In this document: positions 1 through 34,062 of the stretch, in pieces
Layout: each line of letters opens with the position of its first letter
How positions within the stretch are numbered: the first letter of the stretch is position 1
Source of the DNA: a virus
DNA length: 34,062 nucleotides
Direction: 5' to 3' (one strand)
IMG/VR virus record: IMGVR_UViG_3300010401_000062
Location: 1 to 34,062 of that record
Notes under the pieces: generated by a model
The model's database searches: none
Told to the model about the DNA's origin: nothing
Seen by the model: only the letters and a program-made list of their open reading frames with translations
Made by a program: the position numbers and the translations under genes

Positions 1-390
1 AGGCTTAAGAGATCCAAGGAAGACGTTCTTTTTAGCAACATCATCAGGGAAAGGGATGGATGGACTTGTCAAAGGTGCAAACTCCCCTGTGAGGATAACA
101 AGGCATATTTGGATTGCAGTCATGTTTACGGAAGGGGCTGTAAGTCAGTCCGGTGGGATTTGGAGAACGCTTTCGCCATGTGCAAAAAATGTCACGATTT
201 TTTCACCAAGAACCCGGAAGAGAACAAGGAATTCGCCAGGATTCGATTAGGTGAACGAAAATTCGACTTATTGACATTCCGGGCGAAGAACCCTCAAAAG
301 ATCGATCTGGCGTTAATCTACGCAGGACTGAAGGGATTGTGGAGTGACATGGAAGCCAAGAAACCAATGATTTTCGGGAAAAGAAGGTAA
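1..390 (+). CDS. HNH endonuclease-like protein, 5'-truncated by window edge
   Basis: The reading frame is open from base 1, so the N-terminus lies outside the window; 129 residues are visible. A zinc-knuckle pair CQRC (about residues 24-27) is followed by DCSHVYGRG and, 20 or so residues on, MCKKCHDFFTKNP. This CxxC - D-C-S-H - N-A - CxxCH layout is that of phage HNH or NinG-like nucleases, in which SH and N-A-xx-C-xx-CH form the beta-beta-alpha metal site. In phages such proteins act in recombination or packaging, or as homing enzymes; which applies here is not visible. The first internal ATG (109) would cut off the zinc knuckle and is not the start. A TTG-started gene follows two bases after the stop. 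Confidence 0.75.
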   Translation, partial: RLKRSKEDVLFSNIIRERDGWTCQRCKLPCEDNKAYLDCSHVYGRGCKSVRWDLENAFAMCKKCHDFFTKNPEENKEFARIRLGERKFDLLTFRAKNPQKIDLALIYAGLKGLWSDMEAKKPMIFGKRR

Positions 391-391
391 T

Positions 392-508
392 TTGGAAGAC
401 CAACGGTCTGCCGGCCACGATTTTGAAGACGAATGGGCCATGGAAACTCCGGACGCAGGAGAATTCATGGAATATTTACACAGACTTGGCTGGTGGTTCA
501 ACACATGA
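392..508 (+). CDS. Small acidic hypothetical protein, TTG start
   Basis: A 38-residue frame begins at TTG 392, one base after the upstream stop, with the SD-like AGAAGG 5 bases upstream. The product is acidic and ends in an aromatic stretch (RLGWWFNT). No family is recognised. Support comes from the SD, the tight packing and the AGGGGG SD of the next gene directly after its stop. It is too short for standard gene callers, so confidence is moderate. Confidence 0.5.
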   Translation: MEDQRSAGHDFEDEWAMETPDAGEFMEYLHRLGWWFNT

Positions 509-516
509 GGGGGAAT

Positions 517-609
517 ATGAAAACTAATTTTTACGTCTGGGATCGCATCATCCTTTACATATGTTTCGGTGGCTGGTTAGCTAATGCTGTAAGGGCAATT
601 TTTAGATGA
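517..609 (+). CDS. 30-residue single-span membrane miniprotein
   Basis: ATG 517 lies just after a strong AGGGGG SD (508-513). The product starts MKTNFYVWDR and continues with a hydrophobic segment (IILYICFGGWLANAV), so it is probably an inner-membrane miniprotein. Its stop TGA (607-609) overlaps the next ATG at 606 (ATGA), which supports translation as part of the operon. Function unknown. Confidence 0.55.
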   Translation: MKTNFYVWDRIILYICFGGWLANAVRAIFR

Positions 610-866
610 AAAACCTTCTCTGCCTGATGATCTTCACGGTAAGTTGGGAAATTTTCTTTGTGCGGGCCAGTGGAATTGAAAGTCAGTTCAATAATGATTT
701 TAAAGTTTACCGCCGCCAACAAAACTTTGAAACAAGAAAAAAAATGATTGATTTCATCGAACACGCTCCGCAAGGACGATTTGAATGTGTCGAACCAAAC
801 TATCAAGAGCAAGGGATTTGTGAAATCCGAAATATGAAACCCATATTATCAAAGGTGACGAAATGA
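606..866 (+). CDS. Secreted small hypothetical protein
   Basis: 86 residues. The N-terminus (MKNLLCLMIFTVSWEIFFVRASG) looks like a Sec signal peptide with a likely cleavage after the R-A-S region. The rest is charged, with two cysteines (C-V-E-P and G-I-C-E-I) that could form a disulphide in the periplasm. It overlaps its neighbours on both sides by ATGA (606 and 863). No family is recognised; an exported role, such as envelope modification, is only inferred from the signal. Confidence 0.6.
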   Translation: MKNLLCLMIFTVSWEIFFVRASGIESQFNNDFKVYRRQQNFETRKKMIDFIEHAPQGRFECVEPNYQEQGICEIRNMKPILSKVTK

Positions 867-982
867 AAAACTGGAAATTCTTCTACACGCTAATAGCAGG
901 GACAATGTTTTGGGTGTTGGTTTATGGGTGGCTGGTAACGCCGCCGAAAAGAAATTTACAAATGAAGGAGTCCCATCAATGA
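863..982 (+). CDS. 39-residue membrane miniprotein
   Basis: Starts at ATG 863 inside the upstream stop (ATGA) and ends TGA 980-982, inside which the next ATG sits. After MKNWKFFYTL it has one hydrophobic span (IAGTMFWVLVYGWLV) followed by a basic tail (PPKRNLQMKE), consistent with a single-pass inner-membrane peptide. No family recognised. Confidence 0.5.
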   Translation: MKNWKFFYTLIAGTMFWVLVYGWLVTPPKRNLQMKESHQ

Positions 983-1113
983 TGATAGAGAGATTGGGTG
1001 AGCCTTGGATAACGACAGTTGGGGAAGAAGTTTTTAGACGTGCCTTTAATCTTTTGATTGGTGCTATTGGCGGTTTTTCTTTAGGGACTTTGATTTGGAG
1101 GAATAGGAAATGA
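979..1113 (+). CDS. 44-residue membrane miniprotein
   Basis: I chose ATG 979 because it overlaps the previous stop (ATGATG) and has AAGGAG upstream at 963-968; a longer version from TTG 910 would overlap the previous gene extensively. The product has an amphipathic start (MMIERLGEPWITTVGEEV) and a glycine-rich membrane span (LLIGAIGGFSLGTLIW) ending in basic residues. It could be a small holin-like or phage membrane peptide, but no family is recognised. Confidence 0.5.
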   Translation: MMIERLGEPWITTVGEEVFRRAFNLLIGAIGGFSLGTLIWRNRK

Positions 1114-1418
1114 TGATAGACGAGATCAAAGAGGAGCATATTGGGAGAGAAGCAAAGCTTTCTTACTTCATAAATTATTTGAAAATACGTGCGATTTCAG
1201 ATGGTTATGTTTGGGCCGGGCTTAACACAATTGTAGAAGCAAAAGGAGAATGGGAACTCAAAGACCTCCCCGCGCCAGTGAAACTTCCGAGTGAAAGACT
1301 ATTTGAAATAGCAAGATTAACCGATCCTAATTTTGGAATGGTCACAGTCGAAACACTCATCCAATATTTAGACGAAAAGTTTAAGAAAGAACAGGCTTTG
1401 AAGGGGGATGGCAAGTGA
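1110..1418 (+). CDS. Hypothetical protein, 102 aa
   Basis: Starts at ATG 1110 (ATGATG, overlapping the previous stop) and ends with a stop overlapped by the GTG of the next gene. The product is soluble, mixed charged and probably mostly helical, with LTDPNFGMVTVETLIQYLDE near the C-terminus. No motif or family is recognised. Good operon packing and codon usage like its neighbours make it a real gene. Confidence 0.6.
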   Translation: MMIDEIKEEHIGREAKLSYFINYLKIRAISDGYVWAGLNTIVEAKGEWELKDLPAPVKLPSERLFEIARLTDPNFGMVTVETLIQYLDEKFKKEQALKGDGK

Positions 1419-1543
1419 AGTTTTTAGCTAATAGGAAATTTTATTTTCCAGCTTCTTATCCAGAACTGTTGCTGTGGCAAGCGCACGGATTAATTATTAT
1501 GAGCATTTTGGTCGATGATACTTGGGTGGATATAGCGAAATGA
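1415..1543 (+). CDS. 42-residue hypothetical protein, GTG start
   Basis: GTG 1415 overlaps the previous TGA (GTGA) and is preceded by AGGGGG. The product begins VKFLANRKFYFPASYPELL and has a moderately hydrophobic centre (LLLWQAHGLIIMSILV). The stop (1541-1543) is overlapped by the next ATG at 1540. No family is recognised. Confidence 0.5.
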   Translation: MKFLANRKFYFPASYPELLLWQAHGLIIMSILVDDTWVDIAK

Positions 1544-1728
1544 CCCGCCCCATCAAAATAACAAGAAAGGAATGGGATGAGATTTGGATCCATTCCCATC
1601 TTTTCTTCGACAATTGGAATGATATGAAAATTTATATTGAAACACAGGTCAACGACACCCTGCGCCGCAAACAAGCAAAGACCCAGCAAAAGAACGCTGG
1701 GCCGATGAGACGGGGGAATAAGAAGTGA
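1540..1728 (+). CDS. Hypothetical basic protein, 62 aa
   Basis: ATG 1540 overlaps the previous stop (ATGA), which decides the start over an in-frame TTG at 1522. The product starts MTRPIKITRKEWDEIW, has a helical middle and ends in a lysine/arginine-rich tail (KTQQKNAGPMRRGNKK). The basic tail suggests nucleic-acid contact, but no fold is recognised. The next gene is coupled by GTGA. Confidence 0.55.
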   Translation: MTRPIKITRKEWDEIWIHSHLFFDNWNDMKIYIETQVNDTLRRKQAKTQQKNAGPMRRGNKK

Positions 1729-1904
1729 AGCTCCTAACTTTTGACGAATATTTGAAGAAAAAACTCCAAGACCAATATTTTAGAGGGGGCTATGATGCGT
1801 GGCATGATGCCATTCGAGATGAGATTAGGCCGCGAGACAGGGAAATTAGAAAATTAAGAAAAAAACTCGACTGTCTCAAAAAACGAAATCCGAGGAAGAA
1901 ATGA
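1725..1904 (+). CDS. Basic coiled-coil protein, 59 aa, GTG start
   Basis: GTG 1725 overlaps the previous stop; TGA 1902-1904 is overlapped by ATG 1901. The product has FRGGYDAWHDAIRDEI followed by a very basic helix (RDREIRKLRKKLDCLKKR), so it is likely a helical, nucleic-acid-associated or dimerising small protein. No family is recognised. Confidence 0.55.
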   Translation: MKLLTFDEYLKKKLQDQYFRGGYDAWHDAIRDEIRPRDREIRKLRKKLDCLKKRNPRKK

Positions 1905-2083
1905 AACGAAAATACCCACTCTATCCAAACTGGATTTGTATTGAGTGCGGCGAGAAGTACGGAAACCATCGCGGCGGACTATCAACCTTTCATATTGGAA
2001 TCTGTGGGTGGTGTGGAACCAAGCAAACGGTCACGGAATCGAGAGATTTTAAATATCCGCCTCTACCAGAGAAACGAAAGTGA
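1901..2083 (+). CDS. Zinc-ribbon miniprotein, 60 aa
   Basis: Two CxxC knuckles (CIECG at about 13-17, CGWCG at about 35-39) enclose a short loop, the classic zinc-ribbon layout. Such phage miniproteins often bind nucleic acid or host proteins, but the target cannot be read here. Both ends are coupled to neighbours (ATGA at 1901, GTGA at 2080). Confidence 0.65.
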   Translation: MKRKYPLYPNWICIECGEKYGNHRGGLSTFHIGICGWCGTKQTVTESRDFKYPPLPEKRK

Positions 2084-2232
2084 AAACCCACAAAGCTACA
2101 CAGTACGATTGGAGTGGACATTTTTGTGGGACTCACGCTGAGCATGAAAAATGTGAATCAAGAAAATGGTCAGACGTAAATTGTAAGAATTGTCTCAAGA
2201 AACGAAAGCCCAAGAGAAGTAGGGCGAGATAG
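2080..2232 (+). CDS. Cys/His-rich basic miniprotein, 50 aa, GTG start
   Basis: The frame starts at GTG 2080, overlapping the previous stop (GTGA), and ends TAG 2230-2232. The product is Cys/His-rich in its first half (HFCGTHAEHEKCESR), then CKNC and a strongly basic tail (LKKRKPKRSRAR). The Cys/His spacing suggests one zinc site, the tail nucleic-acid binding. It is the last gene before the structured RNA region; the lead motif of the first RNA unit overlaps its final codons. Confidence 0.55.
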   Translation: MKTHKATQYDWSGHFCGTHAEHEKCESRKWSDVNCKNCLKKRKPKRSRAR

Positions 2233-2236
2233 ATTT

Positions 2237-2316
2237 GCCGGTGAGGAATGAACGTGATTCCTGAAACTAAGACATGGTTCGCCCAAAGTGTGGTTCAAAT
2301 CCACCCACTGGCTCCA
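2237..2316 (+). tRNA. tRNA-like element 1 with encoded CCA (possible degenerate tRNA)
   Basis: The acceptor helix GCCGGTG (2237-2243) pairs with CACTGGC (2306-2312) with one G-U. A T-arm (TGTGG-TTCAAAT-CCACC, 2289-2305, four of five pairs) follows tRNA consensus, and T plus CCA ends the element. A hairpin GGAAT-GAACGTG-ATTCC (2245-2261) sits where the D-arm should be but lacks the G18-G19 pair. No normal anticodon arm fits: GAAAC/GGTTC (2263-2280) has one mismatch and an 8-base loop. It may be a decayed tRNA, or a tRNA-like domain used for something other than decoding. Confidence 0.45.
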
Positions 2317-2388
2317 ATTTACGCAGTACCAAACTTCCCAAAGGAAGGGATGTATTGCTGGCCCCGAACTGGCACCGTAAGGTGGCCG

Positions 2389-2492
2389 TTTTCATTAACT
2401 CAAAGTCCTGCATCTGACGAGTTGGGACGTGGAGAAGTAACAGAGCGTGGTTTGTTTAACATGGGTTGCGGGTTCAAGCCCCGCATGAAATA
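2389..2492 (+). ncRNA. tRNA-like element 2 (T-arm plus weak acceptor)
   Basis: A perfect five-pair T-arm GCGGG-TTCAAGC-CCCGC lies at 2468-2484. The following ATGAAA (2485-2490) can pair with TTTCAT at 2390-2395 (six pairs), and ACTC/GAGT (2398-2401/2419-2422) could be a D-stem but with a 17-base loop. About 45 bases separate this from the T-arm, with no clear anticodon arm. No CCA is encoded. The T-arm is solid; the rest of the cloverleaf is doubtful. Confidence 0.3.
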
Positions 2493-2504
2493 GGGGCATA
2501 ACTT

Positions 2505-2643
2505 TTGCTGGTGCGGTGTGGAGTGAACACACAAGTTGTCAATGCGTTATAAAAGGGTGCGACTTCCGTCCAATACGCAACTTACGGGGAATCCAAGGAA
2601 GAGATATGAGACTCCAAGTTGGTTAAATTCCAACCACCAGCAA
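2505..2643 (+). ncRNA. tRNA-like element 3 (extended cloverleaf)
   Basis: TTGCTGGTG (2505-2513) pairs perfectly with CACCAGCAA (2635-2643). Inside lie GTGTG-GAGTGAA-CACAC (2516-2532), AAGTTG/CAACTT (2533-2538/2578-2583) closing a 39-base loop, and a T-arm GTTGG-TTAAATT-CCAAC (2618-2634). Every arm of a cloverleaf has a counterpart in order, but the 'anticodon' loop is far too long and the T-loop has A in place of the invariant C. It is too short for a group I intron insertion. It could be a tRNA-like structural RNA. Confidence 0.4.
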
Positions 2644-2710
2644 TAATTTTGCCTCGTAAGACTTGCAGTAATGCCGAGAGGCCACGTGCTGAGAGCAGGG
2701 GCATAGATTT

Positions 2711-2797
2711 GCCGGAACCGACCTTATAAGTCCTTTTCGGCTTGCCGTGAAAGGTGATGCTTTGTCAACTCATCGGGTTCGAGTCCCGAATGGTGGA
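2711..2797 (+). ncRNA. tRNA-like element 4 (T-arm, 7-base loop hairpin, variable-arm-like hairpin)
   Basis: The lead motif ATAGATTTGCCGG (2703-2715) is followed by GAC-CTTATAA-GTC (2720-2732), whose 7-base loop resembles an anticodon loop (C-T-TAT-A-A), then CCTTT/AAAGG (2732-2736/2750-2754) with inner CGG/CCG, like a class II variable arm, and a perfect T-arm TCGGG-TTCGAGT-CCCGA (2773-2789). No good acceptor partner was found for ATGGTGG (2790-2796). It is probably part of the same RNA family, either degenerate or folding differently. Confidence 0.3.
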
Positions 2798-2865
2798 CTG
2801 GAATATTCGCCACGTTTGACGCCTATCAAGGCCACGGCACAACTTTAAGCAGGAAGAATTCAAAT

Positions 2866-2885
2866 ACTAATTAGCACGAATTAGT
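2866..2885 (+). repeat. Short perfect inverted repeat
   Basis: ACTAATT-AGCACG-AATTAGT, a seven-pair stem with a six-base loop, is followed by a further TTAGTAG repeat. There is no T-tract, so it is not an intrinsic terminator. It could be an operator or an RNA hairpin between structured elements. Confidence 0.4.
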
Positions 2886-2922
2886 AGAGGATTAGTAGTT
2901 AGACTCACAAAGGGGAAATGAA

Positions 2923-3020
2923 TTTGCTGTGCGAAGGACGCCGTGGACTGTGGGAATTTCCTGTTTGACGATCCCTGGCAGAATCATTATCGGCTATAAA
3001 ATGAAACAGGCCACAGCATT
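2923..3020 (+). ncRNA. Structured RNA element 5, upstream of the prepilin-like gene
   Basis: TGCTGTG (2925-2931) pairs with CACAGCA (3012-3018), and CCTGTTT (2960-2966) with AAACAGG (3004-3010): two stacked seven-pair helices separated by one base on the 3' side. The 5' strand is preceded by the lead motif, as in elements 1 and 3. No T-arm is seen. A short frame (ATG 2918, stop 2966-2968, 16 codons with an AAGGGG SD) also starts here and could be a leader peptide. GACTCACAAA occurs on both sides (2902-2911, 3027-3036). Confidence 0.35.
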
Positions 3021-3055
3021 TACTTTGACTCACAAAAACAGGGAGAGGTGGATAT

Positions 3056-3463
3056 ATGAAGAATAAAGGTTTCACGCTCATCGAACTTATGATCGTTGTC
3101 GCAATCATAGGTATATTGGCCGCTATGGCCATTCCTGCGCTTTCAACTCCAAATGGGGTAATGCCAGGATATTCAAAGGGAGAAAGAACAGGTGTTGTTA
3201 ATAAATTAAGCCAAAAAGGAATAATCTGGAAAAGCTGGGAGGGTGAGATTTTGATGACTGTTAAGGGGGCGCAAACAACCACGCCAGAGAAGTTTTGTTT
3301 CAGCGTGCGCGATCCATTGGTAATTAAAAAATTACAATCTGCATCAGCTTCCCAAGAAACGGTGACGCTTGGATACAGCCAATATCTTTTGAAGCCATGG
3401 AAATTGGATACGCAATACTTAATTGTCGCAGTGAAGCAATCAACCATCGCCCAGCGCGATTAG
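3056..3463 (+). CDS. Type IV prepilin-like N-terminus fused to a phage-type domain
   Basis: 135 residues. The first 28 are a textbook type IV prepilin leader and helix (NKG|FTLIELMIVVAIIGIL, with cleavage expected between G and F and the conserved Glu five residues on), so it should be processed by host prepilin peptidase and stay in the inner membrane or enter a pilus. The rest is not pilin-like: YSKGERTGVVNKLSQKGIIW, W-E-G-E and FSVRD match what I recall of a small soluble domain common in phage and enterobacterial hypothetical proteins (GxRxGVVxKLSxKG...WEG...FSVxD). It has a clear SD (GGGAGAGG). The fusion is unusual; it may anchor the domain in the membrane or interfere with pili. Confidence 0.75.
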   Translation: MKNKGFTLIELMIVVAIIGILAAMAIPALSTPNGVMPGYSKGERTGVVNKLSQKGIIWKSWEGEILMTVKGAQTTTPEKFCFSVRDPLVIKKLQSASASQETVTLGYSQYLLKPWKLDTQYLIVAVKQSTIAQRD

Positions 3464-3473
3464 GGGGAGTATG
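3458..3473 (+). repeat. Identical 16-bp gene junction, copy 1
   Basis: GATTAGGGGGAGTATG holds the Asp codon and TAG stop of the upstream gene, an AGGGGGAG SD and the ATG of the next gene. The same 16 bases recur at 3792-3807 and 4051-4066. Confidence 0.85.
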
Positions 3474-3797
3474 TTCAAGGCTTGCGGCAATAAAGGTTTC
3501 CATCTCACATTTCCAAATGGAGTTACGCTTTCTACTCAATTTGGGCCAGCGAACTATGGGGATAATTACGATGCGCCATTAACTCTTTCGGCAGAGGAAG
3601 AAAGAAAACATGGGGGCTATAAATCCTGGAATGCTGAAGTGGCGGCCTGGGTCGGGAAAGATAAGTGGATTACCGATGAATATCGACCTGGATCTGGCGG
3701 CGTTATTGGCTATCTGGACATGGAAGAATGGCTCAAGTTTTTTGATTGGTGCAGAAACTATAAAGCTCTCAAAGGAACCCATGGAAAAGGTGATTAG
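3471..3797 (+). CDS. Conserved phage hypothetical protein, 108 aa
   Basis: The N-terminal part (NKGFHLTFPNGVTLSTQFGP, then NYGDNY) matches a pattern I recall from many small phage proteins (GFHxTFxNGxTVSVQFGxGNYCxN). The C-terminus has WLKFFDWCRNYKAL. The family is of unknown function and probably cytosolic. It lies between two identical 16-bp junctions and ends, like both neighbours in this series, in Asp-stop. A near-copy of the 4397-4417 sequence (AAAGGAACCCATGGAAAAGG, 3771-3790) forms its 3' end. Confidence 0.7.
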   Translation: MFKACGNKGFHLTFPNGVTLSTQFGPANYGDNYDAPLTLSAEEERKHGGYKSWNAEVAAWVGKDKWITDEYRPGSGGVIGYLDMEEWLKFFDWCRNYKALKGTHGKGD

Positions 3798-3807
3798 GGG
3801 GAGTATG
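3792..3807 (+). repeat. Identical 16-bp gene junction, copy 2
   Basis: Exact copy of the junction at 3458-3473: stop codon, SD and start codon of consecutive genes. Confidence 0.85.
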
Positions 3808-4056
3808 AGAATAGAAACAGCCACAGTCTACAGAGCATCCAGCGGACGCAGATATTTCACTCTGAAAGGTGCTTTGAAGGATGAATGTTATTCTGCGGTG
3901 AAAAAGAAATACCCGCTCGACCCTTGTGATTGTGTTGATTTTTGCACTTGTGGCCGGAGTGGTTTCATTGGAGACATTCAGGCTTTGGCCGAGCGTTATT
4001 ATCAATTTCACAAAAGAAAAATAAGCACACTCAGATGTGTCTTGAAACGCGATTAG
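3805..4056 (+). CDS. Cysteine-containing hypothetical protein, 83 aa
   Basis: ATG 3805 has the AGGGGGAG SD; an in-frame ATG at 3781 sits in a repeated AAAGGAACCCATGGAAAAGG segment and could be a second start adding eight residues. The product has a cysteine cluster (PLDPCDCVDFCTCGRSGF, about 44-61) that could bind zinc, preceded by YRASSGRRYFTLKGAL and followed by a helix. No family is recognised with confidence. Confidence 0.65.
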   Translation: MRIETATVYRASSGRRYFTLKGALKDECYSAVKKKYPLDPCDCVDFCTCGRSGFIGDIQALAERYYQFHKRKISTLRCVLKRD

Positions 4057-4066
4057 GGGGAGTATG
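4051..4066 (+). repeat. Identical 16-bp gene junction, copy 3
   Basis: Third exact copy of GATTAGGGGGAGTATG. A looser version (TAAGGGGGCAGTATG) precedes the gene at 29843. Confidence 0.85.
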
Positions 4067-4420
4067 AAGAAAGAGTTTTTCCAAATACTTGTAAAAGTTG
4101 GCGGTGTCGGGAAAAAAGAAAAACGTGATGTTCGACGATTCAAGGAAAAGTACAGAGAGAAGCATGATTTTTTGGGTGGGTATGTAACGCATTGTGTTCG
4201 TAAAGATAGTGGAGAGCGTGTTTTTAAGGTGTTCTTGAATGGACGACAGGCAGACAGTGAATTCATTGATTCTTTTTATCACGAAATGACGCATATACTT
4301 TGTGGTTTATTCAGGGTCAAGCAAGACGAGAATATGTGTAGATGGATAGGTTATATCTCAAAAGTTTTCTGGGGCCACCAAAAAGGAAAACAAAGAAAAG
4401 GAACCAATGGAAAAGGATAA
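4064..4420 (+). CDS. HExxH metallopeptidase-like phage protein
   Basis: 118 residues. HEMTH (73-77) in the context SFYHEMTHILCGLF is the zincin signature: two zinc-binding His and a catalytic Glu. The later E-N-M-C-R-W region (about 89-94) contains a possible third ligand. The protein is short, close to minimal phage metallopeptidase-like families often found among accessory genes. The N-terminal half is basic and the last 15 residues are lysine/glycine-rich. Substrate unknown; activity is inferred only from the motif. It overlaps the next gene by 14 bases. Confidence 0.65.
   Translation: MKKEFFQILVKVGGVGKKEKRDVRRFKEKYREKHDFLGGYVTHCVRKDSGERVFKVFLNGRQADSEFIDSFYHEMTHILCGLFRVKQDENMCRWIGYISKVFWGHQKGKQRKGTNGKG
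4397..4417 (+). repeat. Second copy of a 20-bp translation-start repeat
   Basis: AAAGGAACCAATGGAAAAGG differs at one position from 3771-3790. Here it carries the SD and ATG (4407) of the next gene; at 3781 the matching ATG is in frame with the 3805 gene. Confidence 0.7.
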
Positions 4421-4679
4421 GACCGACCGCCACGAACTCAGAGCGAGGGAAATGTTCCCAGAAGAAAAATACTACGGAAGTCTTTGGCGTGAGGCCAGGG
4501 AAAAGATCGCCGAAGCATTAAGAAAAGAAAGGGAAGAGGTTATTGAAGCTTGTATAAAGATAGCCGACCAGGAATTCCAAGAACACACAGGCTTTGCGGG
4601 GGATTATGATGCTGGCGCGGCGAAATCATCAAGCAATATTGAATTTGAAATCCGCCTCTTGAAGGAGAATTCCAAATGA
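4407..4679 (+). CDS. Helical charged hypothetical protein, 90 aa
   Basis: Starts in the AAAGGAACCAATGG repeat. Mostly helical and charged, with a coiled-coil-like segment (LWREAREKIAEALRKEREEV) followed by EACIKIADQE and a glycine-containing turn (GFAGDYDAGAA). The pattern 'helix - EEVIEACIKIADQ - ...' is common in phage accessory proteins of unknown role. The stop is overlapped by the next ATG (4676). Confidence 0.65.
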   Translation: MEKDKTDRHELRAREMFPEEKYYGSLWREAREKIAEALRKEREEVIEACIKIADQEFQEHTGFAGDYDAGAAKSSSNIEFEIRLLKENSK

Positions 4680-4864
4680 GAACAATATTTGTCATTTCTT
4701 TGTTGCTTTTGTGTGGATGTGGGAGACTTAAAACCATGAGCAGGACAGAAGTTATCGCGGCAATAAAACAATGTGAGCAGGCAAATCTTCACGCCAACAT
4801 TATGCGTGATGGTTGGGACTTTGCGATTTACGAAGTCGAATGTTTACCGCGTGATTCCAAATGA
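4676..4864 (+). CDS. Small lipoprotein, 62 aa
   Basis: The N-terminus (MRTIFVISLLLLCGCG) is a lipoprotein signal: a hydrophobic run ending in a lipobox-like L-L-C or C-G-C, so diacylation by host Lgt and cleavage by Lsp are expected. The following MSRTEVIAAIKQCEQANLHA...EVECLP is a pattern I recall in small phage hypothetical proteins without the lipid signal. A translation start at the internal Met of MSRTEV (ATG 4736) would make a cytosolic form. ATGA overlaps exist at both ends. Confidence 0.65.
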   Translation: MRTIFVISLLLLCGCGRLKTMSRTEVIAAIKQCEQANLHANIMRDGWDFAIYEVECLPRDSK

Positions 4865-5142
4865 GCGAAACGAAGATGACGGTGAAAAGTGCGGAGCAAA
4901 TAATTGGCACTAATTACCCATCAAGCTACTGGGACGGGAAATCCCCACAAGTTGTTTATGCCACACAGTGTAATGCCAAAGGATTCTTGGACGCAGTTTC
5001 ACGGTTCAGGCCAATTGTCAAGGCGCTACAATTATATCTCGATGAAGATGACGGGATGTACGCAACCGCACACGCCAAAAAAGCATTAGAGCTTTGGCAA
5101 GAAATCCAAGGCACCCCTGGCGGGAAGGGGAAAGTGGAATGA
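4861..5142 (+). CDS. Hypothetical protein, 93 aa
   Basis: Contains KGFLDAVSRFRPIVKALQLY and AKKALELWQEIQ, a helical pattern typical of small phage proteins. No enzymatic motif. ATG 4861 overlaps the previous stop; the stop overlaps ATG 5139. Function unknown. Confidence 0.6.
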   Translation: MSETKMTVKSAEQIIGTNYPSSYWDGKSPQVVYATQCNAKGFLDAVSRFRPIVKALQLYLDEDDGMYATAHAKKALELWQEIQGTPGGKGKVE

Positions 5143-5318
5143 AATACAAATATGATCTCATACAAGACGGGATTGTAGTGGCTTCTGTTATCGCTCCAAC
5201 ACGGAAAGAGGCCGAGAAAGAAATTAAGCACTATATTTTTATGTATGGTCAAGATGGCCCCATTGAAATCAAACCACCTTTAAGAATGACTCACCGTACC
5301 CCTGGGAGGGATGAATGA
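5139..5318 (+). CDS. Hypothetical protein, 59 aa
   Basis: ATG 5139 overlaps the previous TGA (ATGA) and has AGTGGA upstream, preferred over an in-frame upstream start at 5094 that would lie inside the previous gene. The product has a beta-rich start (MKYKYDLIQDGIVVASVIAP), then a helix (TRKEAEKEIKHY), as in small phage proteins where a residue repeat links two strands and a helix. Unknown function. Confidence 0.55.
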   Translation: MKYKYDLIQDGIVVASVIAPTRKEAEKEIKHYIFMYGQDGPIEIKPPLRMTHRTPGRDE

Positions 5319-5668
5319 AGTGTCCTGTGCATGCTGATGAGGATTTAGTTTGTGCAGTAGCCGCCGATTTGGAATCAAGCCTTTTATCTAAACAGATTTC
5401 TCAGCGTGACGAGAGAATCAAGGAACTCGAAGCCGAAGTTGAACGCTTTAAAGCCGAATTGATTGGCGATAAAACGCACATTCCCTGTGGCATTTTCGAG
5501 GAAAATCAAAGAAAAAAACTGGAAAGATTTGAAGCCCAGAACTCGGTTATGAAAGAGGCGCTGGAAGCCATCATTAAGCACCAGGAATTTATTGGTGGAA
5601 ATATGAAACATTATTCACTCGTAATACATATAGCCAAAGACGCTCTATCGAAAGTAAGTAAACCGTGA
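5315..5668 (+). CDS. Coiled-coil hypothetical protein, 117 aa
   Basis: The first 13 residues contain Cys, His and Cys (MKCPVHADEDLVC). A long coiled coil (QRDERIKELEAEVERFKAEL, about 30-49) follows, and a helical C-terminus (MKEALEAIIKHQEF). It looks like phage accessory proteins with the Ead/Ea22-like pattern of coiled coil plus LEAI helix, but the family is unknown. ATGA overlaps at 5315; GTGA at 5665. Confidence 0.6.
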   Translation: MKCPVHADEDLVCAVAADLESSLLSKQISQRDERIKELEAEVERFKAELIGDKTHIPCGIFEENQRKKLERFEAQNSVMKEALEAIIKHQEFIGGNMKHYSLVIHIAKDALSKVSKP

Positions 5669-5790
5669 ACCGCGCCCTGATCTTCGTCATCTTCATTCTT
5701 TCAATCTTTGCAATCGCATGGTATTTCTCAGGTGAAGAAATGCACCACGCTGACCCTGTCGCATGGAGATATTTGCCGGTGGTGAAATGA
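5665..5790 (+). CDS. 41-residue single-span membrane protein, GTG start
   Basis: GTG 5665 overlaps the previous TGA. Residues 4-22 are a hydrophobic span (ALIFVIFILSIFAIAWYF), followed by a His/Asp-containing periplasmic or cytosolic tail (GEEMHHADPVAWRYLPVVK). TGA 5788-5790 is overlapped by ATG 5787. Unknown membrane miniprotein. Confidence 0.5.
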   Translation: MNRALIFVIFILSIFAIAWYFSGEEMHHADPVAWRYLPVVK

Positions 5791-5963
5791 CTAAATATGA
5801 ATTTGAAATAAAAGTCATAAAAACATCTATTAAGATTACGAGAAATCTTTGCGATCCAGGGGCCGACAAAAGAAGTAAATTTAAGCGGATGAAAAAACAA
5901 GATTGGGTATATTTTTGCATCCATCAACTTATCGAAGAAAGCAAGCATTTGGAATCAGAATGA
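5787..5963 (+). CDS. Hypothetical basic protein, 58 aa
   Basis: ATG 5787 overlaps the previous stop (ATGA), preferred to an in-frame ATG at 5763 that would overlap the membrane-protein gene. Product begins MTKYEFEIKVIKTSIKITRN and is basic throughout. No family recognised. Its stop TGA (5961-5963) is overlapped by a mini-frame at 5960. Confidence 0.5.
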   Translation: MTKYEFEIKVIKTSIKITRNLCDPGADKRSKFKRMKKQDWVYFCIHQLIEESKHLESE

Positions 5964-5986
5964 CTTGCTTCTGCGGGCGGCCATGA
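5960..5986 (+). other. Eight-codon mini-frame, paralog of the 6228 zinc-knuckle start
   Basis: ATG 5960 overlaps the previous stop and the stop TGA (5984-5986) overlaps the next ATG (5983): M-T-C-F-C-G-R-P. It matches the start of the 6228 gene (V-N-C-F-C-G-R-P); 17 of 24 bases agree and five of the seven differences are synonymous third positions. It is either a truncated duplicate or a coupling peptide that delivers ribosomes to 5983. Confidence 0.35.
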
Positions 5987-6231
5987 GCTATTTAATCCTT
6001 CTGCTTCTGATGATTCAGACTCTTTCTCCCGCACCAATAAACTTTAAGAGAGAGCGCGTGAGAGTGGATGGCATGACTTACGACGTAATTTGGGACGGAA
6101 AGTCTCTTTCGATGAAACAAGAAAAGCCGGAAGAATTTGAGCTTGGGATAATCGGATGTCTTATTTTTATCTCGATTTCCATATGTTTCTACGGAGGAAT
6201 AGGATGGTTGATTTACAGGTTTTTGTTGTGA
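5983..6231 (+). CDS. Two-span membrane protein, 82 aa
   Basis: ATG 5983 lies in the ATGA of the mini-frame and has no good SD of its own, so coupling is likely. A first hydrophobic segment (YLILLLLMIQTLSPAP) may be a signal or anchor; a basic loop (KRERVRVDGMTYDVIWDG) follows, then a second span (LGIIGCLIFISISICFYGGI). Unknown function. GTGA overlap with the next gene. Confidence 0.55.
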   Translation: MSYLILLLLMIQTLSPAPINFKRERVRVDGMTYDVIWDGKSLSMKQEKPEEFELGIIGCLIFISISICFYGGIGWLIYRFLL

Positions 6232-6335
6232 ATTGTTTTTGCGGTCGCCCCGCCACAACAACCGTAAAACTAATCAGCGGAATAACTGCTGTAGTTTGTA
6301 GCGAGTATCCGTGGTGCCATGAGGAAATTAAATGA
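6228..6335 (+). CDS. Zinc-knuckle miniprotein, 35 aa, GTG start
   Basis: GTG 6228 overlaps TGA 6229-6231; stop TGA 6333-6335 is overlapped by ATG 6332. Sequence VNCFCGRPATTT...VVCSEYPWCHEE: two Cys pairs (C-F-C, and C-x6-C-H), a minimal zinc-binding module. Its first eight codons have a near-copy at 5960-5986. Confidence 0.5.
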   Translation: MNCFCGRPATTTVKLISGITAVVCSEYPWCHEEIK

Positions 6336-6529
6336 GTTCTATTCCAAGAGCGGGATTAAGAAAAGATTTAATCCCTGAGTTTTGTCTTGAATGTTTTGAG
6401 CATAAAATGGTTGGCATTAAATGTTCAGGCTGTGGCTGGGAATTTATTCAAGAAGAACCAAAAAAGAGAAAAATAAAATCTAATCTACCCATGAAGCACG
6501 AAATAAACAGGGCATTGGGGTATAAATGA
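6332..6529 (+). CDS. Zinc-ribbon protein, 65 aa
   Basis: CLECFEH (about 18-24) and CSGCGWEF (about 31-38) are the two knuckles of a zinc ribbon, followed by a basic tail (EEPKKRKIKSNLPMKHE). Possible nucleic-acid-binding protein; target unknown. Coupled at both ends. Confidence 0.6.
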   Translation: MSSIPRAGLRKDLIPEFCLECFEHKMVGIKCSGCGWEFIQEEPKKRKIKSNLPMKHEINRALGYK

Positions 6530-6612
6530 ACTATTACAGCTCGATTGATAGATTTCTGCTAATCGTTATTGCCATCCTCCAGGTTATAAACCTGTGGTGG
6601 GGGAGGCGTTGA
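6526..6612 (+). CDS. 28-residue membrane miniprotein
   Basis: ATG 6526 overlaps the previous stop. MNYYSSIDRFLLIVIAILQV is followed by INLWWGRR; one transmembrane span. Its end carries the GGGGGAGG SD of the glycosyltransferase gene and its stop overlaps that gene's TTG, so it may serve mainly as a translational coupler. Confidence 0.45.
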   Translation: MNYYSSIDRFLLIVIAILQVINLWWGRR

Positions 6613-7742
6613 AGAAATACCTCTCATTATTTTCCTTGGCTTTAATCGTCCGCTTAACTTTCCTTTGGTATTGGACGACCAATAATTTAGAAAAGATTTT
6701 CAGTTACGACCCTTACGTTGACTTGGCTCAGTATATCTTGGGCTGGAGTCATCACGCCTCGGAACTTGTTCTTTACTGCGTCTCGCCAGGTTATGCGGTC
6801 TTTTGCGCCACAGTCTTTTACTTAAGGGGCTTCCCAGATTACATGGCACTTAGGATCTGCAATATCCTCTTTTCGTCCGCGACAGTAGTTTTAACCATGA
6901 TACTCGCCAAGAAGTTTTCGGGAGAAAGGGCTTCGTGGTTTACGGGTTTCTTAATGGCAGTTTCACCAGCCCTCATTTTCTTCTCACCCCACCTTCAAAG
7001 CGAATCTTTTTATCTATTCTTCCAAATGGGATTCTTTCTCCTTCTTCTGACCCAAGATATGACCGGGGCGACGGCTTACCTCTTGGGATGTTTTGGGGGA
7101 GTGATTACACTTATTCGGTCTATCTTCATCGCTTACTTGCCCATTCTTCTTTTGTGTCTTTGGTTTCAAAGGAAAAAACCGAGACATTTATTTCTCATCG
7201 CTTTCATGTGGTTGGGGATGGTGACGTTTAAAGGTTGGGCGATACATGATATGACTGGGAAATTTATTCCTCTAACTGCCCAGGGCGGGCAGGACTTGTA
7301 CCTGGGGATTGCAAGGCACGAAAAAGACCGAGCGAATAGAATGATTGAAGTGGCCCAGATAACAAAGAACTTTGACTACGACCACTGGATCGAGCGAAAC
7401 GAATTCTTGAAAAAGATTTCAGTCTCTTACATCAAAGAGCATCCCTTTGAATACTTTGGGACCATTGTCACCAAGGCTTTCAGATATTGGAGGCCGTGGC
7501 CTTATGCCCCTTACCCAATTCTTTTAAGGGTGATACTCGGGTTTTATTACTGCGTTCTGTTTTGTCTGGCCCTCCTCGGATTCTTAAAAGTTGTGGACGA
7601 AGAATCTTTCCCAATCATTGGATTTTTTCTGACGCTCACAATCATTCACGCCATATTTGATACGACATTAAGATACAGACTCCCCTTGGAACCATTCTTA
7701 ATTATGTACGCGGGGATATCTTTGGGGGAAGACATTGTTTAA
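6609..7742 (+). CDS. GT-C-type membrane glycosyltransferase (PMT/GT39-like)
   Basis: 377 residues from TTG 6609 (GGGGGAGG SD, TTGA overlap). About nine or ten hydrophobic segments. After the first span comes SYDPYVDLA (about 32-40), which holds acidic residues where GT-C enzymes have their catalytic Asp; later SPALIFFSPHLQSESFYLFF matches the PMT_2 helix pattern in which a Glu follows S/T-P residues. Such enzymes transfer a sugar from a polyprenyl-phosphate donor on the periplasmic side. It is shorter than most family members (usually 450-550). In a phage it could modify host surface glycans, as in serotype conversion; sugar and acceptor are unknown. Confidence 0.65.
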   Translation: MKKYLSLFSLALIVRLTFLWYWTTNNLEKIFSYDPYVDLAQYILGWSHHASELVLYCVSPGYAVFCATVFYLRGFPDYMALRICNILFSSATVVLTMILAKKFSGERASWFTGFLMAVSPALIFFSPHLQSESFYLFFQMGFFLLLLTQDMTGATAYLLGCFGGVITLIRSIFIAYLPILLLCLWFQRKKPRHLFLIAFMWLGMVTFKGWAIHDMTGKFIPLTAQGGQDLYLGIARHEKDRANRMIEVAQITKNFDYDHWIERNEFLKKISVSYIKEHPFEYFGTIVTKAFRYWRPWPYAPYPILLRVILGFYYCVLFCLALLGFLKVVDEESFPIIGFFLTLTIIHAIFDTTLRYRLPLEPFLIMYAGISLGEDIV

Positions 7743-7923
7743 GTGTTTTTTCGGCAAACATCCAAAATTAAGAACTGAGTATTTTGAATGGTCCTACGAC
7801 CAGAAGAAAAACAAACCCATTGAAATTTACAAGTGTATGATTAGACTGTGTTCTAAGTGTGGAAGAATTATTGATCAAGCGCACTTGAAATTGGAAAATA
7901 AAAAAGTTAGAAAGGCTGCATGA
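7735..7923 (+). CDS. Zinc-knuckle hypothetical protein, 62 aa, TTG start
   Basis: TTG 7735 lies within the end of the glycosyltransferase gene with GGGGGAAG upstream. MFKCFFGKHP and LCSKCGRII form a C...C-x-x-C arrangement, and TEYFEWSYDQKKNKPIEIYK looks like two strands between them. This is a common small phage protein pattern (MFKCxFGxH...C..CG). Function unknown. The next ATG overlaps its stop. Confidence 0.6.
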   Translation: MFKCFFGKHPKLRTEYFEWSYDQKKNKPIEIYKCMIRLCSKCGRIIDQAHLKLENKKVRKAA

Positions 7924-8147
7924 GGTTGGGGACCATCGCAGGCGAACATTATTTCAAGGCGCTCTACCAAGTTAAACCGGGCGCGGGATGGGAATTAACA
8001 GAGAAATATTTTGTGAGCATGGAAGACGCAACCAATCATTTCAAAGAAGGGTTGGCGAAAGGACTTGAAAATATCACCTTTCACTGGCCGGCAGAAGTGG
8101 ACCCAAGCGGTTACGTATTTATTCCAGACGCGGAAGAAACAAATTGA
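7920..8147 (+). CDS. Hypothetical protein, 75 aa
   Basis: Starts at ATG 7920 in the previous stop. Contains beta-like GEHYFKALYQVKP and a helix (MEDATNHFKEGLAKGLENI). No motif or family. The stop is overlapped by TTG 8144. Confidence 0.55.
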   Translation: MRLGTIAGEHYFKALYQVKPGAGWELTEKYFVSMEDATNHFKEGLAKGLENITFHWPAEVDPSGYVFIPDAEETN

Positions 8148-8449
8148 ACCCAAGCGTCATCATCCCCTCCGAAGAAAGAAAGCAAGACTGGGTTGAAAGA
8201 AACATTCAAAAGATGGTGACAATGCTCATGAAGGACGCCCGAGTCCAAAGACCGCTGCCCCTGGGAATTACCATGAGTTCAATCGCACTCACCAAGTTTG
8301 TCGCCTACCTCAAAAGCAAATCCCTATTCCACCCCGAAATAGATGGACGTTTCAAGTTCTTGGGGATACCAGTACACGAGAATAAGCATTTACCATCAGG
8401 CACTTTCGTGCTTGAGAAGTTCAAACCGTTAAGGATGATGGAAGGTTAA
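8144..8449 (+). CDS. Hypothetical protein, 101 aa, TTG start
   Basis: TTG 8144 overlaps the preceding TGA; GGAAGAAAC upstream is a modest SD. The product is helical in the middle (SSIALTKFVAYLKSKSLF), basic, with FKFLGIPVHENKHLPSGTF near the C-terminus. A region '...GRFKFLGIPVHEN...' is reminiscent of phage proteins next to terminase genes, but no family is assigned. Confidence 0.55.
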   Translation: MNPSVIIPSEERKQDWVERNIQKMVTMLMKDARVQRPLPLGITMSSIALTKFVAYLKSKSLFHPEIDGRFKFLGIPVHENKHLPSGTFVLEKFKPLRMMEG

Positions 8450-8453
8450 GGCG

Positions 8454-8477
8454 ATGTCTGTATTAACACCCAAATAA
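8454..8477 (+). other. Possible seven-codon leader frame before the small terminase
   Basis: ATG 8454, preceded by AAGG, reads M-S-V-L-T-P-K and stops at TAA 8475-8477, directly followed by ATG 8478. The 8478 gene has no SD of its own, so ribosomes terminating here could restart there. Confidence 0.3.
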
Positions 8478-8822
8478 ATGCCTGGTAAAGGGAAACCATT
8501 TACTTCGGATGATTCCAGGATAAATCGGAGTGGTCGCCCGGTTGGGGCAACCGACCACAGATGGCATGACATTAGATGGTGGTATCAATTAGTGGTTGAT
8601 AACTACGAACAAATGCCAGCGCGTCAAAAAGTTGAATTGGGATTAAGGGGAATGGCGATGTTAATTTCAAAAATGCCTTCTTTACCTGCAACACCCCAGG
8701 AATCACTGAATAGGATTTTGGATGTAAACGGAGAACTGGCGAAAGCGGAGGCGAATGATAACCCTAAGCCCGGAAGTGACTCAGTACGCATGGGAACAGG
8801 CGAGACTCAAATACAAGCTTGA
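8478..8822 (+). CDS. Probable small terminase subunit
   Basis: 114 residues directly upstream of the large terminase and overlapping it by 68 bases. The N-terminus (MPGKGKPFTSD...GRPVGATD) carries the GRPxG-type basic patch common in phage packaging and DNA-binding proteins; a helical middle (WWYQLVVDNYEQM...KVELGLRGMAMLI) follows, then an acidic C-terminus. Small terminases recognise packaging sites and form rings; they are poorly conserved, so this call rests on position, size and the basic N-terminus. Confidence 0.5.
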   Translation: MPGKGKPFTSDDSRINRSGRPVGATDHRWHDIRWWYQLVVDNYEQMPARQKVELGLRGMAMLISKMPSLPATPQESLNRILDVNGELAKAEANDNPKPGSDSVRMGTGETQIQA

Positions 8823-10236
8823 GCCGAAGCAAAAAGAAGCCTATGACCATATCAAGCGGAGTCCAGCGGAAGAAATATTCTTCCTGCTCTGCCACAGAGG
8901 ATTTGGCAAAACCTTTCTTGGATCGATACTTGGAATTGAAACAGCGAGAAAAGAAGTGGAAGGAAGTATCCTCATCGTTTCAGGAACTCTTAAGAAACTC
9001 CGAACAATTGTTAAGCCTACTTTTGAACAAATACTTCGAGACTGTCCCGAAGCCTATAAGCCAAAGTTCCATGCTCAAGATTCTACGTATGAATTTCCCA
9101 ACGGCATCAGGGTCCACCTTTGCGCAGCTGAAAAGGGTCACATCGAAGATTTACGGGGTATCCACAAAGTAATATTGGTTCTGATTGACGAAGCCGCTTT
9201 CTTTGGGGACGAGGACGATAGCTATCCCCTGGACTACGTGATTGAGCACATCTTAAACCCCATGTTCATCCGCACCGCTTCGACCCCAAGAATTATCATG
9301 ATGACCACTCCTCCCGACGTACCAAACCACCCTTGCAAGAAGTACTACGAGAAAGCCCAGGAAGCCGGATGTGTGGCGACCTTTGACATCCTGAACTCAG
9401 ACATCCCGGAACATAAGATAGAAGAACAGAGGAGACGTTGCACCGACCCTTTGGCATGGCAGAGAGAGTATTTGTGTAAGTGGGTAGTGGACACAAACCG
9501 TCTCATTGTTCCTGAATGGGACTCCTCAAAATATGTTCAGGAGGTGGCTCATGACAGGTACTTCGATTTTTTCCACAAATATGAGTTTTTGGATACGGGC
9601 GTTCGGGATTTCACTATCAACATTTTTGCTTATTATGATTTTAGGAACGCTCGCATGGTGGTTGAAGACGAGATACTCCTCAAAGGGGACCAGGTCAGGA
9701 CCGACATTCTCGCGGATCGAACGAAGGAAAAGGAAAAGAGTCTTGGCTATACCAAGATGTACCGGAGGATCGGCGACAACAATAACCTGATCATCTTGAA
9801 TGACCTATCCGGTCCCAAACACAATCTCACGTTTATGGCGACGTCCAAAGGGGTGTTGAACTCGAACGTAGCAGATGAAGATTTTGGAATGGTAAACGAA
9901 TTAAGGCTTTGGGTTAATGCGGGAAGGGTGTATATTCATCCGCGTTGCAAATATGTTATCGGTTGTTTTGAAAATGGGATCTGGGACAAGAGCAAGAAAC
10001 AGTTTGCGAGATCGGCTACTTATGGTCATTTTGATGGACTTGCCGCCATGTGTTATGGAGTCAGGCACGTTGACCAGCAAACAAACCCGATTCCTGCGAC
10101 TTTTGGGATCAGTGAGCAGACCCACAGTATCCCGCCGGGCAAAGAGGAATCGAAGAACTACAAAGAGTTGAGAAAAGCTTTGCACATTCAGAAGATCAAA
10201 CGATCTACTGAAGATTGGCGAACGAGGGCAGCGTGA
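8755..10236 (+). CDS. terL: Terminase large subunit (DNA packaging motor)
   Basis: 493 residues, full length. Walker A-like CHRGFGKT (about 46-53), Walker B VLIDEAAF (about 142-149) and a coupling-motif-like MMTTPP in the ATPase half. The nuclease half shows YYDFRNARMVVEDEILL (first strand and a later acidic strand) and HFDGLAAMCY near the C-terminus, as in phage RNase H-like terminase nucleases. It translocates DNA into the prohead through the portal using ATP and cuts the concatemer. SD GGAGG precedes ATG 8755. The start lies inside the small-terminase candidate. Confidence 0.9.
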   Translation: MITLSPEVTQYAWEQARLKYKLEPKQKEAYDHIKRSPAEEIFFLLCHRGFGKTFLGSILGIETARKEVEGSILIVSGTLKKLRTIVKPTFEQILRDCPEAYKPKFHAQDSTYEFPNGIRVHLCAAEKGHIEDLRGIHKVILVLIDEAAFFGDEDDSYPLDYVIEHILNPMFIRTASTPRIIMMTTPPDVPNHPCKKYYEKAQEAGCVATFDILNSDIPEHKIEEQRRRCTDPLAWQREYLCKWVVDTNRLIVPEWDSSKYVQEVAHDRYFDFFHKYEFLDTGVRDFTINIFAYYDFRNARMVVEDEILLKGDQVRTDILADRTKEKEKSLGYTKMYRRIGDNNNLIILNDLSGPKHNLTFMATSKGVLNSNVADEDFGMVNELRLWVNAGRVYIHPRCKYVIGCFENGIWDKSKKQFARSATYGHFDGLAAMCYGVRHVDQQTNPIPATFGISEQTHSIPPGKEESKNYKELRKALHIQKIKRSTEDWRTRAA

Positions 10237-10406
10237 AAAACTTTTGCATATTAAAGTCATGTGGATGCAAGGAATTCAGGAAAGATTTAAAAGGTTGCAA
10301 GTGTGGGCATAGCTATCAAGCGCATATCAAAGGCGAGCTCAAGATAGTTGGGATGACAGAAAAACAATACAAAGCGAAGGTTCCTGCTTACTTGAGGGTG
10401 GCTTAA
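10233..10406 (+). CDS. Cysteine-rich miniprotein, 57 aa, GTG start
   Basis: GTG 10233 overlaps the terminase stop (GTGA) with GAGGG upstream; an in-frame TTG at 10215 lies within terminase. Cysteine motifs: CILKSCGCKEF (about 5-15) and GCKCGHSYQAHIKG (about 22-35). The CxCGHSYxxHxKG pattern suggests a zinc-binding fold and is one I recall in small phage proteins. Role unknown. Confidence 0.55.
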   Translation: MKNFCILKSCGCKEFRKDLKGCKCGHSYQAHIKGELKIVGMTEKQYKAKVPAYLRVA

Positions 10407-10739
10407 GTGTGTGCACTTGTAATTCAACATCCAGCATTTGCCTCGGCTCAAGCACCATCAAAGAAGACAGAAATGCCGATTGGGGACTCAAAGTTTCTGC
10501 AGCTGGTGACTTACGATCCACAAAACTTTCAAATGACAGTCACGATGAAGAACGGGGCGCAGTATCTTTACTTCATGGTTTACCCCCAAGTGATGTCAAA
10601 CTTCATGGAAGCGAAGGACAAAAGTAGATTTTATGCGAACGAAGTTCGTGGAAAACATCAAAGCGCGAGAACGATCTCAAAGAGCATTGGAAAGAAGATT
10701 TCGACGACGCGCAAAACTCAAGGGAGGCCAAATGGTTGA
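10407..10739 (+). CDS. KTSC-domain protein
   Basis: 110 residues from GTG 10407, which directly follows the previous TAA and has GAGGGTGG upstream. An internal ATG (10473, MPIGDSKFLQLV) could be the true start. The core VTYDPQNFQMTVTMKNGAQY, YLYFMVYPQVMSNFMEA and RFYANEVRGKH fits the KTSC domain (alpha/beta, about 60 residues: V-x-Y-D...F-x-N-G-x-x-Y-x-Y...F...S-x-G-x-Y-F-x-x-x-I), found in phage and bacterial proteins of unknown function, sometimes fused to lysyl-tRNA synthetases. The basic tail (SKSIGKKISTTRKTQGR) is added here. The next gene starts before its stop. Confidence 0.6.
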   Translation: MCALVIQHPAFASAQAPSKKTEMPIGDSKFLQLVTYDPQNFQMTVTMKNGAQYLYFMVYPQVMSNFMEAKDKSRFYANEVRGKHQSARTISKSIGKKISTTRKTQGRPNG

Positions 10740-11040
10740 CTTAGGATTACCGCCGGAGCCGTTGACAGCAGAAGAACAAGGGATAGAGAATGCGAAGCAG
10801 ACGATTCTAATCATTGAACAGCTTATGTTCGCACTCAATAACTGCACGATGCCTTTACGTTTTGCAGAGGGGGCTTTGAAAGGAGCCGGATTTCTTCAGG
10901 GTCTTCACCAGGAACTGTTGGACAAAATCGGTCCAGACGAAGTTCAGAAGTTGCGCGAGAAGTACAAGACGAATGTCCCCCCTCCGCCCCCAGTTCCGAA
11001 AGCCTCCCCTCTTATCAAACCAGACGGGACGCCAGCTTGA
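10732..11040 (+). CDS. Hypothetical packaging-region protein, 102 aa
   Basis: ATG 10732 has an excellent SD (AAGGGAGG) and overlaps the previous stop; upstream in-frame ATG 10633 has none and would lie inside the KTSC gene. The helical middle (AKQTILIIEQLMFALNNC, then FAEGALKGAGFLQGLHQEL) precedes a proline-rich tail (NVPPPPPVPK). It sits between terminase and portal, where small virion or chaperone proteins are common. No family recognised. Confidence 0.6.
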   Translation: MVDLGLPPEPLTAEEQGIENAKQTILIIEQLMFALNNCTMPLRFAEGALKGAGFLQGLHQELLDKIGPDEVQKLREKYKTNVPPPPPVPKASPLIKPDGTPA

Positions 11041-11375
11041 GTAGGCCGGTTGGAGCAAAGAATAAGCCGAAGGATTTTTCACAACAGGCGCGCGAAAGAG
11101 ATAAGACACTTTATCCTTCTGTTCTAACTCCAGTGGTTATTCAAGATAAACTCGCAACACCAGTCCCACCAGTTTTAGAAAGACGGGCTGAACCGATCAG
11201 ATACGACGCTCTTTTTGGAATCCGGGTACTTAGGAACGGTCCTTTTAAGGGTCTTTGGGAATTGGTTCAGTTGGACAACGAGGGCAAGAGGAATGTTTTG
11301 ACTGATGCGAACTCCCGCGGGATGGTGGTCAATCTTGTCAACCGGCAGATCATGAAAATTGTGGTAGTAATGTAA
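11037..11375 (+). CDS. Hypothetical protein, 112 aa, TTG start
   Basis: TTG 11037 overlaps the previous TGA (TTGA). Starts MSRPVGAKNKPKDFSQQARE, a GxKNKP-type basic N-terminus, and ends in a beta-rich domain (FGIRVLRNGPFKGLWELVQL). The last part resembles small phage beta-strand modules, but no match is claimed. Its stop overlaps ATG 11375 (TAATG). Confidence 0.55.
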   Translation: MSRPVGAKNKPKDFSQQARERDKTLYPSVLTPVVIQDKLATPVPPVLERRAEPIRYDALFGIRVLRNGPFKGLWELVQLDNEGKRNVLTDANSRGMVVNLVNRQIMKIVVVM

Positions 11376-11656
11376 TGCCACTTTATAACGACGTCGGACA
11401 TCCGATGCCGTTAAGGGAATTGACTCCCATTGAGCAAAGAAGGATTTCACAGCTTTCAATGTTGTGGTATCCGGAAGACAAAGAAACCATCTTTCATCTT
11501 TCGCCAAAAGACTTTAAAGACTGGATTTATTTGCAAAATCCAAGGCAAGCCTTGCTTTTAACATCAACTCATGGTATAAACGTGCAGATTCAGAAACAGT
11601 TGAATCCGAGCCTCACGAAATTGGTCAGAGATTTTCTGTGGAGGATTTTTAATTAA
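11375..11656 (+). CDS. Hypothetical protein, 93 aa
   Basis: Coupled to the previous gene by TAATG. MPLYNDVGHPMPLRELTPIE is followed by a helical region and FHLSPKDFKDWIYLQNPRQA. No family recognised. The stop TAA (11654-11656) overlaps the proposed ATT start of the next gene. Confidence 0.55.
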   Translation: MPLYNDVGHPMPLRELTPIEQRRISQLSMLWYPEDKETIFHLSPKDFKDWIYLQNPRQALLLTSTHGINVQIQKQLNPSLTKLVRDFLWRIFN

Positions 11657-12011
11657 CATTGCGTTACGTGTAGGCCAGTGGATTGAAAAACATTTCCCAG
11701 AGCAGATGTCTACCGACGACGTTTTAAAAGTTTTTTCCGAACACGAAGCACTCCTGAAGCGCCACGACCTCCTCCTCGAAATACACGAAAAGTTTGTAAC
11801 TGACACCATTGACGCACTCCGAAAGATAAACGAGAAAATGCAATTCTTGGAAGAAACATTGGCTCTCATCAAAAGCCAAATAACTTTTAAGATTCGGCCA
11901 GCATCAGCGGATCCATCAATTAATAAGGGCAGTATGTTCGCCTCCCGCCTTCCTCCCGTCCATCCAACAAACGGGCATCTCCCGACCCGAGGGGATAAAT
12001 CTCCTCAATAG
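11652..12011 (+). CDS. Coiled-coil protein, 119 aa, probable ATT start
   Basis: A canonical ATG at 11706 has only a weak SD, but the frame is open further upstream and reads like protein (NIALRVGQWIEKHFPEQ). ATT 11652 lies seven bases after GGAGG (11640-11644) and overlaps the previous stop as ATTAA, like the ATGA couplings elsewhere, so I take it as a near-cognate start. The middle is a long coiled coil (LLKRHDLLLEIHEKFV...INEKMQFLEETLALIK) followed by a disordered Ser/Pro-rich tail. A role next to the portal, for instance as a small virion factor, is inferred from position only. Confidence 0.5.
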   Translation: MNIALRVGQWIEKHFPEQMSTDDVLKVFSEHEALLKRHDLLLEIHEKFVTDTIDALRKINEKMQFLEETLALIKSQITFKIRPASADPSINKGSMFASRLPPVHPTNGHLPTRGDKSPQ

Positions 12012-14035
12012 GTTTAGAGAAGTCCAAGAAGCCGAAAGAATACTTTGCCGCCGATGAGGAGGTTTCCGATTGCGTATCCGGACTGATCGATCATATCGAA
12101 GGGTATTACAAGGAAATGAACCGGACGGGACGAGTAAACCTGTACCGAAATTCGTACTTCAAGTTTTATCAGGGTTTTATCCTCAAGGGCGCTCTCTACC
12201 ATTCAGGTCAAGAAGGGGAGCTGGTAAACACGTACGTCAATCACTATGCGAACTTGATCACTCACATGGTGAACATGGTTTGTCAGCAGAAACTGGCCTA
12301 TGAACCCCAAGCGACTGTCACAGACTCGGAAGCACAAGACCAGATTAAACTTGCCAAAGGTATCCTATACGCTTATGCAAACCGGTCAGACATGGATCTG
12401 GACGGGGTACTTAGAAACGCGACCGAAATGTCATGCGTTTTCGGAGAGTCTTATGTCTCAGTACTCTGGAACAAGCATCTGGGACAGACCATTGCTTACA
12501 AGCAGGACGAAACGGGGGAAAATCAAGAAATAAAGGAAGGGGACAATGAATATCGTGTCTGGAGTCCGTTTGATATCATTGTTGATACTACTTTGCCTGC
12601 TCATCAATTACATTCTTGGATTTGCCTTAGGAAGTGGGAGAATAAGTTTGAAGTGGCCGCTGAGTATACAGATTGGGCTGACGACATCGTGTCTCTTTTC
12701 GCTGGCAATGGACTGGGTGATACGCAGCTCACTTACACGATCAACGAAACTTCCGACATAATCCCCGTTTATTACTTCTTTCACAAAAAGACTGCTGCGG
12801 TTCCCAAAGGCCGGTTCACCAAGTTCATTGACGACACGATCATTCTGGCGGACGGTGAACTGCCCTACCGTGAGATCCCGCTTTACAGAATGGCAACCCG
12901 CGAGCTCTGGGGTTCGCCTTATGCTTACTCAAGAGCTTTTGACCTTCTCCCACTCCAAGAGACAATTGACAGGCTTTGTTCTGCGATTGTCACCAACCAA
13001 CTTACTTTTGCCACTCAGAATATTGCGATTGCTAAAGGTTCAAGTATCTCTTGGGAGAATCTTTACGGAGGGCTCAATGTCATCGAATGGGATGCAACGA
13101 TCGCAGGCAAAGATGGAAAACCAGAGGCCTTGCAGCTTACTTCAAGCCCGCCTGAGGTGTTTAGTTTTATTAAACAGTGTGTTGCCGACATGGGAACGCT
13201 GGCAGGAATCAACGAGGTTGTTCGAGGAAATCCAGACCTTACGCTCAAAGGGCAGGTATCGGGCGAAGCGTTAGCAATGATGACTGCAAACGCCATCCAG
13301 TTTAACTCAGACCTCCAAAAAGCTTATGTGAGACTGTCAGAGCAAGTAGGGACGGCGACCATCCACAATCTTCAAGACTTCGCATTCCCAGACTTGGGAG
13401 AAGGCAAGACTTTGTCAAGAGACGGGATGAGTCAGGGTGCGAATAACAAATATTCAAAGCAAAAGTTTGATAAATCCAAGTTAAATAAGATCGATAAAAT
13501 CGTGGTGAGATACGGAAACCCATTGGCCCAAACGACTGCCGGCCGGACCCAGATCGCAGAATCTTTCTTGGCGAAACAACTGATCACCCCTCAGCAATAC
13601 TTCGAGGTGGTAGAGACCGGGGCTTTGGAACCGGTGTTAGAGTCTGAGGAAGCCACGATGAACTTGATCACTGAGATCAAAGAAATGCTGAGACGGGGTG
13701 AGAAAGTGGTCCTTTCTCCTTATGACAACTTCCCGTTATTCATTTTGGAAGGGATGTCGGTACTCTCAAGCATGGACGTGAGGACGGATGTTAAAGTCAT
13801 CCAAGCCGTCCAAGATTTTGTCTCGCAATGTGAACAACGATGGAAACAGCTTTCGATGGCTTCGCCAGAGATATGCGGGCTCCTCAAAATTCCTGTCTTG
13901 CCTCCACCCGCTCCGCCTAACCCTCCGGCGAATCTGCCTCCTGGTGCACCTGGTGGGAATGCGCCAGTGAGGCCAGCTATGCCAGTTCCAAACGGTGTTT
14001 CACCCAATAAATTGCCGCAGCCTGTGGCTGCATAA
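12008..14035 (+). CDS. Portal protein
   Basis: About 675 residues. It lies between terminase and scaffold/capsid genes and has the size of podovirus-type portals. Features: N-terminal KPKEYFAADEE, RVNLYRNSYFKFYQGF, SPFDIIVDTTL, LPLQETIDRLCSAIVTNQ, VVRGNPDLTLKGQVSGEALA (a common portal motif) and a long C-terminal helix, ending in a Pro-rich tail. It forms the ring through which DNA passes. Coding extends past ATG 12116 to the in-frame stop at 11996-11998 with no ATG, GTG or TTG; I take ATA 12008, overlapping TAG as ATAG. ATC 11999 (nearer the GAGGGG SD) is the alternative. Confidence 0.85.
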   Translation: MGLEKSKKPKEYFAADEEVSDCVSGLIDHIEGYYKEMNRTGRVNLYRNSYFKFYQGFILKGALYHSGQEGELVNTYVNHYANLITHMVNMVCQQKLAYEPQATVTDSEAQDQIKLAKGILYAYANRSDMDLDGVLRNATEMSCVFGESYVSVLWNKHLGQTIAYKQDETGENQEIKEGDNEYRVWSPFDIIVDTTLPAHQLHSWICLRKWENKFEVAAEYTDWADDIVSLFAGNGLGDTQLTYTINETSDIIPVYYFFHKKTAAVPKGRFTKFIDDTIILADGELPYREIPLYRMATRELWGSPYAYSRAFDLLPLQETIDRLCSAIVTNQLTFATQNIAIAKGSSISWENLYGGLNVIEWDATIAGKDGKPEALQLTSSPPEVFSFIKQCVADMGTLAGINEVVRGNPDLTLKGQVSGEALAMMTANAIQFNSDLQKAYVRLSEQVGTATIHNLQDFAFPDLGEGKTLSRDGMSQGANNKYSKQKFDKSKLNKIDKIVVRYGNPLAQTTAGRTQIAESFLAKQLITPQQYFEVVETGALEPVLESEEATMNLITEIKEMLRRGEKVVLSPYDNFPLFILEGMSVLSSMDVRTDVKVIQAVQDFVSQCEQRWKQLSMASPEICGLLKIPVLPPPAPPNPPANLPPGAPGGNAPVRPAMPVPNGVSPNKLPQPVAA

Positions 14036-14045
14036 GGAGAATGAA

Positions 14046-14435
14046 GTGAAGAAATTATTTTTTATCTGGTTGGGAGTGGCTTTAAGTTGCACAACTTTTA
14101 TTCATGCGGGACCTTATGACTGGTCTTTAGCAATGACTGGAGATACGAGAACCGTAACTCTCTCGACTACGACCGCAAGCCCAACCCAAATTTTAACCAA
14201 GGACTCAAATGTTCAGAGAACTTGGATAGTGAACGCCTCGACATTTACGATCTTCATATCAAGCGTTTCAAACAATTTATCGACATCAACTTCTTTTGGC
14301 ATTCCGGGCGTTTCAGCAGGACAAGCTGCAAATATTTGGACACCCGACGGAGTCAATGCTCCTTATGAAGGTCAAATGTTTGCTGTTGCAAATACACAGT
14401 CGCCGCCTCAGATTTCAATATTCCGTTCAAAATAA
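14046..14435 (+). CDS. Secreted beta-rich protein, 129 aa, GTG start
   Basis: GTG 14046 follows an AAGGAG SD by seven bases; an upstream in-frame start at 13995 lies inside portal. The N-terminus (VKKLFFIWLGVALSCTTFIHA) is a Sec signal peptide. The mature part is Ser/Thr-rich and beta-like (TVTLSTTTASPTQILT; VNASTFTIFISSVSNNLSTS), as in surface or fibre proteins. An exported protein inside a morphogenesis module is unusual. Confidence 0.65.
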   Translation: MKKLFFIWLGVALSCTTFIHAGPYDWSLAMTGDTRTVTLSTTTASPTQILTKDSNVQRTWIVNASTFTIFISSVSNNLSTSTSFGIPGVSAGQAANIWTPDGVNAPYEGQMFAVANTQSPPQISIFRSK

Positions 14436-14450
14436 TTCAAGGAGATTCAA

Positions 14451-14924
14451 ATGAAAAAGCTACAAAAGCCGTTGTTCTTAATCGCAGTTGTGATGGGTCT
14501 GGCGCTCATCAGCATCAAAGTTGCGATGGCAGGAAATCAGTACAACTGGGGTACGTCCACTGGCGGGTCTTGGTCTACGCCTGACGACACGGCTGTCATG
14601 AAGAACCAAGTATTGCAGATTGGCGCAAATGCGACTCCGAGTGTCGTGGCGAGTACAAATGTAACGATCATCGGAACTCTCACTGTTACTGGGGCACAGA
14701 CAAATTTAAGCTCCATGACTGTGAATGGATCGATCACGATTCCTCCGACTTTCGGTTTGACGCTTGCACAATTGTCGGCACTTACTCCGACAACGACTGG
14801 TCAAATAACGACTTGCACGAATTGTACGGTAACGCTTCTTGTTATCGCGACTGGAACAACTACTGGCGGTCAATGGGCTGGAGTGTTTTCGTCAACGGGT
14901 GGAATTCCGTCTCAGCTTAAATAA
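14451..14924 (+). CDS. Secreted Thr-rich beta protein, 157 aa
   Basis: A clear Sec signal peptide (MKKLQKPLFLIAVVMGLALI, then VAMA|G). The mature part is Thr/Ser/Val-rich with repeated strand-like pieces (VTIIGTLTVTGAQTNLSSMT; NGSITIPPTFGLTLAQLSAL) and two cysteine pairs (TTCTNCT). Looks like a beta-helical adhesin or fibre module. It is followed by a structured RNA and an intrinsic terminator, so it ends this transcript. Confidence 0.65.
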   Translation: MKKLQKPLFLIAVVMGLALISIKVAMAGNQYNWGTSTGGSWSTPDDTAVMKNQVLQIGANATPSVVASTNVTIIGTLTVTGAQTNLSSMTVNGSITIPPTFGLTLAQLSALTPTTTGQITTCTNCTVTLLVIATGTTTGGQWAGVFSSTGGIPSQLK

Positions 14925-14936
14925 GTTTTAACCAAA

Positions 14937-15000
14937 CGGGTGCCAGCTTAGCGGCTGGTGAAAAGAGCCTAAAACTCTACCGAGAGTAACCCGATTTAGG
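14937..15000 (+). ncRNA. Pseudoknot-like RNA element overlapping a terminator
   Basis: Four short helices fit together. CGGGT (14937-14941) with ACCCG (14989-14993) encloses hairpin GCCAGC/GCTGGT (14942-14947/14954-14959). CCTAAA (14968-14973) with TTTAGG (14995-15000) encloses hairpin ACTCT-ACCG-AGAGT (14974-14987). The first and third helices cross, so together they form a pseudoknot. TTTAGG runs into the 5' arm of the terminator at 15000, so the two could compete. No known riboswitch class is recognised. Confidence 0.4.
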
Positions 15001-15038
15001 GCGGGGTTGCGTGTAAAAGCGCGATCCCGCCTTTTTTT
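15000..15038 (+). terminator. Intrinsic terminator upstream of the scaffold gene
   Basis: GGCGGGGTTGCG (15000-15011) pairs with CGCGATCCCGCC (15020-15031), 12 pairs with two G-U, 8-base loop, then seven T (15032-15038). It separates the secreted protein gene from the scaffold/capsid genes. Confidence 0.9.
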
Positions 15039-15061
15039 GGGCCAAATAAAAGGAGGACTAT

Positions 15062-15985
15062 ATGACAGAAGCAGCGACACCAGTAACAGCAGAGGCAGCG
15101 CCGGCATCGGCGCCAGTAGCAGTTGATCCGAACGCACCTAAACCGGGCGAGCGGGTTTATGACATTAAATATCCAGACGGTAGAGTAGAGAAACGCGGCG
15201 AGTCTTGGTTACAGGAACGCGCCCAGAAGTCTATTGGTCTGGAAAAGAAAGTTTCCGACGCAGCTCGTTTTGAAACTGCTTTCAATAATTTCGTGGCAAA
15301 AGTGCAAGATCCTTCTCAATTAATTGAACTCTTAAACCATCCGGACCTGAAATATGACGAAAACAAGCAAGAGGCTTTGATTACTTCAATTCTCGCTTCA
15401 AAGAAACCGAAACTGGTCGAAGCTGTCAAGAGATGGCTGTATGAAAACGAAGTGAAACCTTCAATGATGGACCCGAAAGATCGAGAGTTAATGGAAGCGA
15501 AAAGCGAAGCCCAGAAACTTCGCGATGAGAAAATGAGCCGTGAAAAGGAACAGAAAGAAGCTGAGGAACTTAAAAATATTGCCCAGATCAAAGAAGCTTA
15601 TCGTGCGAAATTGGGCGAGGCTTACACCAAGTCAGGTCTTCCCGTAGATGATTATTTGGTTCGTCAGGTCATGGAAAAAGCCCGGCTTTATGTCAGGGCT
15701 GGTAAACATCCTGACTTTGAGAACTGCTGCAAACTGGTCCAGGCAGACTTTATCCAGCAGACCAAAGCTATTTTGGGAAAAGCGACTGTGGACAACATCT
15801 TGAACCTCATGGAAGGTGAAACGGCACAGACAATCAACAAAGCTTTGATGAAGGCGGATGAAAAGAAAGACACGCCGCCTGCGATTGGGGATAAAACTCC
15901 AGTCAAACGTAAAGCGCAAAAAGAAAAAACTCCTGAAGAAAGGAAGAAGTGGATGAGAAACTTGGAGCGCGGAATCATCGACTGA
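15062..15985 (+). CDS. Probable scaffolding protein
   Basis: 307 residues, highly charged and helical, between portal and major capsid protein, the usual scaffold position. An Ala/Pro-rich start (TEAATPVTAEAAPASAPVAV) is followed by GERVYDIKYPDGRVEKRGES, a long coiled coil (EAKSEAQKLRDEKMSREKEQ) and a lysine-rich C-terminus (KRKAQKEKTPEERKKWMRNL) that would contact capsid subunits. Scaffolds guide procapsid assembly and leave the head. Very good SD (AAAAGGAGG). Confidence 0.7.
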   Translation: MTEAATPVTAEAAPASAPVAVDPNAPKPGERVYDIKYPDGRVEKRGESWLQERAQKSIGLEKKVSDAARFETAFNNFVAKVQDPSQLIELLNHPDLKYDENKQEALITSILASKKPKLVEAVKRWLYENEVKPSMMDPKDRELMEAKSEAQKLRDEKMSREKEQKEAEELKNIAQIKEAYRAKLGEAYTKSGLPVDDYLVRQVMEKARLYVRAGKHPDFENCCKLVQADFIQQTKAILGKATVDNILNLMEGETAQTINKALMKADEKKDTPPAIGDKTPVKRKAQKEKTPEERKKWMRNLERGIID

Positions 15986-16091
15986 TTTAATCGGGACTCC
16001 GAATTTTGGACATCCCGCGTAGGAAACGGCCCCTGAGGTATAGGCATCCGGTGGAAAAGACGTGAAATTTAATTAAGGAGAACACCGCATC
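15986..16091 (+). other. Intergenic region with hairpin before the capsid gene
   Basis: CGGGA (15992-15996) pairs with TCCCG (16013-16017) around an inner hairpin TCCGAA-T-TTTGGA (15998-16010). No T-tract follows. The end reads GAAATTTAATTAAGGAG, similar to the gap ends before 30747 and 32488. It may be a 5' RNA structure of the abundant capsid mRNA. Confidence 0.45.
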
Positions 16092-17405
16092 ATGACTCAG
16101 TCATCTATCGAAACAACCACTACCTTAAACGGCCTATACAAAGAGGTATACGCCGACAATATTAAGGACTTAGTACCGGAATCGGACATCCTCTTGAAAA
16201 TGGACAACTTCGTATCCAAAGAACAGCGCGAAGGTAACAAATACCATCAGCCCGTCGTCTTGGCGCTCCCTACTGGTGCGACTTGGGGTGTTGGAGTTGT
16301 AACCTTGGTAAACGCCATCGCTTCTCAGTTAGGCGACGCTCAGGTTCAAGGTTCAGCTATTACTCATCGCGATCTCTTGGCTTATGACGCTGCGGCCAAA
16401 GCTGCCAAAGGCGGAAAACAGTCTTTCGCAGAAGCCACGAGCCTCATCGTCAAGAACTTGGTCAAAGCAACCTCCAAATTCTTAGAACTCGATCTATTGT
16501 ACGGAGGCGGTTCTTCTCCCGCCGCTGGTAATAGCATCGCTCAGCAAACCACAAATGCCGCAGGTTCGCCTACGGCCACTGTGACCGCTGTGACGATCTC
16601 GTACAACACTTGGGCACCAGCTATCTTCTCAGGCATGGAAAATTCCCAGATCGTGTTCTACAACGCAGGAACTTTGCTCTCAAGTGGGGTAGATTCAATC
16701 TTCACGATTACGTCCTTGAACGTAGTTCCAGCTTCAGCGACTGTCGGCGGAATCTTGACGGTCACCGGAACGACTGCGGGAACGACACTTCTCCAAGCCC
16801 AGAGCTCAACGACTCTCGACATCTATTGGAATTCATCTTTTGGAAACCAAATGTTGGGTCTTCGTGCGATCTTGGCAACCACCACGGGTACCTTGTTCAA
16901 TATCAGCATGAGCACTTACTCGCTGTGGCAGTCAAATACCTTCGCTTGCGGTTCGACTCAGTTGACTTTCGGAAAACTCCAATCGGCCATTGCTTTGGGA
17001 GTTAACCGCGGTCTTGATTCTGATTCGATCACATTGGTCAGCCCGAACACGTTTGCGAACCTCGTAGACGAACAGGCTGGAGCGAGGATCTACGACAGCT
17101 CTTACAAAGGCGAAAAAGGCGAGAACGGGTTTAAAGAATTGTCGTTCTTCGGTCCGAACGGTGTGAACACGATCAAAGTTCATATCTTCATGCACCAGTC
17201 CGAAGCGATGATATTCCCGAAAGACGAGTTGATGCGCATGGGTCCAGTCGAGAACGTGACGAACACGCTCCCTGGAATGCCGGGCGACTTCTTCGTTCAG
17301 TCTCAGACTTACGCGGCTTATGAACTTCGTTGCTACGCGAACCAGGCCATCTTCCTGGAAGCGCCGGCGCACGGAATCATGATCACAGGTATTACGAACG
17401 TCTAA
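16092..17405 (+). CDS. Major capsid protein
   Basis: 437 residues after the scaffold candidate, with its own SD and a terminator right behind it. Sequence is consistent with an HK97-type coat protein: an N-terminal helical arm (LYKEVYADNIKDLVPESDIL), central beta/alpha regions, and a C-terminal domain with LRCYANQAIFLEAPAHGIMI. About 435 residues is usual for podovirus coat proteins. A Ser/Thr/Ala-rich segment around 165-260 (TATVTAVTISYNTWAP; GGILTVTGTTAGTTLL) may be an inserted Ig-like or decoration domain. The fold is inferred from order and length. Confidence 0.8.
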   Translation: MTQSSIETTTTLNGLYKEVYADNIKDLVPESDILLKMDNFVSKEQREGNKYHQPVVLALPTGATWGVGVVTLVNAIASQLGDAQVQGSAITHRDLLAYDAAAKAAKGGKQSFAEATSLIVKNLVKATSKFLELDLLYGGGSSPAAGNSIAQQTTNAAGSPTATVTAVTISYNTWAPAIFSGMENSQIVFYNAGTLLSSGVDSIFTITSLNVVPASATVGGILTVTGTTAGTTLLQAQSSTTLDIYWNSSFGNQMLGLRAILATTTGTLFNISMSTYSLWQSNTFACGSTQLTFGKLQSAIALGVNRGLDSDSITLVSPNTFANLVDEQAGARIYDSSYKGEKGENGFKELSFFGPNGVNTIKVHIFMHQSEAMIFPKDELMRMGPVENVTNTLPGMPGDFFVQSQTYAAYELRCYANQAIFLEAPAHGIMITGITNV

Positions 17406-17413
17406 CGAATTGT

Positions 17414-17464
17414 CCTTGGTGGGGTCAGTGTCCGCTTGACGGCGTTGACCTGGCTCCACCAGGG
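17414..17464 (+). ncRNA. Strong stem-loop at the 3' end of the capsid mRNA
   Basis: CCTTGGTGG (17414-17422) pairs with CCACCAGGG (17456-17464), nine pairs with one G-U. Inside, GGTCA (17423-17427) pairs with TGACC (17446-17450) and GTC/GAC closes the loop. Directly followed by a terminator; it could protect the transcript from 3' decay. Confidence 0.6.
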
Positions 17465-17482
17465 AACTTTTCAAAAGTTTTT
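17465..17482 (+). terminator. Intrinsic terminator after the capsid gene
   Basis: AACTTT-TCA-AAAGTT (17465-17479), a six-pair stem with three-base loop, then T-rich 17480-17482. Short, but placed exactly after the capsid gene and behind a strong stem. Confidence 0.6.
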
Positions 17483-17498
17483 ATAAAGGAGATTTAAA

Positions 17499-18077
17499 AT
17501 GTCTACAACTGCACCAACAATTCCTTTGGGAACCGGCGTAAAAGTCATGACGCTGGTTGTTCAATCGAACAACAATGTAAATGCGACGACTCTGCTTCCT
17601 TCTAACAGCACAACGGCTTCGACTGCCTTTGGAAATATGCGGGTTCTTAAAGGAATCCAACAGTTTTTCAATGATTTGATCCGTGGAGTGTGGAAATCAA
17701 ACACGCTTGTTATCCAAGGCGGAGTTTACGCCACTGGAACGGCTGTTTGCGCGTCCGTTGTTTCAACAAATACCCTGGTTGTGGGCGGAGTAACCATCAC
17801 CGCAGTTGCTTCGGCTCCGACTTCCGTTCAATTCGTAGCGGCAGCGACGGATGCTGGAACTGCGACCAACATTGCGGCAACGCTTAACGCTCTGACGACC
17901 ATAAACAAAGTTATTCAGGCTTCGGCTTCTGGCGGAACGGTCACAATTGTCAGCCTCTACCCCGGAACCATTGGAAACTTGATCACTCTTAGTTCGACAG
18001 GCGGAACGATCACTGTCGGATCAGCTTTGACGGGTGGAACTGACGGAACAAAAGGCGATATTTCTCACGGACTGTAA
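17499..18077 (+). CDS. Virion protein with phage GTDG-type domain
   Basis: 192 residues with AAAGGAG SD. The C-terminal 90 residues (TNIAATLNAL...GGTVTIVSLYPGTIGNLITL...TGGTDG) form a pattern I recall in many phage tail and head-decoration proteins (AxxIAxxIN...VTATASGxTVTLTAxxPGTxGNxITLT...LTGGTDG). The N-terminal part is not recognised. It follows the capsid gene, so a head decoration, neck or fibre role is likely. Confidence 0.6.
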   Translation: MSTTAPTIPLGTGVKVMTLVVQSNNNVNATTLLPSNSTTASTAFGNMRVLKGIQQFFNDLIRGVWKSNTLVIQGGVYATGTAVCASVVSTNTLVVGGVTITAVASAPTSVQFVAAATDAGTATNIAATLNALTTINKVIQASASGGTVTIVSLYPGTIGNLITLSSTGGTITVGSALTGGTDGTKGDISHGL

Positions 18078-18098
18078 TTCTCAAAAGAGGTTTTAAAA

Positions 18099-18524
18099 AT
18101 GGGAACAGCAGTAACAGTCTCAGGAAATAACTACACCGTACCGGCTTACAACGACGCAGGCTGGGCGCAAGGGACAGGCAATCTTTCTCAATTACTGATT
18201 GCCTTGGCGGCTGTAACGGCTACCACCCCTGCGTTCATGCAGACAGTGGCGGTTACGGCTTCGCCTCAAACAGTAACTACGGGCAAGACTTATTTAACAA
18301 CGACGACCTCAGCAATCACGTTCAATCTTCCGACGCCTGCTGCCAATACTTGGTTCATGATTAAAGACATCACAGGTTTGGCGGGATCGAACAACATGAC
18401 GCTTCACAGGTCAGGCTCTGAATTGATTGACGGAGCGGCGTCGGATGCGACGTTAAGTATTCCATTCGGATTGACGATTGTTGCTTGCGACGGAACAAAC
18501 TGGTTCATACTTTTGCAGATTTAA
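18099..18524 (+). CDS. Fibre-like virion protein, 141 aa
   Basis: Starts after AAGAGG. The second half (SAITFNLPTPAANTWFMIKD, then DGAASDATLSIPFGLTIVAC and DGTNWFILLQI) matches the small beta-rich repeat seen in phage tail fibres (ITLPxPxAGxxFxIKDxSG...IDGAxxxxI...VxLVSDGTNWFxI). Probably a virion surface or fibre protein. Confidence 0.6.
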   Translation: MGTAVTVSGNNYTVPAYNDAGWAQGTGNLSQLLIALAAVTATTPAFMQTVAVTASPQTVTTGKTYLTTTTSAITFNLPTPAANTWFMIKDITGLAGSNNMTLHRSGSELIDGAASDATLSIPFGLTIVACDGTNWFILLQI

Positions 18525-18533
18525 GGAGATTTG

Positions 18534-19454
18534 ATGCTTAAGAAAATATTTCTCAGTATTTTTCTTCTCGGATTCTTTCGGGTGTCACACGCTGCGACTC
18601 AGGTGTACATACCTTCCACTTGGACATACCACAATTATGTGGTCAACATCGAATCTGAAACTGCAAATAATCTCTATTGCACGACGTGTACTGCAACAAA
18701 ATTAAATGTTTCCAGCTTGACTGCGACAAACTTAAGTATTTCGACAGGAATATTTACTCAATTGAATGTTTCAAGCGCTGTCATTAGTAACTTAAGCGTA
18801 TCGACTGGAATATTTGCAGTAGGGACCGCTGCTAATTTCAGCCCAGCTATATTGAGCGGTTTGACCACGAACAATTCAACATCCACCTATAACGGGATCA
18901 ACTTTTTCAAGAATGGAATATCTGTAACGACTGGGCCCGCTCAACCGGTATTTGAAGTTGTCGGATCTTCCGCTGACTTCACCATGAACGGAAGTTCCAT
19001 TGTTGTCATGCAATTTGGCGGGGTGGCAATCAAGGGAACCAATACAAACGACAGTGCATCGCCAGGTTATGTCGGTCAAGTAATTTCATCTACCACCGTC
19101 ACCACAAATTTCCCAACGAACAGTAACTATGGTGATTTGGTTTCCGTTAGTTTAACTCCCGGTGATTGGATTTGCTCGGCCCAGATGAATATAGAGACCA
19201 TCGGGAATACAACGACGAATTTTTACACTGGTATCTCTCAGACTTCCGGGAACTCAGCGACTGGACTTACTTCGGGAGATACGCGCTTGACAACGGCGGG
19301 AGCTGCAAACATTACAGCAGGATTTCCGTTAACCATCATCAATGTCCGGGAATCTCTATCGGCTACAACGACAATTTACATGAAATATTTGTCCGTTTAT
19401 TCAGGGACAACGCCGCAAGCATCAGGGCGCATGACTTGTATCAGAAGTAGATAA
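18534..19454 (+). CDS. Secreted fibre-like protein with repeats, 306 aa
   Basis: ATG 18534 has AAGGAG seven bases upstream (TTG 18531 is less well placed). Signal peptide: MLKKIFLSIFLLGFFRVSHA. Two near-identical 18-residue units (57-74 LNVSSLTATNLSISTGIF and 77-94 LNVSSAVISNLSVSTGIF, period 20) look like beta-helix rungs. The C-terminal half is beta-rich (SLTPGDWICSAQMNIETIGN; STTTIYMKYLSVYSGTTPQA) and resembles a trimeric fibre head. It is another signal-peptide-bearing protein within virion genes. Confidence 0.65.
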   Translation: MLKKIFLSIFLLGFFRVSHAATQVYIPSTWTYHNYVVNIESETANNLYCTTCTATKLNVSSLTATNLSISTGIFTQLNVSSAVISNLSVSTGIFAVGTAANFSPAILSGLTTNNSTSTYNGINFFKNGISVTTGPAQPVFEVVGSSADFTMNGSSIVVMQFGGVAIKGTNTNDSASPGYVGQVISSTTVTTNFPTNSNYGDLVSVSLTPGDWICSAQMNIETIGNTTTNFYTGISQTSGNSATGLTSGDTRLTTAGAANITAGFPLTIINVRESLSATTTIYMKYLSVYSGTTPQASGRMTCIRSR

Positions 19455-19470
19455 CTAAAAGGAGAAATGA

Positions 19471-19764
19471 ATGAATCCACATCAGAAAGCTTTAGACCAA
19501 ATGTTTGGGGACATGGACGACATGGAAACAAACAAAATGTTTCCTGGAGATAAGAAAGATGCAAACGCGGGAGTTGATATTACGATTTCAATCGCGCCAA
19601 AAGGTTCGGAACCGGATGCGGACGATTTCACTGATGGCGACCATGACGAAGCTCTGTGCAAAGGTGGCTGTGTATATCATAAAGGTGGAGTTGTCGAACC
19701 TGAAGCGGAAGATTCGTCAGAACTTTCACTTCCGCCATTTCTTAGAAAGAAAAAGATGGTCTAA
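19471..19764 (+). CDS. Acidic hypothetical protein, 97 aa
   Basis: Very acidic (MDDMETNKMFPGDKKD; GSEPDADDFTDGDHDE) with one CKGGC motif and a basic C-terminus (FLRKKKMV). It may be a disordered virion assembly factor. AAAGGAG SD upstream. Its stop touches ATG 19765 (TAAATG). Confidence 0.55.
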   Translation: MNPHQKALDQMFGDMDDMETNKMFPGDKKDANAGVDITISIAPKGSEPDADDFTDGDHDEALCKGGCVYHKGGVVEPEAEDSSELSLPPFLRKKKMV

Positions 19765-20712
19765 ATGACTGCCGCACCGGGGTATACAGTTGACGAAATG
19801 GTGGATGATGTAAAAAATGAGTACATCACGCCTACGTCGCAAAATCTTTTCCAAGATAACGACGTTATTAAACACTTGGATAAGGCCATGCGCTCGAAGA
19901 TCATTCCGCTTATTAATTCGGTCCGGGAAGAATACTGGGTTAATATAAACGACCAGGCCGTTACTGGGGCGGCGAGTTACACCATTCCGCAAAGATCCGC
20001 CGGCGCGATGCTTCGAGACGTTGTCTTTGTTGACGCTCAGGGAAATGAAATTGAATTGACCAGACTTTCCCCAGTACAGATTAAGTCCACGTTCCCTTTT
20101 GGTTATCAACTTCCTCTCTACACCTTCGGGTATTATCTCCAGGACAACAAAGTCATTCCCTATCCGTCGAATGCGGTGAATGCCACGGCTTACACTCTTC
20201 GTATGAAATATTTAAGACGCCCAAACAATTTAACCGCTGTTTCAAACTGTGGAAAGATTACCGTGATCGCGAGTAACGTCTTGACGTTAGACAATCTTGA
20301 TTCTACTTGGACGACTGCGACAACCTTCGACATCATCCAAAACTTTCCTCAGTTCAATTCTATTTCCGACGGCGCGACGATTACGAACATCAACACTTTG
20401 ACGAACCAAATTACTTTGAGCTCAGTCCCCACAGGTTTGGCTGTTGGAATGTATGTCTGCCCCACTCTTATGAGCTGTATCCCTCAGATACCCTACGAGA
20501 CTTATGATTTGCTCATTGCCGCGGGAGCCGCGAGACTTGCAAGGGCTTTGGGAGATTCTCAGGGACTTCAACTCGCTGAGAAGAATTTTGAAGACGCCTC
20601 AAAAGACTTCTTGAAACTGGTTGATCCAAGAGTCCAAGGGGCTACGAAGAAAGTAGTCAACCGGAACAATCCGTTTAACTTCGGGATCATGGGGACCCCG
20701 TTCCTTCGGTGA
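19765..20712 (+). CDS. Connector-like structural protein, 315 aa
   Basis: The early helix (LDKAMRSKIIPLINSVREEY) and SYTIPQRSAGAMLRDVVFVD match what I recall of a conserved podovirus head-tail region protein (IVPLxxSVREEYFV...YRIPxRAxGGxLRDVxxVD). The middle contains a beta-rich insertion, and ALGDSQGLQLAEKNFEDASK is a C-terminal helix. Placed between fibre-like genes and the large tail protein. A gateway or connector role is inferred. Confidence 0.6.
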   Translation: MTAAPGYTVDEMVDDVKNEYITPTSQNLFQDNDVIKHLDKAMRSKIIPLINSVREEYWVNINDQAVTGAASYTIPQRSAGAMLRDVVFVDAQGNEIELTRLSPVQIKSTFPFGYQLPLYTFGYYLQDNKVIPYPSNAVNATAYTLRMKYLRRPNNLTAVSNCGKITVIASNVLTLDNLDSTWTTATTFDIIQNFPQFNSISDGATITNINTLTNQITLSSVPTGLAVGMYVCPTLMSCIPQIPYETYDLLIAAGAARLARALGDSQGLQLAEKNFEDASKDFLKLVDPRVQGATKKVVNRNNPFNFGIMGTPFLR

Positions 20713-20713
20713 T

Positions 20714-23212
20714 ATGTTAGCGGTAAACCTTGATAATTTAGGTCTCTACACCTTTAACAACGCCATTTCTAAAAATCCTCCTGGGGCGATGCAAGAGGCA
20801 TTAAATGTTGTTATCGATCGGCCTGGAGTTGTAGAGACCCGTCGAGGGTTTAAACAATATGGAACAGTTTTAACGACGCCCATTTACAAGCTATTTCCTT
20901 TCCAAAATAAATTAATCGCTCATCACGCCTCAAGCCTCGCTTACGATTCCGATGGTCTTGGGACCTGGTCGAATTATTCTGGGACTTTCGTTGCTATCTC
21001 AGGCGACAAGATGAGAGCTGTTGAAGCAAATCAAAACCTTTATCTAACGACAAACAATGGTATTTACAAGATCGACACAATAACGAACGCACCTTACACA
21101 GCGGGAGGAGTGCCGGCCCTTGATTTAACTTTGGCCGCAAATGGAATGACTGGATTCTTAAGCGATTCGAGTGAATGTGCTTACCGAATAACTTGGGTTT
21201 ACACAGACGCCAACGGGAATTTGGTTGAAGGGAATCCGTCCATGGCGACAACGATTTCAAATAGCGCAGGACATACGGTTAACGTGGATGTCACTTTCAC
21301 AATCCCATCCGTAGTCACAACTTCTTACACATATCGGATTTACCGAACGGTTAATACTGGTTCTCTCTCAATTTCGCCGAGTGACACATTTCAATTAGCG
21401 GCACAGGGTCAACCGACAGCGGGGCAGATCACGGCCAAATCGATCACGGTCACAGACGTTACCCCCGACAATCTCTTGGGCACGACTCTTTACACGAGCC
21501 CTGGTGCGCAAGGCGAATTTCAGACCAACGACCCTCCTCCCTTGGCACATGACATGTGCTTCTTTTTGGGAATGATGTTCTATGCCAACTGCTCAACCAT
21601 CCAGCAGTTTTATATCAACTTGATATCTGTCGGTTCTCCGAACGGAATTCAAAACGGAGACACGATTTCGTTAGTTGGGACGGCCACCAATACTTACACG
21701 GGAGCGGCGAATAACAATTTCGCCATTCAGCAGTTCAAAGTTGATACCTCTGGGACAGTGTCGGCCAACATTGACGCGACCGCAAGAAATCTCGTCTCAG
21801 CGATTAACCAAGATACCACGAACACGGAATTTTACGCTTATTACGTTTCTGGATTTTCCCAACTCCCTGGGCAAATTCTTATCAAAGCCAGAAACTTGAG
21901 TCATGGAGTTTTTTACGGTCGCTGTTCTCGCACGACAGCTTTTAGTCCCGCGCTCCCTACCTCCGGGACTTCTTTTGCTTCATCGAACAACACGGTTTTA
22001 AACGGAGTGTATGTTTCAAAGCTGAACCAACCCGAAGCCGTCCCGACGGTAAATCTTATTTTCGTCGGAAGTGGCGACCAGTCTATTTACCGCGTCTATG
22101 CATTAAGAGACGCCGTTATTGTTGAGGCTCAAGGCGGGGTTTATCGGATCACTGGTACTTCTCCGAGCACCCTAACCGTCACTCCTTTCGACAATACGGT
22201 CATTCAATATGGAATTGATACGGGAGTGACTTTGAACAATTCCGTTTACTCGAACACCACTCAAGGAATTATTTCTGTAACTGAATCTGGCTCGCAGATT
22301 ACCAGCCGAAACGTCGAAGGAGATATTTTAAGGCTATCCGCTCCTTCTCTTTTCACCAGTTTTCCTTCAATCGCTTTCGCGGTCTCTTATGAATCGGACC
22401 GGAAATATCTCTATTGTCTGGCGGATGCTACGACTGACACCCATTCAACCCTTCAATATGTTTACAACTGGATCACCCAAAGCTGGACGAGTTGGGACTT
22501 GGACATAACCGCGGGCGTGGTTAATCCAAACGACAATCTCCTTTATCTCGCCGGCTCCGACGGTCAAGTTTTACAAGAACGGAAAAGCTTCACGCTTACA
22601 GATTACGCAGACAGGCAGTATTCGGTCACGATATCTTCCGTCAGTACTTACACAGTCACCTTGAACGACGTTTCAAACGCTGTCGTCGGTTACTCTTTGG
22701 CCCAAAATGTGGGAAGTGGAGCAGTTGAGTTGTCGAGCGTGATAACAGCGGTAGACACGGTCAATAAGACTGTCACAGTCCAGGATTTACTTAATTGGTA
22801 TCCGCTAACTGCTGCTGGAATTTACCAGCCGATTTCATCCACCATAACTTATGCACCTTTGACTTGTGGATATCCGAATTTCATCAAGAGATTCTCCCCG
22901 GTCATGCAGTTCGTATTCAGCCAATCTTTTTTTGAATCTGTCACAGTAGGTTTCTCGACAGATTTTTTCCCTTCGTTAGAAACTGTGGACATCGTTCCTG
23001 TTTTCAGCGGAGGTTGGGGGGCGTTTCCTTTTGGGACTTTGCCTTTCGGGGTTTCGGGAGTTCCGCTTCAGATGATCAATACCTATTTGACCAAGAATAC
23101 GACTTTGGCCCACTGGTTGAACATCACTGTCACCATGGCCCAGGCTTTTCAGAATATTTCTCTCAACGGAATTAGTGGATTCTACGACATTCTGGGCGAG
23201 CGATCACACTAA
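20714..23212 (+). CDS. Large tail protein, nozzle/propeller-like, 832 aa
   Basis: The N-terminus (ISKNPPGAMQEALNVVIDRP, then GVVETRRGF) matches a start I recall from podovirus tail tube or nozzle proteins (AxNVVIxRxGVVExRRGF). The rest is a long beta protein with recurrent strand units, consistent with propeller blades: YKLFPFQNKLIAHHASSLAY, VIVEAQGGVYRITGTSPSTL, RKYLYCLADATTDTHSTLQY. The C-terminus has FGTLPFGVSGVP. No SD; it probably relies on coupling to the upstream stop one base away. Confidence 0.65.
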   Translation: MLAVNLDNLGLYTFNNAISKNPPGAMQEALNVVIDRPGVVETRRGFKQYGTVLTTPIYKLFPFQNKLIAHHASSLAYDSDGLGTWSNYSGTFVAISGDKMRAVEANQNLYLTTNNGIYKIDTITNAPYTAGGVPALDLTLAANGMTGFLSDSSECAYRITWVYTDANGNLVEGNPSMATTISNSAGHTVNVDVTFTIPSVVTTSYTYRIYRTVNTGSLSISPSDTFQLAAQGQPTAGQITAKSITVTDVTPDNLLGTTLYTSPGAQGEFQTNDPPPLAHDMCFFLGMMFYANCSTIQQFYINLISVGSPNGIQNGDTISLVGTATNTYTGAANNNFAIQQFKVDTSGTVSANIDATARNLVSAINQDTTNTEFYAYYVSGFSQLPGQILIKARNLSHGVFYGRCSRTTAFSPALPTSGTSFASSNNTVLNGVYVSKLNQPEAVPTVNLIFVGSGDQSIYRVYALRDAVIVEAQGGVYRITGTSPSTLTVTPFDNTVIQYGIDTGVTLNNSVYSNTTQGIISVTESGSQITSRNVEGDILRLSAPSLFTSFPSIAFAVSYESDRKYLYCLADATTDTHSTLQYVYNWITQSWTSWDLDITAGVVNPNDNLLYLAGSDGQVLQERKSFTLTDYADRQYSVTISSVSTYTVTLNDVSNAVVGYSLAQNVGSGAVELSSVITAVDTVNKTVTVQDLLNWYPLTAAGIYQPISSTITYAPLTCGYPNFIKRFSPVMQFVFSQSFFESVTVGFSTDFFPSLETVDIVPVFSGGWGAFPFGTLPFGVSGVPLQMINTYLTKNTTLAHWLNITVTMAQAFQNISLNGISGFYDILGERSH

Positions 23213-23661
23213 TGCCATACAAAGATCCGATAAAAAGATTGGAGATGTGCAGAATAAATACGCGACGATGGAGAGCGAAAAACATCGAGCGCGCAAGAGA
23301 ATTGGGCCGGATAAGTGATCGAAAGAGATATGAAGAAAGACGCCCAAAGCAGAAGGAGTATCTATTGGAATATCAGCGTAAGAACAGAAATAAAATTCAT
23401 GGATATCAGATCAAATACAAATACGGCATAACTCTTGAGCAATACAATGAGCTTTTCAAAAAACAAGAAGGCAAGTGCGCAGTATGCGGAAAGCATCAGA
23501 ACGAAATAAAAAAATCTTTGTCGGTTGAGCATTGTCATAAAACAGAACGCGTTCGCGGACTTGTTTGCCAACGATGCAACATTGCGATAAGCGTTCTTGA
23601 AAATAAAGAAATTTGCATGAAAGTAACATTGTTCTTAGAGGGAAATCGTGTCTCAAACTAA
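23212..23661 (+). CDS. Endonuclease VII-type HNH nuclease (probable homing enzyme)
   Basis: 149 residues. A basic helical N-terminus precedes YGITLEQYNELFKKQEGKCA, VCGK, LSVEHCHKTERVRGLVCQRC-N: the recombination endonuclease VII signature (C89/C92, H107/H109, C119/C122). Phage enzymes of this type resolve branched DNA, but free-standing copies between structural genes, as here, are often homing endonucleases. It is inserted between two tail genes by TAATG coupling and overlaps the next gene by 14 bases. Confidence 0.8.
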   Translation: MPYKDPIKRLEMCRINTRRWRAKNIERARELGRISDRKRYEERRPKQKEYLLEYQRKNRNKIHGYQIKYKYGITLEQYNELFKKQEGKCAVCGKHQNEIKKSLSVEHCHKTERVRGLVCQRCNIAISVLENKEICMKVTLFLEGNRVSN

Positions 23662-24070
23662 CCTCCCCAGCACCAAGCGGTTCTATAGTGAAGATTATAA
23701 GGACGCTCCGCCGTGGTTCCAAAGATTTCTCTCTCAGTTAAATCTTTACACCGAACCGATCTATAACGTGTTGAATCAAGCCGTCGATTTCATGCAGAAC
23801 ACGACGGGCGAATATTACACCTACGTTTTAAATAACGCGAGCCCAACTCCCAAGACAAATACTTTTACCTTCACTCCTAAAAAATTCGTTGGAAAACCGA
23901 ATGCAGTAATACCAGCCCAGATTTTGTACGCGAGCAATCCTGCTCAGACAACCTTTTACCTTGCGGCCCCTTCGATCGATTGGACTTGGACAGGTTCGCA
24001 GGTGAAAGTAACAGCAGTTTACGGTTTAGTCCCAAACATGACTTACAACATAACGCTTTTAATATGGTGA
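23648..24070 (+). CDS. Tail/neck-associated structural protein, 140 aa, GTG start
   Basis: GTG 23648 has AGAGGG upstream and lies in the end of the nuclease gene. MSQTNLPSTKRFYSEDYKDA, then PPWFQRFLSQLNLYTEPIYN, resembles proteins encoded next to podovirus tail genes. The C-terminal half is beta-rich (VKVTAVYGLVPNMTYNITLL). Likely a virion component. Confidence 0.55.
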   Translation: MSQTNLPSTKRFYSEDYKDAPPWFQRFLSQLNLYTEPIYNVLNQAVDFMQNTTGEYYTYVLNNASPTPKTNTFTFTPKKFVGKPNAVIPAQILYASNPAQTTFYLAAPSIDWTWTGSQVKVTAVYGLVPNMTYNITLLIW

Positions 24071-24080
24071 GGAGATAAAG

Positions 24081-25619
24081 ATGGCATTCGATCCAAATCA
24101 ACAAGACCCAAATCAACAAAACCAACAGAATCCATTATTGGCCCAAACCATGCCTATGACGTCAAGCGCTCCAGGTGCAGGACCCGCTGCGGCTCCTGCA
24201 GGTAAAGGAACGGCTCCACAGGCTACTCCGACCCAACCTTTTCAGAACCTTTCTGCCTATTTGTCTGCAAACGCTCCTCAGATAACTCAACAAGCCAATC
24301 AGATCGCAGGCAATTTGAACGACGTTTATGGTCAAACAAAAACTGGAATTGATACGGGAGTCAAAGATTTCGGAAATCAGGTAACGGCTGGGTACACAGC
24401 TCCGAATCCTGACGTTGTTAAAAACGCTTCGGAAAATCCATCGGCCTTTGTGTCCGATCCGAACAATGTTAAAGCCTTTCAATCTCTTTACAATGATACC
24501 TATTCCGGCCCGGCGAACTTTGAATCAACGGGGGCTTATGGAGACATCAATGCGAACGTGAACAAAGCCATTTCACAGGCGAACCTTTTAAATTCTCCCG
24601 AAGGTGTTCAGACCTATTTTCAGAACAATAATCCGAACGCAACCAAGGGCGGAAATATTCTGGATACGGTTTTACTTCAAGGAAGTCCTGAGGCTTATAC
24701 GACCGTTCAGAATGCAGCCAAACCTTTCTCAAGTCTTTCAGATTATTTAAATCAGGGAGTGACCGCATCGGATCAAGCGGCGCAGACAGCCCAAAAAACT
24801 GCTGACCAGACAGCAGCAGATGTTAGAAACAAATTCACGGGTGCAAATGGAATCATTCCAACATTTCAATCCGGACTTGATACTCGCTTAGCATCTACTT
24901 TGTCAGATGCACAGAGCAGAGCCGATAGAATTAAAAAATATTTTCAGGATCTTGATTCTACAAAGGGCCTTTCCAGTCTTAATTGGAATACTGGCAATAA
25001 AAGCGGAGCAGGTCTTACTCCTGAGGACATTCTTTCAAATATAAATAATAAAGATTTTGAAAGTATGGGAATTAATCCAGCGACAGATATAGAGGGATAC
25101 AATACATCCGCGCGTTCTCTCGATCCACTTGTATTTAATACTCGGTTAGGGGAGCTGAATGGATCAATATTGGCTCCATTTAATTCGAGTGATTATCTCC
25201 AACAGCAAAGTCCAGAAGCTACAATCACACGCTCCAATGTAGCGACACCCGATGAATATTCAGAAGCCGCTGCATTACAAACCCTGACTGGAAATGATCT
25301 GTCCTCATGGCTAAATCCATCCAATGCAAGTCAAGCTGGCACATTTAATCCGAACGTCTCTCAATATAATTTGAAAGCGGCAATGGATAAATTGAAAAGC
25401 ATTCTTCCGCCTGGTCTTTTTGTAAATCCCGGAGTTGTAAATTCATCCGACACTGGATCAGTACAGAATATCCCTATTACTCCAAGTCAAGCAGATATAG
25501 ATGCAGCCAATACTTTGCAGCAAAGTGGGCGAGCTTTAACGCCAGATGAACAAGCTTTCGTAAATTATTTTAATACACGAGACGCCAATCTCGCAGGACG
25601 AGGTTTAGGAATATATTAA
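24081..25619 (+). CDS. Putative internal virion protein, 512 aa
   Basis: Asn/Gln-rich start (MAFDPNQQDPNQQNQQNPLL), then a helical, Ala/Gln-rich body with coiled-coil-like parts (VTASDQAAQTAQKTADQTAA; STLSDAQSRADRIKKYFQDL). It opens a set of four low-complexity helical genes between tail and lysis genes, the place of ejection or internal core proteins in podoviruses. No family recognised. Confidence 0.5.
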   Translation: MAFDPNQQDPNQQNQQNPLLAQTMPMTSSAPGAGPAAAPAGKGTAPQATPTQPFQNLSAYLSANAPQITQQANQIAGNLNDVYGQTKTGIDTGVKDFGNQVTAGYTAPNPDVVKNASENPSAFVSDPNNVKAFQSLYNDTYSGPANFESTGAYGDINANVNKAISQANLLNSPEGVQTYFQNNNPNATKGGNILDTVLLQGSPEAYTTVQNAAKPFSSLSDYLNQGVTASDQAAQTAQKTADQTAADVRNKFTGANGIIPTFQSGLDTRLASTLSDAQSRADRIKKYFQDLDSTKGLSSLNWNTGNKSGAGLTPEDILSNINNKDFESMGINPATDIEGYNTSARSLDPLVFNTRLGELNGSILAPFNSSDYLQQQSPEATITRSNVATPDEYSEAAALQTLTGNDLSSWLNPSNASQAGTFNPNVSQYNLKAAMDKLKSILPPGLFVNPGVVNSSDTGSVQNIPITPSQADIDAANTLQQSGRALTPDEQAFVNYFNTRDANLAGRGLGIY

Positions 25620-25628
25620 GGAGATATC

Positions 25629-26837
25629 ATGGGACTTTTAGATTTATTTACTGGGAATAAATCCCAGGGAGCGACGAATGCTCTAAATGATGCGAGGAAG
25701 GCTTTTGAGAATATTCCTGTTCCGACAGTTGCAGATTTAACTCTTCCTGAACTTCAACAGTACGTCCAAGCGGGGATCTTAACTCCCGCCCAAGCCCAAG
25801 CCGTTTTAGTCCAAGGAAATGCGTACAACGATATTAAGGTCGATCCGTCCACAACCGAAGCTGAAACAGATGCTTTAAATAAGATTAAAGGCGTTTCAGA
25901 AGGCGGAGGGATGACCGATGAGATGAAGGCCCAGTTAACTTCCGCCTTGGATCAAGTGGCAACCAATACCCACGGAACCAACGCCGCTATCTCAGACCAA
26001 TTTGCCCAGAAAGGTATCCCGTCTTCTTTGATGGCCGAAGCGGCCATGAGAGACGAAGCGGGGAACGACGCACGGAATGCCAATTTGACCGCCACTCAGG
26101 CCGCGGGACAAGCGGAAGCGAACGCCATTGCAGCCATGATGAACGAAGGAAATTTGGCTTCTACCATGCACGGCCAGCAATATAGCGAGGCCGCTAATAA
26201 GGCCAATGCTGAGAACGCTTTAAGACAATGGAACGCAGGAACAGGAACAGCTGTAAATGAGGCTAATGCGAACAGAAATCAGGCTGCAAATGTTTACAAC
26301 ACGACAACCAAGCAAAACGTGGCCGATTCAAATACGGGTCTTGCGAATAAACGGACGGAATACAATGCGGCAATTCCAGAAACTATCTTCGGTAATCAAA
26401 TCACTAAAGCTGGAGGAATTGCGGGGGCAGACCAAGCACAGGCCAAACTTCAACAAGAACAAGGCCAACAAAACGCTGGAATAATTTCTGGCGCAATAAA
26501 TACGGCGACGGGTTCTTTTGGGAAGATGCCGACAGCACAAACTTCAACACCACCTCCAGGCTACAACCCGAGTATGACGGAAGATATGCTCCCTGCGGCC
26601 CATGGAGCCATTGTTCCTGGACGACCTTCGGTCCCTGGGGATTCACCGGTCAATGATACGGTTCATGCCAGACTCAGCCCAGGGGAAGTGGTTGTTCCTC
26701 GATCTATCGCCCCACATCCTGAGGCTGTTAAACGGTTTGTTGGCCACTTAATGAGACAGAAACCACCTGTAACACCAGTTCACCCGCAGGATGTCCATTC
26801 GGTTTTAGAAGCTTTGACTCAGAGGAGAAACTCATGA
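25629..26837 (+). CDS. Putative internal virion protein, 402 aa
   Basis: Helical Ala/Asn-rich body (AGQAEANAIAAMMNEGNLAS). The C-terminal segment HGAIVPGRPSVPGDSPVNDT, then VHARLSPGEVVVPRSIA, is a motif I recall from phage virion proteins (GGxVxGxxxxGDDVPAxLSPGEFVV). GGAG SD. Overlaps the next gene by 4 bases. Probably virion-packaged. Confidence 0.6.
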   Translation: MGLLDLFTGNKSQGATNALNDARKAFENIPVPTVADLTLPELQQYVQAGILTPAQAQAVLVQGNAYNDIKVDPSTTEAETDALNKIKGVSEGGGMTDEMKAQLTSALDQVATNTHGTNAAISDQFAQKGIPSSLMAEAAMRDEAGNDARNANLTATQAAGQAEANAIAAMMNEGNLASTMHGQQYSEAANKANAENALRQWNAGTGTAVNEANANRNQAANVYNTTTKQNVADSNTGLANKRTEYNAAIPETIFGNQITKAGGIAGADQAQAKLQQEQGQQNAGIISGAINTATGSFGKMPTAQTSTPPPGYNPSMTEDMLPAAHGAIVPGRPSVPGDSPVNDTVHARLSPGEVVVPRSIAPHPEAVKRFVGHLMRQKPPVTPVHPQDVHSVLEALTQRRNS

Positions 26838-27769
26838 ACGCTTTAAGTCAGGACGAAGACGAACAGCTTAACAAGTGGTTAAAACTACAACCGGATGCCA
26901 TTGAGCAGACTAACGCCGCTGCTTCTGGGTCAAACATTCAATCTCCTCATCCGCCGACCCAACTTTCTCCGGTTTCTACCAGCACAGGGGCAGCCGACGA
27001 AAGCAATCAAACTGAAAACGATGCGAGGATTAAAAATTCCCACCCAGGGAATGCAGATGAATTAAATGACCCTCTGACGAAATATGTCCAAGGTCAAGAA
27101 TCTCAGGTGGATAAATACGGACCAGAGCAAGAAGCGGCAGTGCTTAAAAACATAGCCGACACCCAAAATAGCCTGGGAAACAAGGTGGCGCGGGGCGGGG
27201 CGACGTTTGCCGATGCAATCATGCAGGGCGTGGCCCGGGCTGGGAACCCAGGATTCGCCCAGCAATTTGCTGATCGTGAGAATAGAGCCGCTGATTTGGC
27301 AAAAGAAACCATCCCAACCCTGCAAAAGATGAATGCCGAGAATATGGGAGAGAAACAAAAACTCGAAGGGATGACCAGTTCTTCTCCTTTGGGTGGAGCG
27401 AAGGCAGCCGCCTATCAAAAGGTTTTTAAACAGCTTTTCCCGCAAATGTCCCCTGCTGAATTGAATGCAATGACAAAAGATCCGGCGATAGCTGAAAAGA
27501 TGTTTCCTGAAATGGGTCCGATCATCGACAAGCAAGTTCAAAATGAGCTCAAGAAAATGCAGATAGACGCCACCGTTTCCCATAACCAGCAGGAAGCGGA
27601 ATTATCTGACATAAAAAACAGGGCGGAGCATCCGATCTTGGACAAATTTGGGATGCTGCCTCATGTCACAGGCGTAGGCGGATCAAATGGAAGTAATTTT
27701 AATCACCAAGCCATTCCGCCCGGGACAGTTTATAAAGCCCCCGACGGAACAATGCGCAGGAAGAAATGA
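26834..27769 (+). CDS. Putative internal virion protein, 311 aa
   Basis: Acidic, Ser/Asn-rich start, then helical regions (LTKYVQGQESQVDKYGPEQE; DRENRAADLAKETIPTLQKM). The C-terminus is HQAIPPGTVYKAPDGTMRRK, a PPGTxYxxPDGxxRRK signature common in phage virion proteins. Overlaps neighbours by ATGA on both sides. Confidence 0.55.
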   Translation: MNALSQDEDEQLNKWLKLQPDAIEQTNAAASGSNIQSPHPPTQLSPVSTSTGAADESNQTENDARIKNSHPGNADELNDPLTKYVQGQESQVDKYGPEQEAAVLKNIADTQNSLGNKVARGGATFADAIMQGVARAGNPGFAQQFADRENRAADLAKETIPTLQKMNAENMGEKQKLEGMTSSSPLGGAKAAAYQKVFKQLFPQMSPAELNAMTKDPAIAEKMFPEMGPIIDKQVQNELKKMQIDATVSHNQQEAELSDIKNRAEHPILDKFGMLPHVTGVGGSNGSNFNHQAIPPGTVYKAPDGTMRRKK

Positions 27770-29130
27770 GTTGGCAGGATGATCCAGTAGTTTCTTCATC
27801 TGGGCAGGATTCATGGCAATCTGATCCTGTCGTTGAAGAACCAAGCAAACTTGAAACTTTCGGCCATGCCACGGTAAACAACTTTCCTTTCGGTGGTCAA
27901 GGTGCGGCTGTAGCCAAAGGCTTAATGAATGACAAAGGTTATTCTGAAAACCTCGAAGACTGGAACAAGCAAACAGACATTGATAAGACAGCGAATCCTA
28001 AAACCTATGGGGCCGGAGCTGTTACTGGAGCCATAGCTCCTCTATTCCTTCCGGGAGTTGGCGAAGCCATGGAAGCAGCCCCGATTGCTACCAACGCCGC
28101 CATGGGTGCTGCGAGTGCTGCAGGGAATACAGACCTTCTTAAGAATCCCAAAGAAGCCATTAAGCAAGCTGTGGTAGGTGGCGGGATTTCAGGAGCGACA
28201 GCCGGGATTTTAGGAAAGATTTTCCCAAAGACCGGGACACTTGAAAACTTCGCAGAGAGAAAAGCGATCCAGTCCGCCGAAATTCCGAACGTTGGGGACA
28301 TGACACCTTCCGAGAGAAGTTTCTTGGGTAAATTCATGCAAGAAAACGATCTTGTTGGAACGGATAAAGCCAAAGTTCTTGAAAAGGCACGTTCTCTTTC
28401 GGATGGATTTGGTTCAAAGATAGGTGAGATCGCAGACAAATCCGAAGAAGCTGGACTTCACCTCGACCCCGAAACTCATATGTCGAAGATCGACGATCTT
28501 CTCCAGAAAGCGGAACAGTTTAAAGGTTCTGCAAATCGAGAGGCGAAAGCTTTGGCGAGAGATTATACTGCGGGGGCCAGCGACATTCTTAATTTGTCCG
28601 ACAACCCTACCTGGAACCAGATCCAGAAACTAAAGGAACAATATGGACCACTTGCTTTCGACTCTAAAGGCGAGATTAAAAGCGAAGGCGCAAAAGATAC
28701 CTATTTCGCTTTGAAAGATATGCTGAAAAGCATTGCCGAAAAAGCCCAGGATTCTAATTTGGCTCCTGAATACAAACAGGCTCTTTTGGGATATTCGACC
28801 ATGCAACCCATTGAATCAGCACTTGAAAAGGTGGTGAGCTCTGATTTTAAAGGGGGAGCAGGCATGGGAGTGAGAGGCGCTATTGGTCTTATCAAAAAAC
28901 TCCCCGGGGCAGTACGTGCCATTGCCGGACCAGCTGCAGCAATGATGGGACACCCTTTCTTGGGAGCTGCGGCAGCCCTCCCAGAATTAACCAATCCTGC
29001 TATTCAATCCAAAGTTGCTTCTGGAATGGCGAATGTGGCGAAGAAACTTCCCATTTCTCCCACTCAAAGTATCAACCAGATGATTCACGACTATCTCATC
29101 AACCAATTCCAGAAGAAAAAAGAAAAATAG
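27766..29130 (+). CDS. Putative ejection protein with hydrophobic segments, 454 aa
   Basis: N-terminal repeat SWQDDPVV / SWQSDPVV, then Gly/Ala-rich hydrophobic stretches (GAGAVTGAIAPLFLPGVGEA; AIATNAAMGAASAAGN-type region; AVVGGGISGATAGILGKIFP) that could insert in a membrane. A helical centre and another hydrophobic segment near the end (AIAGPAAAMMGHPFLGAAAA) follow. Proteins with such segments form the DNA ejection channel in podoviruses. Function is inferred from position and hydrophobicity. Confidence 0.55.
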   Translation: MSWQDDPVVSSSGQDSWQSDPVVEEPSKLETFGHATVNNFPFGGQGAAVAKGLMNDKGYSENLEDWNKQTDIDKTANPKTYGAGAVTGAIAPLFLPGVGEAMEAAPIATNAAMGAASAAGNTDLLKNPKEAIKQAVVGGGISGATAGILGKIFPKTGTLENFAERKAIQSAEIPNVGDMTPSERSFLGKFMQENDLVGTDKAKVLEKARSLSDGFGSKIGEIADKSEEAGLHLDPETHMSKIDDLLQKAEQFKGSANREAKALARDYTAGASDILNLSDNPTWNQIQKLKEQYGPLAFDSKGEIKSEGAKDTYFALKDMLKSIAEKAQDSNLAPEYKQALLGYSTMQPIESALEKVVSSDFKGGAGMGVRGAIGLIKKLPGAVRAIAGPAAAMMGHPFLGAAAALPELTNPAIQSKVASGMANVAKKLPISPTQSINQMIHDYLINQFQKKKEK

Positions 29131-29138
29131 GGGGAACA

Positions 29139-29489
29139 ATGGCGAGGTGTAAATTCTTCACAGACGAAGAAACTTTCGGGCTCTTGCCGGACATTTGTTT
29201 CAAATTGGATCGAGCGAGAGAGTTTTTCGGTGGACCAATTGTTTTGACCTGCGGATATCGCTCACCAGATCATAATGCAGAAATCGGCGGAGTTCCGGAT
29301 TCAGCTCATACCAAAGGCATGGCAATTGATGTCCGTGCTCCCCAAGACCCCGCCATGAGGGAAAAACTCATGTGGGCTTTTGGATGTGCTGGGTTTAGGA
29401 GGGTGGAAACGGCCCCCAAGCATTTTCATGCAGATATTGATGATGAGACCAAGCCCTCTCCATGTTTTTGGCAGGGTGACGATCATTAA
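29139..29489 (+). CDS. M15-type peptidase endolysin
   Basis: 116 residues. TCGYRSPDHNAEIGGVPDSA-HTKGMAIDVRAP (about 37-67) is the peptidase M15 signature: H57 and D64 as zinc ligands, with HFHAD (95-99) giving the third. The family (D-alanyl-D-alanine carboxypeptidase / endolysin, Peptidase_M15A) cleaves peptidoglycan cross-bridges. No signal peptide, so release by a holin is needed. Followed by a TM-coiled-coil protein and a holin-like gene, i.e. a lysis cassette. Confidence 0.85.
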   Translation: MARCKFFTDEETFGLLPDICFKLDRAREFFGGPIVLTCGYRSPDHNAEIGGVPDSAHTKGMAIDVRAPQDPAMREKLMWAFGCAGFRRVETAPKHFHADIDDETKPSPCFWQGDDH

Positions 29490-29833
29490 TGGAAATCCAG
29501 CCGGCGCATTTTTTTACTTGGGGTGGAACCATTATCGGACTCGTCGGAGTCTGGTATCGAAATCAATTTAAATTGGAAAGGCTTGAGGAAAAAATAGTTG
29601 ATATGCGAGTTCTTGTCGATGGTGGCAGTGTTGAAAACAGAAGGCAAATTGAAGCCATTTGGAAATGGAAAGACGAGCACGAAAAGGATTCGAATTCAAT
29701 AAGAGAATCTTTTAACAAGGAAATCTCAGAGATAAGAGGCTCCATGCTCGTCACCAACGAACAATTTAAGCAGATCATGACGATTTTGCAGGACATCAAG
29801 GACCGGGTGTCGAAAATAGAAGGGAAAAATTAA
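29489..29833 (+). CDS. Membrane-anchored coiled-coil lysis protein
   Basis: Coupled to the endolysin by TAATG. One transmembrane span near the N-terminus (FFTWGGTIIGLVGVWY) is followed by a long coiled coil (LERLEEKIVDMRVLVD; EQFKQIMTILQDIKDRVSKI). Similar to XhlA-like or spanin-like phage membrane proteins. It may be a holin accessory or a spanin; no lipobox is present. Confidence 0.6.
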   Translation: MEIQPAHFFTWGGTIIGLVGVWYRNQFKLERLEEKIVDMRVLVDGGSVENRRQIEAIWKWKDEHEKDSNSIRESFNKEISEIRGSMLVTNEQFKQIMTILQDIKDRVSKIEGKN

Positions 29834-29842
29834 GGGGGCAGT

Positions 29843-30244
29843 ATGAAAAAGTTATTGTTCGGTCTCTTGCTGTTAATTGGAAGCCAGGTTCATGCAGATA
29901 CTTTCTGCACGGATTGGGGAAAAGCAAATCTATGTCTTCCAGTAGTAAAAGGCGTTGACACGGCTTACGGTTACGACTTTATCAGTAACCAGAGCCAAGC
30001 CTTGGCCGAAACTCCGATAGGAATCTGGAATATCAAAGACGACGCTAAAATTAATTTCAAGTTCGGCGGAGTCTTGAGCGAATTCCATAAAGGTTCGCCC
30101 TTTATCGGTATTGATTATTCCGTCGAGAATCCCCTGTCAGCATTCATTGACATCAATCCTGGAATTTACGGCGGAAAGAATTGGTCTGACGGTTCCTACT
30201 TCTGGGGTCTTAAAGCTTCCATCCAAATCATCGCGCCTAAATAA
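29843..30244 (+). CDS. Secreted protein, possible small beta-barrel, 133 aa
   Basis: Signal peptide MKKLLFGLLLLIGSQVHA, then two cysteines (TFCTDWGKANLCLP). The remaining part has alternating strands (KINFKFGGVLSEFHK; SFIGIDYSVENP-like; FWGLKASIQIIAPK) ending in an aromatic-poor strand. It could be a periplasmic or outer-membrane protein; a lysis or exclusion role is speculation. Junction TAAGGGGGCAGTATG resembles the 3458/3792/4051 junctions. Confidence 0.6.
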   Translation: MKKLLFGLLLLIGSQVHADTFCTDWGKANLCLPVVKGVDTAYGYDFISNQSQALAETPIGIWNIKDDAKINFKFGGVLSEFHKGSPFIGIDYSVENPLSAFIDINPGIYGGKNWSDGSYFWGLKASIQIIAPK

Positions 30245-30654
30245 TGGACTATCCCACAGCTGACTACTACACAATTTTAGCTGGTGAAATCTGGGGGCCG
30301 GTGAGATGTGAAAGTCTGGACGGAAGTGAAATGTATCTTCCCGAAGTCTCGGGGTCAACCCGATTCTTAAATTTCAAACCTTTTGAGCAGGATGGGAAAA
30401 TGTGGGGCGTCAGCAATATTCAAAAGAAGTCAAAAAAGGGATGGATCAAGACTGACCCGGACTGTTATCACCGCTGGTATTGGTTCCGTCAACAGAAGCA
30501 AGACGATCAAGGGAACTGGATTCCTGGAACTGAGCTCGGTTTCTATTTCAGGAAACCTTTTAGTTGGCGCTGGGACGTGGCGGGAACCGTCATTGACGAA
30601 ATCTTAAGGCATTGGATCTGGACCAAAGGGTACTTGGGCGGACATTGGGATTAA
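30244..30654 (+). CDS. Aromatic-rich conserved phage protein, 136 aa
   Basis: Rich in Trp and Tyr: HRWYWFRQQKQDDQGNWIPG, then FYFRKPFSWRWDVAGTV and YLGGHWD at the end. The spacing of W/Y and GGHWD looks like a conserved phage hypothetical family, but I cannot name it. Starts at ATG 30244, sharing one base with the previous TAA (TAATGG). A hairpin-rich gap follows. Confidence 0.6.
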   Translation: MDYPTADYYTILAGEIWGPVRCESLDGSEMYLPEVSGSTRFLNFKPFEQDGKMWGVSNIQKKSKKGWIKTDPDCYHRWYWFRQQKQDDQGNWIPGTELGFYFRKPFSWRWDVAGTVIDEILRHWIWTKGYLGGHWD

Positions 30655-30655
30655 A

Positions 30656-30727
30656 GGCGGGTCGCTCCCGCCATGTGCCGGGAATCTACGTGACGGCGAA
30701 TGATCACGTTGGTCACGAAATACCGGC
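30656..30727 (+). ncRNA. Structured gap between 30654 and the holin gene
   Basis: Hairpin GGCGGG-TCGCT-CCCGCC (30656-30672) is followed by nested helices GCCGG/CCGGC (30677-30681/30723-30727) and CGTGAC/GTCACG (30689-30694/30712-30717). No T-tract. The end (CGCAAATTTAAGGAGG) resembles those at 16065 and 32467. May act as an mRNA 5' structure controlling holin translation. Confidence 0.45.
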
Positions 30728-30746
30728 GCAAATTTAAGGAGGTGTT

Positions 30747-31031
30747 ATGGATAAATTACGAGAATGGTTGTTGGAAGTGGTGGTTAAAAAAGGTGGTCCA
30801 TCGTTAATTCGTGGGGCCATCTTAGGAATCTTCGCATGGTTACTTGCCAAACAAGGAGCCTTGGCCTCCTTTGGTATCGTGGCAGACCAAGCTACGCACA
30901 CAGTCACGGTTCACTTGGACCAACTGAATATGGCCTTAGTAGCCGGCCTCCCCGCGGTCTTGGCCGCGGTCATTAAAATATTCAATCACCAAGCCTCTGA
31001 AATAATCAAGCCCTCAGCCCCTACAAATTAG
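30747..31031 (+). CDS. Probable holin, 94 aa
   Basis: Two hydrophobic segments (LIRGAILGIFAWLLAKQGAL; MALVAGLPAVLAAVIKIF) in a small protein with a charged N-terminus (MDKLREWLLEVVVKKGGP), as in class II holins. Clustered with the M15 endolysin. Holins form membrane lesions that release the endolysin and time lysis. Good SD (AAGGAGG). Confidence 0.65.
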   Translation: MDKLREWLLEVVVKKGGPSLIRGAILGIFAWLLAKQGALASFGIVADQATHTVTVHLDQLNMALVAGLPAVLAAVIKIFNHQASEIIKPSAPTN

Positions 31032-31092
31032 TAATTCTACCTCCTCGGTGGATTACGAGCGCTCCGGTGGCGACTGGTCCTCCTGCCGGGGC

Positions 31093-31114
31093 GTCTTTTT
31101 TAAAAGACTTGACA
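31093..31114 (+). promoter_or_regulatory. Palindrome next to a -35-like TTGACA
   Basis: GTCTTTT-TT-AAAAGAC (31093-31108) is a perfect palindrome; TTGACA (31109-31114) follows directly. No good -10 box lies 16-18 bases on, so a promoter is only tentative. The palindrome could be an operator or a terminator stem for the holin transcript. Upstream, CCGGT-GGCG-ACTGG (near 31065-31078) is another hairpin. Confidence 0.35.
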
Positions 31115-31166
31115 CCGATGCGGTATATTTGGCAACATCCTGACAACAAAACAAATGGAGGACCAA

Positions 31167-32063
31167 ATGGACCAAGAATTACAGACGATACCCGCCGCAT
31201 GGACGCCCAAAGAAGTGATGCAGCAAGTTCAAGCCATCCAGCAGTTGATGAGGGATGGAATGACCCAAGACGAGCACTACGGAATCATACCCGGGACGAA
31301 TTCAAAAAAACCGACTCTCTTAAAATCAGGGGCTGAGAAACTGGGGCTCATGTTCAGGCTCGCACCTAAATACGAGATCACCGAAAACAACCTCCCCAAC
31401 AATCACAAGGAATTCCGAATTACTTGTTCTTTGTACCACATCAACACAGGTAGTTTCTGGGGTCAGGGGGTGGGCTATTGCTCAACCATGGAATCAAAGT
31501 ATCGCTACCGATCAGGGGTGGGAGAATCCACGAAAGTACAGGTTCCGAAGGCTTACTGGGATTTAAGACGGGTGGGGAAGTCTGATGAAGCTTTACAACT
31601 CATCGGAGGGAAGGGGTACACCACCAAAAAGGGTGATGACGGACTTTGGTGGATTCACGAGAAGATTGAAAAGACAGAAAACCCAGATATAGCGGATGTT
31701 TACAACACAGCCCTTAAAATCGGCAAGAAAAGGGCTTTGGTTGACGCTACCTTGACCGCAACCGCAGCCTCTGACATCTTCACCCAAGACTTAGAGGAAA
31801 TCATGCCTGAGAAGGTCGAAGCAGCCAAAGTAGTTGAAGAAGTGAAGCCCGAGCCTGTTAAGGCCAAATCTGGGGACGAATTGATAAGCCACGACGAGCA
31901 GTTGGAACTGATAAGACTACTCAAAGAAAAAAGAGTTTCCAAGGATGAATATTTGGGATTTCTTGAGAAAACATGGGGTATCGCTGGTACAGCCAAGATC
32001 CAGAAGAAACATTATGACACGGTTTACGGCTGGATCATTATGAATGAGGGTGAGAAAGTATGA
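31167..32063 (+). CDS. Conserved phage recombination-associated protein, 298 aa
   Basis: ATG 31167 follows GGAGG; the earlier ATG 31155 overlaps that SD. Features I recall from a phage family of unknown mechanism: MTQDEHYGIIPGTNSKKPTL, LKSGAEKLGLMFRL, CSTMESKYRYR, and KKRALVDATLTATAASDIFT-QDLEE. It sits next to the 32060 gene, which often accompanies it, in early modules with recombination functions. ssDNA annealing or binding is a guess. A C-terminal linker (EEVKPEPVKAKSG) leads to a small helical domain (LLKEKRVSKDEYLGFLEKTW). Confidence 0.6.
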   Translation: MDQELQTIPAAWTPKEVMQQVQAIQQLMRDGMTQDEHYGIIPGTNSKKPTLLKSGAEKLGLMFRLAPKYEITENNLPNNHKEFRITCSLYHINTGSFWGQGVGYCSTMESKYRYRSGVGESTKVQVPKAYWDLRRVGKSDEALQLIGGKGYTTKKGDDGLWWIHEKIEKTENPDIADVYNTALKIGKKRALVDATLTATAASDIFTQDLEEIMPEKVEAAKVVEEVKPEPVKAKSGDELISHDEQLELIRLLKEKRVSKDEYLGFLEKTWGIAGTAKIQKKHYDTVYGWIIMNEGEKV

Positions 32064-32365
32064 ACCATCCTCAAGGGGAAAATATCGAAGCGGTCTTGGA
32101 GTCAATGCCTGATGTTGTGGCCTCGGCTTTACAGGATTGGCGGATAGCTACTTTGGACCGTGAGAAAGTTGAGGCTCTTTTGTACGCCGCGACCAAGGCT
32201 CAGGACAGTGATAAGTCTGCGGCCGAGATCAAGGCGATTATTAACGCTAATCCAGACCGTTATCAGGCTGTTTTAAACGAGATAAAAGCGGAATCTCAAT
32301 ATGTGCGCCTGTACGAGCGTTTATTGAGTGCTAAAAAAAGAGCTTCGCTCAGAACCGCTTTTTAA
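32060..32365 (+). CDS. Conserved helical phage protein, 101 aa
   Basis: ATG 32060 overlaps the previous stop. All-helical: VEALLYAATKAQDSDKSAAE, IKAIINANPDRYQAVLNEI, ending AKKRASLRTAF. The '...Y.RLYERLLSAKKRASLRTAF' C-terminus is one I recall in a small phage family next to the 31167-type protein. Probably a recombination partner; mechanism unknown. Confidence 0.6.
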   Translation: MNHPQGENIEAVLESMPDVVASALQDWRIATLDREKVEALLYAATKAQDSDKSAAEIKAIINANPDRYQAVLNEIKAESQYVRLYERLLSAKKRASLRTAF

Positions 32366-32487
32366 TTTCTGTGTGAGCCGGGGGGTTAGGCACAGATACG
32401 GGGCATGGCGGCGAAATAGGGCTCGTCGACAATTCCTTCACCCGACCGTTCTGTACCATGCGCAGGCGGTAAATTTAAAGGAGAAAT
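32366..32487 (+). other. Gene-free gap with possible RNA structure
   Basis: CTGTG...CACAG (32369-32373 and about 32390-32394) enclose GCC/GGC; GCATGG (32403-32408) pairs with CCATGC (32457-32462). No terminator T-tract. AAATTTAAAGGAG at the end is the SD of the next gene. Confidence 0.35.
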
Positions 32488-32640
32488 ATGAAAAAATTAA
32501 ATGAACGAGAAAAAATCGCACTTCATCAACTAAAATTAATTGAAATTGAGAATATGCGCTTTATCAGATATATCCCATCCCTCATAATCATTGTTCTGGG
32601 TATTGCTCTCATGTCGATTGCTTTCTGGATAAAGAAATGA
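32488..32640 (+). CDS. 50-residue membrane miniprotein
   Basis: ATG 32488 after AAAGGAG. A charged helix (MKKLNEREKIALHQLKLIEI) precedes one membrane span (YIPSLIIIVLGIALMSIAFW) with a Lys-Lys end. Function unknown. TGA 32638-32640 is overlapped by ATG 32637. Confidence 0.6.
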   Translation: MKKLNEREKIALHQLKLIEIENMRFIRYIPSLIIIVLGIALMSIAFWIKK

Positions 32641-32837
32641 ACTCAATGATAGGCCGGCCATTCGTGAAATCTGACTACTGCTACAAGGGGCATAGACTTA
32701 CCAACTCAAACGTTTATTTTTACAAGCGCGATCAAAAGCGCAGATGTAAGACTTGCAAAAACAAATGGGAAGAACTCAATGGGAACCATTGGGGCAAAGA
32801 TAATCGGTACGGAGGGAACAATGCCAACGGGATTTAA
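32637..32837 (+). CDS. Zinc-knuckle protein, 66 aa (HNH-like N-terminal fragment)
   Basis: CYKGHRLTNSNVYFYKRDQK then RRCKTCKNKW: the CxxGHxLT...N...RxCxxC pattern forms the zinc-knuckle start of many phage HNH nucleases, but the HNH part is missing. It may be a truncated nuclease or an independent nucleic-acid-binding miniprotein. ATGA overlap upstream; its end overlaps the next gene. Confidence 0.55.
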   Translation: MNSMIGRPFVKSDYCYKGHRLTNSNVYFYKRDQKRRCKTCKNKWEELNGNHWGKDNRYGGNNANGI

Positions 32838-33204
32838 TGTCGAGACCGGATCGAAACTTTCCCCGAAACTTTTAAGCTACGCTCCGATTCTTCTTAAATT
32901 CTTAAAGACAGAAAGGGAGCAGCGGGGGAGGGGGCCGGGCAATTCACTCTTAAGTATTGAAATTGAAAGCCATCTTTCAACTTTCGGCCGAGACGTGAAA
33001 GGTTCCGATGTTCGAGCCATGGTCAATTACTTAAGGAGAAATAAATATCCTGTGGGGAGTAACGCCGATGGGTATTTTCTGGCAATTAATCGACAGGAAT
33101 TGGATTTCACCATCCAACATATGCAAGAAAGGATTTCTTCAATCAGAGCAGCGCTAAATGGATTAGAAGGTTCTTTTGACGATCAAGAAGAGGTTCTTCT
33201 TTAG
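32821..33204 (+). CDS. Winged-helix-like DNA-binding protein, 127 aa
   Basis: ATG 32821 has CGGAGGG upstream; an in-frame ATG at 32779 lies deeper in the previous gene. The middle, LSTFGRDVKGSDVRAMVNYL then RRNKYPVGSNADGYFLA, fits a winged-helix: a recognition helix (DVRAMVNYLRR) followed by a wing (YPVGS...GYFLA) and a dimerisation helix (IQHMQERISSIRAAL). Such phage proteins act in replication or regulation. Its last 62 bases overlap the minus-strand gene tail to tail. Confidence 0.6.
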   Translation: MPTGFNVETGSKLSPKLLSYAPILLKFLKTEREQRGRGPGNSLLSIEIESHLSTFGRDVKGSDVRAMVNYLRRNKYPVGSNADGYFLAINRQELDFTIQHMQERISSIRAALNGLEGSFDDQEEVLL

Positions 33205-33364
33205 GAACCCAGTATTTTATGTTCCAGTTGAAAATAGACATTTCTCGGGAATCTTCAATGGGACCAGACCGACCGCATTTTTTACAAGCGACCTGGTATC
33301 CAAGTTGAGGATTGAACCGAAGGTAGTAGTTTGGTGAGCCACAGGGGCAATCGAGAGTTATCAT
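33143..33364 (-). CDS. Lar-like zinc-ribbon protein, minus strand, 73 aa
   Basis: The only convincing minus-strand gene. CPCGSPNYYLRF, then VACKKCGRSGP, EDSREMSIFNWN: two knuckles followed by GP...E...WN, the pattern of restriction-alleviation Lar-like proteins (CP-x-C-G...V-x-C-x-x-CG-x-x-GP...A-x-x-x-WN). A role in evading host restriction is possible by analogy only. No clear SD precedes ATG (33364). It converges on the winged-helix gene. Confidence 0.55.
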   Translation of the reverse strand: MITLDCPCGSPNYYLRFNPQLGYQVACKKCGRSGPIEDSREMSIFNWNIKYWVPKEEPLLDRQKNLLIHLALL

Positions 33365-33415
33365 GGTTATTTAGATGTTTCGGATACGGAAAGGTAACAA
33401 AAAAGTTGCAAGTCA

Positions 33416-33433
33416 TTTTACAAAAATGTAAAA
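33416..33433. promoter_or_regulatory. Operator-like inverted repeat
   Basis: TTTTACA-AAAA-TGTAAAA, perfect seven-base arms with a four-base spacer, lies in AT-rich DNA upstream of the minus-strand gene and of the RNA at 33451. It looks like a dimeric repressor site controlling divergent transcription. No clear -35/-10 pair is visible on either strand. Confidence 0.5.
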
Positions 33434-33450
33434 AATAAAAATATGAACCA

Positions 33451-33512
33451 AAAACTTCCGATTTCATACAATCATTTAGTGGCGGTGGTTTACCGGAAGT
33501 TTTCCATCGCCA
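33451..33512 (+). ncRNA. Bistable RNA element ahead of a terminator
   Basis: AAAACTTCCG (33451-33460) pairs perfectly with CGGAAGTTTT (33494-33503). TGGCGGTGG (33480-33488) pairs with CCATCGCCA (33504-33512), nine pairs with one G-U. The helices interleave and abut at 33503/33504, so both cannot form fully at once: a switch-like arrangement. A terminator follows at 33523. It may be a small RNA or an attenuator. The open frame at 33443-33685 runs through it and is not taken as a gene. Confidence 0.5.
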
Positions 33513-33522
33513 AAGTTACAAT

Positions 33523-33567
33523 CAGAAAGCCTCGCTATCCTTCGGGACGGCGGGGCTTTTCTGTTTT
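33523..33567 (+). terminator. Intrinsic terminator-like hairpin
   Basis: GCCTCGC (33529-33535) pairs with GCGGGGC (33550-33556), extended outward by CAGAAA (33523-33528) with TTTTCTG (33557-33563) and inward by TCC/GGA; T-rich 33557-33567. It ends the RNA at 33451. Confidence 0.75.
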
Positions 33568-33763
33568 ACTGGCCTCGTTCAAACACTCTTTGCTGAGCCA
33601 GAATAAATCAAGCGAAAGAAAAGTGACCAACTGCAAGCTCTGTGCTTTTACCCTTTCTCACAACTTGCGACCTGCATACTCTTAAATTCTTAAGAAATAG
33701 AGTCATACAGAGAGACGACGCTTTGAATCCCGGTTATGCAGGGGGGCAAAGAAAGGGAGAGCT
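33568..33763 (+). other. Gene-free leader of the right-hand operon
   Basis: No convincing gene. A palindrome TTCTTAAGAA (33688-33697) sits within ACTCT...AGAGT (around 33677-33703). A weak -35-like TTGCGA lies at about 33665 without a good -10. GAAAGGGAGA before 33764 is the SD of the next gene. Confidence 0.35.
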
Positions 33764-33889
33764 ATGTTTAAAAAAAGAAAAGGTTTGGTGTTTTTTAAGA
33801 ATTCAATTTGGCAAGTGAATGGCTACTTTTTCACGATTCAGTTGATGTGCTTTATTTTTAACGGGCAATTCATTGAGGGTGATTTCTAA
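33764..33889 (+). CDS. 41-residue hypothetical protein
   Basis: ATG 33764 with AAAGGGAGAG upstream. MFKKRKGLVFFKNSIWQVNG is followed by a hydrophobic, Phe-rich part (YFFTIQLMCFIFNGQF). It could be membrane associated. First gene after the regulatory gap. No family recognised. Confidence 0.5.
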   Translation: MFKKRKGLVFFKNSIWQVNGYFFTIQLMCFIFNGQFIEGDF

Positions 33890-33904
33890 AAAAGGAGCTT
33901 AAAC

Positions 33905-34062
33905 ATGATTCGGCCAAGTCCAAATGAAGTAACGGAATATGCCAAAAGCATAGGATTTAGTCTTAAGGGCGAGCATTTCTGTGATTACTACGAGTCAAAA
34001 GGCTGGTGTGTAGGAAAGTCCCCGATGAAAAGCTGGCAAGCGGCAGTAAGGACATGGAAGCA
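33905..34062 (+). CDS. Replication-module protein, 3'-truncated by window edge
   Basis: ATG 33905 after AAAAGGAG. The 52 visible codons give MIRPSPNEVTEYAKSIGF, then FCDYYESKGWCVGKSPMKSW-QAAVRTW. The pattern F-x-x-YY-x-x-x-GW-x-VGK-x-PMK-x-W-x-AAVRTW is common in phage replication-region proteins, mostly of Gram-positive phages, sometimes linked to replication initiators. The C-terminus lies outside the window. Confidence 0.65.
   Translation, partial: MIRPSPNEVTEYAKSIGFSLKGEHFCDYYESKGWCVGKSPMKSWQAAVRTWK

Follow-up and report, generated by a model that had tools for sequence, protein, structure and literature searches.

The window analysed here, the whole 34,062 bases of a virus record with tailed-phage genes, contains a gene-free stretch that we interpret as a small cluster of functional tRNA-like RNAs that do not decode and that descend from tRNA genes, a reading to which we give an even chance. 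In intact units the top half of a tRNA, made up of acceptor helix and T-arm, would be retained, with unrelated and often longer sequence replacing the D and anticodon parts (Table 1). In favour are T-arms beyond chance expectation, in-register acceptors in units 1 and 3 (U1, U3), double changes in the T-stems, a unit in a related phage (G002), the shared plan of T4 rnaC, and other viral units missed by ARAGORN. Against are interiors that fold like shuffled sequence, the lack of half of the module in U4 and U5, and an array without homologue in nine related records or next to 20 related pilin genes.

Table 1. Coordinates of the units, their parts and genes in the window, and of the unit in a related phage.
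Feature	Position	Strand	Details
Lead of U1	2222–2236	+	AGGGCGAGATAGATTT type; 13-nt exact repeat ATAGATTTGCCGG
U1, 80 nt	2237–2316	+	acceptor 2237–2243/2306–2312; T-arm 2289–2305
U1 hairpin	2245–2261	+	GGAAT-GAACGTG-ATTCC
U1 3' end	2314–2316	+	discriminator T, then encoded CCA
U2, about 101 nt	2390–2490	+	acceptor-like 6 bp TTTCAT/ATGAAA; T-arm 2468–2484
Lead of U3	2492–2506	+	AGGGGCATAACTTTT; repeat D16
U3, 135 nt	2507–2641	+	acceptor 2507–2513/2635–2641; T-arm 2618–2634
U3 hairpin	2516–2532	+	GTGTG-GAGTGAA-CACAC
U4	2697–2789	+	lead 2697–2715; T-arm 2773–2789; acceptor unconvincing
U5 (doubtful)	2910–3018	+	lead; TGCTGTG 2925–2931/CACAGCA 3012–3018; without T-arm
Type IV pilin-like protein, downstream gene	3056–3463	+	Pfam PF07963, 3.1e-10; PHROG pilin, 2e-8
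Terminase	8755–10236
Portal	12116–14035
Major head	16092–17405		weak match
Single G002 unit, 118 nt	L026 6803–6685	-	in gene-free gap

The array lies in a stretch (2142–3055) in which each of the six frames is interrupted by stops and coding signal is absent, and which is bordered by small genes ending near 2141 and by the pilin-like gene. Its sole sizeable sense open reading frame (2248–2493, 81 aa) spans U1 and U2, and the predicted protein has 0 relatives among 50,697 phage records, all of which bears out the original prediction of roughly 800 nucleotides free of genes. The pilin-like gene is a neighbour of the array, and its linkage to the array is putative; its product carries a conserved segment, YSxGERTGVVxKLSxKGxxWKxWEG, with relatives in 20 viral loci, among which synteny with the pilin gene is not conserved. 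No homologue of the glycosyltransferase-like gene adjoining the array was found beyond the phage itself.

A strict T-arm was defined as GG before and CC after a 7-base TTNRANN loop, with at least four of five pairs. Four such arms occur in 2222–3020, at exactly the positions first proposed for them, and none of 3,000 dinucleotide-shuffled versions of this sequence held more than one (28 had a single arm, 2,972 had none). The remainder of the window and the complementary strand of the region gave no strict T-arm. The T-stems of U2, U3 and U4 have five of five pairs, and that of U1 has four, with one mismatch. Nine related records (about 240 kb) hold four strict T-arms, of which one, in G002, belongs to the related tRNA-like unit and three are in G007 (IMGVR 3300025913_000014): one at an ordinary tRNA, one in a peptidase-like coding region and one other four-pair case. 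A full tRNA of 68 bits lies near the end of the G007 contig (36164–36236, minus strand), possibly as host DNA or an attachment site.

Upstream of the units, leads were identified for U1, U3, U4 and U5, that is, four where five had been claimed. Their repetition is real: ATAGATTTGCCGG is an exact 13-nt repeat (2229–2241 and 2703–2715), AGGGGCATA occurs twice, and a repeated 13-mer arose by chance in 13 of 2,000 shuffles. In IMG/VR the lead motif AGGGGNATANNTTTGCYGG had 17 matches, among which the only in-register unit was one weak chance case (L009).

The leads of U1 and U3 open onto helices that are in register with the T-arm, as first proposed. The U1 acceptor (GCCGGTG/CACTGGC) has 7 bp and a 3' strand that begins right after the T-arm, 76 nt end to end; that of U3 (GCTGGTG/CACCAGC) has seven Watson-Crick pairs and a 3' strand abutting the T-arm, 135 nt end to end, and TT/AA lengthens it to 9 bp. 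Together they comprise 14 pairs, all Watson-Crick except one G-U. The probability of such an acceptor at the fixed offset is 3.7e-4 for U1 and 4.3e-4 for U3, and 3–5% anywhere downstream. U1 also encodes CCA, as had been noted. A seven-base acceptor in register with the T-arm was thus found in U1 and U3; U2 has 6 bp, and U4 and U5 have none, the GCCGGAA of U4 (2711–2717) pairing into a local hairpin. The helix once proposed for U5 is present in the sequence, but there is no T-arm beside it and a partner of equal quality arises in about 5% of shuffles, within chance.

It had further been claimed that paired strands change together between units. The acceptor helices of U1, U3 and U5 differ by a single double change (C-G to T-A), a G-T/G-C change and the loss of one pair from both strands (U5), which is weaker than was claimed; with so little data we regard acceptor co-change as suggestive. 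At T-stem pairs 1–3, across four units and the unit of the relative, eight cells were changed on both sides, compared with at most one in slid controls and a match in none of 500 shuffles, counts that are inflated by the selection of T-arms by pairing.

Folding z-scores were -1.4 for U1, -0.3 for U2, -1.0 for U3 and 0.1 for U5, against an average of -1.9 for 86 ordinary viral tRNAs, and a sliding scan of the region gave a mean of -0.07 with no excess stability. Forced into the acceptor/T-arm topology, U3 folds at -36.4 kcal/mol versus -37.0 kcal/mol unconstrained, and its interior is not firmly structured. An anticodon arm with a 7-nt loop and U33 is recognisable in none of the units, and the five-pair hairpin with a seven-base loop that U1 and U3 carry after the acceptor is without the D-loop GG. 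The internal sequences are unlike each other, lead and T-arm alone being shared. Because z-scores lie near those of shuffles and the region has no excess stability, the interiors would be single-stranded, held by protein or drifting.

The units are therefore tRNA-like without being ordinary tRNAs, as the original prediction had it: neither ARAGORN nor Rfam makes a call, two units hold acceptor and T-arm in register, and a well-folded unit built alike occurs in one related phage. ARAGORN returned 0 tRNA genes for the window and Rfam no family at gathering threshold, the best score for tRNA (RF00005) being 16 bits at 2450–2492, in U2, where the cut-off is 29. Lowered ARAGORN cut-offs were uninformative: a sub-threshold candidate in U1, tRNA-Val(gac), appeared only at 50–75% of the cut-off, where the window yields dozens of further calls. 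The intron options of ARAGORN produced nonsense introns of hundreds of bases. A tmRNA was rejected, with no Rfam match to RF00023 and its relatives and ARAGORN candidates only at the 50% cut-off, in which a tag was not identified. Among phage DNA, the sole similarity was between the 3' end of U1 and that of a real phage tRNA-Thr (24 bases, 96%), and plasmids gave short chance matches.

Nine IMG/VR records hold relatives of the terminase, 50–82% identical over the segments that align best, and prokaryote genome contigs gave no relative. A homologous array is absent from these nine records and from the surroundings of the 20 related pilin genes; this absence and the dissimilar interiors leave the suggestion that the array is a new repeat RNA family unsupported. 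A tRNA-like unit occurs in one of the nine records, G002 (IMGVR 3300006931_000023), whose terminase is 81% identical, and in no other. It comprises an acceptor (CGGGTAG/CTACCCG), a hairpin (GCGAG/CTCGC), a long hairpin (GCACAC/GTGTGTGC), a hairpin TCTAG-AGCAA with the loop ATGCAAA, and a T-arm (TTAGG-TTCGAGT-CCTAA), and the whole plan is the minimum-energy structure (-47.9 kcal/mol, z -5.15). Like the window units it has a 7-bp acceptor and T-arm, extra hairpins and no tRNA call; unlike the array it is a single copy, lies elsewhere in the accessory region, is very stable, and bears its anticodon-like loop, ATGCAAA, in an internal hairpin. The gene adjoining it has no homologues beyond the phage itself.

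The same plan is found in T4 rnaC (species 1 RNA), a real and stable RNA of 139 nt in which a closing seven-base helix and a T-arm in the right place accompany non-tRNA hairpins. The helix is perfect in phiR1-RT (CAGTCCG/CGGACTG) and has two U-U mismatches in T4; the annotated gene has no CCA and adjoins tRNA genes. We found rnaC in 710 phage records; its fold has a z of -4.6, and at gathering thresholds Rfam 15 gave it no match. It is a late RNA seen by Northern blot, with a biological role reported as unknown (PMC9697503; PMC3014915). A covariance model built from six Tevenvirinae homologues scored T4 at 163.9 bits and the diverged copy of Kosakonia phage 305 at 81.9 bits; the window units, at 3.5–7.4 bits, were rejected as members of the rnaC family. 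The architecture is the same and the families are separate. Like U1 and U3, rnaC places an acceptor-type closing helix and a T-arm around a non-tRNA interior, but it is strongly folded and widely conserved, whereas the window units are weakly folded inside and arrayed in a 34-kb record without called tRNAs. The Bacillus cereus pseudo-tRNA 'tRNAOther' is reported to be a predicted tRNA, non-functional in translation, the loss of which gives a phenotype (PMC3399842). It offers a precedent for a functional non-decoding tRNA like the proposed window RNAs, although it is a chromosomal gene at a genomic island, unlike the phage array.

We surveyed 1.09 Mb of viral loci holding a T-arm, in which ARAGORN made 516 calls. 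Eighty strict T-arms lay outside any call, and 13 candidate units of 97–146 nt had an in-register acceptor of seven bases, Watson-Crick throughout in 12 of them, against an estimated chance expectation of about 0.5 (80 T-arms x 110 positions / 4^7), a rate that is no census, the loci having been fetched by a pattern slightly favouring long units. Units at L085, L101, L112, L124 and L174 are like those of the window in having 97–146 nt and a 7-bp acceptor with T-arm, in being missed by ARAGORN and, sometimes, in being tandem. A D-arm of tRNA type persists in many insert-bearing viral units, and Rfam scores several as tRNA; neither holds for the window units. Viral tRNA clusters thus contain units overlooked by the standard finder, of which some are still tRNAs and others apparently are not. 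A search of the phage database with the L026, L112 and L124 units found no full-length homologue.

Several of these loci have features of their own. L124 (IMGVR 3300009037_000004) carries on its minus strand three tandem tRNA-like units of 122–128 nt, ending near 8797, 8665 and 8522 and spaced 132 and 143 nt; they share a variable-region insert, ACCCGCY...hairpin...GGCCTACAAGA, and the phage also has a tmRNA and 31 tRNAs. In L174, two tRNAs (1308–1454, 46 bits, and 1660–1800, 34 bits) each carry a large insert that follows the anticodon arm, and the second has an ordinary Tyr anticodon loop (CTGTAAA, anticodon GTA); the inserts are possible introns or extended variable arms. At L085 (5437–5553, plus strand), a 117-nt unit has a normal D-arm and T-arm, with the anticodon arm lengthened into a long hairpin (z -5.8).

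The acceptor/T-arm half of tRNA is recognised by bacterial RNase P, RNase Z, the CCA enzyme, EF-Tu and T-loop modifying enzymes. If the array were transcribed towards the pilin gene, host RNase P would read the coaxial acceptor/T-arm module and cut at G+1 after the lead, RNase Z or exonucleases would likewise act on it to give separate RNAs of 80 to 135 nt, and the CCA enzyme could complete the tRNA-like end. Release of the units by host tRNA-processing enzymes is probable; a more specific role, as decoy or processing signal, is one that we infer. By analogy with T4 rnaC, the likeliest job would be to engage a tRNA-binding host factor and not to decode, candidates being a processing enzyme, a modification enzyme, EF-Tu or a tRNA-cutting defence nuclease.

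The array might otherwise be a former phage cluster of tRNA genes in decay, having lost function and gained small insertions, with T-arms and some acceptors left. We consider this possible though short of probable, and it stays a strong rival because the array is known from one genome and two units, U4 and U5, are incomplete; unstructured interiors, the T-stem mismatch of U1 and the tRNA-Thr match of its 3' end also fit. Such decay would have been uneven, however, leaving 13 of the 14 acceptor pairs of U1 and U3 Watson-Crick and three T-arms perfect with zero anticodon arms, and it accounts poorly for the enlargement of U3 to 135 nt and for lead elements conserved across units. Uneven retention of the acceptor/T half is expected of selection, unlike neutral decay, and leans towards function.

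Function might lie in the processing itself, the tRNA-like elements recruiting RNase P and RNase Z and so splitting upstream genes from the pilin mRNA, with RNAs otherwise roleless. Bacterial RNase P needs an acceptor plus T-arm, the very parts retained, the interior being free to vary, and the array shares a strand with the pilin gene and lies immediately upstream of it; but pilin genes in 20 other viral contigs are without nearby elements and four copies seem excessive, and we hold such punctuation improbable. It is very unlikely that these are ordinary tRNAs with introns or long inserts, unparsed by ARAGORN and spliced into working tRNAs. Insert-bearing tRNAs do exist in other viral contigs, one of them, at L124, scoring 47.8 bits as Rfam tRNA despite a 57-nt variable-region insert, but those keep the D-arm and score 34–48 bits, whereas the window units reach at most 16 bits and have no U33 anticodon stem-loop, and U1, at only 80 nt, is too short to accommodate an intron. 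That the pattern is accidental, or that coding sequence has been mistaken for RNA, is scarcely credible: an 81-codon frame does cross U1 and U2, but the shuffle tests and the lack of protein relative and coding signal oppose it.

If the units are functional, non-decoding tRNA-like RNAs, an rnaC-plan array in an unrelated small phage, together with viral units missed by the finder, suggests that such RNAs are commoner in phages than annotated, in which case their role (decoy, processing signal or scaffold) becomes testable by comparison beyond T4. A broader proposal, which we rate as rather unlikely, is that tandem non-decoding mimics of the tRNA top half form a class of phage RNA that recurs and has been overlooked, and that is retained because it ties up or diverts tRNA-binding enzymes of the host, among them defence nucleases that cut tRNA. 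This doubtful class would take in the window array, the single G002 unit, T4 rnaC and the insert-bearing units of viral tRNA clusters.

Two further features of the window were observed. Arms of 15 nt at 2382–2396 and 3000–3014 (GTGGCCGTTTTCATT and AATGAAACAGGCCAC) are 87% complementary and may close a loop around U2 to U5, or may pair by chance. At the other end of the record, 33575–33703 directly follows a strong terminator-like hairpin (AAAGCCTCGC..GGCGGGGCTTTT) and is 78% identical to G002 (L026 3309–3182), although the protein of the overlapping open reading frame is merely 39% identical; it is perhaps a conserved non-coding element.
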